In this document: piece after piece, positions 1-64,000 of the stretch
Layout of the letters: each line of letters opens with the position of its first letter
Position numbering within the stretch: the first letter of the stretch is position 1
DNA from: Thermodesulfobium acidiphilum
GTDB taxonomy: Bacteria; Thermodesulfobiota; Thermodesulfobiia; Thermodesulfobiales; Thermodesulfobiaceae
Assembly (NCBI RefSeq): GCF_003057965.1
Contig: NZ_CP020921.1
Location: forward strand, 208,100-272,099
Direction of reading: 5' to 3'
Length of the DNA: 64,000 nt
The notes under the pieces: model-generated
The model's database searches: none
Told to the model about the DNA's origin: nothing
What the model saw: only the letters and a program-made list of their open reading frames with translations
Position numbers and translations under genes: made by a program

Positions 1-54
1 TTTGTGGATGAAGGGGCAATACTTGAAGGAAAAAGCGAGATGTTGAGGCCCTGA
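1..54 (+). CDS. 3' end of an upstream gene, product unknown
   Basis: An open frame runs from base 1 and ends at the TGA at 52-54; the last residues read ...EGKSEMLRP. Only 17 codons are present, so the product cannot be named from sequence. In many Firmicutes a PSP1-domain (YaaT-like) gene or a small methyltransferase gene precedes rsmI, but that is context only. The stop codon overlaps the presumed CTG start of rsmI in a CTGA arrangement, which suggests translational coupling. Confidence 0.45.
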   Translation, partial: FVDEGAILEGKSEMLRP

Positions 55-869
55 AAGGGAGGCTTTATTTAATTGGTACTCCTATAGGAAATCTAAGAGA
101 TATAACCTATCGGGCAGTAGAGGTTTTAAATTCGGTAGGATCAGTGTTTTGTGAGGATACAAGAGTAAGTCTAAAACTTCTGAAATATTATAATATAAAA
201 AAACCTCTTTTTTCTTTTAATTCTCATAATTTTTTAAAACAATCTGAACTCGTGTTAAACAGGCTTGAACACGAATCTGTTGGACTTATAACTGATGCTG
301 GTATGCCTGGTATTTCTGATCCGGGATCATTTTTGGTTGATCTGGTTAGAAAGAATAACTACGAGATAATAGTAATACCTGGCCCAAGTTCATTAACAGC
401 GTCAATTGCTCTATCAGGTTTCAAACCAAATCTATGGCTCTTTCCTGGTTTTTTTCCTAAAGATAATTCTAAAAGAAAAGAAATTATCAATGCTTATGTC
501 TATTCAGGAGGACATCTTATTTTTTTCGAGTCTGCCAAGAGATTATTTGATACTTTGCTTTGGATAAGAAATAATTTCAAATTTAACCCAAGAGTTTGCG
601 TGTTCAAGGAAATTACAAAAATTTATGAAGAGGTTATTTGTTTTGAACTGTCTTTGATAGAAGAGAAGTTAGAATCATCTAATATCAAAGGCGAAATTGT
701 TGTAGCTCTTGAGTCAGCTGGGACATTTGTAGATAAAGAAGAAGAATCTTATCAGCTAGCATTAGAATTAATAAAACTTGGAATTGAGCCTTCAAGGGTA
801 GTTAGACTCCTTTCTAAATATTTAGGAGTGAATAAAAACTGCCTTTACAAAAAGCTTTTACCGAATTAA
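51..869 (+). CDS. rsmI: 16S rRNA (cytidine-1402-2'-O)-methyltransferase RsmI
   Basis: RsmI uses S-adenosylmethionine to methylate the 2'-OH of C1402 in the decoding centre of 16S rRNA. The protein has the TP-methylase N-terminal motif LYLIGTPIGNLRD, the CEDTR motif, the TDAGMPGISDPG loop and the VIPGPSS motif. The conserved N-terminus lies upstream of the first ATG/GTG/TTG in frame (GTG at 144), so the true start must be earlier. The only near-start codon in this open stretch is CTG at 51, which overlaps the upstream stop as CTGA and gives a 272-residue protein of normal family length. A GTG start at 144 would remove the SAM-binding strand. The metG and tatD neighbours downstream match the conserved rsmI-metG-tatD order of Gram-positive relatives. 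The family call is secure; the start is inferred. Confidence 0.9.
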   Translation: MKGRLYLIGTPIGNLRDITYRAVEVLNSVGSVFCEDTRVSLKLLKYYNIKKPLFSFNSHNFLKQSELVLNRLEHESVGLITDAGMPGISDPGSFLVDLVRKNNYEIIVIPGPSSLTASIALSGFKPNLWLFPGFFPKDNSKRKEIINAYVYSGGHLIFFESAKRLFDTLLWIRNNFKFNPRVCVFKEITKIYEEVICFELSLIEEKLESSNIKGEIVVALESAGTFVDKEEESYQLALELIKLGIEPSRVVRLLSKYLGVNKNCLYKKLLPN

Positions 870-926
870 TTTTAGATTTGAGCAACCTGTTTTATGATTC
901 TTAAAATTTACTTTTGTGGGAGTTGG

Positions 927-1271
927 ATGGTGAAAGAAATCTTGATTACTACAGAACTTGATCCCCAGGGATACTTAATTAAAGAAAGGTTTGGCGTTGT
1001 ATTCGGAGTATCTGTTTTTTCCAGAAATGTGCTGGGCAACTTTTTCGGAAGCATTCGTGCAATTTTTGGTGGAGAACAAAGCGGCTATGCAAAAATGATT
1101 ATGAAAAATAGAGACAATGCTATTGAGAAACTGGTTGAAAATGCAAGAAATTTGGGTGCAAATGCCGTAATAGGAGTAAGATTTGATTCTAATGAATTCG
1201 ATTCAGGTAAAGGTCAATCTATGAATGAAGTTGTAGTTTATGGTACTGCAGTTATATTAGAGAAGAAATAA
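927..1271 (+). CDS. YbjQ-like UPF0145 heavy-metal-binding-domain family protein
   Basis: A 114-residue protein with the UPF0145/YbjQ layout: an N-terminal strand (KEILITTELDPQGY), a central glycine-rich segment, a helix of the form NRDNAIEKLVENARNLGANAV, then GVRFDSNE and the closing YGTAVIL strand. The biochemical role of this family is not established; relatives form pentameric rings and are often called putative heavy-metal-binding. The frame is open from 894, but ATG at 927 is preferred because a GGGAG sequence at 918-922 sits just upstream and the family starts at this point. It lies between rsmI and metG with no known functional link to either. Confidence 0.8.
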   Translation: MVKEILITTELDPQGYLIKERFGVVFGVSVFSRNVLGNFFGSIRAIFGGEQSGYAKMIMKNRDNAIEKLVENARNLGANAVIGVRFDSNEFDSGKGQSMNEVVVYGTAVILEKK

Positions 1272-1278
1272 AAGGTAT

Positions 1279-1298
1279 TTTTGATAATATTATCAAAA
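1279..1298. promoter_or_regulatory. Perfect 20-bp palindrome, Fur/PerR-like half sites
   Basis: Two exact 10-base inverted arms, TTTTGATAAT and ATTATCAAAA, abut with no spacer, between the UPF0145 stop and the metG -10 box. The TGATAAT/ATTATCA core is the half-site pair of Fur-family boxes, which normally have one base between the halves. It could be an operator or just an AT-rich hairpin at the end of the upstream gene. No T-run follows, so it is not a good terminator. Confidence 0.35.
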
Positions 1299-1324
1299 CT
1301 TTTGAGTACTTAAAAGCATAAAAA

Positions 1325-1352
1325 TTTTGTAAAACTGACAATAGGTTATAAT
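1325..1352 (+). promoter_or_regulatory. Probable metG promoter
   Basis: A perfect TATAAT lies at 1347-1352, 27 bases upstream of the metG start, followed by a strong AAGGAGG ribosome site. The -35 is weak; TTTTGT at 1325-1330 is at 16-base spacing. This would make metG, tatD and the genes behind them a unit separate from rsmI. Confidence 0.45.
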
Positions 1353-1378
1353 ATTTATATTACTTTAAGGAGGCAAAA

Positions 1379-2905
1379 ATGGCAAAATCTTTCTACATTA
1401 CTACCCCAATATATTATGTAAATGATAGACCACACATAGGTCACGCTTATACGACTGTGGCATGTGATGTACTTGCAAGATTCAGGAGGCTGGAAGGAAG
1501 AGATGTTTTTTTTCTAACTGGGACAGACGAGCACGGTAAGAAAATCCAGAAAGCTGCAGAAGAAAGCTCTTCAGATTCAAAATCATACGTAGATCGATTT
1601 GCCAAAATTTTTCAAGATGCGTGGTTTGCCCTTAATATTTCTAACGATGACTTTATAAGGACAACACAAGAAAGGCATTATAAAGCGGTTGCTAAATTCT
1701 GGCAAATTGTTAACAACAATGGAGATATATATAAAGGAAAGTATTCCGGATGGTATTGTGTGCCATGCGAAACTTTTTTTTCAGATGAACAGCTTGTGAA
1801 TGGGAAATGTCCTGATTGTGGCAGAGAGGTAGAATGGATGGAGGAAGAATCCTATTTTTTTAGGCTTTCAAAATATACAGAGCCACTTTTAGATCTTTAC
1901 AACAACAAAAAAAAATTTGTTATGCCCGATTTTAGAAGGAATGAAGTGATTCAGTTTGTAAAGCAGGGCTTAAAGGATCTTTCTATATCGAGAAGCAAAT
2001 TTTCCTGGGGGATAAAGGTTCCTGATGATCCAGGACATGTAATATATGTTTGGTTTGATGCGCTATTAAACTATCTTACTGCTGCTGGATTTGCAGAAGA
2101 TGAAGAGAAATTTAAAAGAATATGGCCTGCTGATGTTCACGTGGTTGGTAAAGAAATTGTTCGTTTCCATGCGGTAATCTGGCCTGCTATGTTGATGAGT
2201 GCGAAACTTCCATTGCCAAAAATGGTTTTTGGCCATGGTTGGTGGACTATGGAGGGGGAAAAGATGTCAAAATCTAAGGGGAATGTGGTTGACATATGGG
2301 CTTTATCGAAAGATGTTGGAGTAGATCCTATGAGATACTTTTTGATGAAAGCAGTGCCGTTTGGACAGGATGGAGATTTTTCTTATAAAAGTCTAAAGGA
2401 GATATTAAATGCCGATCTTGCTAATGACTTTGGAAATCTTTTAAATAGAACTGCATCAATGCTTGAAAGATATAATAATAGCTCTCTAACTGAAGCAGAT
2501 AAGTTTTTTAATAAAGAGAGTTTTGTAAATTTAAGGGCTATTTTTGATGGTATGAAGGAAAGGATTGAAAGGTATTATGACAATCTTTCTTTCAGCTTTG
2601 TACTTGAGGAGATAATGACATTAATTAAGGGTGCAAATAAATTTTTGGACCAAACTGCCCCCTGGAGATCCTTTAAGGAAAGAGGATTTGATTTAGAGGT
2701 TGCAAGCACTTTTTATCACGTTTTTGAGATAATAAGACTTTCTTCTATTGCTCTATATCCATTTATGCCCACAATATCTAAAGATGTTTTAAGAAGACTT
2801 TCTATATATAAAAAACCTTCCTGGTCTGAATTTAGTTGGGGGTTATTGCCTTTGCCTTGCAAAGTTGAAAAGGGTGAGCCTATTTTCAAGAGGCTAGAAA
2901 CCTGA
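1379..2905 (+). CDS. metG: Methionyl-tRNA synthetase MetG, short form
   Basis: MetG charges tRNA-Met with methionine using ATP. The class I signatures are present: PHIGH in the first Rossmann half and KMSKSKGN in the second half. A CxxC...CPDC zinc knuckle (CVPC...CPDC, about residues 126-144) lies in the connective domain. The protein has 508 residues and ends after the anticodon-binding helical bundle, without the C-terminal EMAP-II-like tRNA-binding domain found in longer bacterial forms. ATG at 1379 follows AAGGAGG at good spacing. The stop overlaps the tatD start as TGATG. Confidence 0.97.
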   Translation: MAKSFYITTPIYYVNDRPHIGHAYTTVACDVLARFRRLEGRDVFFLTGTDEHGKKIQKAAEESSSDSKSYVDRFAKIFQDAWFALNISNDDFIRTTQERHYKAVAKFWQIVNNNGDIYKGKYSGWYCVPCETFFSDEQLVNGKCPDCGREVEWMEEESYFFRLSKYTEPLLDLYNNKKKFVMPDFRRNEVIQFVKQGLKDLSISRSKFSWGIKVPDDPGHVIYVWFDALLNYLTAAGFAEDEEKFKRIWPADVHVVGKEIVRFHAVIWPAMLMSAKLPLPKMVFGHGWWTMEGEKMSKSKGNVVDIWALSKDVGVDPMRYFLMKAVPFGQDGDFSYKSLKEILNADLANDFGNLLNRTASMLERYNNSSLTEADKFFNKESFVNLRAIFDGMKERIERYYDNLSFSFVLEEIMTLIKGANKFLDQTAPWRSFKERGFDLEVASTFYHVFEIIRLSSIALYPFMPTISKDVLRRLSIYKKPSWSEFSWGLLPLPCKVEKGEPIFKRLET

Positions 2906-3708
2906 TGTATTTTGATAGTCATCTACATCTTGAGAGCGAATCGTTTGATTCTGACAGAGAGGATGTTATAAAGAGAGCTTTTGACGAACAAATAGGTTTG
3001 ATGATTAATGTGGGATCGGATCTTGAAACCTCGCTTAAATCTGTAGAACTATCCAATAAATACAAGGGCAAAATTTTTGCTGTTGTTGGTTTTCATCCCC
3101 ATGAAGCAAAATTTTTTAACGAAAATTTTTATAATGCAATAAAGGATTTAACTTACTTTGAAAACGTTTTAGCTATCGGTGAAATCGGACTTGATTATCA
3201 CTATAATTATTCTCCGAGAGAATCTCAAATAAACTGTTTTAGAAAGCAGCTTGCGCTGGCAAGGGAAGTAGGGCTTCCAGTAGTTATTCATATGAGAGAG
3301 GCAACAAAGGATACTATTGACATATTAGAAGAGTTTAATGCTGACTCAATTGGTGGAGTGTTTCACTGTTTCTCTGGTTCTGTTGATACTATGAAAAAAG
3401 TAGTGTCTATGAATTTTTTTATATCTTTTGCAGGTCCAATAACTTTTTCAAATTCTCATAAGTTGAGAAACGTAGTCTTTGAGACTCCAATTGAAAGAAT
3501 TTTGTCCGAAACCGATTCGCCATTTCTTGCTCCAGTACCTTTTAGAGGGAAAAGAAACGAACCTGTAAATGTAAAGGAGGTTGTAAGGGCCTTATCAGAG
3601 ATAAAAAATATAGAAATTAACGATCTGAAGGCTATTTTATTTGAAAATTTATTGAACGCTTTTCCTAAATTAAGGCATTTTAAGGATAAAGGCCTTATTA
3701 ACTATTAA
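2905..3708 (+). CDS. tatD: TatD-family metal-dependent deoxyribonuclease
   Basis: TatD-family enzymes are metal-dependent TIM-barrel hydrolases with DNase activity implicated in DNA repair or turnover. The 267-residue protein has the metal-binding DSHLHL at its N-terminus, GEIGLDYHY with the bridging glutamate, IHMREA, FHCFSGS, and the closing ETDSP(F)LAP motif. It starts with ATG overlapping the metG stop by one base, so it is translationally coupled. The metG-tatD pair is widely conserved. Despite the name, it is not part of the Tat export system whose tatC and tatA lie further along in this window. Confidence 0.93.
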   Translation: MYFDSHLHLESESFDSDREDVIKRAFDEQIGLMINVGSDLETSLKSVELSNKYKGKIFAVVGFHPHEAKFFNENFYNAIKDLTYFENVLAIGEIGLDYHYNYSPRESQINCFRKQLALAREVGLPVVIHMREATKDTIDILEEFNADSIGGVFHCFSGSVDTMKKVVSMNFFISFAGPITFSNSHKLRNVVFETPIERILSETDSPFLAPVPFRGKRNEPVNVKEVVRALSEIKNIEINDLKAILFENLLNAFPKLRHFKDKGLINY

Positions 3709-3770
3709 GTAAAAAGAATTTTTTTGTAACTTATATGATGTTTTTCAACTTTCTAAGGAGGTGTTTTAAG

Positions 3771-4565
3771 TTGAGACCAGCTTATGTTTCTGGATACTTT
3801 TATCCGCTTAGAGAAAGCGATTTGTTGAAGTTTATGTCCGAAGTCATATTAGACGTTCCTAAAAGAAAAGTAAAAGGAGCAGTGGTACCTCACGCGGGAT
3901 ATAATTTTTCTGGTTCTATTGCAGGGAAAGTTTACTCTTCAATTGAGTGCCCAGATACTTTTTTACTTGTTGGCCCAAAACATTCAATGGAATCTGATGG
4001 AATATTTTTATCACAAACTTCATGGGCCACTCCACTTGGCGAGGTTATGCCTGATAGGGATTTGGGGGAATCTTTACTCCATCATTGTGAATTTATCCAT
4101 CTAAATGAGAGAGTTCATGCGAATGAGCACTCTCTTGAGGTTCAGGTTCCGTTTATAAAATACGTCTGTCCTAAAGCAAAGATTTTACCTATTGCTGTTT
4201 CTACGACTTCAGAGGGGATTCTTTCTTCAACAGGAAAATGTATAGCAAGTGTACTTAAAGAATCCAATAAATCTGTTGTCGTGGTTATGAGTAGCGATTT
4301 GAATCATCATGAGCCGCAAGAGATAACAATGGAAAAGGATGAGAAAGTAATTAAAAATTTGATGTCATTAGATTCAAGGGGCTTGCTTAGGACTGTTTAT
4401 GAAGAAGACGTTTCTATGTGTGGAGCATGGTCCTGCTTTCTTGGTTTGACAATATTAAAAGAATTGGGAGCTACTAAGGCCGAACTTTTAGAACACAGGA
4501 CTTCTGGTGATGTGAATATGGATTATACTCAGGTAGTGGGTTATACAGGCATCTTGTTTGAATAA
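3771..4565 (+). CDS. MEMO1-family protein (AmmeMemoRadiSam system protein B)
   Basis: A 264-residue MEMO-family protein, structurally related to LigB-type non-haem iron dioxygenases, of uncertain activity. It has the family motifs RPAYVSGYFYP at the N-terminus, VVPHAGYNFSGSIAG, LVGPKH, HANEHSLEVQVPF and VVMSSDLNHHEP. The frame is open from an ATG at 3735, but TTG at 3771 is the likely start because a perfect AAGGAGGT at 3755-3762 lies eight bases upstream and homologues begin at RPAYVSG. Often this gene sits with an AMMECR1 and a radical SAM gene; neither is adjacent here. Confidence 0.88.
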   Translation: MRPAYVSGYFYPLRESDLLKFMSEVILDVPKRKVKGAVVPHAGYNFSGSIAGKVYSSIECPDTFLLVGPKHSMESDGIFLSQTSWATPLGEVMPDRDLGESLLHHCEFIHLNERVHANEHSLEVQVPFIKYVCPKAKILPIAVSTTSEGILSSTGKCIASVLKESNKSVVVVMSSDLNHHEPQEITMEKDEKVIKNLMSLDSRGLLRTVYEEDVSMCGAWSCFLGLTILKELGATKAELLEHRTSGDVNMDYTQVVGYTGILFE

Positions 4566-4572
4566 TTGAAAC

Positions 4573-4914
4573 ATGAGAGGTTTAAAAAAGATTTCAAGAG
4601 ATAAACCTTGTATAGCAATAATAACTGCTCCAGAGAAAGATGCTGTAGTTCTTGCGAGAAAATTAATTGAGTCAAAGGTTGCTGCTTGTGTAAATATTTG
4701 TAAATATGTAGAATCAATTTATGTTTGGCAAGGTACAATAGTAGAAGATACAGAAGATATATTGATTGTAAAAACATTTTTATCTTTGAAAGAGAAATTT
4801 AAGACTTTAGTTTTAGAAAATCATCCATATGATACGCCTGAAATAATTTTTCTAAAGTTAGAAGACGTCGAGGTACGATATCTATCCTGGATGAGAGAGG
4901 TCCTAATGGGCTGA
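4573..4914 (+). CDS. cutA: CutA1 divalent-cation tolerance family protein
   Basis: CutA1 is a small trimeric ferredoxin-fold protein linked to copper tolerance in E. coli, with an uncertain primary role. The 113-residue product has the hallmark core: TAPEKDAVVLARKLIE, then KVAACVNI, SIYVWQGTIVEDTEDILIVKT and the HPYDTPEI motif. There is no clear ribosome site before the ATG, which lies seven bases after the MEMO stop, so it probably depends on coupling. Its own stop overlaps the mlaE start as TGATG. Confidence 0.92.
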   Translation: MRGLKKISRDKPCIAIITAPEKDAVVLARKLIESKVAACVNICKYVESIYVWQGTIVEDTEDILIVKTFLSLKEKFKTLVLENHPYDTPEIIFLKLEDVEVRYLSWMREVLMG

Positions 4915-5666
4915 TGAATTATTTTATCGAATTTTTTTCTGATGTAGGGCAACTATCTTATCTATTCTTCAGATCCATTGTTGCTTTATTAACTGTAAGG
5001 TTTAGATTTTTTTTGTTTTTGGATCAGTGTTTTATGATTGGAGTAGAATCTGTACCTATTGTGTTTATTACTTCCCTTTTTGTGGGCATGGTGTTTTCCA
5101 TCCAAACTGCTAGAGAATTTGTCTTTTATGGGGCTGGTTCTGTTGTTGGCGGAGTAGTAGGTATCGCAATAATTAGAGAATTAGGTCCGATGATAACAGG
5201 GGTTGTTGTTGCGGGAAGAGTTGGCTCTGCTATGGCTGCTGAAATAGGTACAATGAAAGTTACTGAGCAGATTGATGCCCTTTTATCCATGTCGGTTGAT
5301 CCAATTTTTTATCTTGTTGCTCCAAGAGTTTTTGCCTGTATGTTAATGTTGCCCCTCTTAACTGTTATTGCAAACTTAGCAGGAGTTATAGGTGGATATT
5401 TTGTTGCTGTTTATTACGGTGGAGTTATACCTTCATCCTTTGTGGAATCTATAAAGTTTCTTGTTAAAGTTTGGGACATTGAAGCAAGCCTTATAAAGGC
5501 TATGATATTTGGTTGTATTATATCACTTATTGGGACGTTTATAGGTTTAAGAACAAAGGCTGGAGCTAGAGGTGTCGGAAATTCTACAATGCTTTCTGTC
5601 GTTATTTCTTTAATTTTAATCTTTGTTTTTAATTATTTCCTTTCAATGGTAATGTTCTCACGATGA
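4914..5666 (+). CDS. mlaE: MlaE-family phospholipid ABC transporter permease
   Basis: This is the inner-membrane permease of an MCE/Mla system, which moves phospholipids between the inner and outer membranes. The 250-residue protein has about five hydrophobic segments and the MlaE signatures FITSLFVGMVFSIQ, IIRELGPMITGVVVAGRVGSA, AEIGTMKVTEQIDAL and PRVFACMLMLPLLT. It overlaps cutA upstream (TGATG) and mlaF downstream (ATGA), so mlaE-mlaF-mlaD are one translational unit. Its presence argues for an outer membrane. Confidence 0.94.
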   Translation: MNYFIEFFSDVGQLSYLFFRSIVALLTVRFRFFLFLDQCFMIGVESVPIVFITSLFVGMVFSIQTAREFVFYGAGSVVGGVVGIAIIRELGPMITGVVVAGRVGSAMAAEIGTMKVTEQIDALLSMSVDPIFYLVAPRVFACMLMLPLLTVIANLAGVIGGYFVAVYYGGVIPSSFVESIKFLVKVWDIEASLIKAMIFGCIISLIGTFIGLRTKAGARGVGNSTMLSVVISLILIFVFNYFLSMVMFSR

Positions 5667-6415
5667 TAAAATTTTCTAACGTCTTTAAGAGTTTTGGGGG
5701 GAGAACTGTTCTTGAAGATATAAGCTTTTTTATACCAGACAACAAAATAACAGTTATCATGGGACCATCGGGTTGTGGAAAGAGTACTGTTTTAAGACTT
5801 ATGATAGGACTTATGAAACCGGATTCTGGAATAATTGAGATTATGGGCAACAACATTACAAAAATTTCTGATAAAGAGCTATTTGAAATTAGAAAAAATA
5901 TGGGTATGGTATTTCAAGCTGGAGCCTTATTTGATTCTTTAAACGTAATCGATAATGTATCATTTTTTTTAAAAGAACATAAACTAAAATCTAAAGAAGA
6001 GATTGATTCTTTATCCCTTGAGGCCTTAAAGTTTGTAGGTTTAGAAGATAGCGCTTATCTGTATCCATCAGAACTTTCAGGTGGCATGCAAAGAAGAGTA
6101 GCAATTGCAAGGACAATTGTATATCGACCAAAAATAGTTTTATTTGATGAGCCAACAACAGGGCTTGATCCTCATACGAGCAGAATTATTGAAGATTTAA
6201 TTAGAAATCTTAAAGAGCAAACAGGAGCTCTTATATTAATTGTTAGCCATGTGTTTCAAACTGCATTTAGATTGGCTGAAAGGATAATTTATTTAGATAA
6301 CAAGAAAATATTATTTGATGGTGAACCTAGGGATTTTGTAAAATTTGATAACGCTTTTGTCCAAACCTTTTTGGGTCCAGAGGGTAAAAAGATATTTTTC
6401 AATTATAATACTTAA
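5663..6415 (+). CDS. mlaF: MlaF-family phospholipid ABC transporter ATPase
   Basis: The cytoplasmic ATPase that powers the MlaE permease. The 250-residue protein has a complete nucleotide-binding domain: Walker A GPSGCGKST near residue 36, a Q-loop in GMVFQAGALFDSLNV, the signature LSGGMQRRVAIAR, Walker B KIVLFDEPTTGLDP and the switch histidine in IVSH. The start ATG overlaps the mlaE stop by four bases (ATGA). No MlaB (STAS) gene accompanies it. Confidence 0.94.
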   Translation: MIKFSNVFKSFGGRTVLEDISFFIPDNKITVIMGPSGCGKSTVLRLMIGLMKPDSGIIEIMGNNITKISDKELFEIRKNMGMVFQAGALFDSLNVIDNVSFFLKEHKLKSKEEIDSLSLEALKFVGLEDSAYLYPSELSGGMQRRVAIARTIVYRPKIVLFDEPTTGLDPHTSRIIEDLIRNLKEQTGALILIVSHVFQTAFRLAERIIYLDNKKILFDGEPRDFVKFDNAFVQTFLGPEGKKIFFNYNT

Positions 6416-6449
6416 TTAAGGTAATAATGAGTTTTGAAGGGAGAGAGTT

Positions 6450-7718
6450 TTGGAAAAAGGTAAAGCTGTAAAGGTAGGTATATTTGTACTTGCTACATTA
6501 ATTTTGCTTGCGGGCTCTATTTTGTGGTTCCAAAGCGATTTCCTAAAGCCGATGTATAGAATAGTTGCATATTTTCCTGATGTAAGCGGTCTTTCGGTTG
6601 ATGCGCCCGTTTATTATATGGGCGTTAAAGTTGGCAGAATTAAAAGGATTACTCCTACTCTTTATAAAGGCGTCGAAACTGTAATATTGATAAAAAAAGA
6701 TATTCTAATACCTAAAGGTTCTTATTTTTCAATAGGAACTTACGGTTTGGTAGGGGACAAGTTTATAAGTATAACCCCACCAAAGTCTATAACCAAAGAA
6801 TATTTAACTGATGGGGCTACAGTAATTGGCACTTCTCCTCCTACCTATGAAGATATTCTGAACGAAACAAGTGTTTTGCTGGTAAGGGTTAGCAATCTTA
6901 CAAAAGATCTTCACGATACTCTTTTGAACCCAGAGTCCAAAGAATCAATAAAGAAAACGCTTTTCCTTGCATCTTCTATAGCAACAAATATAGACAGGTT
7001 TACAAGGGTTTTAAGCGATTTAGCTTATAAAAACGAATCCGACGTAAATCAAACTATTAGCAATCTAAGAGGTTTTTCTGAGTATCTTCTGGCAATATCA
7101 AAAAATATTGATAAGGGAGTATCGGATCCTGAGCTATTTCCCTCTATAAAAAGCGCGTTGTTGAATATTAATGAGGCATCTAAAAACGTTGCAAACCTGG
7201 CTTCCAATCTAAATGATATTGTAAAGGATAAAAAAACCAAAGAAGAGATAAAACAAACTATTACAAATGCTAGCGAAATTACTGAAAGATCAAAGAAAGT
7301 GTTGGATTATCTTGCTAATACAAAGATTACTCCACAAGTAAGAGTTTTTAGTGGTCCTAAAGACAGAAGAGAGGGAGCTTTCTTTCTAGACATACATCCG
7401 CCTGGAGACAGATTCTATAGATTTGGAGTAAGGGATTCTGGCGGCAAAACTAAAGTTGATGCTCAAGCAGGGCAGAAGATAAATGATAATTTAGACGTTC
7501 GTATTGGATACATGAACTCCCACCTTGGAGCAGGTTTAGATGTACACTACGGTCGATTTGGTGTTGAAAGTGAAATATACGATCCAAAGCGTACTACTCT
7601 TGATAGCATTTTATCGTATTCAATTACTAAAGACGTTGATCTTTTAATGTATCTCAAAGACCTTACCAGAAGTGATAGAGAAGTGCTGGGCGGAGTAAGA
7701 TATAAATTTGATAATTAA
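6450..7718 (+). CDS. mlaD: MlaD-type MCE-domain protein with a long C-terminal extension
   Basis: The substrate-binding subunit of the lipid transporter, anchored in the inner membrane and facing the periplasm. It begins with TTG at 6450 behind a purine-rich AAGGGAGAGAG site. Residues about 8-27 form one transmembrane helix; the MCE domain spans about 36-115 (AYFPDVSGLSVDAPVYYMGVKVG). A helical, coiled-coil-like stretch covers about 130-290. The last 120 residues are rich in alternating polar and hydrophobic strands (for example RFGVRDSGG, NDNLDVRIGYMNSHLGAGLD, VLGGVRYKFDN), looking like outer-membrane beta-strands. At 422 residues it is far longer than the E. coli MlaD of about 180. No mlaC is visible, so the extension may bridge the periplasm. 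Confidence 0.88.
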   Translation: MEKGKAVKVGIFVLATLILLAGSILWFQSDFLKPMYRIVAYFPDVSGLSVDAPVYYMGVKVGRIKRITPTLYKGVETVILIKKDILIPKGSYFSIGTYGLVGDKFISITPPKSITKEYLTDGATVIGTSPPTYEDILNETSVLLVRVSNLTKDLHDTLLNPESKESIKKTLFLASSIATNIDRFTRVLSDLAYKNESDVNQTISNLRGFSEYLLAISKNIDKGVSDPELFPSIKSALLNINEASKNVANLASNLNDIVKDKKTKEEIKQTITNASEITERSKKVLDYLANTKITPQVRVFSGPKDRREGAFFLDIHPPGDRFYRFGVRDSGGKTKVDAQAGQKINDNLDVRIGYMNSHLGAGLDVHYGRFGVESEIYDPKRTTLDSILSYSITKDVDLLMYLKDLTRSDREVLGGVRYKFDN

Positions 7719-7765
7719 TTATAATTATTAAATTCTATAAATATTTAAAATGATGGAGGCATAAT

Positions 7766-8917
7766 TTGGCTTTTTTACTGGTTGTTTTAGATGGTAGTGC
7801 TGAAGAGCCGCTAAGGATCTTGGATAATAGAACTCCCCTTGAAGTTGCAAAGATGTCCAATTTGGATTGTATTGCTAAAATGAGTAGAACTTTTAGATCC
7901 AACTTTGTTCCCAAAAGCCTTCCTTGTGGATCCGAAGTAGCTAATATGGCCATATTAGGATACGATCCGATTAAATATTATACTGGAAGAGGTGCTCTTG
8001 AGGCTGCAAGCCTTGGATTGAAAATTAAAGAAGGTATGGCAGCGTTTAGGTTAAACTTAGTGTATGCTTCTGACAAAGTAATGTTAGATCATTCTGCTGG
8101 ACATATAAAGACAGAAGTTGCGAGAAGGTTAATTGTTGAAACAAGAGAACATATTTTAGGTAACATTAATGCTGAAATTTATCCAGGAGTGAGCTACAGG
8201 CACATTCTTGTGGGTGATGAGATTTGGCTGAATGCAAAGCTTACTCCTCCACACGATATTCTAGGCTTAGAATATATAGATTATTTACCAGATTGTGAAG
8301 AGCTAAAAGCCTTAATAAATAACTCTATAAAAGTTTTTAGGGACTATGTTTCTGGTAATTTAGATTTAAAAGTAAGCATGGTGTGGCCATGGGGTGGTGG
8401 AAGAGTTGTAAATTTGCCGAAGTTAAAAGATAAATTTGGGTTTAGAGGTGCCGTTATAAGTGCTGTGGATCTTATAAATGGTTTGGGGATCTTGTGTGGT
8501 TTAGAACCAGTTAAAGTAGATAATATAACTGGTTTTATTGATTCTAATTTTATAGGTAAAGCTTACGGTGCAGTTGAGGCTTCAAGATATTATGACTTTG
8601 TTATGGTCCACATTGAAGCTCCTGACGAATGCGCTCACAGAGGAGACCCCTTTCTAAAGATATCTGCTCTTGAAAAGATAGATAGCGAGTTTTTTTCAGT
8701 TATTTTAAATAATTTATCATTATTCGAAAAGATTCTCGTAGTTTCTGATCATCTAACCTCTTGTGACATAAAAACTCACAAACATGGCGATGTGCCAGTA
8801 CTCTTTTATGATAGATCTTATAAGGGTAAACTAGAAAACACAAGATTTACAGAATCCTTTTCATCAGGTTCAAAATTTATTGTTGGTCACAAATTATTAG
8901 AAGAGTTAATCTCTTAA
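7766..8917 (+). CDS. apgM: Cofactor-independent phosphoglycerate mutase, archaeal type (ApgM)
   Basis: A 383-residue alkaline-phosphatase-superfamily enzyme that interconverts 3- and 2-phosphoglycerate without bisphosphoglycerate. Metal and catalytic motifs are in order: VVLDGSAEEP at the N-terminus, the nucleophile region PCGSEVANMAILGYDP, YTGRGALEAASLG, HIEAPDECAHRGDP, and VVSDHLTSCDIKTHKHGDVPV. Starts with TTG at 7766 following GGAGG. One subfamily was once proposed to be a homoserine kinase because of its gene neighbourhood; here a genuine GHMP-type thrB follows directly, so mutase activity is the more likely role. Confidence 0.88.
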   Translation: MAFLLVVLDGSAEEPLRILDNRTPLEVAKMSNLDCIAKMSRTFRSNFVPKSLPCGSEVANMAILGYDPIKYYTGRGALEAASLGLKIKEGMAAFRLNLVYASDKVMLDHSAGHIKTEVARRLIVETREHILGNINAEIYPGVSYRHILVGDEIWLNAKLTPPHDILGLEYIDYLPDCEELKALINNSIKVFRDYVSGNLDLKVSMVWPWGGGRVVNLPKLKDKFGFRGAVISAVDLINGLGILCGLEPVKVDNITGFIDSNFIGKAYGAVEASRYYDFVMVHIEAPDECAHRGDPFLKISALEKIDSEFFSVILNNLSLFEKILVVSDHLTSCDIKTHKHGDVPVLFYDRSYKGKLENTRFTESFSSGSKFIVGHKLLEELIS

Positions 8918-8931
8918 CTATAGGTGCTATA

Positions 8932-9789
8932 ATGGACAGATTCTATGAAAAAATACCTTGTAGCACTTCAAATTTGGGTGCAGGTTACGATGTGTTTGGA
9001 CTTTCTTTAGAACTGTTTTTAGAGATTGAGGCAAGGTTTGGGCTCAGGAAAGTCATCAATCTTCCAAGACATCTTGAGAACTCACTATTAAATATCGAAT
9101 CTAAAGTTCACAAAATACTTTCAATAGAAAAACCTAAAAGTTTAACCTGGAATGTAAATAGCAAAATTCCAATAGGAAAAGGTTTGGGTTCCAGCGCTTC
9201 CTTGATAGTAGGTATATTAAAAATTGTTTCATTTGCCCATTCTATTAGATTGAGCGATCAAGAACTTATTGCTCTGGCATCCTCAATAGAAGGTCATCCT
9301 GATAACGTTTCTCCCACAATATTGGGTGGGTTAACTATATCTTTTACCGATCCTGATGGTAACTTTAAGGCCATCAAGGCTTCTATAAGGGAGTTCCCTA
9401 AAAGTGTTGTTTTTGTTCCAGACTTTTCGCTTCAAACCAGAAAAGCAAGACAGGTTGTCCCTTGTGAGGTTAAGGTTTCTGACGCTATAAAAAATATTTC
9501 TCAAACCAATATTATTTTGGAGTCCCTATATAGCAAAAGATATAATATTATGAAATACGCTATACACGATAGGTTGCATGAAAACTATCGCGCTAGTTTG
9601 ATCCCTGGTTATATAGAGGTAAAGAACAAAATTATGAACGATGGAGCTTATTTTGCCTCCTTATCTGGAGCAGGGCCTTCTATATTTGCTTTTGTTCCGG
9701 AAGACTTTGATCCCGAAGGTGCTGTGCATAAATGGCTAGAATTTGGAGTAAAAGCAAAGTATTATTTTTTGAACGTATATCTGAAGTAA
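8932..9789 (+). CDS. thrB: Homoserine kinase (GHMP family)
   Basis: ThrB phosphorylates homoserine with ATP, the step before threonine synthase. The 285-residue protein has the three GHMP motifs: PCSTSNLGAGYDVFG near the N-terminus, PIGKGLGSSASL (phosphate-binding loop) and SLSGAGPSIFAF near the C-terminus, plus EGHPDNVSPT. It starts with ATG at 8932 after AGGTG, 14 bases beyond apgM. It precedes lysC, consistent with an aspartate-family operon. Confidence 0.9.
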   Translation: MDRFYEKIPCSTSNLGAGYDVFGLSLELFLEIEARFGLRKVINLPRHLENSLLNIESKVHKILSIEKPKSLTWNVNSKIPIGKGLGSSASLIVGILKIVSFAHSIRLSDQELIALASSIEGHPDNVSPTILGGLTISFTDPDGNFKAIKASIREFPKSVVFVPDFSLQTRKARQVVPCEVKVSDAIKNISQTNIILESLYSKRYNIMKYAIHDRLHENYRASLIPGYIEVKNKIMNDGAYFASLSGAGPSIFAFVPEDFDPEGAVHKWLEFGVKAKYYFLNVYLK

Positions 9790-9799
9790 AATATCATAG

Positions 9800-9808
9800 T
9801 GTTATAAT
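9800..9808 (+). promoter_or_regulatory. Extended -10 promoter before lysC
   Basis: The sequence TGTTATAAT is a perfect extended -10 box (TGn plus TATAAT), in the 51-base gap between thrB and lysC. No good -35 is visible, as expected for extended -10 promoters. It would allow lysC and the homocysteine genes to be made independently of apgM-thrB. Confidence 0.5.
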
Positions 9809-9840
9809 GTATTATTTTATTTTTGGAGGTGGATGTCCTA

Positions 9841-11073
9841 TTGCTAGTTGTTAAAAAATTCGGAGGCACTTCTGTTGGAAGTCCTGAAAGAGTTAAACAC
9901 GTTGCAAATCTTATCAAAAGATCTGTTCAAAACGGTGATAAAGTGGTTGTAGTTGTTTCTGCAATGGGGGATTCCACCGATCATCTTGTTTCTCTAGCAG
10001 GTCAGATTACGAATAATCCCTCTCCTAGAGAAATGGATGTTTTGCTTTCCACTGGAGAACAGGTTTCTATAGCTTTAATGGTTATGGCACTTAATGAAAT
10101 AGGTATAGAAGCTATCTCTTTTACAGGTTGGCAAGCAAATATAAGGACGAGTTGTGTACATGAAAAAGCAAGAGTATTATCAATAGATCCAAGATTATTG
10201 TTAGATGCTTTAAATGCAGATAAAATACCGGTAGTAGCAGGTTTTCAGGGTATTGCTGATGATAATTCTATAACTACACTTGGAAGAGGAGGATCCGATA
10301 CTACAGCTGTTGCTATTGCTGCTGCTATAAAAGCTGATTTATGTGAGATATATACTGATGTAAAGGGAGTTTTTACAACAGACCCAAGGGTAGTAAAGGA
10401 AGCCAGACAAATAATGACAGTTACATACGATGAAATGATGGAGTTAGCTCTTTTGGGTGCAAAGGTTTTGCACCCCAGATCGGTAGAACTTGCTAAGCAC
10501 TATGGAGTGGTGTTGAAAGTGCTTTCAAGTTTTGATGATTGTCAAGGTACAGAAGTTAGGGAGGTGACAGATATGGAAAATAGAAATGTTGTAACAGGAA
10601 TTGCTTTTGATGAGGACGTTGCAAAAGTTGGCATAATAAAGGTTCCTGATAGACCAGGAATAGCGTATAAAATTTTTGGAAGTCTTGCAGAAGAAAATAT
10701 TAACGTTGACGTTATAGTACAATCTATTTCTCCTGATACGAATTTTACTGAAATGGCATTCACTTTATCTTTAAAAGATCTTCTTAAAGCTCTTAAGATT
10801 CTAAAAGTGGTTTCTAAAGAGATAGGAGCTCAAGGGGTCGTATATGACGATAATGTAGCAAAGGTATCAATTGTAGGAGCTGGTATGGGAGATAGGCCAG
10901 GAGTTGCTGCTACTATGTTTAAGGCTCTGGCCGATGTAAATATTAATCTTCAAATGGTTTCAACGTCAGAGATCAAGATATCCTGTATAATTGCAAGAGA
11001 AGATGTTAAAAAGGCAGTTAAAGCTATTCACGATGCCTTCAATCTTGATAAGGAGGGTTTTTCTTGTGATTAG
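9841..11073 (+). CDS. lysC: Aspartate kinase
   Basis: LysC phosphorylates aspartate, the committed step to lysine, threonine and methionine. The 410-residue protein starts VVKKFGGTSVGS and has the kinase motifs STGEQVS, GRGGSDTTAVAIA and EIYTDVKGVFTTDPR. Two ACT domains follow (about 265-335 and 345-405), the usual site of feedback inhibition. The frame opens at a TTG at 9823, but TTG at 9841 is better placed: GGAGGTGG at 9825-9832 lies eight bases upstream and the product begins at the conserved motif. The stop lies inside the start of the next gene. Confidence 0.94.
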   Translation: MLVVKKFGGTSVGSPERVKHVANLIKRSVQNGDKVVVVVSAMGDSTDHLVSLAGQITNNPSPREMDVLLSTGEQVSIALMVMALNEIGIEAISFTGWQANIRTSCVHEKARVLSIDPRLLLDALNADKIPVVAGFQGIADDNSITTLGRGGSDTTAVAIAAAIKADLCEIYTDVKGVFTTDPRVVKEARQIMTVTYDEMMELALLGAKVLHPRSVELAKHYGVVLKVLSSFDDCQGTEVREVTDMENRNVVTGIAFDEDVAKVGIIKVPDRPGIAYKIFGSLAEENINVDVIVQSISPDTNFTEMAFTLSLKDLLKALKILKVVSKEIGAQGVVYDDNVAKVSIVGAGMGDRPGVAATMFKALADVNINLQMVSTSEIKISCIIAREDVKKAVKAIHDAFNLDKEGFSCD

Positions 11074-12220
11074 AACGATAGAGGAGATTAACGAGAAGAT
11101 TAGTAAAGATGAGGTTGTAGTTTTAACTGCTAAAGAGGCTTATGATCTTGTTAAAGAAGAGGGAGTCAAAAAAGCTGCTTCACAGGTAGATATTGTTACT
11201 ACGGGAACTTTTGGAGCTATGTGTTCATCCGGGGTATTCTTAAATTTTGGTCACACTGAGCCTCCTTTAAAGATGGAAACTGTAAAGTTGAATTCAGTTT
11301 CAGCTTATGGTTATATTGCTGCAGTTGATGCTTATCTTGGTGCTACTGCTAGATCTTCTGAAAATCCAGAATATGGCGGTGCACATGTGATTGAAGATCT
11401 TTTGTCAGGTAAAAGAATTAGACTTGAAGCTTCAGGTACTGGTACTGATTGTTATCCTAAAAAAGACTTAGATACAAAGATAACTCTTGATCAAATAAAT
11501 GAAGCAATAATGTTTAATCCAAGAAATTGCTATCAAAATTATGCTGCAGCAACTAACTCTTCTGACACAAGACTATATACCTATATGGGGGCGCTTTTGC
11601 CAAAATATGGCAACGTTAATTATGCTACATGCGGAATGTGGTCTCCATTACTCAAAGATCCTGAGTATAGGACAATAGGTATAGGAACGAGGATTTTTTT
11701 TGGCGGGTCTATAGGTTATGTGGCGTGGCACGGTACTCAACACAATTCGTCAAAACCTAGAGATGAAAATAATTTGCCAATTGGACCTGCTGGTACGCTC
11801 GCCTTAATTGGAAATTTGAAAGCTATGAACAAAAGATATGTTAGAGGGGCATACTTTGAAGGTTATGGAGTATCTTTAATGATGGGAGTAGGCATACCTA
11901 TCCCAGTAATAGATGAAGATATGATGCAGCAGTTATCTCTTGGCAATGAGGATATAAAAACAGTAATTGTTGATTATTCTGTTGCTTCGCGTTCGCGACC
12001 AATTGTGAGAGAAGTAAGTTATCAGGAATTAAGAAGCGGTTTTGTTGAAATACATGGAAGAAAGGTACCAACAGGTTCTACCTCTTCGTGGGCACTGGCA
12101 AGAGAGATAGCTACAGTTTTGAAACAGATGATCCTGGAAAAGAGGTTTTTCTTAAGTGAGCCAGTAGAGCCATTGCCTAAGGATAGAATAGTAAAGCCAT
12201 TGGAGGTAAGGAGAAGATGA
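11066..12220 (+). CDS. L-aspartate semialdehyde sulfurtransferase, HcyBio (DUF39) subunit
   Basis: Members of this family in methanogens and sulfate reducers build homocysteine from aspartate semialdehyde and sulfide, bypassing homoserine esters. The 384-residue protein has the family's conserved cysteines at position 53 (GTFGAMCSSG) and position 129 (GTGTDCYPKKD), plus GGAHVIEDLL and the WHGTQHNS motif. It ends without CBS domains, unlike the longer methanosarcinal form. The frame is open further upstream inside lysC, but GTG at 11066, after AGGAGGG, is the likely start and overlaps the lysC stop by eight bases. The ferredoxin partner overlaps its stop as ATGA. Confidence 0.88.
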   Translation: MIRTIEEINEKISKDEVVVLTAKEAYDLVKEEGVKKAASQVDIVTTGTFGAMCSSGVFLNFGHTEPPLKMETVKLNSVSAYGYIAAVDAYLGATARSSENPEYGGAHVIEDLLSGKRIRLEASGTGTDCYPKKDLDTKITLDQINEAIMFNPRNCYQNYAAATNSSDTRLYTYMGALLPKYGNVNYATCGMWSPLLKDPEYRTIGIGTRIFFGGSIGYVAWHGTQHNSSKPRDENNLPIGPAGTLALIGNLKAMNKRYVRGAYFEGYGVSLMMGVGIPIPVIDEDMMQQLSLGNEDIKTVIVDYSVASRSRPIVREVSYQELRSGFVEIHGRKVPTGSTSSWALAREIATVLKQMILEKRFFLSEPVEPLPKDRIVKPLEVRRR

Positions 12221-12633
12221 GCACAGAGATTGTTAAAAAGAAACTAATATTGAGTTTTTCTCCTGAACTCGCTGAGCTTCCGATTACATATCACCTCGTA
12301 AAGGACTTTGATCTTGTGGTTAATATTCTTAGAGCTCAGATATCTCCAGAAAAAGAGGGGAGATTGATGCTCGAGATTGAAGGCGAAAAGGGGAAACTTG
12401 AAAGAGGTATTAGCTATTTGCAGAGTAACAAGATCAGAGTGGACTCTCTTGAAAAGGAATTGTTTCACGATAAAGATCTTTGCGTGAATTGTGGACTTTG
12501 CGTTGGCGTATGTGCAAGCAGAGCTCTAGTTCTTGATGAGAACGATGAACTTAAATTTATAAAAGAGAAGTGTGTAATGTGTGGTATATGTGTAAAGATC
12601 TGTCCGAGAAGGGCTTTTAAGATAGAGTTATAG
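12217..12633 (+). CDS. NIL-domain plus 2x[4Fe-4S] ferredoxin, sulfurtransferase partner
   Basis: A 138-residue protein with an N-terminal NIL domain (about residues 8-75, a ferredoxin-like fold also seen on methionine ABC transporters) and two C-terminal [4Fe-4S] cluster motifs, CVNCGLCVGVC and CVMCGICVKICP. It is the expected partner of the HcyBio protein just upstream, supplying electrons or a sulfur-carrying cluster for homocysteine formation. The start overlaps the upstream stop by four bases. Together with lysC and thrB this makes a self-contained aspartate-to-homocysteine/threonine set, lacking only asd and homoserine dehydrogenase in this window. Confidence 0.88.
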   Translation: MSTEIVKKKLILSFSPELAELPITYHLVKDFDLVVNILRAQISPEKEGRLMLEIEGEKGKLERGISYLQSNKIRVDSLEKELFHDKDLCVNCGLCVGVCASRALVLDENDELKFIKEKCVMCGICVKICPRRAFKIEL

Positions 12634-12663
12634 TATTTTCATCTTTAAGAATTTAAGAAATTT

Positions 12664-12672
12664 TGTTATAAT
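12664..12672 (+). promoter_or_regulatory. Extended -10 promoter of tRNA-Gln
   Basis: TGTTATAAT, identical to the box before lysC and the tRNA-Ser promoter, lies 15 bases upstream of the tRNA 5' end. The -35 region is poor (TTTAAG at 12644-12649). Confidence 0.6.
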
Positions 12673-12687
12673 TTAATGCTTAGAGTT

Positions 12688-12762
12688 TGGGGAGTAGCCA
12701 AGCGGTAAGGCACTGGCCTTTGGAGCCAGCATCCGGTGGTTCGAATCCACCCTCCCCAGCCA
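12688..12762 (+). tRNA. tRNA-Gln (anticodon TTG)
   Basis: A 75-base cloverleaf: the seven-base acceptor TGGGGAG pairs with CTCCCCA, the anticodon stem CTGGC/GCCAG closes the loop CTTTGGA with anticodon TTG, and the T arm has the GTTCGAATC loop. The discriminator is G and CCA is encoded. Confidence 0.96.
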
Positions 12763-12802
12763 TTTCTTTTTTTGAATTTAATTAAAAATTTAAGGGGGAA
12801 AG

Positions 12803-13732
12803 ATGATATACACAATAACTTTAAATCCAGCTCTTGACAGACAGATATGGGTTGAAGACATAAAGTATGACGAATCAAATAGAATTGTTCGTGAAGCTAC
12901 TTATGCAGGTGGAAAAGGAATAGATGTTTCCAGAGTTCTTGCTAATTTTGGAGCCGATAACGTTGCCTTAGGATTCGTTGGTGGTTTTTCTGGAGAAGAG
13001 CTTGAGGGCAGATTGCTTAACGATGGCGTAAGGTGCAATTTTACTTATATTTCTGCTAACACGAGGACAAATATAGTTTTAAACGACGAAAAGACAAAAT
13101 CTCAAACTCTTTTTAATGCTATAGGTCCTGAGATACAGCCGCAAGATTTAATGAGGCTTATAAAACAGATTCAAAATCTCTCTAACCCTGAATACGTTAT
13201 CATTAGTGGCAGTTTGCCTGTTGGTGTTCAACCAGCTTTTTATAACAAACTTATAGATATAGCCAAAGAGATTGGTGCGAAAGTGGTTTTTGATACTGAT
13301 GGCAAAGCTATGAAAGTTGGTCTTTCCAGTAAACCTCATGTAATAAAGCCGAATATTCACGAATTAGAAAGATTGGTAGACAAAAAACTTAAATATGTAC
13401 CTGAAATTGCTCAGGAAGCAAGATCTATTTGTAAGAGAGGAATTAGTATAGTATTGGTTTCTATGGGTGCAAATGGAATGCTTTGCATCAGCTCTACAGA
13501 AGAATATTGGGCATTTCCTCCACCTGTTAGTGTTCAAAATACCATTGGTGCAGGTGATTCCTCTGTTGCAGGTTTTGTATTGGCATTGAAGGAGGGCAAA
13601 AGTTTAAAAGAAGCTCTTGCTTTTGCCGTGGCAGCTGGAACAGCTACTACTACGAGGCCAGGTACAGCAGTTTGTTTGCCTGAAGATGTAGAAGCTATTT
13701 ATCCAAATGTAACTTTCAGAGATATTGTTTAA
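12803..13732 (+). CDS. PfkB-family phosphofructokinase (FruK/LacC type)
   Basis: A 309-residue ribokinase-fold kinase of the 1-phosphofructokinase/tagatose-6-phosphate kinase group. It has the N-terminal TLNPALDRQIWV, the substrate motif GGKGIDVSRVLANFGA, SGSLPVGV, the tag KPNIHELERL, and the catalytic IGAGDSSVAGF with the catalytic aspartate. The substrate could be fructose-1-phosphate or fructose-6-phosphate; there is no PTS gene nearby, so a glycolytic 6-phosphofructokinase role is possible. ATG at 12803 follows AAGGGGG. It sits alone between two tRNA genes. Confidence 0.85.
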   Translation: MIYTITLNPALDRQIWVEDIKYDESNRIVREATYAGGKGIDVSRVLANFGADNVALGFVGGFSGEELEGRLLNDGVRCNFTYISANTRTNIVLNDEKTKSQTLFNAIGPEIQPQDLMRLIKQIQNLSNPEYVIISGSLPVGVQPAFYNKLIDIAKEIGAKVVFDTDGKAMKVGLSSKPHVIKPNIHELERLVDKKLKYVPEIAQEARSICKRGISIVLVSMGANGMLCISSTEEYWAFPPPVSVQNTIGAGDSSVAGFVLALKEGKSLKEALAFAVAAGTATTTRPGTAVCLPEDVEAIYPNVTFRDIV

Positions 13733-13759
13733 GATATATAAATAACTTTTTATAAATTT

Positions 13760-13768
13760 TGTTATGAT
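13760..13768 (+). promoter_or_regulatory. Extended -10 promoter of selC-selB
   Basis: TGTTATGAT, one base away from the box shared by the other tRNA genes here, lies 12 bases upstream of the tRNA-Sec 5' end. No clear -35. Because selB begins only 20 bases after the tRNA, the same transcript probably includes selB. Confidence 0.5.
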
Positions 13769-13780
13769 AAAATATCTTTT

Positions 13781-13874
13781 GGGAGAGTATGTGTCCTGGT
13801 GGATGCCGTGGCCTTCAAAGCCACTGTGGGGTCGAAAGGCTCCGGGTGGGTTCGATTCCCTCACTCTCCCGCCA
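13781..13874 (+). tRNA. selC: tRNA-Sec (anticodon TCA), selC
   Basis: A 94-base tRNA whose anticodon loop CTTCAAA carries TCA, reading UGA. The acceptor stem is eight base pairs (GGGAGAGT with ACTCTCCC), the hallmark of bacterial tRNA-Sec, and there is a long variable arm. The anticodon stem GTGGC/GCCAC is perfect, the discriminator is G and CCA is encoded. The T stem has one apparent T-T mismatch. Its position directly before selB confirms the assignment. Confidence 0.96.
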
Positions 13875-13894
13875 AAATCTGATGCGAGTGGTGA

Positions 13895-15775
13895 ATGAGA
13901 GATTTTATTTTAGGAACTGCAGGCCACATAGATCACGGTAAAACTGAATTAATTGCAAGATTGACCGGGAGAAGAACTGAACGTTTCCCTGAAGAGAGAA
14001 TCAGGGGTATGACTATTGACATTGGATTCTCCAGTTTAAAATTGCCATGTGGAAAGACACTAGGTATTGTAGATGTTCCAGGACACGAACGGTTTATTGA
14101 TAATATGCTTGTAGGTTCGGCAGGTGTTGATCTTGCTCTTTTGGTAGTGGCAGCTGATGAAGGAATAAAAGAGCAAACTAGAGAACACTTTGAAATATTA
14201 AAGCTTTTAGAAGTTAAAGATGGTTTGGTCGTTATTACAAAAAAGGATTTAGTTGATGAGGAACTACTAGAATACCTAAAGGAAGAGATAAAAGATTTTG
14301 TTAAAGGTAGTTTTTTGGAAAATAATCCTATAATTTGTGCCTCTTCAGTAACGGGTGAAGGGTTTGATGAAATATTAAGAGTATTAAATGACAAGGTAGA
14401 ACTTCTTTATTCAAAGGAATATGATGATAACGAAAAGCCTTTCAGGCTTTTTATAGATAGAAAATTTAAAATTAAGGGCTTTGGGCTTGTTGTGACTGGT
14501 ACTGTTTATTCTGGAAGTATAAGGGTAGGTGATTCTTTAGAAATATTACCATTTAAAGATACTGTCAGAGTAAAAAATCTTGAAAGCCATTTTAGAAAGG
14601 TTCAGGAAGGTCACACTGGTATGAGGTTAGCTGTAAATATTAATACTACTCTGGATGAAAGTTTTGTTACAAGAGGGAAAGTGCTTGTTGAGAAGAATTA
14701 TTATAAAGAATCTACAAAATTTGTAGGATTTTTGAACATTTTAAATTCGTATGAAAATCTTAAAAACAACAAAAGAGTTCATTTATATGTAGGTTCGTCT
14801 TCAAGTGTATGTAGGCTAACTCTTTATGATGATCTTTTAGAAGGGAAAACGTCATACATTGTAAAACTCTCCTGCCAAAATCCTATTTGTGCAGTAAGAG
14901 GTGATAAGTTTATTTTAAGAGATCCATCAGCAAAAAAAACGCTTGGTGGAGGAGTAATATTAGATAATGAACAAGTTAAGTTAAAGGATTTACCTGGATA
15001 TTTGAACGATAAGACAATTATTGACAAAAAAGACTTGAGTTTAAATATTTCTAAAGTAGTTGAAAGAAAGGGCATTGTAGAGCTTTTCGATCTTGCAAAG
15101 AAAGTTAATTATAAATCTGAGTACGTTAAAAAATTTATTTCTGAAACTTCCTTAAACACCTTTGAAAGTGATGGTAAGATTTATTTATTTAGCTATGACT
15201 ATCAGAAAAGCTTGTTTGAAAAGTTGGAAGATATTATCTTTGAAATAGAATCAAAAAATCCTTTTCAAACTCAGATATCAAAGGAGGAGATATTAAAAAA
15301 GTTAGACTCTCCGATTGCTCAAAATATTATTGACAAATATGCAAAAAAGAAAGGATATCTTGTTGACAAAACATATTTATTAAAAGAAAGGGTTTCTAAT
15401 GAAGTTCTGTCAATGGTTGATGAAGTTGAGAGGGATATTAAGAATTTAGGGTTTTCTGTCTTGCCACTCGATGAAATAAGCCTAAAATACAAGGATAAAA
15501 AGGCTTTTAATAGCGTAGTAGCAATTCTTAAGAGAACTCAAAAAATTTTACAGGTTTCTATTTCTCCTGAAATATACATACACTCTTCAACTTTAGAGAG
15601 GTTGATTGATTTATTAAAAGATTTTTTTCAAAGGAACAATGAACTTAGCGTTTCAGATTTTAAAGAACTTACAAATACTACGAGAAAGTTTTCTATTCCT
15701 CTTCTTGAATTTTGTGATAAGATGAGTTTTACTAAAAGAGTTGGAAATATTAGACAAAAAGGAAAGAAATTATAG
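13895..15775 (+). CDS. selB: Selenocysteine-specific elongation factor SelB
   Basis: SelB delivers Sec-tRNA to UGA codons marked by a SECIS hairpin. The 626-residue protein opens with an EF-Tu-like G domain: GHIDHGKTE (G1), the MTIDIGFSSL switch, DVPGHERFI (G3) and TKKD (G4). Domains II and III follow, to about residue 350. The C-terminal 270 residues are the winged-helix repeats that bind SECIS RNA. ATG at 13895 lies 20 bases after tRNA-Sec with only a weak GGTGA ribosome site. No selA or selD and no obvious selenoprotein gene is in the window. Confidence 0.95.
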   Translation: MRDFILGTAGHIDHGKTELIARLTGRRTERFPEERIRGMTIDIGFSSLKLPCGKTLGIVDVPGHERFIDNMLVGSAGVDLALLVVAADEGIKEQTREHFEILKLLEVKDGLVVITKKDLVDEELLEYLKEEIKDFVKGSFLENNPIICASSVTGEGFDEILRVLNDKVELLYSKEYDDNEKPFRLFIDRKFKIKGFGLVVTGTVYSGSIRVGDSLEILPFKDTVRVKNLESHFRKVQEGHTGMRLAVNINTTLDESFVTRGKVLVEKNYYKESTKFVGFLNILNSYENLKNNKRVHLYVGSSSSVCRLTLYDDLLEGKTSYIVKLSCQNPICAVRGDKFILRDPSAKKTLGGGVILDNEQVKLKDLPGYLNDKTIIDKKDLSLNISKVVERKGIVELFDLAKKVNYKSEYVKKFISETSLNTFESDGKIYLFSYDYQKSLFEKLEDIIFEIESKNPFQTQISKEEILKKLDSPIAQNIIDKYAKKKGYLVDKTYLLKERVSNEVLSMVDEVERDIKNLGFSVLPLDEISLKYKDKKAFNSVVAILKRTQKILQVSISPEIYIHSSTLERLIDLLKDFFQRNNELSVSDFKELTNTTRKFSIPLLEFCDKMSFTKRVGNIRQKGKKL

Positions 15776-16495
15776 GTGCTAAATAACCTGGATTTAGATA
15801 TCGAAAGGCTTCATAAGTCCTTTTGGATTCTTTTAAAGCGCTTTAGAAATTTGTTCTTTATATCAGCAATTTTAATAGCAATTGGAGCTGTGATAACCTA
15901 TTTTTCAATACCCTACTTTATGGAATACATCTCAAAACCAGTAGGCAAACTTATATTCCTTACTCCTATCGAAGCGTTTATGACGCAGATGAAATTATGT
16001 TTAATGGGGGGAATATATTTGGCCTGGCCTTATATAATTTTCTATTTCTCAAAAAATTTTATATTGCCTACTAAAATTATTTCTAAAAAGACAATGTGGA
16101 TTGGAATAATTTTTGCTGTTTTGCTTTTTTATTCAGGTTCTTTGTTTGCGTTTTTTGTTATCTTTCCTGTTGGTATCAGGTTTCTCCTGAGTTTTGGTGC
16201 GCCTGAAATTGAACCATTGTTTTCTATAGGCAAATATGTAACGTTTGTTTCTATGTTTGTTTTTATTTTTGGTTTACTTTTTGAAATGCCAATTGTGCTT
16301 TTGGCTTTGGTTAGACTTGGCATAATAAATTCAAAACAACTTGCTTCTCAGAGAAAGAGAGCAATACTAGGCTTTTTTATACTTGCAATGCTAGTTAGCC
16401 CCAGTACTGATGTATTTACTCAATGTACTATGGCAATTCCATTGGTTGTTCTTTATGAAATAACTATTTGGATAGCAAGATTGTGGAAAAAATAA
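15776..16495 (+). CDS. tatC: Twin-arginine translocase subunit TatC
   Basis: TatC is the six-helix membrane receptor for twin-arginine signal peptides on folded proteins. The 239-residue protein has the family's FLTPIEAFMTQMKLCLMGG segment, SFGAPEIEP in the periplasmic loop, the FGLLFEMPIVL helix and the late LAMLVSPSTDVFTQ motif. GTG at 15776 immediately follows the selB stop. The neighbours (selB, mobA-fdhD, tatA) suggest the cargo is a formate dehydrogenase or related molybdoenzyme. Confidence 0.94.
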   Translation: MLNNLDLDIERLHKSFWILLKRFRNLFFISAILIAIGAVITYFSIPYFMEYISKPVGKLIFLTPIEAFMTQMKLCLMGGIYLAWPYIIFYFSKNFILPTKIISKKTMWIGIIFAVLLFYSGSLFAFFVIFPVGIRFLLSFGAPEIEPLFSIGKYVTFVSMFVFIFGLLFEMPIVLLALVRLGIINSKQLASQRKRAILGFFILAMLVSPSTDVFTQCTMAIPLVVLYEITIWIARLWKK

Positions 16496-17844
16496 AATTT
16501 TCCATAGCTATTTTGTCTGGTGGAAAAAGTTCTCGAATGGGGCAGGAAAAATCTTTAGTTGAATTTGATGGCAAGACTATGATAGAAAGGATTATTGAAG
16601 AGCTTTCATCGATTTCAGATGATATATTTTTAATTACTAACAAAGAAGATCTTTATTCTTTTCTAAATCTTGAAAAGTTTCCAGATATATATAAAGACTC
16701 TGGTCCACTGGCGGGGATTCATAGTGCTCTTAAACATTCAAAAAATCAGAAAGTGCTTATCTTGAGTTGTGATATGCCATTCGTAAACAAAAATTTTGCA
16801 CTTTATTTATTTGATCAATCAACTGATTATGATGTAACAGTACCTGTCTATAGAGGGTCTTATGAACCACTCTTTGCAATATATGACAAAAAAATTGTTG
16901 ATGTTATTGAAGTTCACCTAAAAAAGAATGAACGAAAAATAATTTCTTTTTATCCGGATGTAAAAGTGAAAAAAATAGAAGAAGACGAGATGTCAGATCG
17001 CTTTGACTGTGAGCTCTTGTTTTTTAACGTAAACACTCCGTCTGATCTAGAATATGCCAGACAGATTCTAAAGCTGAACTTAAATATATCCCCTTTGGAA
17101 AGAATAAAGGTGTCTAATTATAGGGATGGCTTATTAGAAGAGTCAAAAATATTTGTTCCTTGCGAAGAAGAGATAGATATTTATGTTAATAATAATTTTT
17201 TTATCTCATCAAGACTGTCGCCGACACATTTGACTGAATATATAAAGGGTTTTTTGTTCAGTGAGGGAGTAGTAGCATCTAAAGATGATATTAAGGATAT
17301 CAAGATAATAAATAAAAAAGTATTCGTAGAATTAGCATACCCATTTAACAAACAAGAAATGATTCTCACATCTGGTTGCTTTGGTGGCAAATCTTTTAGA
17401 AGTATGAAAAAGCAAAATTTGCCAATAATAAAGAGCGAATTTAGAGTTAGTCTGGAAACAATTTTTAAGAGGTTGAGAGATTTTTTGCATACAAATAACC
17501 TTTATAGAATAAGTGGTGGGATACACGCTGCTGCGCTTTCCACAAAGGATTCGCTTCTTTTTCTATGTGAAGATATAGGCAGACACAGTGCTGTTGATAA
17601 GGCTATTGGTTGGGCATTAGAAAAAGAGATATCCGACGTATTTTTGTTTGTTACCGGAAGAGTTTCTTCCGAGATGGCTATGAAAGCTATCTATTTTGGC
17701 ATTCCAATTATTGTTTCTATGACAGCGGCCTCAAACGTTGCAATAGATTTTTGTAATTTTTCTAATGTTACTCTAATTGGTTATGCTAAAATGAATAGTT
17801 GTAAAATATATACAAATAGACAGAGAATTCTGGAGGTGTTTTAA
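16468..17844 (+). CDS. MobA-FdhD fusion: Mo-cofactor guanylyltransferase plus formate dehydrogenase sulfurtransferase
   Basis: A single 458-residue frame carries two molybdoenzyme-maturation activities. Residues about 6-195 are MobA, which adds GMP to molybdopterin: AILSGGKSSRMGQEKSLVEF, SGPLAGIHSAL, LSCDMPFV. Residues about 212-458 are FdhD, which passes sulfur to the metal cofactor of formate dehydrogenase: SPTHLTEYIKGFLFSEG, LTSGCFGG, GGIHAAAL, CEDIGRHSAVDKAIGWAL and VTGRVSSEMA. The usual FdhD CxxC is reduced to one cysteine (C304). The TTG at 16468 overlaps tatC by 28 bases; GTG at 16483 is an alternative start. Confidence 0.92.
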   Translation: MDSKIVEKIKFSIAILSGGKSSRMGQEKSLVEFDGKTMIERIIEELSSISDDIFLITNKEDLYSFLNLEKFPDIYKDSGPLAGIHSALKHSKNQKVLILSCDMPFVNKNFALYLFDQSTDYDVTVPVYRGSYEPLFAIYDKKIVDVIEVHLKKNERKIISFYPDVKVKKIEEDEMSDRFDCELLFFNVNTPSDLEYARQILKLNLNISPLERIKVSNYRDGLLEESKIFVPCEEEIDIYVNNNFFISSRLSPTHLTEYIKGFLFSEGVVASKDDIKDIKIINKKVFVELAYPFNKQEMILTSGCFGGKSFRSMKKQNLPIIKSEFRVSLETIFKRLRDFLHTNNLYRISGGIHAAALSTKDSLLFLCEDIGRHSAVDKAIGWALEKEISDVFLFVTGRVSSEMAMKAIYFGIPIIVSMTAASNVAIDFCNFSNVTLIGYAKMNSCKIYTNRQRILEVF

Positions 17845-18054
17845 ATGATCGGTACCCAGGAGTTAGTTATTGTTCTGGTAATAGCTTTAATCTTGTTTGG
17901 CCCAAGCAGGTTGCCAGAACTAGGAAATTCTGTTGGTAAGGCTATAAAGTCTTTCAAAGAGGGAATGGACGAGGTTACACAAGAACCCAAAAAGGAAGAG
18001 AAAAAAGATGCTACAGAGATTAGCGCAAAGGTTGAGGATAGCGAGAAAAAGTAA
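17845..18054 (+). CDS. tatA: Twin-arginine translocase subunit TatA
   Basis: A 69-residue TatA/E protein: a short N-terminus, one transmembrane helix (ELVIVLVIALILFGPSRLPELG with the FGPxxLPxLG hinge), an amphipathic helix (NSVGKAIKSFKEGMDEV) and a charged tail. ATG at 17845 follows directly on the mobA-fdhD stop, with GGAGGTG upstream. There is no separate tatB, so this is probably a minimal TatAC system. Confidence 0.94.
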   Translation: MIGTQELVIVLVIALILFGPSRLPELGNSVGKAIKSFKEGMDEVTQEPKKEEKKDATEISAKVEDSEKK

Positions 18055-18061
18055 AGAACTT

Positions 18062-19381
18062 TTAATGTAGTCTTAAAACAAAATTTATCAAAAAGGCGAT
18101 TGCAATAACTAAAGAAACGAGGTTGATCTCTTTAAATTTTCCAGCTAATGCTTTTAGTGATACGTAAGATATAAAACCAGCAGCAATTCCGTTTGCGATT
18201 GAAAAAGAAAGTGGCATTAATATAATCGTCATAAAAGCGGGGAAGCTTTCTGTCAAATCTGAAAAATCTATTCTGTGAATTTCTGAAAACATGAGGGTGC
18301 CCACCATTATTAAAGCTGGTGAGGTAGCGACAGCAGGCACTATTCCGATAAGAGGGGTAAAAATTACTGCAAGTCCAAAGCATAATGCTACGACTAGAGC
18401 ACTAAGGCCAGTCCTTCCTCCTTCTGCAATGCCAGCTGCACTTTCTATGTATGAGGTAACAGTGGAAGTGCCTAAAATTGCACTGATCATGGTTCCTATT
18501 GAGTCTGATACAAGAGCCTTATTTAAGTTTGGTATATTACCATCTCTGTCAATAATCTTTCCCTTTGTGGTAAGGCCTATAAGAGTTCCCATATTATCAA
18601 AGAGTTCTACTATCGAAAAAGTAAATATTATTCCCAATATTCCGTAATGAATTGCTCCTAATAAATTCATTTTTAATAATGTATCTGATACGTTTGGCAC
18701 AGAAAAAGAGATAAGGTTACTTACTGAAGTAGGTGCTTTTGTTATACCAAATATTATTGAAAACAAAGTGGTCAAAAGAATGCCTATTAAGATTGCGCCC
18801 TTTGTGCCCTTGCTCATTAAAGTTGCCGTGATAAGCAATCCTAATAATGCAACGAGAACGCCAGGCGATAATAGATGCCCAAAAGACACCAAAGTGTCTT
18901 TGTTTTCTACTATTATTCCTGCATTTTTAAAACCTATAAGGGCAATAAAAAGGCCTATGCCGACTGCTATAGAAGTCCTGAGAACCGTTGGAATGCCCAT
19001 AAAGATTGCTTTTCTAATGTTTGTGATGCTTAAAATAAAGAAAAATATTCCTGAAACAAAAACAGCTCCTAAAGCAGTTTCCCAGGGTAGTCCCATTCCT
19101 ATTACTACAGTATATGTGAAGAAAGCATTTAAACCCATGCCAGGCGCTACAGCTATTGGCAGATTTGCCCAAAGACCCATTAAAAGTGTTGCAATTATAG
19201 TAGAATAAATTGTTGCTCCAATTGCAGCTTCTTTAGGTATGCCTGCCTGAGAAAGTATTGTTGGATTTACAAAGATGATATAAGATAGCGTAATGAAAGT
19301 TGTAAAACCAGCAATAATTTCAATTTTGATGTTTGTTTTTCTAGAATTTAGATGAAAGACTTTTTCCATCAGATCTATCAT
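18062..19381 (-). CDS. NCS2-family purine permease (AzgA/PbuG type)
   Basis: A 439-residue inner-membrane transporter of the AzgA-like nucleobase:cation symporter-2 family, predicted to import adenine, guanine or hypoxanthine. It has about 12 or more hydrophobic segments and the family motifs GFTTFITLSYIIFVNP near the N-terminus, APGMGLNAFFTYTVV, FVELFDNMGTLIG (seen as SIVELFDNMGTLIG) and GTSTVTSYIESAAGIAEGGRTGL. The ATG start has GAGGTG seven bases upstream. No purine riboswitch is evident in its leader. Its 3' end faces tatA with seven bases between. Confidence 0.9.
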   Translation of the reverse strand: MIDLMEKVFHLNSRKTNIKIEIIAGFTTFITLSYIIFVNPTILSQAGIPKEAAIGATIYSTIIATLLMGLWANLPIAVAPGMGLNAFFTYTVVIGMGLPWETALGAVFVSGIFFFILSITNIRKAIFMGIPTVLRTSIAVGIGLFIALIGFKNAGIIVENKDTLVSFGHLLSPGVLVALLGLLITATLMSKGTKGAILIGILLTTLFSIIFGITKAPTSVSNLISFSVPNVSDTLLKMNLLGAIHYGILGIIFTFSIVELFDNMGTLIGLTTKGKIIDRDGNIPNLNKALVSDSIGTMISAILGTSTVTSYIESAAGIAEGGRTGLSALVVALCFGLAVIFTPLIGIVPAVATSPALIMVGTLMFSEIHRIDFSDLTESFPAFMTIILMPLSFSIANGIAAGFISYVSLKALAGKFKEINLVSLVIAIAFLINFVLRLH

Positions 19382-19535
19382 AAATTTTCACCTCGAAAAA
19401 ATATAATCTATATATTTTACATCTTTGTGAAAAAACTTAAATAGAAATATGTTTTAATATTTTTGTAGAAATTATTTCTTAAGTGAATTAAAATGTTAAT
19501 CTAAAATTTTAAATAAGTAATTTTGGAGGTAGAGC

Positions 19536-21329
19536 TTGTTAAGAAACGATATAAGAAATGTTGCAATAATAGCACACGTTGATCACGGGAAAACTACTTT
19601 AGTTGATGCTATGTTAAGGCAAAGCGGTGTTTTTAGGGCCAACGAAGCTGTGGTAGAAAGAATCCTCGATTCGAATGACCTTGAAAGAGAAAGAGGAATA
19701 ACAATATTATCAAAAAACACATCGATTTTTTATAAAGGCATTAAGATAAATATTGTAGATACTCCAGGACATGCTGATTTTGGTGCAGAAGTTGAAAGGA
19801 TCTTGAATATGGTGGATGGGGTTTTGTTACTTGTTGATGCATTTGAAGGACCAATGCCTCAAACAAAATATGTTTTAAGAAAGGCTCTTGAACAAGATCT
19901 TAAGCCTATAGTTGTAATAAACAAGATAGATAGACCTGATCAAAGAGTTGACGAGGTATTAGACGAAGTTTTGGAGCTCTTTATCGATTTAGATGCTCCT
20001 GAGTCTTTTTTGGACTTCCAGGTTGTCTATACTTCTGCAAAGCAAGGCATTGCTAAATTGTCTATGGATGAAAATAGTTCAAATTTAGTCCCTCTTTTTG
20101 AAACGCTTATAAAGGAAATCCCTATACCGGCTGGAGATGTTGAAGCACCCTTTCAGGTTCTTGTGACTACGCTGGATTATGATGAATATATAGGGAGAAT
20201 TGCTATAGGAAGGGTAATGAGAGGAAAAATTGCAAACAAACAAAACGTTTTAGTACTAAATGGATACGAAGAAAGAAAGGCTAAAATTAGCAAGTTATTT
20301 ACTTATGAGGGCCTCAAAAGGGTTGAAATTCAAGAAGCGATTTTTGGAGATATTATTGCAATTTGTGGGATTGATGAAATTAAAATTGGAGAAACAATTG
20401 CCGATCCCAACGAACCTGAAGTGTTACCGGGCATTTATATTGACGAGCCAACTGTTTCCATGATCTTCTCAGTTAATAATAGTCCTTTTGCAGGGCAAGA
20501 AGGTGAATTCGTAACCTCAAGACACTTAAGTGAAAGACTCTTTAAGGAACTTCAAACTAATCTTAGTCTTAGAGTAAATCCAACAGATTCAACCGATTCA
20601 TTTGAGGTATGTGGAAGAGGAGAACTCCATCTGTCTATATTAATTGAAACTATGAGAAGAGAGGGATATGAATTTCAGGTCGAAAGGCCAAAAGTAATTA
20701 ATAAAATAATAAACAAAGAAAAGTGTGAACCAATGGAATTTTTGACTGTAGATGTGCCAAAAGAGTATATGGGGACAGTAATGGATTTGTTGGGCAGAAG
20801 AAAGGCGGAACTAACCAACATGATAGAGTTAGCAGGATATATAAGACTTGAATTTATTGTGCCATCAAGAGGGCTTATTGGATTTCGATCGACGTTTTTG
20901 ACTAGCACTAAGGGTACAGGTGTCATGCATCATGTATTTCATGGTTATGCTCCTTATAAGGGAGATGTCTTACAAAGACAAAATGGTGTTTTAGTTTCGA
21001 TGGAGACCGGACAAGTTACCTCATATGCGTTGTCAAACCTTGAGGACAGAGGAACATTATTTGTAGTACCAGGTACAGAAGTTTATAAGGGAATGATTGT
21101 AGGAGAAAATTCTAAAGATGTAGATTTGTGGGTAAATCCCTGTAAAAAAAAGCACCTTACAAATATCCGCTCTGCTACTAGCGACGAAGCTATTAGACTC
21201 AATACTCCAAGAATATTTAGTCTTGAACAGGCCCTAGAGTATATCAACGATGATGAATTGGTAGAAATAACTCCCAAAAGTATTAGATTAAGAAAAAAGG
21301 TTCTTAATAAGAATCCAAGAATGAGTTAA
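19536..21329 (+). CDS. typA: Ribosome-associated GTPase TypA/BipA
   Basis: TypA/BipA is a translational GTPase that binds 70S ribosomes and supports growth and 50S assembly under stress. The 597-residue protein has [16 protein letters not shown] (G1), the intact effector [18 protein letters not shown] (G3) and NKIDRPDQR (G4), followed by the BipA-specific C-terminal domain ([34 protein letters not shown]). TTG at 19536 is preceded by GGAGG. The 154-base spacer upstream, shared with the divergent permease gene, must hold both promoters but no strong boxes stand out. Confidence 0.95.
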
Positions 21330-21366
21330 AAATTTTAGATTATTAGTATCTTAGAGGAGAGATAAA

Positions 21367-22425
21367 ATGAAACCATGGTTGGAAATTGATCTGGATGCTA
21401 TTTTATCAAATTACAAAATAATAAAAGAATACACAAAAAAGGATTTAATACCAGTTATAAAAAGTAATGCTTATGGAATGGGACTTATCCCTGTTGCCAA
21501 CGCTTTAAAAGACGTAGCAAATCTAATTGCTATTGGTGATATAGAAGAGGTGTATACACTAAGACACTCTGGATTTGAAGGTAATTTACTTCTCATAGTG
21601 CCTATTTTTTCTAAAGAAGAAGCTGAACTTTGTGTAAAATATGACGTTTTTACTGCTATTGACTCATTTGATATGGCGTTATTTTTGTCTGAGATAGCAA
21701 AAAAGAGTGGTAAAACTGTAGGAGTTCATGTAAAGGTTGATATAGGTATGCACAGGTTTGGCGTCAAGCCAGAAGAGCTGGACAGTTTTGTAGAAAAAAT
21801 AAGTTATTTGCCTAATATAAAAATAATTGGGATTTTTTCACATTTACCTCTTGGTTTGAACCTCATTACCCAGGAGCAACTTATTATATTTGATAGGATT
21901 TCTGAAAAATATAAAGACTTAATTGTTCATTTACCAAATTCTCAGAATACTGTAGAAAATCTTGAATCCCTAAAATTTATACCCAGGTGTGGTCTTTTAA
22001 TTTATGGAGTTTTGCCTTCTGATGTTAATGGTCTTGTTTTAAAAAATGTTGTAAGATTGAAGGCCAGTATTGTGAAGATCCATGATATCAGCGCAGGACA
22101 AAGTTGGTCTTATGGGTACTCTTATACTGCTCATAAAGATTCAAAGATTGCAGTGATTTCGATTGGTTATGCTGATGGCTTGAAGAGAGCACTTTCAAAC
22201 AATTGGAGTGCTAAGGTTAAGGGGAGTATATGCCCATTAAGGGGAACTATTAATATGAATTTTTCCTTTTTAGACATAACAGATGTTAGCAACGTTCGTG
22301 TTGGCGACGAGGCGATTTTATTAGATGAGGACCTTAAAATAGAAGACATGGCTAAAGCAATAGATACTGTTCCTCATGAGATCCTTGTTTCGTTCAGAGA
22401 GAGCATGAAAAGGGTTTACGTTTGA
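21367..22425 (+). CDS. alr: Alanine racemase
   Basis: A PLP enzyme that converts L- to D-alanine for peptidoglycan. The 352-residue protein has the PLP lysine motif VIKSNAYGMG (K near residue 37), KVDIGMHRFG, the catalytic tyrosine region SWSYGYSYT and ISIGYADGLKR, and MNFSFLDIT near the C-terminus. ATG at 21367 follows GAGGAGA. It probably shares a transcript with typA, 37 bases upstream. Confidence 0.94.
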   Translation: MKPWLEIDLDAILSNYKIIKEYTKKDLIPVIKSNAYGMGLIPVANALKDVANLIAIGDIEEVYTLRHSGFEGNLLLIVPIFSKEEAELCVKYDVFTAIDSFDMALFLSEIAKKSGKTVGVHVKVDIGMHRFGVKPEELDSFVEKISYLPNIKIIGIFSHLPLGLNLITQEQLIIFDRISEKYKDLIVHLPNSQNTVENLESLKFIPRCGLLIYGVLPSDVNGLVLKNVVRLKASIVKIHDISAGQSWSYGYSYTAHKDSKIAVISIGYADGLKRALSNNWSAKVKGSICPLRGTINMNFSFLDITDVSNVRVGDEAILLDEDLKIEDMAKAIDTVPHEILVSFRESMKRVYV

Positions 22426-22716
22426 TTTTAATAAATATAAATTAAATTTATTAAGTTGTAGCTGATTTTAATTAATAATACTGGAATAGTATCCTAATGT
22501 TATTCCTTTCGACTTCTACGCTTTAATATTAAAATTTTAGAAGAATTCAATTTTGTCTAAACTTTGATTTTTCTAATTATTTTAGAAAATGATTTTTTAA
22601 AATCTCCTTTTTAATGTATTTTTAAGTTATAAAAAGACTTTATGTTAGGTAATTGACATAATAGTCAGATAGCTATAAAATTTCAATAATTTGATGAGAG
22701 GAAGGGGTGTTGTTTA
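22426..22716 (+). other. 291-base AT-rich intergenic region
   Basis: No plausible coding frame or RNA gene is visible. It holds a weak seven-base hairpin at 22569-22589 (TTTTCTA with TAGAAAA), with no T-run, and the promoter at 22653-22681. I do not recognise a riboswitch in it. Confidence 0.5.
22653..22681 (+). promoter_or_regulatory. Promoter of the amino-acid binding lipoprotein gene
   Basis: A perfect -35 TTGACA (22653-22658), 17 bases, then -10 TAAAAT (22676-22681), 36 bases before the start codon. This is the best sigma-70-type promoter in the window. Confidence 0.65.
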
Positions 22717-23868
22717 ATGAAGCGTTTTGGGCTTTATGGATTATTCTTTGTTTTGATTGGAATTGGTATCCTTCTAGTTGCGGGATGCGCAGGTCAACAA
22801 AATAAACCTGCAGGTGAATCTAACGTTATAAAAATTGGCTTTGCTGCTCCATTAAGCGGTTCTCAAGCTGAGATGGGCACATATCTTAAGAATGGCGCAC
22901 TTATGGCCATCGATAAGATAAATGCAAAGGGTGGGATTAATGGTAAAAAGCTTGAACTTGTTGCGATGGATGACAAAGCTGATCCAAAAGAAGCTGTTTC
23001 AGTAGCACAAAAGTTTGCTGCAGATCCATCAATAGTGGCTGTTATAGGGCATCTTAACTCGGGAGCTTCTATACCTGCTTCTGCTATTTATCATCAGGCA
23101 GGTCTTGTAATGGTTTCTCCTTCTTCAACTAATCCCAAACTTACCGAACAGGGATTTAATAATGTATTTAGAGTTTGTACTACCGATGCTATGCAAGGTC
23201 CTTTTGCTGCAAAGTTTGTAAAGGACAAATTGAAAAAGGATACAGCAGTTGTTTTGGATGACAAAACAGCATATGGTCAAGGTCTTGCAGATGAATTTGC
23301 AAAGGCATTTCAAGCTGATGGTGGAAAAATATTGATGAGAGAGGGTATAAATCAAGGGGACAAAGACTTTACTGCCCTTTTGACAAAGATAAAATCCTTA
23401 AATCCACAAGTTATTTATTTTGGCGGAATGTACCCTGAGGCAGGCCAAATGGTTAAACAAATGAAGTCTCTGGGGATGAATAAGATAGATTTTGTAAGTG
23501 GCGATGGAGTAGAAGATCCTGCTTTCATAAAGATCGCTGGCGCAGATGCTAATGGCACTTATGCAAGTAACGTTGGTCCAGCGATTGAGAAAATTCCTGG
23601 AGCAAAGGCTTTTATTGACGAATATACAAAGAAATTTGGAAATCCTCCAGGGCCATATGCACTTTTTGGTTATGATGCAGCTCTTGCAGTAATTACTGCT
23701 CTTGAAAAGGCACCTAAACCGGATAGAGCTGATGTATTGAAAGTCATGCCAACTGTAAGCTTTGAGGGGATGCTTGGAAAGACATCTTTTGATAGCAAGG
23801 GCGATACTACAAACAAGATTCTTACAATGTTTGTAGTTAAAGATGAAAAATGGCAACCTGTTGATTAG
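22717..23868 (+). CDS. Branched-chain amino acid-type ABC substrate-binding lipoprotein
   Basis: A 383-residue LivJ/LivK-family periplasmic binding protein. It has a lipoprotein signal (hydrophobic residues about 5-22, lipobox VAGC with Cys near 24), then the type I binding fold: KIGFAAPLSGSQAEMG, NAKGGINGKKLELV, DDKADPKEAVS, GHLNSGASIPAS, and GYDAALAVI. The ligand cannot be deduced. No permease or ATPase genes are adjacent; the gene stands alone between its own promoter and a strong terminator, so it may serve a transporter encoded elsewhere. Confidence 0.92.
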   Translation: MKRFGLYGLFFVLIGIGILLVAGCAGQQNKPAGESNVIKIGFAAPLSGSQAEMGTYLKNGALMAIDKINAKGGINGKKLELVAMDDKADPKEAVSVAQKFAADPSIVAVIGHLNSGASIPASAIYHQAGLVMVSPSSTNPKLTEQGFNNVFRVCTTDAMQGPFAAKFVKDKLKKDTAVVLDDKTAYGQGLADEFAKAFQADGGKILMREGINQGDKDFTALLTKIKSLNPQVIYFGGMYPEAGQMVKQMKSLGMNKIDFVSGDGVEDPAFIKIAGADANGTYASNVGPAIEKIPGAKAFIDEYTKKFGNPPGPYALFGYDAALAVITALEKAPKPDRADVLKVMPTVSFEGMLGKTSFDSKGDTTNKILTMFVVKDEKWQPVD

Positions 23869-23890
23869 AGAGACTATTTAACTTTTTTTT

Positions 23891-23922
23891 AAAGATGGCG
23901 AGTAATTCGCCATCTTTTTTTT
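23891..23922 (+). terminator. Intrinsic terminator after the binding-protein gene
   Basis: A perfect 11-base-pair stem, AAAGATGGCGA with TCGCCATCTTT, five-base loop GTAAT, and an eight-base T-run (23915-23922). It is the clearest terminator in the window and ends the single-gene lipoprotein unit. Confidence 0.92.
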
Positions 23923-23973
23923 GGCTAAAAAAACAGTTAGAATTAATTAAAAACTTATTAGTGGGTGAAGTAA

Positions 23974-25200
23974 TTGATCAGGATTGATATAAACAGACTT
24001 AGAGATGGCTATAAATTGAGCTCTCCAGTACTGGATTCAAAGGGAAGGCTTCTTATAGGTGAAGGTATACCTTTGGATTCGCGCATGATCAAACACCTTA
24101 AAGAATTGGGCTTGCAATTTATCCCTATCATTGTTCCCGGATATGAAGACATAACTCCTCTTGAGGCAATATCGAAGAAAGTTGAAATGTTTATGAAAAA
24201 AGAGGCTAATGAGATAATTAAAACCGCAAGAAGAACTGCTATGATAAATCCTGAAAGAATTATAAATGCTATAGACTACGTTATGAACGATATGCTTGCA
24301 AAGAGTAAGACAGGAATAGTAGTTGATGACCTTAGAACCAATAAGGAATTTTTGTTCGATCATCTTACAAGAGTTTGTATATATTCTGGTATATTGGGTA
24401 CCGCATTGGGATTAAACGATTTAAGGTTAAGGACTCTTATGATTATTGCATATCTGCATGATGTTGGTATGGCATTGATTGATGACGAAAGCATTTTAAA
24501 TGGAAGTTATATTACAGATAATCCAGATTATAGAATTAAAGAACACCCAAAGCTTGGAAGAGATTTGTGTAATAGGGCAGGGTTTCCATTTATAGTTAAT
24601 CAATCAATTTATCAACATCACGAAAGAATTGATGGTAAAGGTTATCCATTAGGGTTGTTAGAAAAAGATATAACAATTTATGCAAAAATAGTTTCACTAG
24701 TTGACGCATACGATATACTTACCTCGCCTTTACCTCATAGAAAGCCATATTTACCAAATGAAGCAATAGAATTTATTATGGCTTTAAGCAATAGTGCTTT
24801 TGATAAAGACGTTCTAAAAGCCTTTTTAAAAAAGGTAGTCCCATACCCACCCGGAACTTTGGTTTTGTTGTCTGATAATCAAATATGTGTGGTAAAGGAT
24901 TGTAATAACGATTTGCCTTTAAGACCAATTTTGAAAACTTATGCTTATCTTGAAAATAATCAGGTGAAATATGTTGATAAGCCAACAATAATAGATCTTA
25001 AGAGTCATTTGGATCTTACTATTGTAGGACAGGTTGATAGTTCAGGTAAAATTGTTGATTATGAAGGTTCAAACATTTCAAATATCTTAAAGGATTTTGA
25101 AAAAGAGAATAATAAAACTGAGAAATTTACTAAAAGTTACGTTAAGAAAAAAGTAATAAAGTTTAAGAGGAGTGCGAAGCTGGTTGATAAAAATAGATAA
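23974..25200 (+). CDS. HD-GYP domain protein, soluble
   Basis: A 408-residue protein without membrane segments. An N-terminal region (about 1-60, DINRLRDGYKLSSPVLD) resembles the domain found in front of many HD-GYP proteins. The HD-GYP domain covers about 125-300: DHLTRVCIYSGILG, YLHDVGMALIDDES, EHPKLGRDLC, QHHERIDGKGYPLG and SLVDAYDILTS. Such domains hydrolyse cyclic di-GMP. The usual HDIGK is HDVGM here, so a residue of the active-site region differs. About 100 residues of unclear function follow. TTG start at 23974 behind GGGTGAAG. Confidence 0.85.
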   Translation: MIRIDINRLRDGYKLSSPVLDSKGRLLIGEGIPLDSRMIKHLKELGLQFIPIIVPGYEDITPLEAISKKVEMFMKKEANEIIKTARRTAMINPERIINAIDYVMNDMLAKSKTGIVVDDLRTNKEFLFDHLTRVCIYSGILGTALGLNDLRLRTLMIIAYLHDVGMALIDDESILNGSYITDNPDYRIKEHPKLGRDLCNRAGFPFIVNQSIYQHHERIDGKGYPLGLLEKDITIYAKIVSLVDAYDILTSPLPHRKPYLPNEAIEFIMALSNSAFDKDVLKAFLKKVVPYPPGTLVLLSDNQICVVKDCNNDLPLRPILKTYAYLENNQVKYVDKPTIIDLKSHLDLTIVGQVDSSGKIVDYEGSNISNILKDFEKENNKTEKFTKSYVKKKVIKFKRSAKLVDKNR

Positions 25201-25358
25201 TGGGGAAAAACCTTCTGGAAGCGAAATACAATTTCTATCTTTGATGGGTTTGGAAGGGTGCTTAGACTATAACAGGACAAATTAATTCTAAAGGTGAACT
25301 TAAAAGGTTTGCCAAGTTTGATTTTCTGCTAGGACCAGATCTTTTTTTATGTTAGAAA
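25201..25358 (+). other. Intergenic stretch with short coding-like remnants
   Basis: No complete gene is seen. Short open segments in different frames read like protein (for example a 29-codon stretch ending at the TAG near 25354) but lack starts and ribosome sites. It may be a decayed gene or an untranslated leader; a search is needed to say which. Confidence 0.25.
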
Positions 25359-25367
25359 TGATATAAT
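25359..25367 (+). promoter_or_regulatory. Extended -10 promoter before glmU
   Basis: TGATATAAT is an extended -10 box about 60 bases upstream of the glmU start. It would drive glmU-prs. The -35 region is T-rich with no consensus. Confidence 0.45.
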
Positions 25368-25426
25368 TCAATGTAATATATAAGATATATTTATGAATTA
25401 TAAAAATAATATATAAGGTGATAAAT

Positions 25427-26824
25427 TTGACATATAATAAAAAGATTTATCCAGTTGTATTGTGTGCTGGCGTAGGGAAAAGAATGAGATCTAATTTTCC
25501 TAAAGTATTGCATTTTGTTTTAGATAAGCCAATGTTGTGGTGGGTTTTGAGGTCTTTTCGAGGTTTGATAGATAGTGAGCCTATTGTAGTAGTTGGAAAA
25601 AATAAGGATCTTGTTTCTCAGTATTTCGCTGATGAAAAAATAAGCTATGTAGTTCAGAATGAACCACTTGGGACTGCTCATGCACTTCTTTGTGCATATG
25701 AAAGTTTAAAGGTGTTGTCTGAAGAAGATTATTTTCTTGTGATGCCTGGAGATATGCCATTAATAAAGCAAAATACCATAAAAAATTTGTGTGAAATGTC
25801 TGAATTAAATAATGATATTACCTTTATTACCTGTAATGTTGATGATCCTAAAGGTTATGGTAGGATAGTCAGGGATAAAAACAACAACTTTTTGAGAATA
25901 ATTGAAGAAAAGGACGCGAAAAATGATGAATTGAGGATAAATGAGATAAATGTTGGCATATATCTCATAAAAATTGCTTTATTAAAGCTACTTTATAACA
26001 TTGAGAACGTAAATGCCCAGGGAGAGTACTATCTTACAGATTTGTTGGAAATCGCTTTGAAAAATGGACATAAGATTGGTACGATGGAAATCTTTGATCA
26101 GAAAGAGATATTAGGCGTTAATTCACAAAAGGATCTTTTGGAGGCACAAGGTGTAGCAAAAAGATCCGTAATTGAGGTTCATTTAAATAATGGTGTTCAA
26201 ATATTTGATATTAATTCAACCTGGATTGGACCTGAAGTTAGTATAAGTTCTGGTGCGAAGATTATGCCTTCTTCAGTTATATACGGAAAAAGTAAAATTG
26301 GTTCTTCAACAATAGGACCTTTCTCAAATATAGAAAACTCAACTATAGGCGATAATTGTAACGTTTTCTATAGTGTTATAAGAAATTCCATAATAGGAAG
26401 CAATGTAAGTGTTGGCCCTTTTTCACATATAAGGGAACAAACTGTTATTTATGATAATATTAGAATTGGAAATTTTGTAGAACTCAAAAAAACACAAATC
26501 GAGAGCAATTCTAAGGTTTCACACCTATCTTATTTAGGTGATACTACTGTTGGATCAAACGTAAACATTGGTGCTGGAACAATAACCTGCAATTATGATG
26601 GTTTTGACAAGCATAGAACTACAATAGAGGATGATGTATTTGTGGGAAGCGACTCGATATTGGTTGCCCCAGTTAAACTTTCGAAAGGGTCAATGATTGC
26701 GGCTGGTTCAGTTATTACCAGAGATGTGCCAGAAGATTCTCTCGGCATTGGTAGAGCTTCTCAGGTAAATAAAGCTGGATGGGTGAAGGTTTTTAAGAGC
26801 ATGAAAACCAAAAAGAAAAAGTGA
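25427..26824 (+). CDS. glmU: Bifunctional UDP-GlcNAc pyrophosphorylase / GlcN-1-P acetyltransferase GlmU
   Basis: GlmU makes UDP-N-acetylglucosamine for peptidoglycan and lipopolysaccharide. The 465-residue protein has an N-terminal uridylyltransferase domain (LCAGVGKRMRSNFPKVLH, where the family's LAAG reads LCAG; NEPLGTAHAL; MPGDMPL) and a C-terminal left-handed beta-helix acetyltransferase from about 250 on (SHLSYLGDTTVGSNVNIGAG, TITCNYDGFDKH). The frame opens with GTG at 25418, but TTG at 25427 is preferred because AAGGTG lies seven bases before it. The glmU-prs order is conserved in many bacteria. Confidence 0.94.
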   Translation: MTYNKKIYPVVLCAGVGKRMRSNFPKVLHFVLDKPMLWWVLRSFRGLIDSEPIVVVGKNKDLVSQYFADEKISYVVQNEPLGTAHALLCAYESLKVLSEEDYFLVMPGDMPLIKQNTIKNLCEMSELNNDITFITCNVDDPKGYGRIVRDKNNNFLRIIEEKDAKNDELRINEINVGIYLIKIALLKLLYNIENVNAQGEYYLTDLLEIALKNGHKIGTMEIFDQKEILGVNSQKDLLEAQGVAKRSVIEVHLNNGVQIFDINSTWIGPEVSISSGAKIMPSSVIYGKSKIGSSTIGPFSNIENSTIGDNCNVFYSVIRNSIIGSNVSVGPFSHIREQTVIYDNIRIGNFVELKKTQIESNSKVSHLSYLGDTTVGSNVNIGAGTITCNYDGFDKHRTTIEDDVFVGSDSILVAPVKLSKGSMIAAGSVITRDVPEDSLGIGRASQVNKAGWVKVFKSMKTKKKK

Positions 26825-26870
26825 TTAAATGTGTAGTTTTTAACCCTGTTAAAGGAAGGAGTATATTTTA

Positions 26871-27815
26871 GTGGATAATTCATCGTATGCTATATTTTCT
26901 GGTTCTTCGAATATAGCTTTAAGCAAAGAGGTCTCAAGCTTTCTTGGAAGAAATCTTGGGGCTGTAAATATAACTCGTTTTAGTGACGGGGAAATTTATG
27001 TTAGGGTAGAAGAATCAGTCAGAGGAAAAGATATATTCCTTATCCAGTCAACTTCTAGTCCAGTAAATGAGAGACTTATGGAACTTTTGATAATGGTTGA
27101 TGCCTTTAAAAGAGCATCTGTATCTTCTATAAACGTTATTATCCCATATTTTTGTTATGCCAGACAGGATAGAAAGGTAAGAGGTAGGGAACCAATTTCT
27201 GCAAAATTAGTTGCAAACCTTATTGAGCGTGCAGGTGTTGACAGGGTTATTGGTATAGATTTTCATACTGGTCAGATTCAGGGCTTTTTTGATATATTGG
27301 TTGATCATCTTACTGCTATACCAGTATTTGATTCATATCTTAGATCAAATTTTGAATTAGATAACCTGGTAATTGTGTCTCCAGATATAGGAGGGGTTGG
27401 AAGAGCTAGGGTTCTTGCTGAAAGAATGGGAGTTCCTCTTGCGGTTGTAGATAAAAGAAGGCCTCTTCCAAATCAAGCTGAAGCGGTTAATATAATTGGT
27501 GATGTTATAGGGAAAAGATGTGTTGTAATTGACGATATAGTTGATACGGGCGGAACTATGGTTGAGGCAGCTCACATATTGAAGAAAAATGGAGCAAAAG
27601 AAGTATTAGGGGTTGCAACACATGGTATTTTATCGGGGCCTGCTGTAGAAAGGCTTACAAAATCTGATTTTTCACATTTTATAGTTACAAATACTATTTA
27701 CCATCCAGATGAGTTTTATGGGCCTAAAATTAAGATTATTTCTGTTGCAAGGCTTATTGCAGAATCTATCAAACGTATTGCTTTATCTGAGTCGGTTAGT
27801 GAACTTTTTAGATAA
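26871..27815 (+). CDS. prs: Ribose-phosphate pyrophosphokinase
   Basis: Prs makes PRPP from ribose-5-phosphate and ATP for nucleotide, histidine and tryptophan synthesis. The 314-residue protein has RFSDGEIYVRVEESVRG, PYFCYARQDRK, GVDRVIGIDFHTGQIQGFF, VSPDIGGVGRAR and the PRPP-binding loop VVIDDIVDTGGTM. GTG at 26871 follows AAGGAAGGAG. Confidence 0.96.
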   Translation: MDNSSYAIFSGSSNIALSKEVSSFLGRNLGAVNITRFSDGEIYVRVEESVRGKDIFLIQSTSSPVNERLMELLIMVDAFKRASVSSINVIIPYFCYARQDRKVRGREPISAKLVANLIERAGVDRVIGIDFHTGQIQGFFDILVDHLTAIPVFDSYLRSNFELDNLVIVSPDIGGVGRARVLAERMGVPLAVVDKRRPLPNQAEAVNIIGDVIGKRCVVIDDIVDTGGTMVEAAHILKKNGAKEVLGVATHGILSGPAVERLTKSDFSHFIVTNTIYHPDEFYGPKIKIISVARLIAESIKRIALSESVSELFR

Positions 27816-27886
27816 TAAATTTTCTTAATTAAGTAATATAATATTAGGAAAATTAAGATAATACTTTTAATTAAAAGGAGGACACC

Positions 27887-28804
27887 TTGTATTTAAGACA
27901 ATTCAAGGTTTTTTTGGTAGCGGCTGAAAGAGAAAGTTTTACTCAAGCTGCAAAAGAACTTTATTTAACGCAACCTGCTGTGTCATTTCAGATCCAGGCA
28001 TTAGAGGATTTTTTTGGTGCAAAGCTATTTAAAAGGACAGGAAGAAAAGTAGAACTTACTGATGCAGGGGATGCACTTTTGCCATACGCAAAAAAAATTA
28101 TCGAAGCAATGGAAGAGTCCAAAAAAGCAATAGAACAAGTTGGCGCTGCAAAAACAGGTAAATTAGTAGTAGGCGCTAGCACAACTATAGGTATATATAT
28201 ATTACCCCCATTAATTGCGATATACAGGTCTAAATATCCTCAAACAATAATTTCTATAAGGGTAGAGAATACTGAAGGCATAGAAGAGGCGCTGTTGAGA
28301 AAGGACATAGATTTTGGCTTGATAGAAGGGTTTGTTAAAAGTTCTTATGTGAAAAGGGAGAAATTTAGAGATGACGAGCTTGTTTTGATCGTACCTGCTC
28401 ACCATCCGTGGCCAGATGTAATCGAATTATCAGATCTCATGATAGAACCGTTAATTCTAAGAGAAGAGGGCTCAGGTACCAGAATGGTTCTAGAAGGGGC
28501 TTTAATGGAAAAGAGTCTTTCTGTGTCTGATCTTAATATTAATATGGTTCTGGGAAACACAGAGGCAATCAAACATGCGGTTGCTGCAGGGTTAGGGGTA
28601 TCTTTTGTTTCAAAATGCACAATTGGCAAAGAGTTAGCATTAGGCCTTTTGAGGATCGTAAGAGTAAGGGGTTTTAGTGTAATGAGAGAACTTTTTATAA
28701 TCAGAAGAGAGAACGAAGATTTGTCGCCATATGCTGAGAGAATTTTAAGATTTCTCAATAAACCTATGCCTATTGAAACGCCCTTTTCCTCTACAGAAAA
28801 ATAA
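27887..28804 (+). CDS. LysR-family transcriptional regulator
   Basis: A 305-residue LysR-type regulator. The winged helix-turn-helix is at residues 1-60 (FTQAAKELYLTQPAVSFQIQALEDFFGAKLFKR) and a substrate-binding effector domain spans about 90-295 (LVVGASTTIGIYILPPLI, GLVEG-like GLIEG). The effector domain resembles the CysL/YeiE group, but the target is unknown. Unlike most LysR genes it is not divergent from a regulated gene; it lies two bases before dnaX. TTG start behind AAAAGGAGG; a TATAAT at 27837-27842 could be its -10. Confidence 0.9.
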   Translation: MYLRQFKVFLVAAERESFTQAAKELYLTQPAVSFQIQALEDFFGAKLFKRTGRKVELTDAGDALLPYAKKIIEAMEESKKAIEQVGAAKTGKLVVGASTTIGIYILPPLIAIYRSKYPQTIISIRVENTEGIEEALLRKDIDFGLIEGFVKSSYVKREKFRDDELVLIVPAHHPWPDVIELSDLMIEPLILREEGSGTRMVLEGALMEKSLSVSDLNINMVLGNTEAIKHAVAAGLGVSFVSKCTIGKELALGLLRIVRVRGFSVMRELFIIRRENEDLSPYAERILRFLNKPMPIETPFSSTEK

Positions 28805-28806
28805 GT

Positions 28807-30330
28807 ATGGAGGTATTGTATAGGAAATATAGGCCAACAACGTTTGAGGATATGGTTGGCCAGGATGTTGTAAAAACTGTTCTCGAAAATGCTTCAAAGC
28901 TTGATGATCCTCCTCATGTCTATCTTTTTGCTGGCATGAGGGGTACAGGTAAAACTACTGCAGCAAGAATATTTGCAAGAGCACTTAACTGTACTTCAGA
29001 AGGCAAAAAACCCTGTTTAAAGTGTGAATCTTGTAAAAAGTTCCTGGAGGGTTCTCTTGATTATGTAGAAATGGATGCTGCAACGCACAGTAGCGTAGAG
29101 GATGCAAGGTCTTTAAGAGAAATGGCATTAATTGCCCCTATGTCTTCAAGGTACAGAATATTTGTAATAGATGAGGTGCATCGCTTGAGTCCTTCAGCTT
29201 TTGATGCCCTACTCAAGATAATTGAAGAACCGCCTCCTTTTTCGATATTTATCTTTGCAACAACTGAACCCCACAAAGTTCCAAAAACCATTCTTTCTAG
29301 GGTATTGAGGTTAGATTTTTCTCCTGTTAATACACAACTTTTAGCATCTTATCTTGATAAGATAGCCAGTCTTGAAGGTTATAAACTTGAAAAGAGTCTA
29401 CTTTTGGCTATTGCAAGAAGATCAGAGGGTTCTGTTAGAGATTCACTTTCATTTTTACAACAAATTTTTATCCTTTTTGAGAAGAAGAGTTTATCAACAA
29501 AGGATATTTATTCTGTTTTAGGTATACCCGATGATGAAATTATCTCAAATATGATGAATTTTATATACAAGGGGGATCTTAGCAGCCTTGTTAACCTTAT
29601 AGATTCTTTAAGGACATCGAGCTTTAGTCCCTTTGCAATTGTTGATTCCTGGATTTATTTTGTATTATCAAAAATTAATACCGATACAAGACCTTTAAAA
29701 TTTATTGATAGACTTATAGAGGCAAAAAGTGATTTAAGATACGATCCTAATCCATTTATGAGATTCGAATTGGAAGTTTATGCTATATTTTCACTTCTAA
29801 ATAGAAACGTGAAAATAAATAATGATAGTGATTCTAAAATTTTAGAAAAGAAAGAAAATATAGAAGAAGGTATAAAAAAGGAAGATAAAGTTGATATAAA
29901 TGATATAAATATTAAAATTTTAGCTAATAAGATAACACCTCCTGAGAGTTTTAAAGAGCAAAAAAAAGTGGATCTTAATATTGATCAAATTAACAAGGCA
30001 TATTTAAAGATTCTTGAACAGATCAAAAATACTAATCCACTTTTGCACGCAAAATATGTAGCTGCTAAACCCATAAAGTTTGAAGGTAATAAAATCACTT
30101 TTGGCTTTTCTAAAAAGGAGTCAAGATGGCACAAAGAGCAATTTGATTCCAATAAAGAAGAAAGAGAAATGCTAAGGAATATGCTTTCAAAAGAATTAGG
30201 TTTTGATGTGGAAATTACTAGCGAATTTATCGAGAAAGAGACTAAAAGGGATTCGAAAACAAAATCTTCTACTTTAACGTTTCCAGATATTTTACAGCAC
30301 TTTAATGCAAAGGAAATAAAAAACGATTAG
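28807..30330 (+). CDS. dnaX: DNA polymerase III subunit gamma/tau
   Basis: The clamp-loader ATPase. The 507-residue protein has an N-terminal AAA+ domain with Walker A GMRGTGKTT, a zinc knuckle of four cysteines (CTSEGKKPCLKCESC), Walker B FVIDEVHRLS, and sensor 1 ATTEPHKVPKTILSR. Domain III follows to about residue 340, then a lysine/glutamate-rich, poorly conserved C-terminus shorter than full-length tau. ATG at 28807 overlaps the region after the LysR stop. It begins the conserved dnaX-ybaB-recR group. Confidence 0.94.
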   Translation: MEVLYRKYRPTTFEDMVGQDVVKTVLENASKLDDPPHVYLFAGMRGTGKTTAARIFARALNCTSEGKKPCLKCESCKKFLEGSLDYVEMDAATHSSVEDARSLREMALIAPMSSRYRIFVIDEVHRLSPSAFDALLKIIEEPPPFSIFIFATTEPHKVPKTILSRVLRLDFSPVNTQLLASYLDKIASLEGYKLEKSLLLAIARRSEGSVRDSLSFLQQIFILFEKKSLSTKDIYSVLGIPDDEIISNMMNFIYKGDLSSLVNLIDSLRTSSFSPFAIVDSWIYFVLSKINTDTRPLKFIDRLIEAKSDLRYDPNPFMRFELEVYAIFSLLNRNVKINNDSDSKILEKKENIEEGIKKEDKVDINDINIKILANKITPPESFKEQKKVDLNIDQINKAYLKILEQIKNTNPLLHAKYVAAKPIKFEGNKITFGFSKKESRWHKEQFDSNKEEREMLRNMLSKELGFDVEITSEFIEKETKRDSKTKSSTLTFPDILQHFNAKEIKND

Positions 30331-30382
30331 ACTTAAACTTAGGTAATTATTTTATAAATCAATCAATTTGGGAGGTTTTATT

Positions 30383-30661
30383 ATGATTCCTGGAATGAAA
30401 AAGGCACAACAAATGTTAGAAAAATTTCAAGCAGAGCTTGCCTCTTTAGAAGTTGAGGCTAAAGCAGGCGGAGATCTTGTAAGGGTAGTTGTTACAGGCG
30501 ATCAAAAGATAAAGTCTATAACACTTGATCCTTCTCTTAAAGATGAAGATCTACAAACTCTGGCCGATCTTGTGATGGTAGCTGTTAATAACGCTCTTGA
30601 AGAAGTAAAGGAAGCTGGCATGAAAAAGATGCAAAAAATGGGGCTTCCAGGCCTATTTTAA
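30383..30661 (+). CDS. YbaB/EbfC-family nucleoid-associated protein
   Basis: A 92-residue dimeric DNA-binding protein of the YbaB/EbfC family. It has the expected PGMKKAQQMLEKFQAELASLE helix, VEAKAGGDLVRVVVTGDQKI, and ADLVMVAVNNALEEVKE. ATG at 30383 is the start; the earlier in-frame TTG at 30368 lies within the ribosome site GGGAGG. It lies between dnaX and recR as in most bacteria; its stop overlaps the recR start by one base. Confidence 0.94.
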   Translation: MIPGMKKAQQMLEKFQAELASLEVEAKAGGDLVRVVVTGDQKIKSITLDPSLKDEDLQTLADLVMVAVNNALEEVKEAGMKKMQKMGLPGLF

Positions 30662-31272
30662 TGAAATATCCAAAGCCTTTAAGCGATTTATCTCATGAAT
30701 TATCCCTTCTTCCGGGGATTGGGCCAAAATTGGCTTTAAGGTTAGCTTTCTTCATTTCTCAGAGAGGCGAGGAGAAGAATCTTTCTCTTATTGAAGCATT
30801 GCGAAATTTAAAAAATATAAAAAAATGCTCTCAGTGCAATGCTTTGTCTGAGAACGACCCCTGTGAAATATGTTCAGATCCATCAAGAAACAGTGAAATC
30901 TTATGTGTTGTCTCAGATGTGAGAGATCTGTGGAAGATAGAATCAACTAAATCATATTCTGGCAGGTATTTTGTTTTAAACAGTCTAATTATCCCACTGG
31001 AGGGTATTGACCCGGAAAAAGCCGGTATGACAAAACTCTTTACTTTAATTAGTACAAAAAAACCTAAAGAAATTATTATAGCGTTTGACTTCAGTATTGA
31101 GGGACAAACTACATCTTTATACATAAAAGAAAGGCTCTCAACTCAAAGAGATCAGTTAGGCTATATGCCACAATTAACTCGTCTTGCAATAGGACTTTCT
31201 ATGGGCGATAACCTCAACAACACGGATGAATTCACTATTTCTCAGGCAATATTGCATAGACAGAAAATGTAG
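30661..31272 (+). CDS. recR: Recombination mediator RecR
   Basis: RecR acts with RecF and RecO to load RecA on gapped DNA. The 203-residue protein has the N-terminal helix-hairpin-helix (LSLLPGIGPKLALRLAF), a C4 zinc finger (CSQCNAL...CEICSD), and a Toprim domain (LCVVSDVRDLWKIE) followed by a Walker-like region. ATG overlaps the ybaB stop by one base. Confidence 0.95.
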   Translation: MKYPKPLSDLSHELSLLPGIGPKLALRLAFFISQRGEEKNLSLIEALRNLKNIKKCSQCNALSENDPCEICSDPSRNSEILCVVSDVRDLWKIESTKSYSGRYFVLNSLIIPLEGIDPEKAGMTKLFTLISTKKPKEIIIAFDFSIEGQTTSLYIKERLSTQRDQLGYMPQLTRLAIGLSMGDNLNNTDEFTISQAILHRQKM

Positions 31273-31352
31273 TGCTTTAATGTGTGGGATAAGTTCAACT
31301 TTTCAAAATTTTAGAAGGTTATTGTATAACTTTAAATTTTTTAGATTTTATT

Positions 31353-32492
31353 TTGGATATGTTTAAGATTATTAGTGAAGAGTACAAAGATTATCTTTTG
31401 TCTGTGGGCGAGAATTTGATCCTGGTGCCTCAGGAAAACGTGGGCAAAATAATCTATCTAAAAGGCAATATAGATCACATAGAATGTATAAGAGATTTTA
31501 AGAAGCATCTTTTTTCAAAGGAAAAAATAATAGAATTTGTAGTTTTTCTGAATGATAACACTTCATTTCGTGCTATTTCTGATGAAAGGATTTTCTTAAA
31601 GCTTCATCAATTAGCAAAATATACTAAATGCGAAAGTCCTGAAAGTGCATCGAACAAAAATGTTTTCTCAAGACAATATCTTTCTTTAATTTTACCGAAA
31701 ATTCCAACTGCTATCCTCATTTTAGCAATTTTGTTTGCAATTTTTATTTTTGCAAATAAGTTTTATAAGAACCCGCATAAAATCTTTTATGGAGAACCTA
31801 GTATTAACATTATTTATCCCCAAGGGGATTCAGTAGAGCTTAAAAACATTGAAAATGGCTTATATCTTGAAGTAGAGTCTAATTTCGAACCAAAAGAGAT
31901 TGATATTCTTGTGGATGGGAGTGTGGTTTATCAGAAAAGGAATTCAAAAGATGTTTATTATCAATGGTTCCCTCCAAATCCAGGAATATATAAAATCGTT
32001 GCTCGTTCTCAACTTAACGGAAAGGATGTTTTTTCGAAAACTTTGACAGTTTACGCACAGGTCCCAGAAAACAAAAATTATGCTCAAACTAATATAGAAA
32101 CTTCAGCTTATGAAACTACAAAAATTGTACTTGGGAATCCTGTCACAATGTATTCAGAGCCTGATGAATCATCTGTGGTAGCTGGAACTATAGATAACGG
32201 ATCAAAAGTAAAAGTTATTAAAAAGGTTGTAAGTCACAACTCAAAGCTTTATACGTTAAAAGAGGATCTTAGTTTATACACTGATGGGGTATTTATAAGC
32301 CTTAAAAAGGGGGAATTATTGAGACTTTACGATTCTTCTGGGGATATTTTTACTTTGATGTATAAAAACGGTGACTCTATTAGTCTTGTGAGACTTCAGA
32401 GACAATATCTACAAAGAGTTAATACAGAAGAATGGTACAAAGTTATATATAATGAAAAAGAAGGATGGATAAGTTCTTTCTTTACGAGGTGA
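31353..32492 (+). CDS. Membrane-anchored protein with Ig-like and SH3-like regions, function unknown
   Basis: I do not recognise this 379-residue protein as a named family. Residues 1-115 are cytoplasmic (EEYKDYLLSVGENLILVPQ...). One transmembrane helix lies at about 116-136. The rest should be outside: an Ig-like beta-sandwich (about 150-235, IDILVDGSVVYQ ... NPGIYKIVARSQLNG) and an SH3b-like module (about 255-379, MYSEPDESSVVAGTIDNGSKVKVIKKV ... EWYKVIYNEKEGWISSFF), a fold that often binds cell-wall peptides. The start is TTG at 31353 or ATG at 31359; no ribosome site is visible. It precedes the glycosyltransferase-GH130 genes by four bases. Confidence 0.75.
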   Translation: MDMFKIISEEYKDYLLSVGENLILVPQENVGKIIYLKGNIDHIECIRDFKKHLFSKEKIIEFVVFLNDNTSFRAISDERIFLKLHQLAKYTKCESPESASNKNVFSRQYLSLILPKIPTAILILAILFAIFIFANKFYKNPHKIFYGEPSINIIYPQGDSVELKNIENGLYLEVESNFEPKEIDILVDGSVVYQKRNSKDVYYQWFPPNPGIYKIVARSQLNGKDVFSKTLTVYAQVPENKNYAQTNIETSAYETTKIVLGNPVTMYSEPDESSVVAGTIDNGSKVKVIKKVVSHNSKLYTLKEDLSLYTDGVFISLKKGELLRLYDSSGDIFTLMYKNGDSISLVRLQRQYLQRVNTEEWYKVIYNEKEGWISSFFTR

Positions 32493-32496
32493 TGAT

Positions 32497-33522
32497 ATGA
32501 AGATTGCTATGATTTCACCAATTGCGTGGAGAACTCCTCCAAGGCATTATGGACCCTGGGAACAGGTTACATCATTGCTAACAGAAGGCCTTGTAAAAGA
32601 GGGTTTAAATGTAACCTTGTTTGCAACTGCAGATTCTATTACTTCTGCAAAGCTTGTTTCTGTAGTGCCAACAGGCTATGAAGAAGATAAAGAAGCTGAC
32701 CCAAAGGTCTTAGAGTACCTTCATATCTCTAACGTTTTTGAGATGGCAGACGAATTTGACATAATACATAACCAATTTGACTTTATGCCGCTTTGCTATT
32801 CTAGACTTACAAAAACGCCAATGGTTACTACTATACACGGCTTTTCATCTGAAAAAATATTGCCTATTTACAAAAAATATAACAAACACGTTAGTTATGT
32901 ATCTATTTCAAACTCGGATAGATATCCAAGCCTTGATTATATTTCTACGATATATCACGGAATTGATATTAACAATTTTCCATTTAACCCGGATCCGAGG
33001 GATTATCTTTTATTTTTTGGAAGGATGCATCCGGATAAGGGCGCTCATGATGCAATTAAAATAGCAAAATTTTTTAAAATGAAACTTTTTTTGGCAGGTC
33101 CTATACAGGATGAGGCTTATTTTAAAGAAAATATACAGCCTCACCTATCAGAAGATATAAAATATTTAGGCAGCGTTGGCCCTGAAAAAAGAGGAGAGTT
33201 GCTTTCTAACGCTATATGTTTGCTTCACCCTATATACTTTAATGAACCGTTCGGTTTGAGCGTAATTGAATCATTAGCTTGTGGTACTCCTGTCTTAGCT
33301 TATAATAGGGGAAGTATGAAGGAGATACTTGATGAATCAATTGGGATATTGGTTAGCTCTTTTGAGGAGGCAGTAGAGAAGTTTGGGCTTATTTATAAAA
33401 TAAAAAGAAGTGATTGTAGAAAATATGTGGAAAGAAAGTTTACTTCTCAAAGAATGGTAAGTGAATATATTGAAGTCTATAAAAGGATATTAAATAGCAA
33501 TCAAGGAGGAATGATACAATGA
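32497..33522 (+). CDS. GT4-family glycosyltransferase
   Basis: A 341-residue GT-B glycosyltransferase. It has the N-terminal acceptor motif SPIAWRTPPRHYGPWEQVTSLLTEGL, HGFSSEK, the central GRMHPDKGAHDAIKIAK and the donor-binding E-x7-E region EPFGLSVIESLACGTPVLAYNRGSMKE. The donor may be GDP-mannose or another nucleotide sugar; sequence cannot settle it. The next gene, a GH130 phosphorylase, overlaps its stop as ATGA, so the two act together. Confidence 0.9.
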   Translation: MKIAMISPIAWRTPPRHYGPWEQVTSLLTEGLVKEGLNVTLFATADSITSAKLVSVVPTGYEEDKEADPKVLEYLHISNVFEMADEFDIIHNQFDFMPLCYSRLTKTPMVTTIHGFSSEKILPIYKKYNKHVSYVSISNSDRYPSLDYISTIYHGIDINNFPFNPDPRDYLLFFGRMHPDKGAHDAIKIAKFFKMKLFLAGPIQDEAYFKENIQPHLSEDIKYLGSVGPEKRGELLSNAICLLHPIYFNEPFGLSVIESLACGTPVLAYNRGSMKEILDESIGILVSSFEEAVEKFGLIYKIKRSDCRKYVERKFTSQRMVSEYIEVYKRILNSNQGGMIQ

Positions 33523-34469
33523 ATTTAGAGTTATATAAAGGTTCTGGAATAGTAAAGAGATATATATTTAATCCTGTTCTTACTAAATATGACGTTCCTT
33601 ATGAAGTTTCAACAGTTTATAATCCGGCTATTACTATGTATCAAAATAAGTATATATTAATATTTAGAGCAGCTAAGCTTAATGGCAGGTCAATTTTAGG
33701 GAAAGCTATTTCTGAAGATGGTCTTAATTTTGAAGTTGAAAGAGAACCATTTATGGTACCTGAAAGCGATGGGTATTTTGGCAGATATGAAAGTGCTGGC
33801 ATAGAAGACCCACGAATTACTAGAATTGGTGATGAGTACTTTATTACCTATAGCGCTTACTCTGAATATGGGGTAAGGATTGGCCTTGCAAAGACGACCG
33901 ACTTTAAGAGAGTTGAAAGAATTGCTCTAATTACAAGTGCAGATCATAGAAATATAGTAATTTTCCCTGAGAAATTTGGTACTGACTACGTTAGACTGGA
34001 TAGACCTCACTCTGATATAATCCCCTGGTCCATCTGGATTTCATATTCAAAGGATCTTATACACTGGGGTAGATCGGAAATTTTGATAAAGCCGAAGCCA
34101 TATCATTGGGATGAGCTAAAAATTGGTCCGGGTGCACCCCCTATAAAGACAAAGGACGGTTGGCTTAGTATTATTCACGGAGTTTATATGACTATGAGTG
34201 GTTCTGTTTATAGATTGGGCGTAGTTTTACACGATTTAGAAGACCCAGGTAAAATTTTGGGTTTATCTGACGAATGGATTCTTGAACCAGAGGATCATTG
34301 GGAAAGAGTTGGTTATGTTCCCAACGTTGTGTTCTGTTCAGCTGCTCTGAAGGAAGGCGATTTTATTAGGCTGTGGTGGGGAGCTGCTGATAGCGTAGTG
34401 TGTACAGGAATCGCAAGAGTGGACGAACTTGTAGAAAAGTGTCTAAAAAATAAAAGAAAACCCTTATAA
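33519..34469 (+). CDS. GH130-family glycoside phosphorylase/hydrolase (copy 1)
   Basis: GH130 enzymes are five-bladed beta-propellers, most of which split beta-mannosides with phosphate to mannose-1-phosphate. The 316-residue protein has the family landmarks YNPAI near the N-terminus, GIEDPRIT (catalytic aspartate), DHRNIVIFPEK, GPGAPPIKTKDGWLSIIHGVY and LWWGAADSVVCTGIA. ATG overlaps the upstream glycosyltransferase stop. A second GH130 gene lies at 39284-40237. Its 3' end faces mqnC with 12 bases between. Confidence 0.9.
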   Translation: MNLELYKGSGIVKRYIFNPVLTKYDVPYEVSTVYNPAITMYQNKYILIFRAAKLNGRSILGKAISEDGLNFEVEREPFMVPESDGYFGRYESAGIEDPRITRIGDEYFITYSAYSEYGVRIGLAKTTDFKRVERIALITSADHRNIVIFPEKFGTDYVRLDRPHSDIIPWSIWISYSKDLIHWGRSEILIKPKPYHWDELKIGPGAPPIKTKDGWLSIIHGVYMTMSGSVYRLGVVLHDLEDPGKILGLSDEWILEPEDHWERVGYVPNVVFCSAALKEGDFIRLWWGAADSVVCTGIARVDELVEKCLKNKRKPL

Positions 34470-34481
34470 CAATTTATCTTT

Positions 34482-35504
34482 CTATTTTATAATGTTATAA
34501 AAAGCATCTCTTTGGGCACTTTCAAAACCAGCTGATTTTATGAGATTTTCTAGTTCTTCTGTGCTTTGAGGCTTGTGGTTTTGTCCCATTGCGCTTGCAA
34601 CCACGTTTTCTTCAAGCATCACTGAACCTAGATCATTTGCCCCGCAAAGTAGAGCAACTGGCGCTACATCTTTTCCTACTGTAAGCCACGATGCACCTAT
34701 ATTTGGTATATTATCAAAAAAAATTCTTGATAGTGCTACAGTTTTTAAATAATCAATTTTGTTTTCCCATTTTGTTTTACTTTTTGATTTAAAAATCCAG
34801 GGGATAAATGCTATGAAGCCTCCAGTTTCATCTTGTAGATCTCTTACTTTTTTAAGATGTTGCAATCTATCATCAATCGTTTCGCCGAAGCCTATTACCA
34901 TGGTAGCAGTACTCATTAAACCTGAATAGTGAGCAATTCTATGAATGTGTAGCCATGTAGAAGACGAGATCTTTTTTGGGCTAATTGTTTGCCTAATTTT
35001 GTCGACCAATATTTCTGCTCCAGCTCCAGGGAGCCCCTGAAGTCCAGCATCCTTTAATTTTTCTATTACTTCCTTATAAGAGATACGTTCAATTTTTGAA
35101 AAATGATCTATTTCTGCAGCTGATAGTGAATGAAGCACTAAATTGGGATATTTTTTTTTAATGTGTTTGAATATTTCTATTATATCTATAAGCCTAAACT
35201 CTGGGTCCAGTCCACCTTGAAGCATAATTTGTGTTGCATTAAGCTTTACAGCTTCGTCTACTCGTTTATAAATTTCAGCCTTAGAAAGCCTGATAGAATT
35301 TTTACTTCCTACAGGTACGCTAAAATAGCAGAATTTACAGTTTGAAGTACAAACGTTACTATAATTTATATTTCTATCTATAATATAAGTTACTTTTTTG
35401 TGTCCGAACTCAGCCCTTGTTTTGTCAGCCAATTTTGCAAGCTCAAATAATGGCAAATCGAAAAGTTTTTTTGCCTGTGGTATGCTTATTCTATTTTTTA
35501 TCAT
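34482..35504 (-). CDS. mqnC: Cyclic dehypoxanthinyl futalosine synthase MqnC (radical SAM)
   Basis: MqnC cyclises dehypoxanthinyl futalosine in the futalosine route to menaquinone. The 340-residue protein has the radical SAM cluster CTSNCKFC at about residues 52-59, QGGLDPEF, the LPGAGAEILVD motif typical of MqnC and SWLTVGKDVAP. ATG at 35504 is preferred over the GTG two codons earlier, because AGAGGTG ends there. It is the last gene of the mqnDEAC operon. The paralogue mqnE has a similar fold but a different cysteine context (CVERCGFC). Confidence 0.92.
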   Translation of the reverse strand: MIKNRISIPQAKKLFDLPLFELAKLADKTRAEFGHKKVTYIIDRNINYSNVCTSNCKFCYFSVPVGSKNSIRLSKAEIYKRVDEAVKLNATQIMLQGGLDPEFRLIDIIEIFKHIKKKYPNLVLHSLSAAEIDHFSKIERISYKEVIEKLKDAGLQGLPGAGAEILVDKIRQTISPKKISSSTWLHIHRIAHYSGLMSTATMVIGFGETIDDRLQHLKKVRDLQDETGGFIAFIPWIFKSKSKTKWENKIDYLKTVALSRIFFDNIPNIGASWLTVGKDVAPVALLCGANDLGSVMLEENVVASAMGQNHKPQSTEELENLIKSAGFESAQRDAFYNIIK

Positions 35505-35523
35505 GTGCACCTCTTAAAATTTA

Positions 35524-36267
35524 TTAATAATTTAAGCTTTTTATTAATTTTTCTAATTCAAATAGTCCCTTCAAGTCATTCGTGTCAAGGATATATGACA
35601 AATTTGAATAATATTCATTTGCGGATGTCTTTTTATATTTCCAATCTAAATTATTTTTTTCTATTTCGGCGAACTTTAAAGCAAGCGAATAGGTTTTAAT
35701 AAAGTCTAATAAAAGATCGTTTCTAATTTCTTTTCGCGCGGCAAGCAGCGAAAAAACAGTGGGCAAATTAGTTTGTTGTTTCCAGAGTTCTGACACGTCG
35801 TATACGAAACTATTATTTTTATTATCCATAAAGCTTAAGGCATCGTCACCAATAATTACCTGAGCGCAGAAGTTACTTGAATTCTTAGAGAAAATAGGAT
35901 TGATTCTATAAAATTTTCTAAGTATACATATTACCATGCTATTGATAGTATTTGAGGTGTTCGATAACCTTATTATCTTTTTGTCAAGATTTTCAATTGG
36001 TTCGTTTGAGACAAGAAAGGTGCTAAGAACTGGTCCGTAGCAAGAAAGACCAAATGGTAAAATTGGTTTGAGCAAATCCTGATTGTTAATCCAGGTAACT
36101 GAAGATATTGTTGCAACGTCTAGTTTATCGTTTAATAACATATCGTTTAGGGTTGCGGGATCTGACAGGAAAAATTTATAACCAATTTTTTCAAGTCCCA
36201 GTTTCACCGGCAAAAAATTGTAAAACTTTATCAAACCAAACCTTAAAAAATTTTCATTAGTTTTCAT
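35524..36267 (-). CDS. mqnA: Chorismate dehydratase MqnA
   Basis: MqnA dehydrates chorismate to 3-enolpyruvylbenzoate, the first step of the futalosine route. The 247-residue protein has the periplasmic-binding-like fold with LRFGLIKFYNFLPV at its start, NDKLDVATISSVTW, CYGPVLSTFLVSN, IIRLSNTSNT and VIIGDDAL. The frame is open further upstream, but ATG at 36267 is preferred: GGGAG lies nine bases before it. It is somewhat shorter and more divergent than typical MqnA, but its place between mqnE and mqnC supports it. Confidence 0.85.
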   Translation of the reverse strand: MKTNENFLRFGLIKFYNFLPVKLGLEKIGYKFFLSDPATLNDMLLNDKLDVATISSVTWINNQDLLKPILPFGLSCYGPVLSTFLVSNEPIENLDKKIIRLSNTSNTINSMVICILRKFYRINPIFSKNSSNFCAQVIIGDDALSFMDNKNNSFVYDVSELWKQQTNLPTVFSLLAARKEIRNDLLLDFIKTYSLALKFAEIEKNNLDWKYKKTSANEYYSNLSYILDTNDLKGLFELEKLIKSLNY

Positions 36268-36307
36268 TTTTTTGTCTCCCGATTTTTCTAAGATAAACAA
36301 ACAATTT

Positions 36308-37315
36308 TTATCCTATCTTTTCGTAAAGAGAATTTCTTTCGAAAGGAACGAGACCAATATTCGTTATCATATCCTTTAGGCTTTCAGCCGATAATCCTCC
36401 TGGTTCTGGAGATCCTCCTTCGTGCATAATTTTCTCGTCTACTAAAGTGCCTTCAAGATCATCTGCGCCAGTCCAGAGCGCCATGAGCGCGCAATCTTGT
36501 CCTATTGATGGCCAATATGCTTTTATGTGAGGAATTGACAAAACTAAGCGCGAAATTGCAATTGTTTTAAGGGTTTTAATACTTGTTGCTGGTTTTATAT
36601 GTCTAAATTTTGTGTTTAAAGGTTGAAATTTCAATGGGATAAAGGCCTGGAAGCCTCCTGTTTTTTGCTGTAGATCTTCTAAAAGATTCAGGTGTTCCAA
36701 TATATCGTCAAAAGTTTCAAAATGGCCATATAACATAGTAGCATTTGATTTTAATCCAATTTTGTGGGCAATTTCATGAATTTTGAGCCACATTTCTGGC
36801 GAGGTCTTCTTAGTTAGAAGCTTTGTTCTCATAGAATCTTTTAATATTTCTGCTCCCCCACCTGTAAGGGATACGCTGCCGTGGTTTAAGAGATCTTCAA
36901 TTATGCTTTCTATTGGTTTGTTCTCTTCCTTTGCGTAGAACTCAACTTCTACTGCCGTAAGAGATTTTATTGTAGCTTTTGGAAGCGTCTTTCTAATTGA
37001 ATCTAGGATTTTAAGGACTTCATTCCACTTCAAATCTGGATTAAGACCTGAAGTAATATGAACCTCGCTTAACCATGTTAAACCCTGTAGCTTAGAGGCA
37101 ACGACCTCTGGCGATAGCTTATATGCATCAAAGTCATCTTTGTTCCTGGCAAAAGGACAAAAGCCGCATCTTTCTACACAAATGTTGGTAAGGTTTAGAT
37201 GAATATTTTTTGCAAAGAAGACGTTTTTGCCGTATAGAGAGCTTTTCTTTTTATTGGCCTCGTTGAACAAATCTATTGGATTATCTATTAAATTTTTTAA
37301 GTCTGATCTATTCAT
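36308..37315 (-). CDS. mqnE: Aminodeoxyfutalosine synthase MqnE (radical SAM)
   Basis: MqnE joins 3-enolpyruvylbenzoate and S-adenosylmethionine to give aminodeoxyfutalosine. The 335-residue protein has the cluster motif CVERCGFC (near residues 47-54), HITSGLNPD, TGGGAEIL, NATMLYGH and QAFIPLKFQP. It overlaps the mqnD stop by eight bases. mqnB is not present; an MTA/SAH nucleosidase elsewhere could supply that step. Confidence 0.92.
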   Translation of the reverse strand: MNRSDLKNLIDNPIDLFNEANKKKSSLYGKNVFFAKNIHLNLTNICVERCGFCPFARNKDDFDAYKLSPEVVASKLQGLTWLSEVHITSGLNPDLKWNEVLKILDSIRKTLPKATIKSLTAVEVEFYAKEENKPIESIIEDLLNHGSVSLTGGGAEILKDSMRTKLLTKKTSPEMWLKIHEIAHKIGLKSNATMLYGHFETFDDILEHLNLLEDLQQKTGGFQAFIPLKFQPLNTKFRHIKPATSIKTLKTIAISRLVLSIPHIKAYWPSIGQDCALMALWTGADDLEGTLVDEKIMHEGGSPEPGGLSAESLKDMITNIGLVPFERNSLYEKIG

Positions 37316-38132
37316 TTAATATGCTCTCCGGTATGTCTGGAATAGAAGGAATTAAAGATTTTTCAAATGCAACCTTATACAATATGTTTAGCGATTTGTA
37401 CAAACTTTCATGAAATTTAATAGTATAATCGTTTACATACATATTTACAAATTTTTCATTCATTTCAGAATTAAGATCTCTGCCAAATTTCATGGCATGT
37501 GTGAGTGCTTCCTCAGGATGTGCTTTCCCCCATTTTATGGATTCTCTTAACAGGTTATTTATCATAATTCTTTCGTTTCTTAAACTTTTATGAATAGCGT
37601 TGCCACCTAATGGCAAGGGTAAATTATATTTTTCATACCACCACTCTCCAAGATCTACTATCTTTTTTAATCCCATATTTTTGTAAGAAAGTTGTCCTTC
37701 ATGAATTAATAGACCTGCATCAACTTCTGAGTTAATAACTTTATCCATTATTTGATCGAAAGGAACGAATACTTCTTTGTGATCCTGTGAATATATGCGA
37801 AAAACTAAAGTTGCAGTAGTGAGCTCTCCCGGAAGGGCAATAACTTTGTTCTCCAGATTTGAAAGGGGATTTTTTGAAATAAGTATTGGGCCGTATTTAT
37901 CTCCTACACTTGAACCTACGCTCATAAGATCATACTTGTCTATAATGTATGGTAGGGCATGATAAGAAATTGCGCTAATGTGATAGCGTCCGTTTATTGC
38001 TTCCTTGTTAAGAGTTTCTATATCTGATAGGGTTTCTTCTAATTCATATTTTGATTCGATTTTCCCATGCGTTAAGGCATAAAACATAAATGCATCATCA
38101 GGATCTGGGCTGTGTGCAACTGTTAATTTCAT
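37308..38132 (-). CDS. mqnD: 1,4-dihydroxy-6-naphthoate synthase MqnD
   Basis: MqnD converts cyclic dehypoxanthinyl futalosine to 1,4-dihydroxy-6-naphthoate. The 274-residue protein has the binding-protein-like fold and the family motifs AHSPDPDDAFMFYAL at the N-terminus, ISAISYHALPYI, YGPILISK, LIHEGQL and LPLPLGGNAIHK. ATG follows a clear TAGGAGG. It begins 20 bases after the tetR stop, so tetR-mqnD-mqnE-mqnA-mqnC form one operon. Confidence 0.93.
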   Translation of the reverse strand: MKLTVAHSPDPDDAFMFYALTHGKIESKYELEETLSDIETLNKEAINGRYHISAISYHALPYIIDKYDLMSVGSSVGDKYGPILISKNPLSNLENKVIALPGELTTATLVFRIYSQDHKEVFVPFDQIMDKVINSEVDAGLLIHEGQLSYKNMGLKKIVDLGEWWYEKYNLPLPLGGNAIHKSLRNERIMINNLLRESIKWGKAHPEEALTHAMKFGRDLNSEMNEKFVNMYVNDYTIKFHESLYKSLNILYKVAFEKSLIPSIPDIPESILNE

Positions 38133-38152
38133 TAAAAACCTCCTAAAATTAA

Positions 38153-38716
38153 TTATTTTTTAAGTATCTTTAACAATTTTTCAATAAAAAAATCTGAAAA
38201 TTCTACAAGTGGTTTATCGGACGTAATAGAATCGATCACAAACTCACTTATTGAACCAACAATAATTGTTACGACGATATATTTTTCTACTTCTTCCATT
38301 TTTTGATTGGAAAGAATATTTAAAAAAAGCTTTTCCAACTTTTTCCTTACAGAAAATCTTTGTTCTTCGAATTGAGGCCCAAGACTAAAGGCTTCTATAA
38401 AGACGAATTTTGTTAGTTCACGATATTTTTCTAATATTCTAAAACCTTCCTTCAAAGCTGACCTAAAAATTTCTTCGAAAGTGTTTCCTTTAGCTTTGTT
38501 TTCAATTTTTTTGATAAGTTGATTGCTTAACTCTTCCACTAACTTTATTACCAGGTCTCTTTTTCCGGGGAAATAAAAGTAAAACGCACCTTTAGATGTG
38601 TTTGAATCTTCTACAATCTCATCAACGTTTGTGTAATGATACCCTTTGTTTGAAAAAAGCCTTAGTGCACTTTTAAGTATTTTATTTTTTGTAATAGAAG
38701 GTTTCTTGTTTTTCAT
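38153..38716 (-). CDS. TetR-family regulator of the menaquinone operon
   Basis: A 187-residue TetR/AcrR-family repressor. The helix-turn-helix lies at about residues 10-55 (ILKSALRLFSNKGYHYTNVDEIVEDSNTSKGAFYFYF); the rest is the helical ligand-binding and dimer domain, whose ligand is unknown. It is the first gene of the unit with mqnDEAC. The start codon lies only six bases downstream of its -10 box, and there is no ribosome site, so translation is probably leaderless. A perfect palindrome 35 bases upstream of the start covers the -35 box and is the likely self-operator. Confidence 0.88.
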   Translation of the reverse strand: MKNKKPSITKNKILKSALRLFSNKGYHYTNVDEIVEDSNTSKGAFYFYFPGKRDLVIKLVEELSNQLIKKIENKAKGNTFEEIFRSALKEGFRILEKYRELTKFVFIEAFSLGPQFEEQRFSVRKKLEKLFLNILSNQKMEEVEKYIVVTIIVGSISEFVIDSITSDKPLVEFSDFFIEKLLKILKK

Positions 38717-38722
38717 ATTGAT

Positions 38723-38751
38723 ATGATAGCATTTTTTGTATAATTTGTAAA
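38723..38751 (-). promoter_or_regulatory. Promoter of tetR-mqnDEAC
   Basis: On the minus strand: -35 TTTACA (38751-38746), exactly 17 bases, then -10 TATCAT (38728-38723). Transcription should begin at or next to the tetR ATG, at about 38716, giving a leaderless mRNA. Confidence 0.65.
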
Positions 38752-38764
38752 CCGACTGGTCGGT
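38751..38764. promoter_or_regulatory. TetR-type operator
   Basis: The palindrome ACCGACTGGTCGGT (six-base arms, two-base centre) is unusually GC-rich for this region and matches the layout of operators of TetR-family regulators. It overlaps the first base of the -35 box of the tetR promoter, so binding should block transcription of the whole menaquinone operon. Confidence 0.75.
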
Positions 38765-38821
38765 CTAAAAATTATACAAAAATAATATATAAATTAATTA
38801 TTTCTAATAAAAATAGAATTC

Positions 38822-39166
38822 TCAGAAGGCTTTATTCAAAAATTCAAGAAGAATTGTTGCGTTGTTTAGATGGCTTTTAGAAGAGTATAAAAGAGTAACA
38901 GTAGAATTTTTTTCAATTTGTTTGATTTTTTCTATAAGTTCACCATTTCTCTCTAGTTCTGAAAAGTATCTTTTTTTAAATTCTTCGAATTTTTCAGGGT
39001 CATGTGAATACCATTTTCTCAGTTCATTTGTTGGTGCAATTTCCTTTAGCCAGAGATCTATTGCTGCCGTTTCTCTTTTTATGCCTCTTGGCCATAGTCT
39101 ATCTACTAATATTCGATAGCCGTCTTGTGTTGAATATCTTTCATAAATACTCTTAATTCTTATCAA
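38822..39166 (-). CDS. DUF488-family protein (YeaO-like)
   Basis: A 114-residue protein of the DUF488/YeaO family, function unknown. It has the family motifs YRILVDRLWPRG, WLKEIAPTNELRKWYSHDPEKFEEFKKRY and TLLYSSKSHLNNA. TTG at 39166 follows GGGAGG at five bases. It lies between tetR and the second GH130 gene, and has its own transcription direction and promoter region in the spacer to 39283. It is about 105 bases upstream of tetR on the same strand and could be co-transcribed or not. Confidence 0.85.
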   Translation of the reverse strand: MIRIKSIYERYSTQDGYRILVDRLWPRGIKRETAAIDLWLKEIAPTNELRKWYSHDPEKFEEFKKRYFSELERNGELIEKIKQIEKNSTVTLLYSSKSHLNNATILLEFLNKAF

Positions 39167-39283
39167 ATTGCCCTCCCTGAGGTGTGCTTAAAAAAGTTGT
39201 TTTATATAATGTATCTATATATTTAGTATATATGATAAAATTAATTAATTTTGATAATATTAGATAATAAGTTGGGGTGAAAT

Positions 39284-40237
39284 ATGGGTACTCATGCTCT
39301 CTTTAAAAGATATGAAGGAAATCCAATTATTACAGCAGAAGATGTATCCTGCGAAGCTCATACCGTTTTTAATCCTGCAGCCGCAAAGTTCGAAAACAAG
39401 GTTATTCTTGTTTTGAGAGTAGAAGAACAAAGAGGGTTTTCTTACCTTATAAGAGCTTTTAGTGAGGACGGCGTTAATAATTGGAAAATTGACGATAAAC
39501 CCTTTATGATTCATGAGCCCCAGATGGGAGAGCAATTCTGGGGATTAGAAGATCCCAGACTAACTTATATGGAAGAATTTGATCAATATTATCTAACTTA
39601 TGTTTCGTTTGCACCAGGTGGGCCACAACTTTCTTTAGTTACTACTAGAGATTTTGAAAGAATATGCAGGCACGGTAATCTTTTTTATCCGGATAACAAA
39701 GACGGTGCCTTTTATCCAAAAAGATTTAACGGTAGATGGGCTTTGATCCATAGACCATATGCAAGGGGAAGGGCTGAAATATGGCTTTCTTTTACCCCCG
39801 ATCTAAAGCACTACGGGGATCATACCTGTATCATCCCAGTTCGAGAGGGTTGGTGGGATTGTACAAGGGTTGGTATGGGACCCCCACCAATAGAGACTCC
39901 TGAGGGATGGCTTGTAATATATCATGGAGTTAGGACTACTGCCTCCGGCTCTCTTTATAGGGTTGGATTGGCTTTATTTGATTTGGATGATCCCACTAAA
40001 CTTATCTGCAGGACCAATAGATGGGTTCTGGCACCAGAAACGCCATATGAGCTGATTGGAGATGTCCCGGGAGTGTGCTTTCCATGTGGCGCTATATGCG
40101 ATGAGAATACTAGAGAGGTAATGCTTTATTATGGAGGTGCTGATACATCGACTTGTGTGGCATTTTCTACTATTGACGATATACTTGACTTTATCAAAGA
40201 AGACCAAAAAATAGGAAGGACTTTTTACTCGTTATGA
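39284..40237 (+). CDS. GH130-family glycoside phosphorylase/hydrolase (copy 2)
   Basis: A 317-residue GH130 enzyme, clearly a paralogue of the protein at 33519-34469. Landmarks: HTVFNPAAAKFENKVILVLRV, WGLEDPRLTYM (catalytic aspartate), DGAFYPKRFNGRWALIHRP, GMGPPPIETPEGWLVIYHGVR, SLYRVGLALFDLDDP and LYYGGADTSTCVA. GHR/P and GPPP residues that bind sugar and phosphate are kept. ATG at 39284 follows GGGGTG. Its stop overlaps the next glycosyltransferase start as ATGA, repeating the GT-GH130 pairing in the reverse order. Confidence 0.92.
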   Translation: MGTHALFKRYEGNPIITAEDVSCEAHTVFNPAAAKFENKVILVLRVEEQRGFSYLIRAFSEDGVNNWKIDDKPFMIHEPQMGEQFWGLEDPRLTYMEEFDQYYLTYVSFAPGGPQLSLVTTRDFERICRHGNLFYPDNKDGAFYPKRFNGRWALIHRPYARGRAEIWLSFTPDLKHYGDHTCIIPVREGWWDCTRVGMGPPPIETPEGWLVIYHGVRTTASGSLYRVGLALFDLDDPTKLICRTNRWVLAPETPYELIGDVPGVCFPCGAICDENTREVMLYYGGADTSTCVAFSTIDDILDFIKEDQKIGRTFYSL

Positions 40238-42525
40238 GAGGTACTACAAAAGGAGCATCTCCAGATTTTAATGTGGCTTTTGTGGGCACCTATGTGCCAA
40301 GGCTATGCGGAATTGCTACTTTTACACATGACATTGCAAAATCTGTTGCTATGTGGTATCCAGATGACGCTTTTGAAAACAGGTGTGTAAGAGTTGTTGC
40401 AATGTCAAATGGTGTCTATTCATATCCCAGGGAAGTTTTTTTTGATATCAGAGAAAAGTTTAAAACAGATTATATAAAGGCAGCTGAGTTCATAAATATT
40501 TCAAATGTCAATGTAGTAAGCCTTCAACACGAATTTGGTATATATGGTGGTGAACATGGAGGTTATGTTCTTGATTTTCTAAAAAATTTAAAAAAACCTG
40601 TTGTAACTACCCTTCACACTGTTTTAGAGAAGCCAATAGAAGGTCAAAAAGAAGTTTTAGAAGAGATCTGCAGCCTGTCTTCAAGAATTGTTGTTTGTGC
40701 ACAAAAAGCTCAGGAAATATTAGAAAGGGTCTATAGAGTTTCATCTGAAAAGATTTCTATGATTTATCACGGAGCTCCTGATGTTCCTTTTATGGATCCC
40801 TCATATTATAAAGATATCCTTAATCTTGAAGGAAAGACCGTTATTTTGACCTTTGGACTCTTAGGGCCCAGCAAGGGGATAGAATATGGTATAGAGGCTT
40901 TGAGCAAAATTTATAGAGATTATCCAAACGCTGTATACGTAGTACTTGGTGCAACTCATCCAGAAGTAAAAAGACTTTACGGAGAAAGCTATAGAATTAG
41001 CTTGCAAAAAATGGCTTATGAGGAAGGGATAGTTGATAACGTAATTTTTATTGATAGATATGTATCTTTCGAAGAATTGATGAACTTTTTAATTATGGCT
41101 GACATATATCTTACACCTTATTTGTCTTTAGAACAGATAGTTTCAGGAACCTTGACTTATGCAATTGCAGCTGGGAAAGCTATAATTTCTACTCCATATT
41201 GGTATGCTCAAGAAATGCTTCAAGATGAAAGAGGTGTTCTTGTTCCGTTTAGAGATAGTGATGCCCTATCCAATGCACTTAGAAGACTCTTAACAGATGT
41301 TCCTTACAGAAATAGATTGAGAAAAAACGCTTATGATTTTGGCAGAAAGATGATCTGGAAGAACGTTGCAAGAGAATATATTGAGCTTTTTGACGAGGCA
41401 ATTAAGACTTATTCTAAGGAAAAAAATTTTATATACATTTCAAAAAAAGACTTAATTGGAAAGGAATCATTTCAGACAAAGCTTCCTTCTGTTCACCTTG
41501 CGCATCTAAAATTCTTAACTGATGAAACAGGGATATTACAACACGCCCTATACAATATGCCAAATAGAAATCACGGCTACTGTATTGATGATAATGCTAG
41601 AGCTTTTATGGTTCTTATCTTGTATTATGAACTTTTCAAAGATCAGAGCATACTTTATCTTTTGTATAGATTCTTATCTTTTATTCACAATGCTTTTGAA
41701 GAAAGAACTGGCAGGTTTTTGAACTTTTTAAAATATGATAGAACGTGGATTGATGATTTTAGTGAGGATGCGCATGCAAGAACTCTTCTTGCTTTAGCTA
41801 CAGCAATACAATGGCCAGCAGTTCCAGAATTAATTCCTATTTGTGCTACTATTTTTGAAAAGGGTATAAAACAAGTTACGGATTTTACTTCTGTAAGGGG
41901 AATTAGCCTTTCTATTATTGCTTGTGACAAATTTGTTAGGACTTATCCGGGGGCTAAAGAGATAAAGGATATATTAATTAATCTATCAGAGAAGCTGTTC
42001 GATCTTTATAGGAACAATATTTCTGATGATTGGATTTTTCCTGAAAATATACTAACTTATGATAATGCAAGACAACCTCAAGCTTTAATTAGAGCTGGCC
42101 AGCAACTTGGCAGTGATGAAATGATTGAACTTGGTATTAGGAGTCTAAGGTGGTTAATAGAAATCCAAACAAATCAAGAAACACAATATCTTAGCATTAT
42201 AGGGAATAGAGGGTGGTATAGGAGAGGATCTAGTAAGGCTCAATTTGATCAACAACCGATAGAATTAAGTAGCCTTTCTTGTGCGTGTATAGATGCTTAC
42301 TTTCAAACTGGTGACAAATATTTTTATAACAATGTGATGAAAGCCTTAAGGTGGTTTTTAGGAGAAAACGATTCTTTTTGTCCTGTTGCAAAAGTTGAAA
42401 CGGGCGGTTGTTATGATGGCTTAGAGCCTCAGGGCGTTAACAAAAATATGGGAGCGGAGTCAACAATATCTTATTTGATGACATTACTTCACGCATATAA
42501 ATTAATATTTAAAAGAGGCGATTGA
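40234..42525 (+). CDS. GT4 glycosyltransferase fused to an alpha-helical (six-hairpin-like) domain
   Basis: A 763-residue two-domain protein. Residues about 8-395 are a GT4 glycosyltransferase: AFVGTYVPRLCGIATFTHDIA, LQHEFGIYGGEHGG, HTVLEKP, FGLLGPSKGIEYGIEAL and YLSLEQIVSGTLTYAIAAGKAI. Residues about 425-763 look like an alpha/alpha-barrel: NRNHGYCIDDNARAFMVLI, EDAHARTLLALA, LTYDNARQPQALIRAG, FDQQPIELSSLSCACIDAY and GLEPQGVNKNMGAESTISYL. The second part resembles helical carbohydrate-active enzymes; I cannot name its reaction. It likely makes or remodels the glycan that the GH130 phosphorylase acts on. Confidence 0.85.
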   Translation: MRGTTKGASPDFNVAFVGTYVPRLCGIATFTHDIAKSVAMWYPDDAFENRCVRVVAMSNGVYSYPREVFFDIREKFKTDYIKAAEFINISNVNVVSLQHEFGIYGGEHGGYVLDFLKNLKKPVVTTLHTVLEKPIEGQKEVLEEICSLSSRIVVCAQKAQEILERVYRVSSEKISMIYHGAPDVPFMDPSYYKDILNLEGKTVILTFGLLGPSKGIEYGIEALSKIYRDYPNAVYVVLGATHPEVKRLYGESYRISLQKMAYEEGIVDNVIFIDRYVSFEELMNFLIMADIYLTPYLSLEQIVSGTLTYAIAAGKAIISTPYWYAQEMLQDERGVLVPFRDSDALSNALRRLLTDVPYRNRLRKNAYDFGRKMIWKNVAREYIELFDEAIKTYSKEKNFIYISKKDLIGKESFQTKLPSVHLAHLKFLTDETGILQHALYNMPNRNHGYCIDDNARAFMVLILYYELFKDQSILYLLYRFLSFIHNAFEERTGRFLNFLKYDRTWIDDFSEDAHARTLLALATAIQWPAVPELIPICATIFEKGIKQVTDFTSVRGISLSIIACDKFVRTYPGAKEIKDILINLSEKLFDLYRNNISDDWIFPENILTYDNARQPQALIRAGQQLGSDEMIELGIRSLRWLIEIQTNQETQYLSIIGNRGWYRRGSSKAQFDQQPIELSSLSCACIDAYFQTGDKYFYNNVMKALRWFLGENDSFCPVAKVETGGCYDGLEPQGVNKNMGAESTISYLMTLLHAYKLIFKRGD

Positions 42526-42531
42526 TATTTT

Positions 42532-43359
42532 GTGAAAATCGGTATTAAAAAATTTGGCGACAAGTATATATCTAATGATAAAAAATTTTCTATACTTGCC
42601 TTTGATTTAGGAAATTCTAGATTAAAATGCTCTTATTTTGAAGATTCGTGTATGAAACATTATGGAGTTTTTCGATTAGATGAGATTTTTGTAAATAATA
42701 AATTTTATTCTCAACCTCTCGATAAGTGGTTAAAAGAAAAAGGAATCAATAATGATGTTAAGTGTTTTATCTCTTCTGTAAATTTAACTATAGAAAAACA
42801 CCTTTTGTCATTTTTGAATGAAATTTTTTTTTCTATTAAAGTTATTGAACCAAAAGATCTTGTTGGCGTGATTGAGATTGAATACGATATAGATATGATA
42901 GGAATTGATAGATTGCTGCACTCTATTGGAGCATCGCTTTTTTATGGGGATAGAGTTTGTGTTGTGGATATGGGGACAGCTATTACACTTGACTTAACTA
43001 AAGGAAACGTATATAAAGGTGGCTTTATCATGCCAGGAATAGATATGATTTGTAAGTCTATAAAACTTTTTTTGCCACATCTGCCAGTGATAGATATAAC
43101 AATTAATCATAAAAACGTTCCTTCAAGAAACACGAACGAAGCTCTAAATAACGGTATATTTTATTCTATAGTTTATGGCCTTGAAGGCATTGTTAAGTCG
43201 TGGCATGAAAAGTTTGGAGACTTTACTACTGTTCTGACTGGTGGTAGTGCAAGATTTTTTGAAAGCGAGCTGTCATGGCCATATTTCCCTCACCTGACAC
43301 TTTGGGGGATATATAGATATGCAGAGTACATAGAATCTTTGAATGAGAAAGGTTTTTAA
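42532..43359 (+). CDS. coaX: Type III pantothenate kinase
   Basis: CoaX phosphorylates pantothenate, the first step of coenzyme A synthesis. The 275-residue protein has the ASKHA-fold motifs AFDLGNSRLKC, VIEPKDL, IGIDRLLHSIGAS, VVDMGTAITLDL, GGFIMPGIDM and LTGGSARFF. It carries an N-terminal stretch of about 20 residues before the first motif. Starts with GTG at 42532. The DIGNT of most CoaX is DLGNS here. Confidence 0.88.
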   Translation: MKIGIKKFGDKYISNDKKFSILAFDLGNSRLKCSYFEDSCMKHYGVFRLDEIFVNNKFYSQPLDKWLKEKGINNDVKCFISSVNLTIEKHLLSFLNEIFFSIKVIEPKDLVGVIEIEYDIDMIGIDRLLHSIGASLFYGDRVCVVDMGTAITLDLTKGNVYKGGFIMPGIDMICKSIKLFLPHLPVIDITINHKNVPSRNTNEALNNGIFYSIVYGLEGIVKSWHEKFGDFTTVLTGGSARFFESELSWPYFPHLTLWGIYRYAEYIESLNEKGF

Positions 43360-43404
43360 TTTAATGATAAATATATTTAATAAAATTTTGAAAGGGATGG
43401 TAAT

Positions 43405-45474
43405 ATGGGGAAAACTATCAAAACAATTAGTTTAGCCTCTCATGTTGGGGCAGGGAAGACTTCACTAACTGAAGCGCTTTTGTTTTATGCAAAGAAAATT
43501 TCAAGGTTGGGTTCTGTAGATTCTGGGAATACAGTTACGGATTATGATGTAGAAGAGATAAAGAGAAAGATGACTCTTTCGCTTTCTGTAGTAAACTTTG
43601 AGGAGGAAGGCACTAAATACAACATTATAGATACTCCAGGATTTTTTGACTTTGAAAGCGATGTTATAGCTGCAGAAAGCGTGTCAGAGGGCCTGGTTTT
43701 GTTGTTAAATGCTACAAGTACGCTGGAGGTTGGCATTGAGAAGATCTTAAAAAGATTAAAGGCGAATCCAAAACCATTTATGGTTGTAGTAAACAAGATG
43801 GATAAAGAGGGGGCAGATTTTTTTAATGCGGTTAATGAGTTAAGATTAAAGTCGTTAGGCTTTAATATTGCTTGTATGTATCTGCCTTTTGGTAATGCAG
43901 GTGAATTTAAAGGCATGGTTCATGTGATGAGCAAAAAAAGCATTGTTTTTGATGGTGATTTCAAATTTCATATTGAAGAATCATTTCCAGAAGAATTGGA
44001 AACAAGAATTGAGGAAGAACAAGAGAGACTAAAAGAAGCTGCAGCTGAGGGCGATGACACCATTTTGGAAAAATATCTTGCTGGAGAAGATCTAAGCGAG
44101 GAAGAAATTGTTTCAAGTTTGAAAAATGCAGTAAAGCTTGGCAAGACTGCTTTGGTAATACCTGTTTCTTCTGTAAAGGGCTACGGTATAGCTCAACTGG
44201 TTAGGGCGTTTGGTTACTACTTCCCAGATTATAGCGAAAAAGAAAACCTTGAAATGTACTCAGAAAAGGAGATGAAGGTTTTCCCGATTAATTCAGACTC
44301 TGAACTCATCATACAAATTTTTAAGACCGTGCTCGATCCCTTTGTCGGAAAAGTTAGCTTTGCAAAAATTCTAAGCGGTTCATATAAGGGAGAATCCGTT
44401 TTGTACAATGTTACCAAGCAACAGGAGGAAAGGATAGCAAGCGTTAGCTTTCCGTTCGGAAAAGAACCTGTTATTACTAAGGAAGCCGATTGTGGGGATA
44501 TTGTTACCTTTTCCAAGCTCCAGATTACAACTACCAACGACACTCTTTCACGCTCTAAAATAAAATACGAACCAAAGAAAATAGAGTTTCCAAAACCAAC
44601 CTTTTTTATGGGAGTTTATCCAAAAGTAAAAGGCGATGAGGATAAACTTGGTTCTGCTATTATAAAGTTTATTGAAGAAGATCCATCAATGTTTTATGGA
44701 AAAAGTCCAGAAACAGGTGAATTTTTGCTTGGTGGTTTGGGGGATATCCAGATGGACGTTCTAATGGAGAAAGTTAAAAGAAGGTTTAAGGTAGAAGGCA
44801 CCCTCGTAAAGCCAAAGGTTGCTTATAGAGAATCTATTAAAATTCCGGTTGTAGCGGAAGGCAAGCACAAAAAGCAAACTGGAGGACATGGTCAGTATGG
44901 TCATGTCATAATAAAATTTGAACCTATTGGTTATGAAGAAGAATTTATTTTTGAAAGTCAGATCGTAGGTGGAGTCGTCCCAAAACAGTATGTACCTGCT
45001 GTGGAAAAGGGTTTACGCGAAGTTCTTGGCAGCGGACATTTGGCAGGCTATCCAGTAATAGGCATTAAGGCAATTTTAGTAGATGGTTCTTATCATGAAG
45101 TGGATTCTAATGAACTTTCATTTAAAATGGCTGCACATCTTGCTTTCAAAAAGGCTATGGAAAAGGCGAAACCAGTTTTACTTGAGCCAATTAACTATAT
45201 TGAGGTAACGGTACCGAAGGACTTTACTGGAGATGTTATGGGAGACCTGAATTCCAAGAGAGGAAGAATTCAAGGGATGGATTCTATAAAGGATTCTGAA
45301 ACTGTTATAAAGGCATACGTTCCTCAAAGTGAAATTGTAAATTATGCAATGGATTTAAGATCCATTACTCAGGGTAGGGGTTCTTTTGTAACCAGATTTG
45401 ATCATTTTGAAGAAGCCCCTCCTCAGATTGCCGAAAAAGTTATAAAGGAAGCAAGTGTTGAAAGTAGCAAATAA
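43405..45474 (+). CDS. Elongation factor G paralogue (EF-G-like GTPase)
   Basis: A 689-residue protein with all five EF-G domains: G1 SHVGAGKTS, G3 DTPGFFDF, G4 NKMD, domain II from about 290, and domains III-V with GGHGQYGHVIIKFEPI and GDVMGDLNSKRGRIQGMD. The effector-loop motif RGITI of true EF-G is replaced here (EIKRKMTLSLSV), and the G1 histidine-aspartate context differs, so this belongs to the divergent paralogue group rather than the main translocase. Related extra EF-G copies exist in Thermus and many anaerobes, with no fixed function. Its stop lies inside the start of the ligase gene. Confidence 0.88.
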   Translation: MGKTIKTISLASHVGAGKTSLTEALLFYAKKISRLGSVDSGNTVTDYDVEEIKRKMTLSLSVVNFEEEGTKYNIIDTPGFFDFESDVIAAESVSEGLVLLLNATSTLEVGIEKILKRLKANPKPFMVVVNKMDKEGADFFNAVNELRLKSLGFNIACMYLPFGNAGEFKGMVHVMSKKSIVFDGDFKFHIEESFPEELETRIEEEQERLKEAAAEGDDTILEKYLAGEDLSEEEIVSSLKNAVKLGKTALVIPVSSVKGYGIAQLVRAFGYYFPDYSEKENLEMYSEKEMKVFPINSDSELIIQIFKTVLDPFVGKVSFAKILSGSYKGESVLYNVTKQQEERIASVSFPFGKEPVITKEADCGDIVTFSKLQITTTNDTLSRSKIKYEPKKIEFPKPTFFMGVYPKVKGDEDKLGSAIIKFIEEDPSMFYGKSPETGEFLLGGLGDIQMDVLMEKVKRRFKVEGTLVKPKVAYRESIKIPVVAEGKHKKQTGGHGQYGHVIIKFEPIGYEEEFIFESQIVGGVVPKQYVPAVEKGLREVLGSGHLAGYPVIGIKAILVDGSYHEVDSNELSFKMAAHLAFKKAMEKAKPVLLEPINYIEVTVPKDFTGDVMGDLNSKRGRIQGMDSIKDSETVIKAYVPQSEIVNYAMDLRSITQGRGSFVTRFDHFEEAPPQIAEKVIKEASVESSK

Positions 45475-47332
45475 TGCCTTACAATCTAATTTTATTTTAT
45501 TAGCTCAGGTCTTCGACAAGCTTGAAAAAGAGACCTCGAGACTAAAGATGATGGAGATTCTTGCAGATTATTTTGAAAATATTTCTCCAGAAGATGTAAG
45601 AATTGCTATCTATCTTTTATCAGGAAAAACAGGACCATCCTTTGAAGCTGTAGACTTTGGGGTGGGAGAGAAGTTTGTTATTGAGTCTTTGTTGAGAATT
45701 TATGGGGGGTTTAAGGTCGAGATTGAAGATTTATATAAAGAATTAGGAGATCTTGGATTAGTAGCAAAAAATATAGTGAAGGATAAAGAAAGCTCCTTAA
45801 CTCTTAATGAGGTTTTTAGTTATCTTAAAACAATAGCTCTTACTTCAGGGCCTAGTTCCCAAGACAAAAAGATAGAACTTCTTACCGAAATGCTAGACAG
45901 AGCAAGTTCTTTAGAGGCTCTTTACTTAGTAAGAATCATTCTTGGTAGACTTAGATTGGGAGCACAGGATGCTACTGTAATTGAGGCTCTTTCCTTTGCC
46001 AGGGTCAAGAGTAAGGATTTGAAGCCAAAAATCGAGAGATGCTATAACCTGACTTCTGATCTTGGTTATGTTGCTTATATATTATTTAAAGAGGGAGAGG
46101 AAGCATTAGATTTTGTACGTGCTATTGTCGGAAATCCTATTAGGATGGCACTGGCAGAAAGAATGGAAAACCCAGAAGAGATCTTTAATAAAGTAGGCAA
46201 GTGTATTGTAGAGCCTAAATATGATGGATTTCGATGTCAGGTTCATAAAATTGACAATAAGGTTAAAATTTATTCGAGAAATCTTGAAGATAATACTTAT
46301 ATGTTTCCAGAAATAGTCGAATCTACAATTAAGTTTTGCAGAGCAAAGGATTGTATTTTTGAAGGAGAAGCAATTAGTTTTGATCCTGAAACCCTACGCT
46401 TTATGCCCTTTCAAATAACTGTCCAAAGAAAGAGAAAGCATAATATCTTAAAGGTAGCTGCAAAATTTCCGTTAAGACTAGAAGTATTTGATCTGCTTTA
46501 CAAAGATGGCCTTGATATTACATCAAAACCTCTATTTGAAAGAAAAAAGCTCCTAAATGACACAATAGTGAAAAATGAAACGATTGTAATATCTGATTCC
46601 TATGAGGTTGACAGTCCAGAAAAAATAAAGAACTTGTTTGAGAATTACGTTTCTCAGGGCATGGAAGGAATAATGATAAAGAGATTAGATGGAGTATATC
46701 AGGCAGGCTCACGGAATTTTAACTGGATAAAATTGAAGAGATCTATGAAACAATCAATTCTCTCCGATACGATTGATGCTGTTATCATGGGATATTTTTA
46801 TGGAAAAGGGCAAAGAATAAAGTTAGGGATAGGATCTTTGTTGATAGGTTTGTATGATCCTGAAATGGATTGTTTTGAAACAATAGCGAAACTAGGTTCA
46901 GGATTTACTGAGGAAGAATGGATGGAACTTCTTAAAAATCTTGAAGAAATAAGGACTAACTTCAAACCTAACAATTATGTATCAGAAATAAATCCTGATT
47001 TTTGGGTAAAACCAAAGATAGTAGTTGAGGTTGAAGCAGATGAAATAACAGTTAGTCCTGTACATACTGTCGGAAGAAAGGGATTGAATAAAGATTATTT
47101 AAATAATTTGCCCACAGGAAGTGGCTTTGCACTTAGGTTTCCTAGAGCAAAGAGAATAAGATATGACAAAAGTCCCTTTGATTCTACTACGCCAAATGAA
47201 ATTTATGAAATGTATGAACTCTCAAAAAACAAAAAGAGTAAGGATATTTCAGAAAATTCTGTTAATTTAGATTCCACAAAGTTGCTAAAAAAAACTAAAA
47301 TGAAGGATAAAGATAAGACTTTATTTGACTGA
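45455..47332 (+). CDS. ATP-dependent DNA ligase, archaeal/LigB type
   Basis: A 625-residue DNA ligase of the archaeal-eukaryal ATP-dependent class. An N-terminal DNA-binding domain (about 1-225) precedes the nucleotidyltransferase core: the catalytic lysine K255 in VEPKYDGFRCQ (motif I), the FEGEAIS glutamate (motif III), QRKRKHNI, EGIMIKRLDG (IV), NWIKLKRSM (V), then an OB domain to about 590. The C-terminus is a lysine-rich tail. TTG at 45455 overlaps the EF-G stop by 20 bases. Most bacteria rely on NAD-dependent LigA, which is not in this window. Confidence 0.92.
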   Translation: MLKVANNALQSNFILLAQVFDKLEKETSRLKMMEILADYFENISPEDVRIAIYLLSGKTGPSFEAVDFGVGEKFVIESLLRIYGGFKVEIEDLYKELGDLGLVAKNIVKDKESSLTLNEVFSYLKTIALTSGPSSQDKKIELLTEMLDRASSLEALYLVRIILGRLRLGAQDATVIEALSFARVKSKDLKPKIERCYNLTSDLGYVAYILFKEGEEALDFVRAIVGNPIRMALAERMENPEEIFNKVGKCIVEPKYDGFRCQVHKIDNKVKIYSRNLEDNTYMFPEIVESTIKFCRAKDCIFEGEAISFDPETLRFMPFQITVQRKRKHNILKVAAKFPLRLEVFDLLYKDGLDITSKPLFERKKLLNDTIVKNETIVISDSYEVDSPEKIKNLFENYVSQGMEGIMIKRLDGVYQAGSRNFNWIKLKRSMKQSILSDTIDAVIMGYFYGKGQRIKLGIGSLLIGLYDPEMDCFETIAKLGSGFTEEEWMELLKNLEEIRTNFKPNNYVSEINPDFWVKPKIVVEVEADEITVSPVHTVGRKGLNKDYLNNLPTGSGFALRFPRAKRIRYDKSPFDSTTPNEIYEMYELSKNKKSKDISENSVNLDSTKLLKKTKMKDKDKTLFD

Positions 47333-47350
47333 GGAGGATAAAAGTTAAAA

Positions 47351-48481
47351 ATGAATAAGAAGGCTATTTTAATGTGTCCAGGTCCATCTGAGGTTAATCC
47401 AGAAGTATTTTTGGCTATGGCTAAGCCCCTCGTAAGTCATGTTGATCCAACTTTTTTTGCTCTTTTAGATCAGCTTCAAGGCCAACTTAAAACAATATTC
47501 CAAACTGAAAACATCTGTATGCTTTTGTCTGGTACCGGGACATCTGGTATGGAAGCATCACTTATTAATTTCCTTGAACCAGATGACAGAGTTCTAGTTG
47601 GGGTAATAGGACATTTTGGAGATAGGATAAGAATGATCGCAGAAAGAATTGGTTGTAATGTAAAAGTAGTTAGCGCACCTGAGGGCAAAGCGCTTGATCC
47701 GGACGATGTAGAGATAGCTATAAAGGGATTTTCTCCTAAGCTTTTTGCTTGCGTTCACGCTGAAACGTCTACTGGCGTGCTTCAGCCTCTTGAAGATATT
47801 ATGAATATTTGCAAAAAGTACGAGGTTCTAACCCTAGTTGACACCGTTGCTTCATTGGGTGGAGTTAATGTTCCTGTAGATAGTTTAGGAATCGATATAG
47901 TTTATAGCGGTTCGCAAAAGTGTTTGGGTTGTCCTCCAGGCGTAGCTCCTATAAGTTTTAGCCCAAGAGCTGAAAGGATTTTGGAGTCTTTAACGCCCAG
48001 AAATTACTATCTTGATCTCAGGCTTATAAGAAAATACTGGCTTGAGAGAGTATACCATCATACTCCACCAGTAAGCCTTTTTTATGCGTGTAACAAGGGA
48101 TTTGATCTTATTATTGAAGAAGGTTTGATAAACAGATTTGAAAGACACAGAAAAATAGGTCTTGCATTACAAAAAGGGCTTGAGGCTATGGGCTTTAAGT
48201 TGGTTGCTGATAAAAATGTTCAGAACCCTGTGGTTACTGCAGTTTATCTTCCTGCTGAAATAGAGGATATAAAGCTAAGAAAGATATTATTGGAGGAATT
48301 TGGGATTGAAATAGCTTTAGGCATTGCTCAGTTAAAGGGGAAGATTGCCAGATTTGGAACTATGGCTGAATCTGCAAGGCCTCAAAATGTTTTGTATTTG
48401 TTGAGTGCATTAGAAAATATACTAAAACGCTATAAAATATTTAAAGAAAGCGGAACAGATGTTGCATCTAGCATGCTTTAG
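47351..48481 (+). CDS. Class V aminotransferase, alanine-glyoxylate/serine-pyruvate type
   Basis: A 376-residue PLP enzyme of the AGXT-like group, transferring an amino group between serine or alanine and glyoxylate or pyruvate. It has MCPGPSEVNPEVFLAM, LSGTGTSGMEASL, HAETSTGVLQPL, LVDTVASLGGV and the PLP lysine in YSGSQKCLGCPPG. Older annotation calls similar proteins a soluble hydrogenase subunit. In an autotroph it could act in serine or glycine formation. ATG at 47351, 18 bases after the ligase stop. Confidence 0.9.
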   Translation: MNKKAILMCPGPSEVNPEVFLAMAKPLVSHVDPTFFALLDQLQGQLKTIFQTENICMLLSGTGTSGMEASLINFLEPDDRVLVGVIGHFGDRIRMIAERIGCNVKVVSAPEGKALDPDDVEIAIKGFSPKLFACVHAETSTGVLQPLEDIMNICKKYEVLTLVDTVASLGGVNVPVDSLGIDIVYSGSQKCLGCPPGVAPISFSPRAERILESLTPRNYYLDLRLIRKYWLERVYHHTPPVSLFYACNKGFDLIIEEGLINRFERHRKIGLALQKGLEAMGFKLVADKNVQNPVVTAVYLPAEIEDIKLRKILLEEFGIEIALGIAQLKGKIARFGTMAESARPQNVLYLLSALENILKRYKIFKESGTDVASSML

Positions 48482-48548
48482 AAAAGGGTTGTTTAAGATA
48501 TTTTTAAAAGATTATTTTGGTGATTATTGAGGATAGTGGATAAAATTA

Positions 48549-51185
48549 TTGTTATTTGTTGAATATTTAAAAAAGTTTTTAAATTATTTGAAACATTTTT
48601 GGTCAGGGCTCAAACTTTACAAAAAGATGAGCCTTGTTTTTATTGTCTTGTCTCTAATTATAATTTCTTTGAACGTTATCTTTATGATCTATGAACAATC
48701 TAGAGATTATAGAGATTTTATGAACGTTAATTTCCAAAGCGCTTTAGAAATTGAGTCAAACTATATAAACTCAAAAATTTCAAACGATATACTCTTTCCA
48801 ATTATTAGCTTAAGTTCAAATTTAGGTAGAACTAACCTTAAAGTTGGGCATGAAGGCTTGCTAAAAGAATTTTTGCTAAGAAATCAAGCTTTTAACTCTG
48901 TATTAGTTGCTGATACAAATGGAAATATAATTAATGGTTTTGATAGAGAAAAAGGAGCAATTGTAGATCACGAAAACATTTCCCAAAGGTCATACTTTAA
49001 AAGTGCTTTAGAAAATAAGTCATTTGCTATGTTTGGGCCTATTCAACTTGATTCAAAGAATATGATTGTAGCACTTTACCCTATATTTACTCGCGAAAAT
49101 AACATTAATGGTTTTATAATTACATCAATATCTCTAAAGTGGTTTGACTATTTATCTGATGAGATTAATAAGGGGATAAATGCCCCCTTTAAATTTTTTA
49201 TTGTATCAGGGAAGATGAATTCAATAAGTTTGAGCCATCCAATAAAATTTAATTTTCCAATAGAAAATTTTTTTGACAAAAAATTTTTTAAAACTTATAT
49301 TGATGGTTCACAATTTACAATGTTTTCAAAAAATATTAATTACACGCCATTTTTTATTATTGGCGGGTATCCTGATTATGAGATAAATTTTAAAATTGGA
49401 AGGCTTATCTTAGGTTCATTGTTTCCCATGTTTGCCCTGCTTATTCTGGCAGGATATTTTGGTTTGGTTTTAGGCAAATATTTATCTCGTCCTTTAGAAA
49501 ATTTAGCTGATGAAGCTGAAAGAATTTCTAAGAATCCAATTTCTGGAGAGGCTTTTACGATCTTTGAGGGCAAGGATGAAATTGCAAGGCTTTCCTTTTC
49601 GCTTCAAGTGATGCTTGATGAATTTTACGCTGCTCAGCAACAGCTAAAGGCTGCTGAGGAAGAGAGTAAGTTTGTTGCACAAAACAACTCTGTTTTAATG
49701 AAGATAGCATCTTATATAAATAGTTTTGATTCAAAAGAAAGGATAATAGAAAAATCTTTGCAACAAATTAAAGATATAACTAATGCCAGAGTTATTATGC
49801 TTTATTTGCTGGATTCTTGTGGGCAAAGTTTAGTAATTGATAGCTTGGTAGGCGAAATTAGTGATGATCTTTATTTAAAACTTAATAAACTTGAAATATT
49901 AAACTTTTGGGTTGGTCAGGTATTTTTAGACAAAAAGGTTTCTGTAGTTTTTGATTTGAGGACTAATCCTATTCTGAAATATTCTAATGAGATATTAGAA
50001 AACGATTTTTACTCGATTATATGTTCTCCGTTAAATTCTAAAGAAATGCCTATTGGTGCAATTTTATTATTTTTTGACAAACCATATGTATTTCAGTCTG
50101 ATCAAAGAGAATTCCTGATAAGGGTCTCGGATATGCTTTCTCTGTATCTTTCTAGAATTGAAAGGGAAGAAATCTTAGAAGACTCTACTGAAATGAACTT
50201 TTACTTTAGAGATATTTCAATAAAGCTTTCTGGTATGGAAAATATTGACGATACTATTAATCTTGCTATTAACTTTTTGGTTGATAATTTAAGCTTTGTT
50301 TCAGATGCAAGGTGTGTCTATTTTAATGAGGAGACTAGTTATAGTGATATTTCTGAAACGTGTGTTTATTCTGTACCATTTAGTGATTTTAAGATTCTCC
50401 CGGTAAGAAAAGCAAATTGCCCAAATTTGCCCAGTGACGCTATAAGGATTGCTATTTTGCCGCTGAGATTGTACAACAAACCTTATGCCAATATCATTGT
50501 TTATATAAAAGCTTTTGACATGAGGGTAGTTCACTCTGAATTCTTTATGAACCTAAACGATATTTTGAATCAAAAAATTGGCATTACTTATTCTATCCAA
50601 CACTCAAAGGAACTTTATAAGGAGGCTCTCGAAAGTATTGCTCAGGCTTTAGATGCAAGGGACCCCTTTTCCGCAAAACATTCTAAAAGAGTTAGTACCT
50701 TTTCAGTAAGGTTCGGGAAATATTTGAAACTCGATAAAAAAGATATAGATGTTCTTGGGTTTGGTGCACTACTTCACGATATAGGTAAAGTAGGGATTCC
50801 AGATACTGTGCTCAAGAAGCCTGGGAAATTAACCCAAACAGAGTATATTTTAATGCAGTCTCATCCAATTGTCGGATATAATATATTAAAGTCTATAAAA
50901 GAAGAACTTATGCCAGGACTTTTGGAAATTATTCTATATCACCATGAAAGATATGATGGCAAAGGTTATCCTTATGGCTTAAGTAAAGACGAAATACCGT
51001 TTCTTGCAAGGTTAGTTTCTATTGCTGATTCTTTTGAGGCTATGATTTCTGACAGACCATATAGAAAAGGAATGACAAAGTTGGATGCTCTTGCAGAAAT
51101 AAGCAGGTGTTCTGGTACACAGTTCGATCCTTATCTTGCTCAGATGTTTGTCAGGGTGATTTCACAAACGGCCGATGAAGATTAA
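48549..51185 (+). CDS. Transmembrane sensor: Cache, HAMP, GAF and HD-GYP domains
   Basis: An 878-residue signalling protein. TM1 at about 28-47, a periplasmic Cache-like sensor (about 50-285), TM2 at about 288-308, a HAMP linker (SRPLENLADEAERISKNP), two GAF-like regions (about 395-545 and 570-690) and an HD-GYP output domain (about 700-870): LLHDIGKVGIPD, HHERYDGKGYPYG and SIADSFEAMISDRPYRKG. All HD-GYP metal and active-site motifs are intact, so it probably hydrolyses cyclic di-GMP in response to an extracellular signal. TTG at 48549 is uncertain, since there is no clear ribosome site. No GGDEF gene is in the window. Confidence 0.9.
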   Translation: MLFVEYLKKFLNYLKHFWSGLKLYKKMSLVFIVLSLIIISLNVIFMIYEQSRDYRDFMNVNFQSALEIESNYINSKISNDILFPIISLSSNLGRTNLKVGHEGLLKEFLLRNQAFNSVLVADTNGNIINGFDREKGAIVDHENISQRSYFKSALENKSFAMFGPIQLDSKNMIVALYPIFTRENNINGFIITSISLKWFDYLSDEINKGINAPFKFFIVSGKMNSISLSHPIKFNFPIENFFDKKFFKTYIDGSQFTMFSKNINYTPFFIIGGYPDYEINFKIGRLILGSLFPMFALLILAGYFGLVLGKYLSRPLENLADEAERISKNPISGEAFTIFEGKDEIARLSFSLQVMLDEFYAAQQQLKAAEEESKFVAQNNSVLMKIASYINSFDSKERIIEKSLQQIKDITNARVIMLYLLDSCGQSLVIDSLVGEISDDLYLKLNKLEILNFWVGQVFLDKKVSVVFDLRTNPILKYSNEILENDFYSIICSPLNSKEMPIGAILLFFDKPYVFQSDQREFLIRVSDMLSLYLSRIEREEILEDSTEMNFYFRDISIKLSGMENIDDTINLAINFLVDNLSFVSDARCVYFNEETSYSDISETCVYSVPFSDFKILPVRKANCPNLPSDAIRIAILPLRLYNKPYANIIVYIKAFDMRVVHSEFFMNLNDILNQKIGITYSIQHSKELYKEALESIAQALDARDPFSAKHSKRVSTFSVRFGKYLKLDKKDIDVLGFGALLHDIGKVGIPDTVLKKPGKLTQTEYILMQSHPIVGYNILKSIKEELMPGLLEIILYHHERYDGKGYPYGLSKDEIPFLARLVSIADSFEAMISDRPYRKGMTKLDALAEISRCSGTQFDPYLAQMFVRVISQTADED

Positions 51186-51208
51186 ATTCAAATTTTAAGG
51201 AGGATAAG

Positions 51209-51652
51209 GTGGTAGCGTTGTTTTTTAGATTGTTGAAAAAAAATGCTTTTCTATTATCGGTGTTCTTGTTGTTTTTATGCTTGGCGCCTCTTCCAGTAAA
51301 TGCATATGCTTTTCAAGTAGTTGATCAGGGGATATCCAAGATGGCTCCAAACAATCAGGATCCAGATAGTTTTGAAAAATTAACTGTTTTCCCGCAAGAC
51401 TGGCCTATTTTATATTATTGGGTAAAGTATGTGGATGCATCCCCCAATGATAAGTTGGTAGCAAGATTTCAATATATAGATCAGGAGCCCACTACCTTTT
51501 CTGAGATCTCAGAGGTTGTAGAAAAACCCGACGAATTATGGATTACACACGTAGCCCTCAATCCAGGTAAAAGTTGGCCTGTAGGAAAGTATAAAGTTGT
51601 ACTTTTATTGAACGGCAAAGAAGTATCAACGCTTGAATTTGAGGTGAAATAG
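51209..51652 (+). CDS. Small secreted protein, function unknown
   Basis: A 147-residue protein with a clear signal peptide (FFRLLKKNAFLLSVFLLFLCLAPLPVNAYA, split as basic n-region, hydrophobic h-region and a VNAYA cleavage site near residue 34). The mature part looks like a small beta-sandwich: FPQDWPILYYWVKYVDASP, then LVARFQYIDQEP, VALNPGKSWPVGKYKVVLLLNG. I do not recognise a family. GTG at 51209 follows AGGAGG. Its stop is immediately followed by the TTG of the next gene. Confidence 0.75.
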   Translation: MVALFFRLLKKNAFLLSVFLLFLCLAPLPVNAYAFQVVDQGISKMAPNNQDPDSFEKLTVFPQDWPILYYWVKYVDASPNDKLVARFQYIDQEPTTFSEISEVVEKPDELWITHVALNPGKSWPVGKYKVVLLLNGKEVSTLEFEVK

Positions 51653-52699
51653 TTGGTTGGAATAACTGCCTTTCCCTTTTCAGGAAAAACTACAGTTATT
51701 AATCTTTTGCTAAAAAGAAGCAGTTTTCAAAAATCAGATAACGAGGGAAGGATATCTGTTCCTGATGAGAGACTTGAAACTTTGGCCAGGATTTTTGAAC
51801 CGCTTAAAAAAACTCCAGCATTTATCCCCATAAAAGAGCTAAGTGCTTTTGACTTGAGAAAAAGGATAGAGCCTTCGCTAATAAACGAGATGAAAAATGC
51901 TGAAGTTATATCATTTGTGGCCAGGTCTTTTGATATTTCGTTGTATCCATATATATATCCAGAAATTGATCCGAAGCGCGACATAAGAAAATTTTTGGAT
52001 GAACTTATAATTGAAGACATTGCTGTAGTAGAGAAAAGGATAAAAACATCTTCAAAAGGTATTAAAAAAAATAGTCAGGAAGAAAAAGAAATAGAAATTT
52101 TAAAGAAAGCCCTTCCAATATTGGAAGAAGGAAGGTTGTTTAGAGAGGTAGAACTTTCAAGCGATGAAATAAAACATTTAAAACATTATTCGTTTTTGAC
52201 CCTTAAGCCGTTTCTTTTGCTACTTAATATTGGCGAATCTGATCTTGTCAATACCGGAAAAATTGAAGAAGAATTTACCAGGTTTCTTGGGAGAAGCGCT
52301 AAAGTTCTTGCACTTTCAGCAAAGTTGGAAGAAGAGTTATCAATGCTTGAACCTGAAGAGGCAAAAGAAATGCTCTTAAGTTTTGGTCTAAAGAGTTTTG
52401 GCCTGGAAAGATTTATTCAAGCGTGTTACGACTTGTTGGGATATATGACATTTTTTACAGTTGGTAAGGACGAAGTTAGGGCCTGGCAGGTAAGAAAAGG
52501 TGCAAGCGCTTTAGAGGCTGCAGCAAGGATCCACTCAGATATTGCAAGAGGATTTATTCGTGCAGAAGTTATTTCATATGAGGATTTTATTAGTTGTGGA
52601 GCAATGAATGAGGCGAAAAAAAGAGGGCTCCTAAGGTTAGAGGGTAAGGAGTATTTGGTGAAGGATGGCGACATCCTCCATGTTAGATTTAATATCTAA
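51653..52699 (+). CDS. YchF/OBG-like protein with degenerate G domain and TGS domain
   Basis: A 348-residue relative of the ribosome-associated ATPase YchF. The C-terminal third (about 262-348) has the TGS-type region with TVGKDEVRAWQVRKGASALEAAARIHSDIARGFIRAEV, as in YchF. The N-terminal P-loop is weakened to GITAFPFSGKTT, and the G3 motif (DIAG in YchF) is missing, replaced by IKELSAFDLRKR; the G4 element reads LLNIGESDL rather than NxxE/D. A coiled segment (about 125-180) fits YchF. Nucleotide hydrolysis is doubtful. TTG at 51653 directly follows the preceding stop. Confidence 0.82.
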   Translation: MVGITAFPFSGKTTVINLLLKRSSFQKSDNEGRISVPDERLETLARIFEPLKKTPAFIPIKELSAFDLRKRIEPSLINEMKNAEVISFVARSFDISLYPYIYPEIDPKRDIRKFLDELIIEDIAVVEKRIKTSSKGIKKNSQEEKEIEILKKALPILEEGRLFREVELSSDEIKHLKHYSFLTLKPFLLLLNIGESDLVNTGKIEEEFTRFLGRSAKVLALSAKLEEELSMLEPEEAKEMLLSFGLKSFGLERFIQACYDLLGYMTFFTVGKDEVRAWQVRKGASALEAAARIHSDIARGFIRAEVISYEDFISCGAMNEAKKRGLLRLEGKEYLVKDGDILHVRFNI

Positions 52700-52705
52700 C
52701 CAGGA

Positions 52706-53461
52706 TTGATAAAGATCGTGTATCTTGACTATAAGAGAAAATTTTATGTTGAAAACCTACACGGCGATCTGAAACCTACTTTTGTTGATGTTGAAGAGTC
52801 AAAAATCCTGATCCTTTCTAGGGATATAGTGCTAGAAGCAAAGGACATTGTATGTAGTCTCAGAAAGGATATTGTTGAACACATTGAAAGGGAGCGTTTT
52901 TTTAAAAACTCTCTAATTCCGTTGCAGAATATTTTAGGAGAGCCATATATTGTAAGTATTATGAAAAATTATTCAAAAATTATGAACGTTGGGCCTATGG
53001 CATGCGTGGCGGGTGCTATAGCTCAAATTCTTGGTGAAAAACTTTTTAAGGGAGAAGATTTAATAATAGAAAATGGTGGGGACATTTTTATCTATAAAAA
53101 AGGTTTAATAAATATAAAAGTTTATACAAACGATGAGGTCTTTAAGGACAAAATTGTTATAAGTGTTGAAGGGGGGGAAGATTTTAAACCTTTGGGGGTT
53201 GCTACGTCATCTGCAACTATCGGTCCCTCTCTTTCTTTTGGCAAAACTTGTGCTACCGTAGTAGTGAGCAACAACTGTGCCCTGTCCGATGCTGCTGCTA
53301 CAAGAATAGCAAACGATATTAAAACTTCTCAAGATCTTAAGAGAGTTTTGGACAAGTACAAAAAGATGATATATGATTGTAATATACCAATTCTGGGTGT
53401 TGTTTGTGTAATTGATTCAAGTATGGCCCTATTTGGGAAGATAAAGGTTGATTTCGTATAA
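52706..53461 (+). CDS. UPF0280-family protein (ApbE-like)
   Basis: A 251-residue protein of the UPF0280 family, related in fold to ApbE FMN transferases but without an established reaction. Family motifs: VGPMACVAGAIAQILGEKL, IENGGDIFIY, GVATSSATIGPSLSFGKT and the run VVSNNCALSDAAATRIAN. TTG at 52706 is seven bases after the YchF-like stop. With the two preceding genes it forms a tight three-gene unit of unknown purpose. Confidence 0.85.
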   Translation: MIKIVYLDYKRKFYVENLHGDLKPTFVDVEESKILILSRDIVLEAKDIVCSLRKDIVEHIERERFFKNSLIPLQNILGEPYIVSIMKNYSKIMNVGPMACVAGAIAQILGEKLFKGEDLIIENGGDIFIYKKGLINIKVYTNDEVFKDKIVISVEGGEDFKPLGVATSSATIGPSLSFGKTCATVVVSNNCALSDAAATRIANDIKTSQDLKRVLDKYKKMIYDCNIPILGVVCVIDSSMALFGKIKVDFV

Positions 53462-53502
53462 ATGTGTCATTGTTTTTGCTGTTTTCTCTATATTGATAAC
53501 TG

Positions 53503-53511
53503 TGTTATAAT
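53503..53511 (+). promoter_or_regulatory. Extended -10 promoter of tRNA-Ser
   Basis: TGTTATAAT, the same box as before tRNA-Gln and lysC, 15 bases upstream of the tRNA 5' end. No clear -35. It may also start the ribosomal-protein operon downstream. Confidence 0.6.
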
Positions 53512-53525
53512 ATGTTTTGCTTTTG

Positions 53526-53620
<95 letters not shown>

Positions 53621-53624
53621 TTTT

Positions 53625-53660
53625 ATCCCTGCCCTTAAAAAAGGGCAAAACCCATAGGGA
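53625..53660 (+). promoter_or_regulatory. Hairpin that may mask the rpsF ribosome site
   Basis: An inner seven-base stem (TGCCCTT 53629-53635 with AAGGGCA 53641-53647, loop AAAAA) sits inside an outer TCCCT/AGGGA pairing (53625-53629 with 53656-53660). The outer right arm is part of the AGGGAGGTG ribosome site of rpsF. This could be a leader for S6:S18 feedback control, though I cannot see the CCG element described for that motif. Alternatively, the inner stem may simply follow the tRNA. Confidence 0.35.
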
Positions 53661-53669
53661 GGTGTATTG

Positions 53670-54050
53670 TTGGCAAATTCAAAGCTTTATGAACTGGTAA
53701 TTTTGTTTAATCCCAATGCAGAAGAGGAAAAGATTGATGCGTTGATGAAACGTATTCACGATCTGATCTCAAAAAGTTCTGGAGAACTCTTGAAAAGCGA
53801 TAATTGGGGGAAAAAAAGATTGGCTTACACCATCGATGACTTGCGTGAAGCCATTTATATCTATGATGAGTTCAGGCTTCCAACGTCTGTGGTGGCTGAG
53901 GTTGACAGAATTTTGAAGATTAGCGAGATTGTTATCCGTCACATGATTGTTAAGAAACCAGACGTCCTTCAAAAAGCTGCTTTAAATGCTGAAAAGGAGG
54001 ATAATCAGTCAAAAGAGGGAGAGACTGATTCTAATGAGCAGGTTCAATAA
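53670..54050 (+). CDS. rpsF: 30S ribosomal protein S6
   Basis: S6 binds S18 and 16S rRNA in the platform of the small subunit. The 126-residue protein has KLYELVILFNPNAEEEKIDALM, the WGKKRLAYTIDDLREAIYIYDEF core and ILKISEIVIRHMIVK. It then has an acidic C-terminal tail of about 25 residues. There are two adjacent TTG codons, at 53667 and 53670; the second gives better spacing from AGGGAGGTG. ssb starts inside its last codons. Confidence 0.95.
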   Translation: MANSKLYELVILFNPNAEEEKIDALMKRIHDLISKSSGELLKSDNWGKKRLAYTIDDLREAIYIYDEFRLPTSVVAEVDRILKISEIVIRHMIVKKPDVLQKAALNAEKEDNQSKEGETDSNEQVQ

Positions 54051-54459
54051 GGTTATTTTGGTAGGTAGACTGGTTAAGGATCCGGAGCTTAGATACACAG
54101 CTGAGGGTGTTCCAGTGGCAAGTTTGACTATTGCTGTTAATAGAATTAACAGGAAAAACTCTACCGATCAAACAAATGCAGATTTTTTTAATATTGTTGC
54201 CTGGCGCGCTACAGCAGAGTTTGCTAGTAACTTTATGAGGAAAGGGATTCTCTTTCTTGTAGAGGGCAGATTGCAAAATAGAAGTTATGAAACAAAAGAG
54301 GGTTCAAAAAGAACGGTAACTGAAATTGTAGCAGACAGCATACAGCTTTTGAGTCCAAAACAAGAAAGCGCTCAGAAATCTGAGACAGGAGAAGATGTTG
54401 CAGAGTTAGATGACTTTATTTTTGATGATGATTTTTCGAAAGGAGATTCTCCATTCTAA
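54034..54459 (+). CDS. ssb: Single-stranded DNA-binding protein
   Basis: SSB coats single-stranded DNA and recruits repair and replication proteins. The 141-residue protein begins MSRFNKVILVGRLVKDPELRY and has the OB fold to about residue 105 (FNIVAWRATAEFASNFMRKG, GRLQNRSYETKEGSKR). The acidic tail ends in FSKGDSPF, a variant of the usual DDDIPF interaction tip. The frame is open from 53986, but ATG at 54034 matches the family start and overlaps the rpsF stop. Confidence 0.95.
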   Translation: MSRFNKVILVGRLVKDPELRYTAEGVPVASLTIAVNRINRKNSTDQTNADFFNIVAWRATAEFASNFMRKGILFLVEGRLQNRSYETKEGSKRTVTEIVADSIQLLSPKQESAQKSETGEDVAELDDFIFDDDFSKGDSPF

Positions 54460-54538
54460 TGTTTAAACTGTTGGTTTATTCTAAAATCTCTTAAAGAATG
54501 CAAGATAGTTATTTTTTAAATTTTAAGGAGGGTTTTGG

Positions 54539-54772
54539 TTGGCTTTACAAAATACAAGAAAAAGGGTTAGACGAAAGGCTTGTTCTTTTTGTGCTGAGAA
54601 GGTGAAATATATTGATTATAAAGATGTTAATCGTTTAAAGAAATATTTAAGCGACAGAGGCAAGATTTTGCCAAAAAGGGCTACAGGAGTTTGTGCTAAG
54701 CACCAAAGGCAGCTTACAACTGCGATTAAGAGGGCAAGAATGATAGCTCTTTTACCATTTACTGTTGATTAG
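54539..54772 (+). CDS. rpsR: 30S ribosomal protein S18
   Basis: S18 pairs with S6 on the platform. The 77-residue protein has the zinc-ribbon form: CSFCAEK near the N-terminus and [23 protein letters not shown] later, with three cysteines and a histidine. TTG start at 54539 behind AAGGAGGG. Confidence 0.96.
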
Positions 54773-54781
54773 AAAATAATT

Positions 54782-54848
54782 ATGGGTAGTTAGCTATGAG
54801 TTTTTAGTACTTGATTGCCAGGATCTAAAACCGTTTGCTAACTACTCA
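54782..54848 (+). promoter_or_regulatory. Structured RNA element between rpsR and yybS
   Basis: A nine-base perfect outer stem (GTAGTTAGC 54786-54794 with GCTAACTAC 54837-54845, extendable by G-U and U-A pairs) encloses a 42-base loop, which has a possible inner TTTTAG/CTAAAA stem. No T-run follows, so it is not a simple terminator. It lies directly before the ribosome site of yybS and could be a leader or processing site. Confidence 0.45.
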
Positions 54849-54866
54849 CTTGTTTAAGGAGGTTAT

Positions 54867-55796
54867 TTGCTTAAAAAAAACTTTGATGCCATTGAGGTTT
54901 TCTTAGCTTCAGCCTTGGTGGTTTTTTTTGTTTTGTTTGGTGTTTACGTTCCAACTTTTGGTTTTTTGGGGCTTCTTTTAATGGCTGTTCCTATATGTAT
55001 AGTTACTTATAGGAGAGGTATTTTTTATGGCGTTTTAACTCTTCTTTTGTCAGGTATTATCCTTGCTATTCTTTTGCCATATATCATTTCTGTAATATTT
55101 TGTACAATTAACTTTTCTCTTGGCATTGTTATGGGACTAATTTTAAGGAAAGAAAAGCCAATAAACGTACTACTTGGGACAACTGCAGCACTGTCTGGAT
55201 TATTTGCTTTAGGTGTAGCATTCTTTATTCTAACTGGTCCAAAGGATCTTCTAAGCAATCTTTATGCAGCTTTTGAATCGTATATGATATCTTATTATCA
55301 AGGTTCTTCAGGGGTTGCGACTGAAGAAGTAAAGCAATTTGTAAAGTATATTGAAATCTATCTTCCTTCTTTAGTAATACTTTTATTCTTCATCTGGTCA
55401 GTATTTCAATACAGGATTGTTTCGTATGTCTTAAGATACCTATACAAGGTTGAAGTTCCACAGTTTGGCGATTTTAAAGAGGTTCGAATTCCGTACGAAT
55501 TAAGTTTTCTTTTTTTAGCTTCATTGATAGCTAGTTTTTTGCCTATTTCAAATGAAATTAAGAATGCTTTTTTAAACGTTGAGCTAATACTTACTTTTAT
55601 ATATATGTTTGCTGGCGCATCTGTGCTTTTCTTTATTCTGTCTAAAAAATTATTTTTTAAGAATGACACCATAACTAAAATTATAAATTTGATTGTAGTA
55701 CTACTTTTTGTAATAGTGCCGTTTTTAAGCTTTTTTTTGGTTTTTTTGGGGGTGTTTGATTCTGTATTTAATATTAGAAAGTACTTTAAACTTTAG
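54867..55796 (+). CDS. YybS-like DUF2232 membrane protein
   Basis: A 309-residue integral membrane protein with about eight hydrophobic segments. YybS/DUF2232 proteins lie between rpsR and rplI in Firmicutes, as here; their function is unknown. Features include LALMAVPICIVTYRRGIFYG-like sequence near residues 35-55 (LLLMAVPICIVTYRRG) and the C-terminal VPFLSFFLVFLGVFDSVFNIRKYF typical of the family. TTG at 54867 follows AAGGAGG. Confidence 0.85.
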   Translation: MLKKNFDAIEVFLASALVVFFVLFGVYVPTFGFLGLLLMAVPICIVTYRRGIFYGVLTLLLSGIILAILLPYIISVIFCTINFSLGIVMGLILRKEKPINVLLGTTAALSGLFALGVAFFILTGPKDLLSNLYAAFESYMISYYQGSSGVATEEVKQFVKYIEIYLPSLVILLFFIWSVFQYRIVSYVLRYLYKVEVPQFGDFKEVRIPYELSFLFLASLIASFLPISNEIKNAFLNVELILTFIYMFAGASVLFFILSKKLFFKNDTITKIINLIVVLLFVIVPFLSFFLVFLGVFDSVFNIRKYFKL

Positions 55797-55841
55797 ATTT
55801 GGACAGATTTTTTAAAATTTTGTTAGGAAGGAGTGATATAT

Positions 55842-56300
55842 ATGGATAAGATTAAGGTTCTTTTAATTCAGGATATAAAATCCCTTGGCAAGGCAGGGGA
55901 TATAGTTGAGGTATCTCAAGGGTATGCAAGAAACTATTTATTTTTGAAAAATCTTGCGAAAGAAGCTACAAAACCAATTATCGAAGAGTATGAGAAAAGA
56001 AAAATAGCTAACAAAAAGAAAGAGGACAAAAAATTGGCAGAAGCCAAAAATATATCACAAAAGCTTTCCTCAACAAATATAGTAATAAAAGCGAGGATGG
56101 GAGAAAATAATAAATTTTATGGAGCAATAACTTCCAAAGATATATCAAACAAACTAAAGGAAATGGGATTTGATTTCGATCCAAAACAAATAACCTTTGA
56201 AGGGGCGAAGGTTCCTGGTGAGTATGAGGCAAAGATAAGAGTTTATCCAGGAGTATTTTCTGTCATAAAGTTAACAGTCGAAGGCGTTTTAGATTTATAA
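55842..56300 (+). CDS. rplI: 50S ribosomal protein L9
   Basis: L9 binds 23S rRNA near the L1 stalk. The 152-residue protein has KVLLIQDIKSLGKAGDIVEVSQGYARNYL, the long connecting helix, and the C-terminal RNA-binding domain with GENNKFYGAITSKDI. ATG at 55842 is chosen over GTG at 55833 because GGAAGGAG lies at the proper distance. Confidence 0.96.
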   Translation: MDKIKVLLIQDIKSLGKAGDIVEVSQGYARNYLFLKNLAKEATKPIIEEYEKRKIANKKKEDKKLAEAKNISQKLSSTNIVIKARMGENNKFYGAITSKDISNKLKEMGFDFDPKQITFEGAKVPGEYEAKIRVYPGVFSVIKLTVEGVLDL

Positions 56301-56335
56301 TTCTTTAATTTTAAAAACAAGCGATCGGGTTAAAT

Positions 56336-58018
56336 ATGACTGATTTTGATTATGTTAAAAAACAAATTTCTATTACCGACGTTATCGGACACTACGTTCA
56401 TCTAAAACAAAGAGGCAACAGTTTAGTTGGACTTTGTCCTTTTCACAATGAGAAAACTCCATCCTTTTATGTTAGCCCAGAAAAAGGGCTTTTTTACTGT
56501 TTTGGGTGTAAAGTTGGCGGAGACGTTTTTACTTTTCTAATGAAATTGGAAAACCTTACCTTTGTTGAAGCATTTAAGAAAGCAGCTTCAATTTGTGGGG
56601 TTGAAGTCTCATCCGAATTTGAAAATTCTTCAAAGGATCAGGTTTTAAGGGTTTTAAAAGAGGCAGGCGCATTTTTTACAGAAAATTTGTGGAAAGAATC
56701 AGGAAAAGATGCTTTAGAATATATGCGTTCAAGAGGCTTTTCTGATGATTTTTTAAAAGAATATGAAGTTGGCTTTGTTCCAGAAGACGCAAGTGAATTA
56801 GTTGAAAGGCTAAAAAGACTTTCCTTTTCTGAGGATATAATTTATAAATCTGCAATCTTTTTAAACTTTAAAGAAGGCATTTTAAGGCTTTCTGGAAGAG
56901 TTTCATTTCCTATAAAAAATGTAGAGAATGAAATAGTTGCATTTGGCGCAAGACTTATTAAAAACGAACCTGATTCTCCAAAATACTTAAATTATCCTGA
57001 TACGCTTGTTTTTAGGAAAAAGAATGCACTTTTCTTAATTGATAAAGCATTTGAACACATAAAGAGTTTAAGGAAAGTTATTCTTGTAGAAGGCTATTTA
57101 GATGCCTTGATGATGCACCAGAAAGGCTTTAAAAATACAGTTGCATCTTTAGGCACAACCCTTAATCCATCTAGTTTCAAGAGAATTGATAAACTTGTAG
57201 ATAGATTGATAATTATGTACGATTCTGATGATGCTGGGAAAATTGCTACCAACAGACTCTTAAATATGACAGATCAGTTTACCTGTAATCTGTCTGTTGC
57301 AAGTCTGCCAGAAGGGCTTGATCCCCACGACGTTTTAACAAAATATGGCAAAGGTGCAATGGAAAGAATAGTGCAAAATTATATTAGCGGAGTTGATTTT
57401 AGAATTAATCTTATATTTTCTAATCCTTCTAACACAATAGAATCAAAAAGACAAAAGTATAGATTAGCCATTAGGGAACTGCAAAATCTTGGAGCAGAAG
57501 AGATTGAAGAATTTGTAAAAAAAGTTAGTGAAAAGTTGCACGTTCCTGAATCAAGAATTTTGTCTGACTCAGAGAGAATGTCTAGAAAAAAGATATCAGG
57601 AGAAAAGATTTTTTATAATTTGGTTAACTATTTTGATAGACATATTTTGAGAACTATTATTGAGAGGCCTGATTTTTATTTTTTGCTTAAGTCTTTTGAT
57701 TATTCTATGCTCTTTAACGATGAAGAGTATTTACAAGCTGCAGAAGAGATTTTTAATATGGATAGCTTTGATATTGACGATAATATTCTTGACCTGTCAG
57801 ATAAAACGAAGGCAAAAATAAGTCAGATTATACTTGAAGATGTGCCAATTATTCCAGATGATCAATGGGAGGAGATATTACAACTGGCGTGGACAAGAAA
57901 AAATATGTTTCTGTTGAAAGAGAACCTGTCCAAAGATAAGGATGCTATGATTGAATTTTTAGAGTTAGCAAAAAAAGAAAAGGAGCTGTCTTCAAAAATT
58001 GCAAGAATTAACGGTTGA
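56336..58018 (+). CDS. dnaG: DNA primase DnaG
   Basis: DnaG makes RNA primers at the replication fork. The 560-residue protein has an N-terminal CHCC zinc-binding domain (CPFHNEKTPSFYVSPEKGLFYCFGC), the primase core (YLNYPDTLVFRKKNALF, LVEGYLDALMMHQ with the Toprim glutamate, and MYDSDDAGKIA) and a C-terminal helicase-interaction region. It follows rplI in place of the dnaB gene common elsewhere. ATG at 56336. Confidence 0.95.
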   Translation: MTDFDYVKKQISITDVIGHYVHLKQRGNSLVGLCPFHNEKTPSFYVSPEKGLFYCFGCKVGGDVFTFLMKLENLTFVEAFKKAASICGVEVSSEFENSSKDQVLRVLKEAGAFFTENLWKESGKDALEYMRSRGFSDDFLKEYEVGFVPEDASELVERLKRLSFSEDIIYKSAIFLNFKEGILRLSGRVSFPIKNVENEIVAFGARLIKNEPDSPKYLNYPDTLVFRKKNALFLIDKAFEHIKSLRKVILVEGYLDALMMHQKGFKNTVASLGTTLNPSSFKRIDKLVDRLIIMYDSDDAGKIATNRLLNMTDQFTCNLSVASLPEGLDPHDVLTKYGKGAMERIVQNYISGVDFRINLIFSNPSNTIESKRQKYRLAIRELQNLGAEEIEEFVKKVSEKLHVPESRILSDSERMSRKKISGEKIFYNLVNYFDRHILRTIIERPDFYFLLKSFDYSMLFNDEEYLQAAEEIFNMDSFDIDDNILDLSDKTKAKISQIILEDVPIIPDDQWEEILQLAWTRKNMFLLKENLSKDKDAMIEFLELAKKEKELSSKIARING

Positions 58019-58045
58019 TATCTTAAATACGTTAAGATTAGTTTT

Positions 58046-58492
58046 ATGCTAAAGTTTGAAGGTGAAACCTTTAAAGTGTTAATTAAGGATGAAAAGGAGA
58101 TGATTAAGTTTGGTTCTAAGGTTGGATCTTGCCTTGAGAAAGGAGATGTCTTGCTTTTGGAAGGAAAGCTTGGTTCTGGCAAGACTACCTTTGTGCGAGG
58201 GATAATAAAAGATGCCTTTAGTCCAAGTTTTACTCTCTTAAACAAGTATAACTTTAAAGATACTCAAATTTATCATTTTGATTTTTACAGGTTAGAAAAA
58301 CCTGATTATGACCTTTTTATAGAACTTGAAGAGGTTGAAGATGCAGTGGTGATCGTTGAATGGCCAAAATTTGACATACCAATATTCGAAAAGTCTACTA
58401 TTTTAAAGTTTATTATATTTGAGGATCATAGAGAAGTTATAATCTGTGGTGAAAAGGCACGTGAATTTTACCAAAGCTATTCTAAAAAGTAA
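58046..58492 (+). CDS. tsaE: tRNA threonylcarbamoyladenosine ATPase TsaE
   Basis: TsaE is the ATPase of the t6A complex that modifies tRNA position 37. The 148-residue protein has Walker A LEGKLGSGKTTFVRG, the SPSFTLLNKY motif and YHFDFYRLEKP, with VEWP near the C-terminus. tsaB and rimI follow, the usual neighbours. Confidence 0.93.
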   Translation: MLKFEGETFKVLIKDEKEMIKFGSKVGSCLEKGDVLLLEGKLGSGKTTFVRGIIKDAFSPSFTLLNKYNFKDTQIYHFDFYRLEKPDYDLFIELEEVEDAVVIVEWPKFDIPIFEKSTILKFIIFEDHREVIICGEKAREFYQSYSKK

Positions 58493-58497
58493 TTTTA

Positions 58498-59100
58498 ATG
58501 AATATTATGTTTAGAAAAAATAAATTCTTTATAGCGCACATTAACGACGAAACCTATTTCTTAATAGATAATGGAAAAGGTATTAAAGATTTTAGTTTCA
58601 AAGGACAATTATCAGATCAACTCCATCTAAAATTTAAACAATTTTTGGATTTATATGAGGTTAGTCTAGATGATATTAATTCAATTTATGTTTCAAGAGG
58701 ACCTGGATCCTTTACTGCATTGAGAACGATTATACTATTTGCTAAAACTTTATGTTTATGCCTTGGAGCACAACTCTTTTCGTCAAATATTTTTGAAATT
58801 TTTTTATATGGTTCAGATTCTTTAAAAGGAGTTCAAAACATGGTTCTTTTTTCTAAAAAAAACAATTATTACCTGGCGAAAGTTATCCCAAATAAAGGCC
58901 TTTGTGGATACAACTTGGTTGAAGAGAGAGAATTGAACAATCTAAGTGGATTTATCATAGGAGATAAACCCTTCAAAAATTTTAAGAGCATTTCTTTCAA
59001 AGATATAAAAATAAATTTCAGTATTTTTAGAGAAGAAGATGTATATTACTTTGAGCCTGAATATGGAATTGATCTCAATGTTAAGATTTATCATCGATAG
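58498..59100 (+). CDS. tsaB: tRNA threonylcarbamoyladenosine scaffold TsaB
   Basis: TsaB is the scaffold partner of TsaD in t6A synthesis. The 200-residue protein keeps the key VSRGPGSFTALR motif and the ASKHA-like fold, but is shorter and more divergent than average, with a weak N-terminal nucleotide strand. Its position between tsaE and rimI supports the call. ATG at 58498 has no strong ribosome site and is five bases from the tsaE stop. Confidence 0.85.
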   Translation: MNIMFRKNKFFIAHINDETYFLIDNGKGIKDFSFKGQLSDQLHLKFKQFLDLYEVSLDDINSIYVSRGPGSFTALRTIILFAKTLCLCLGAQLFSSNIFEIFLYGSDSLKGVQNMVLFSKKNNYYLAKVIPNKGLCGYNLVEERELNNLSGFIIGDKPFKNFKSISFKDIKINFSIFREEDVYYFEPEYGIDLNVKIYHR

Positions 59101-59114
59101 AAGTTAGTCTCTTT

Positions 59115-59588
59115 ATGGAAATAAAAAACGCGAACTCTTTTAAAATAGGTCCTTCAAAGTTTGATATTATTCCTGCGACGCTCTCTCATTGTGAAAGCTT
59201 AATGGAATTTGGCAAAGATCTTCCCTCATTTTATTCAAATATAGAGTTTTTAAAAAAGGATTTATCCGATCCTTTAAAGTGTTTTTTTATAGCAATTTAT
59301 AAAGATCTGGTAGTTGGTTTCATTTCATTTTTCAAGCTATACGACGAGATTCATCTTGCTTATATATATGTAAAAAAGGATTTTAGAAATATGGGTCTGG
59401 GAACTAGGCTTTTTAAATTCGCTTATGAAAAGTTCTTCCTTAAGGGAAAAGAAATATGGCTTGAGGTAGAAACTTCGAATACAACTGCATGTCTTTTTTA
59501 TACAAAATTAGGTTTTAGGATAGTGTATAGGAGGAAGAATTATTATGGAGAAAACAAAGATGCATGGATAATGAAGAGGGAAGCTTAA
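59115..59588 (+). CDS. GNAT N-acetyltransferase, RimI-like
   Basis: A 157-residue GNAT acetyltransferase. It has VGFISFF, the acetyl-CoA loop YVKKDFRNMGLGTRLFKFA, EVETSNTTACLFYTKLGFRIVYRRKNYY and a catalytic-site tyrosine in that last segment. RimI acetylates ribosomal protein S18, whose gene lies upstream; the location after tsaB favours RimI, but the sequence is not strong enough to exclude another substrate. Its stop is three bases from the mfd stop on the other strand. Confidence 0.8.
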   Translation: MEIKNANSFKIGPSKFDIIPATLSHCESLMEFGKDLPSFYSNIEFLKKDLSDPLKCFFIAIYKDLVVGFISFFKLYDEIHLAYIYVKKDFRNMGLGTRLFKFAYEKFFLKGKEIWLEVETSNTTACLFYTKLGFRIVYRRKNYYGENKDAWIMKREA

Positions 59589-59591
59589 GAA

Positions 59592-62500
59592 TTAGCTAGA
59601 TAGTAGTGAAAGTAGGGAAATAGCAAAGCCAAATGAATCAGCTGGACTGGATGGCCTAATTACTATTTCTTCCTTTGTAGCTTTAACAAAAAAGCCACTC
59701 TTCTTAATTTTTTCAATATATTCATTATTATTTGGAGCTATTTTGATGCTGTCTTTTAGAATATTTAATTCCTTTATTCCAATTTTTGTGGCCTTTAATT
59801 TTATTAATGTCAGCAAGAAGAGATTCGATAGCTCTTTTGGCATTTTACCAAACCTGTCTTCAATTTCTTCCTGTAACGAAAAAAGTTCTTCTTCACTTTC
59901 AACTTTTTGAAGTCTTTTGTAAAGATCAATCCTTAATCCCTCTTCATTTATATAATTTTTGTCTATATAGAGTTCAATTTCAGCTTTTATTTTAGTAAAT
60001 TCCTTAACGGTTCCTCTTATTCTTGCAAGCTCTTCTGCGATCATCTCTGTGAACAGTTCAACTCCAATATTTTCCATATGTCCGTGTTGTTCTGTCCCCA
60101 GAACATTTCCAGTCCCTCTAATTTCCATGTCTTTCAGACTTATATTAAAGCCGCTAACAAGTGAAGAATTCCTTTGGATGGTTTCCAGCCTTCTTTTTGC
60201 ATCTTCTGTAATTCTTTTATCTGAACTATATAAAAAATACGCATAACCCTGTTTGAAGCTCCTGCCTACCCTGCCTCTTAGTTGATAGAGTTCAGAAAGT
60301 CCAAATAAATCTGCATTGTTTATAATTATAGTATTTACCTCAGGAATATCTAAACCAGATTCTAATATCGCTGTTGAAATGAGAAGGTCTATTTCTTTGT
60401 TTAAAAATCTCTCTAGTGTGGTTGATATTTCTTGAGGACTTTTTTGGCCGTGTAATATTGCGCAGCTAACATTTCCTACTATATTTTCTATTTTTTCTTT
60501 TAAATTGTTTAAATTAGAAATTCTTGCATCGACGACAAAAATTTGACCCCCTCTGTCAAGTTCTCTTAGTATGGCTTCTCTGACAATTACGTCTTTAAAA
60601 ACTGAAACTATTGAACGAATTGGCATTCTATTTTTTGGTGGAGTAAAGATGGTTGATATGTCCCTTAGTCCGCTTAATGCCATATTCAGAGTTCGAGGTA
60701 TAGGCGTTGCAGACAAAGACAAAACGTCTAGTTCTGTTCTAATCTTCTTAAACTGTTCTTTTTGCATGACTCCAAACTTTTGTTCTTCATCTATGATTAA
60801 TAAACCTAAATTTTTAAATTTTATATTTTTTGATAATAACGAGTGTGTTCCAATAATGATGTCTATTTTATTTTCTTTCAGATCTTTTAGGATTTTGTTT
60901 TTATTTCCTGATTTTGAAATTCTTGACAAAACTTCCACTCTTACCCCTAGGGGATCAAATCTATTTTTGAAAGTTCTATAGTGCTGATCGGCTAACAATG
61001 TGGTAGGGGCAAGTAACGCAACCTGTCTTGATGCTAGTACTGCTCTATATGCTGCTCTTATTGCTATTTCTGTTTTTCCAAAGCCAGCATCAGCTACTAT
61101 CAATCTATCCATTGGATATGGTTTTGACATATCTAGAAAAACATCCTCAATAGCCCTTTCTTGGTCTGGAGTTTCATCGTAACCAAAGCTCTCTTTTAGT
61201 TCTAGTTCTTCCATAGTAGGGTCTTTGGTGTTTGAATATATAGGTCTTTGAACATTTCGTCTTGAGGCTTCTATAAAAACTATTTCATGAGCTATTTTTT
61301 CGGCAAAATCTTTAGCTCTTTTTTTCTTTGAAGTCCAATCGTTTGACCTTAAACTAGAAAGTTCTGCATCATCTGGGCCAATATATTTTGATAATCTGGT
61401 AAATTCTTCAACAGGAATGTATAAGATGTCATCATCCTTGTATAGAATTTGTGCATATTCTCTTTGGACTTTGGTAAAATTCATGAGCTTTAGTCCGATA
61501 AATCTACCTATTCCATGATCTCTGTGTACTACCAGATCGTTGTATTGGAGTTCCTGGAGGCTAGATATACTTTTGCGTCTTGTTGTTTTTTCCTTTGTCT
61601 GTATTGTAGAAAACTCTTGTGACGTAAAGATTATTAAGTTTTCTCTGATGCTGTATTTTTTTGCCAATTTTTTGTCTATACCCAATATCTCAATGCCTGC
61701 TGGATACCTTTTCTCTGAGAATATTAATTGAGGGTTTTCAAGGTCCTTTAGGCAGTTAGGTATATGATTCATAGATACTTCAACTGTATAATTGGCATTT
61801 AAATACCAGTTAAGAGTGTTTTTTATATTTTCAGTACCCCCTCTTGGTAAAGGAGGTGCTGCTCTAACTTCCTTAACAAGAGGTTTTATTAACTCTGGAT
61901 TAAAATCAACTATATCTTTAGAGCGTTCTTTTGTATTAAAATCTTCTGCAAATAAATTTTCAGGATCCCTAAATAAATTGTAGATAAAGGATGGAATTTT
62001 GACATATATTTTGTTTTCAATTTGAAAGCTTCTTAGTTTTTTAATTTCCTGCAAAAGCCTGGTTATTTCTGATTGAACTTGATCTTTGTCGACAAAGAAG
62101 ACCATATTAAAGTCATCTAATATAGATTTTAGATCGTTTTTAAAATACAGATAATTCTCAATGCCGTAAAAGTTAGTGTCATTTTCTATGTTTGTTATTT
62201 CTTCAGAAATAATATTTCTTTCTTCTTTTGATAGGGCATTGAAAAACCTTCTGATTTTTTCCTTTTCATCTGGTGAAAATTTTAGCGTTTCTATAACAAT
62301 TAAATCAAAACTTTCAATTTCTCTTAGAGTTCTTTGATCTTCCGGGTTAAAATATTTTATTGCGTTAATAGTGTTGTCGCTGAAGATTAATCTGACTGGA
62401 TTTTCTGAGTAGAATGGGAAAACGTCTAAAAGCATTCCTCTTACCGCAAATTCTCCGGGCAATTCACAAAGACTCTTTCTTGTATAATTTTTACTTAGTA

Positions 62501-62930
62501 AATCTATCAATTTTTCTCTATCAATTTCTACGTTTTTTTTCAAAAAAAGACTTTGAAAATTTTTTTCTTTGGGAGAGAGTACTGCCTTTGTAGAACTTAT
62601 CAGCACAGAATATTTCTTTTGAGCAATTATTCTTTGGGAAATTATTCTAAAGGACGGGGAGAGTCTTTCTCCAAAGAGGATGTCCCAGGCTGGATACAAC
62701 GAAAAATTAATCTCTTCTTCTGAATTAGTATTCGAATTCCTTTTGAGCAAATTGTAAGCGTCTTGAGAGATTTTCTCATTTTTATATACAAAAAGAGCTT
62801 TTTTGTTTTTTTGTGAAAAATAGTATGCGAGGAACAAGGACGTTTCAAATTGTACGTTGATTATATTACTTTTATAATTTGTGATACATTTTTCAAGAAC
62901 CTTGTTAAATAATTCATCCAAAAATTTCAA
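59592..62930 (-). CDS. mfd: Transcription-repair coupling factor Mfd
   Basis: Mfd removes stalled RNA polymerase and recruits UvrA to damage. The 1112-residue protein has the UvrB-like N-terminal module (FETSLFLAYYFSQKNK, VLISSTKAVLSP), the RNA polymerase-interaction domain (LQYNDLVVHRDHGIGRFIGL), the SF2 motor with ADAGFGKTEIAIRAA (Walker A), DEEQKFGVMQKE (Walker B), SATPIPRTLNMAL, TAILESGLDIPEVNT and QLRGRVGRSFKQGYAYF, then a C-terminal TRCF domain. The normal GDVGFGKTE reads ADAGFGKTE. ATG at 62930. Confidence 0.95.
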   Translation of the reverse strand: MKFLDELFNKVLEKCITNYKSNIINVQFETSLFLAYYFSQKNKKALFVYKNEKISQDAYNLLKRNSNTNSEEEINFSLYPAWDILFGERLSPSFRIISQRIIAQKKYSVLISSTKAVLSPKEKNFQSLFLKKNVEIDREKLIDLLSKNYTRKSLCELPGEFAVRGMLLDVFPFYSENPVRLIFSDNTINAIKYFNPEDQRTLREIESFDLIVIETLKFSPDEKEKIRRFFNALSKEERNIISEEITNIENDTNFYGIENYLYFKNDLKSILDDFNMVFFVDKDQVQSEITRLLQEIKKLRSFQIENKIYVKIPSFIYNLFRDPENLFAEDFNTKERSKDIVDFNPELIKPLVKEVRAAPPLPRGGTENIKNTLNWYLNANYTVEVSMNHIPNCLKDLENPQLIFSEKRYPAGIEILGIDKKLAKKYSIRENLIIFTSQEFSTIQTKEKTTRRKSISSLQELQYNDLVVHRDHGIGRFIGLKLMNFTKVQREYAQILYKDDDILYIPVEEFTRLSKYIGPDDAELSSLRSNDWTSKKKRAKDFAEKIAHEIVFIEASRRNVQRPIYSNTKDPTMEELELKESFGYDETPDQERAIEDVFLDMSKPYPMDRLIVADAGFGKTEIAIRAAYRAVLASRQVALLAPTTLLADQHYRTFKNRFDPLGVRVEVLSRISKSGNKNKILKDLKENKIDIIIGTHSLLSKNIKFKNLGLLIIDEEQKFGVMQKEQFKKIRTELDVLSLSATPIPRTLNMALSGLRDISTIFTPPKNRMPIRSIVSVFKDVIVREAILRELDRGGQIFVVDARISNLNNLKEKIENIVGNVSCAILHGQKSPQEISTTLERFLNKEIDLLISTAILESGLDIPEVNTIIINNADLFGLSELYQLRGRVGRSFKQGYAYFLYSSDKRITEDAKRRLETIQRNSSLVSGFNISLKDMEIRGTGNVLGTEQHGHMENIGVELFTEMIAEELARIRGTVKEFTKIKAEIELYIDKNYINEEGLRIDLYKRLQKVESEEELFSLQEEIEDRFGKMPKELSNLFLLTLIKLKATKIGIKELNILKDSIKIAPNNNEYIEKIKKSGFFVKATKEEIVIRPSSPADSFGFAISLLSLLSS

Positions 62931-62970
62931 TTAAACTTTCCTCTTTCTAATTTTCTTTTCTTAGTGATCT

Positions 62971-63549
62971 TTAAGGAGAAACCTTAACTTTCCCACATTT
63001 CATAAGAGCTTCGTTTTCTCCTTTTTCAAGAAATATCTCAAGGCACGTAGCAACACTTTCAAATATTTTGGGAAGACATGAAAGCTCAGTATTGTCAAAA
63101 TTTGAAAGGACCCAGTCTCTTGCTTTTACTCCCTCTTTTCTTCCTATACCAATTTTTATCCTTGGAATCAATTGAGTTCCAAGTTCTTCTATAATTGATT
63201 GCATTCCCTTGTGTCCTGCTGAACTACCCTTTGACCTAAATCTGATTGTTTTAAACTCTAAATCTAGATCATCATATATGACTATTATATTTTTGTGATC
63301 AATTTTATAAAAATCCGATACTTTTCTTACTGCAATTCCAGATCTATTCATATACGTATCGGGTTTGAGAAATATCAAATTATTGATTTTTTCTTCAAAT
63401 TTTGAAAAATTAAAACCAAGATTTTCAAATAAGAAATCTAAAAATAGAAAACCAACGTTGTGTCTGGTTAAAGTATATTCTTTCCCTATGTTTCCAAGAC
63501 CTACTATTAAATATAGCTCTTGTTTTGATGACAACCTGGTTAAGTTCAT
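62971..63549 (-). CDS. pth: Peptidyl-tRNA hydrolase
   Basis: Pth frees tRNA from peptidyl-tRNA released by the ribosome. The 192-residue protein has VGLGNIGKEYTLTRHNVGF with the catalytic histidine, KPDTYMNRSGIAV, VIYDDLDLEF and GSSAGHKGMQSIIEELGT. The ATG overlaps the stop of the next gene upstream (ATGA). An N-terminal stretch of about 12 residues precedes the first conserved strand. pth-mfd is a common gene pair. Confidence 0.95.
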   Translation of the reverse strand: MNLTRLSSKQELYLIVGLGNIGKEYTLTRHNVGFLFLDFLFENLGFNFSKFEEKINNLIFLKPDTYMNRSGIAVRKVSDFYKIDHKNIIVIYDDLDLEFKTIRFRSKGSSAGHKGMQSIIEELGTQLIPRIKIGIGRKEGVKARDWVLSNFDNTELSCLPKIFESVATCLEIFLEKGENEALMKCGKVKVSP

Positions 63550-64000
63550 AATCTAACTCCAAAATTTAGAGATATCAGGATATAGATAATGTAAAAAATA
63601 AAGTTTAGAAACAATAATTTTGGATTTATGGCCCCATTTTTAATAAGAAAATATAAGTATAATGAGGAAAGAATTGTTACTGAACACAAAGCGATAGCCT
63701 TTTCATCCAACTGCCATGAACTTAAGATTAGACCTGCCATTATAGGAAAAGAAGATTGGAATACCATTGCGCCTGTAATGTTTGATATGGCAAGATGATC
63801 TTTTCCTTTAATCACCCAGGAAATTGAGTTAAACTTTTCTGGTAGTTCGGTAGCTATGGGTGAGAATATTGCGGAAACAATAAAAGGATTTAACCCAATA
63901 ATATTCGATACAGATTCAATGCTGTTTACAAAAAAGTAAGATGATAATAAAATACCACACAGGCCAATTCCTAGTTGTAAAAATACCATTAGGTTGCCAG
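63546..64000 (-). CDS. C-terminal part of a sodium/calcium exchanger-type membrane protein, cut by the window edge
   Basis: At least 150 residues of a CaCA-superfamily membrane transporter. The second alpha-repeat is visible: GLNPFIVSAIFSPIATELPEKFNSI (key ATELPE), followed by GKDHLAISNITGAMVFQSSFPIMAG and two more hydrophobic segments. The frame stays open past the ATG at 63989 to the end of the window, so the N-terminal half lies beyond. The stop overlaps the pth start by four bases. Confidence 0.8.
   Translation of the reverse strand, partial: GNLMVFLQLGIGLCGILLSSYFFVNSIESVSNIIGLNPFIVSAIFSPIATELPEKFNSISWVIKGKDHLAISNITGAMVFQSSFPIMAGLILSSWQLDEKAIALCSVTILSSLYLYFLIKNGAINPKLLFLNFIFYIIYILISLNFGVRL

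Follow-up and report, generated by a model that had tools for sequence, protein, structure and literature searches.

Organization of the tetR-mqn locus

The window, the whole 64 kb stretch of DNA analysed here, lies within the single-contig Thermodesulfobium genome of 1,774,794 bases. On its minus strand it carries a gene for a 187-amino-acid TetR-family regulator without cysteine (tetR, 38153-38716; PF00440 match), followed by mqnD (37308-38132; VitK2_biosynth, 241 bits, Pfam), mqnE, encoding aminofutalosine synthase (36308-37315), mqnA (35524-36300; VitK2_biosynth, 121 bits) and mqnC, encoding cyclic dehypoxanthinyl futalosine synthase (34482-35510). An earlier note on this DNA had described these genes in this order on one strand, with 20 bases between tetR and mqnD, and comparison with Pfam and NCBIfam bore this out. 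The gap (38133-38152) contains a strong Shine-Dalgarno sequence for mqnD, AGGAGG, read directly at 38139-38144. The best models for MqnE and MqnC were TIGR03700 (343 bits, not reaching the cut-off of 435) and TIGR03699 (399 bits, below the cut-off of 428), and Pfam identifies both proteins as radical SAM enzymes. With MqnA, MqnC, MqnD and MqnE encoded together, the locus qualifies as a futalosine pathway operon, two of the four assignments falling under strict cut-offs. Judging from the alignment of relatives, which begins at about residue 10-12, mqnA probably starts at an ATG near 36267 rather than at the listed TTG.

Genes resembling glycosyltransferases and GH130 phosphorylases flank the mqn operon on both sides (32497-34469 and 39284-42525), as if the operon split a single sugar-metabolism cluster, and this arrangement is conserved across the genus. 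Further along, 45455-47332 encodes a 625-amino-acid protein that reads like an archaeal-type ATP-dependent DNA ligase, which would be unusual for a bacterium; no family-library match stands behind this label.

The putative operator and promoter region

Upstream of tetR, on the same strand, is an inverted repeat, ACCGAC-CA-GTCGGT, at 38751-38764 (ACCGACTGGTCGGT; ACCGAC-TG-GTCGGT on the forward strand), which we predict to be an operator. It had been described as a perfect operator overlapping the -35 box of the only promoter. Both arms are indeed perfect, but the central TG breaks the palindrome. The overlap of the repeat with the -35 box, TTTACA (38746-38751, conserved in all four genus genomes), amounts to a single base, so that the repeat abuts the box and does not cover it. 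A -10 box, TATCAT (38723-38728), preceded by TG, follows after a 17-base spacer and lies 6 bases ahead of the tetR ATG; it reads TATYAT in all four genomes, and was assigned by consensus match only, without transcript data. To call this the only promoter was too strong. A second -10-like sequence, TATAAT, read directly on the same strand at 38771-38776, lies upstream of the operator and may mark an alternative promoter, and beyond it a DUF488 gene (38822-39166), also on the tetR strand, stops about 58 bases short of the operator with no terminator seen. The TATAAT sequence is not conserved in the other three genus genomes. In one genus member (L074) no intact DUF488 gene was found next to tetR, so that the gene does not belong to a conserved operon; read-through from it into tetR in the species analysed here is not excluded.

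No Shine-Dalgarno sequence is visible ahead of tetR. The absence of such a sequence, together with an ATG only 6 bases past the conserved -10 box, recurs in all four genus genomes and suggests that the tetR transcript may be leaderless.

A search of the 1.77 Mb genome for the palindrome with zero or one mismatch returned only the copy upstream of tetR. From base composition, about 0.015 chance matches to its 12 fixed bases would be expected genome-wide. Five matches with two mismatches were found, all within long open frames, so no wider operator regulon was detected in this genome.

The earlier note had named two outcomes that would refute its reading: absence of tetR from the side of mqn in close relatives, and occurrence of the operator beside unrelated genes only. 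The order tetR-mqnD-mqnE-mqnA-mqnC was kept in all four genus genomes, each of which contains a single copy of the operator at the same position upstream of tetR. Within the upstream region, GACCGACYAGTCGGTTTACAAAT and the -10 box (TATYAT) are conserved in the four genomes and the remaining spacer has diverged, which leaves a clear footprint at the site and its promoter. Placement of tetR next to mqn by chance was ruled out by this comparison together with the cross-phylum comparison described below. A second TetR gene of the genome (C1:1064586-1065044) was rejected as a menaquinone-linked candidate; the genes behind it look like those for TolC and an HlyD/RND adaptor.

A TetR subfamily linked to menaquinone genes

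A first search for relatives of the window TetR returned proteins from Chloroflexota, Aquificaceae, Actinobacteria and one 'Clostridiales' contig. Among the closer relatives, ACCGACNNGTCGGT, or a form of it, was found just upstream of tetR. A profile built from ten subfamily members (A2) was run against 386 diverse genomes and gave a sharp gap, members scoring at least 187 bits and other TetRs at most 107. By this profile the subfamily is present in 35 of 43 genomes of a second phylum; it is also present in 95 of 396 genomes of one Chloroflexota class.

We read 93 loci, all outside the genus: an initial set of 13, 40 from the second phylum and 40 from the Chloroflexota class. In the initial set there were one men locus, eight with an ABC transporter and menA and/or ubiE, one with menA and ubiE, one with ubiE, and two with transporter parts only. 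The second phylum gave 13 men loci, two mqn loci, eight with an ABC transporter and menA, one with menA, two with an ABC transporter only, ten belonging to a suf branch and four in which nothing was recognised. Almost all loci of the Chloroflexota class (39) carried men genes in the order menF-D-B-E, the remaining one having an ABC transporter with menA and ubiE. Menaquinone genes (men, mqn, menA or ubiE) were thus present at 75 of the 93 subfamily loci and at none of the 20 control loci, taken around the other TetRs with the best matches (Fisher p = 4e-12, which overstates independence since the loci are related). The motif ACYGACNNGTCRGT was found upstream of tetR at 87 of the 93. The operator is therefore not confined to unrelated genes, since the same TetR subfamily and operator mostly adjoin menaquinone genes in other phyla.

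Individual loci illustrate the range of these neighbourhoods. In L046 (Chloroflexota), tetR is followed by menF, menD, menB and menE. In L034 (Anaerolineae) it is followed by genes for a substrate-binding protein of the NMT1 type, a UbiA prenyltransferase, the ATPase of an ABC transporter and a permease; menA is on the opposite strand. The most telling locus is L179, from the second phylum, where the exact window site ACCGACTGGTCGGT precedes a full mqn operon in the order tetR, a UbiA-type gene (mqnP), ubiX, ubiD, mqnE, mqnA, mqnC and mqnD; the UbiA-type, ubiX and ubiD names come from our reading of the sequence. At L153, tetR is separated by 18-19 bases from mqnE, which is followed by mqnA. 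In Chloroflexota members the motif stands after a -10-like sequence and before the start codon.

The suf branch consists of paralogous TetRs (L165, L166, L174, L175, L177, L178, L180, L182, L184 and L188). Their motif is a variant, ACTGACCAGTCAGT or a similar form, and they lie not far ahead of genes for Fe-S assembly (suf). The identity of sufC and sufB was checked at two of the ten loci.

The operator alone was rejected as proof of a menaquinone regulon, because efflux-linked Aquificaceae TetRs and PaaR share its arms, and because a looser ACTGAC form was found near tetR at five of the 20 control loci.

Family, fold and subfamily membership of the window TetR

The window protein belongs to the TetR/AcrR family by its helix-turn-helix (TetR_N, PF00440, 53.7 bits against a cut-off of 24), which is its sole Pfam domain. 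An AlphaFold model (pLDDT 92.4) has nine helices and matches solved TetRs at Z 19, as expected of the two-domain all-helical fold. The closest solved folds were FadR, including its stearoyl-CoA complex, FasR with C20-CoA, and aq_1058. Such matches between a model and solved structures say little about the ligand, because many TetRs score equally near Z 18. Among named families, the best match was the FadR model NF053878, aligned over residues 11-167; at 53.3 bits, about a quarter of the curated cut-off of 200, membership of FadR was rejected on score.

Several lines of evidence place the protein in the menaquinone-linked subfamily. Both features that mark the other loci are present at the window locus, namely the operator ACYGACNNGTCRGT just upstream of tetR and adjoining men, mqn, menA or ubiE genes. 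Where helices 6 and 7 meet, the protein carries a ligand-domain signature, L112, G113, E117 and R120; these residues occur in 80-100% of the members linked to menaquinone, against 5-23% for generic TetRs and 0-25% for the efflux type of Aquificaceae. When the C-terminal domain alone was used as query, subfamily members headed the list, ahead of all other TetRs in the set. An HMM of the subfamily built without the genus ranked the genus above all outsiders, by a margin of only about 8 bits. A careful tree grouped the four genus proteins with 19 subfamily rows on a long branch with support 93/93, just below the usual threshold, and in a wider quick tree the fork joining the genus to the subfamily was unresolved. 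On this comparison of sequences, membership of the window protein is likely but not certain.

A candidate importer of a menaquinone precursor

Twelve of the 13 genomes of the initial set have no men operon at the tetR locus, no MqnA/MqnD and no MenD above cut-off; the thirteenth, which has a men operon, has MenD. Likewise, no MenD and no MqnA/MqnD pair were found in the eight genomes of the second phylum with an ABC transporter and menA (G388, G389, G399, G401, G402, G407, G408 and G409), G389 having a single PF02621 gene. These importer-type genomes retain menA, and often ubiE, beside the transporter. NMT1-type ABC genes with menA, often also with ubiE, stand behind a subfamily TetR at L033-L037 and L039-L041 in Anaerolineae and at L150, L152, L156, L157, L161-L163 and L172 in the second phylum. 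Since menA is kept beside the transporter though MenD and the MqnA/MqnD pair are missing, the simplest reading is that the NMT1-type transporter would import a ring precursor, which MenA then prenylates; import itself is a prediction. Gene absence in draft genomes is a caveat, but a weak one over twenty genomes. Ravcheev and Thiele (PMC4746308) predicted uptake of menaquinone precursors in general terms without naming an importer, and the subfamily loci point to a candidate for the system argued for there.

Proposed mechanism and alternatives

We consider it probable, though well short of established, that tetR-mqnDEAC is an autoregulated operon in which a local TetR repressor controls menaquinone supply. 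Gene order, a unique and conserved site, recurrent linkage and likely subfamily membership were observed by computation; DNA binding, repression and ligand are inferred for the window TetR, for which there are no binding or expression data. TetR would bind the palindrome at the -35 box and block RNA polymerase, shutting off tetR and mqnDEAC together, and a small molecule in the C-terminal domain would alter its affinity for DNA. The gene arrangement reported in the earlier note is thus confirmed, and its interpretation, that menaquinone synthesis is tied to a small ligand of this TetR, is supported; the choice between repression and activation, and the ligand, remain unproven. The repressor sign rests on the Chloroflexota members, whose motif position between a -10-like sequence and the start suits a repressor, and is carried over to the window by kinship. 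Against the autoregulated-repressor reading are the long branch of the genus, the HMM margin of about 8 bits and the open fork in the wider tree, the ten subfamily members that head suf genes, and the use of the same operator arms by efflux-linked Aquificaceae TetRs and PaaR.

Across phyla, the subfamily would set menaquinone supply, whether the cell relies on men, on mqn or, as predicted, on importing a ring precursor. Because the subfamily is found with either pathway and with the importer type, the ligand is inferred to be a shared compound, such as (demethyl)menaquinone; route-specific intermediates such as futalosine or succinylbenzoate are argued against, since the ligand should be common to men, mqn and import. 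Candidates would be menaquinone, demethylmenaquinone and the polyprenyl diphosphate used by MenA/MqnP. That the subfamily is a dedicated, route-indifferent sensor of the menaquinone pool in at least three phyla, controlling men, mqn or, where a genome has neither de novo pathway, an ABC importer with MenA/UbiE, and that this importer is the postulated precursor uptake system, we put forward only tentatively, at somewhat less than even chances. A regulator subfamily that tracks the product and not the enzymes offers a direct way of learning what is sensed.

The protein could instead be a FadR-like sensor of acyl-CoA (lipid status) that couples menaquinone output to membrane lipid synthesis without sensing any quinone-pathway compound. 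The nearest solved structures, FadR with stearoyl-CoA and FasR with C20-CoA, and the best named family match (FadR, residues 11-167) speak for this, but 53 bits against a cut-off of 200, the tie of many TetRs near Z 18, which makes the fold match weak evidence, and the lack of a fatty-acid operon among loci with identified genes leave it unlikely. FasR, the second structural group found, is in mycobacteria an activator that recruits RNA polymerase from its bound site, and a TetR just upstream of the -35 box could act in this way on the tetR-mqn promoter. Were transcription to start at the tetR ATG, the site centre would fall near -41.5, a classical activator position. The -35 box, however, matches the consensus well and seems not to need an activator, and the Chloroflexota motif lies downstream of the -10-like sequence, next to the start codon; we regard activation as improbable.

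Even less credit is due to a TetR of efflux descent that responds to a drug or toxin, stands beside mqn by chance and mainly controls itself. Relatives in Aquificaceae that share the recognition helix and the operator do head TolC-HlyD-MFS operons, but they form a separate branch without the ligand-domain signature, the mqn linkage is kept in all four genus genomes, and linkage to menaquinone genes recurs independently with both pathways. We give the least weight to a sensor of redox or Fe-S status through which menaquinone would be matched to iron-sulfur supply: ten paralogues stand at the head of sufC-sufB loci, and two enzymes of the operon, MqnE and MqnC, are radical SAM proteins, but the window TetR has no cysteine, and hence no thiol switch or ordinary Fe-S ligand, and the men enzymes are not Fe-S proteins. 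Sensing of the quinone/quinol ratio itself by the window TetR is not excluded.

Relation to known regulators

Menaquinone, or vitamin K2, is an electron carrier of the cell, and to our knowledge little is known of how bacteria set its level. In the open-access literature searched, no TetR was found described as a regulator of men or mqn genes. The mechanism is of an ordinary class. As far as that literature shows, the menaquinone target and the linkage across phyla and pathways are undescribed; this looks like a switch, hitherto undescribed and shared widely, that controls how much menaquinone is supplied.

FadR of Bacillus (3whc, 5gp9) and FasR of M. tuberculosis (6o6n) have the solved folds nearest to the window TetR over its whole length, and are likewise local TetR-type regulators with a lipid-sized pocket. 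They differ from it in sequence (about 20% identity, with a FadR model score far below the cut-off) and also in having operators unlike the window site and fatty-acid genes as targets.

PaaR of Burkholderia cenocepacia is a TetR-type repressor with an inverted repeat, ACCGACCGGTCGGT, which mutation showed to be needed for control (PMC2770484). The repeat has the same arms as the window operator, but it lies between -35 and -10 and its target is phenylacetate degradation; the likeness drawn here rests on the operator alone. The efflux-linked TetRs of Aquificaceae (L043, L044 and L047; solved relative aq_1058, 2eh3) share the recognition helix SKGAFYFYF with the window TetR, and in Aquifex (L043, L044) the same operator lies 17 bases ahead of the start. 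Unlike the window protein, they head TolC-HlyD-MFS operons, lack E117 and R120 and form a separate branch (100/100). In the Aquifex case, TetRs whose ligand domains differ make use of a single type of operator.
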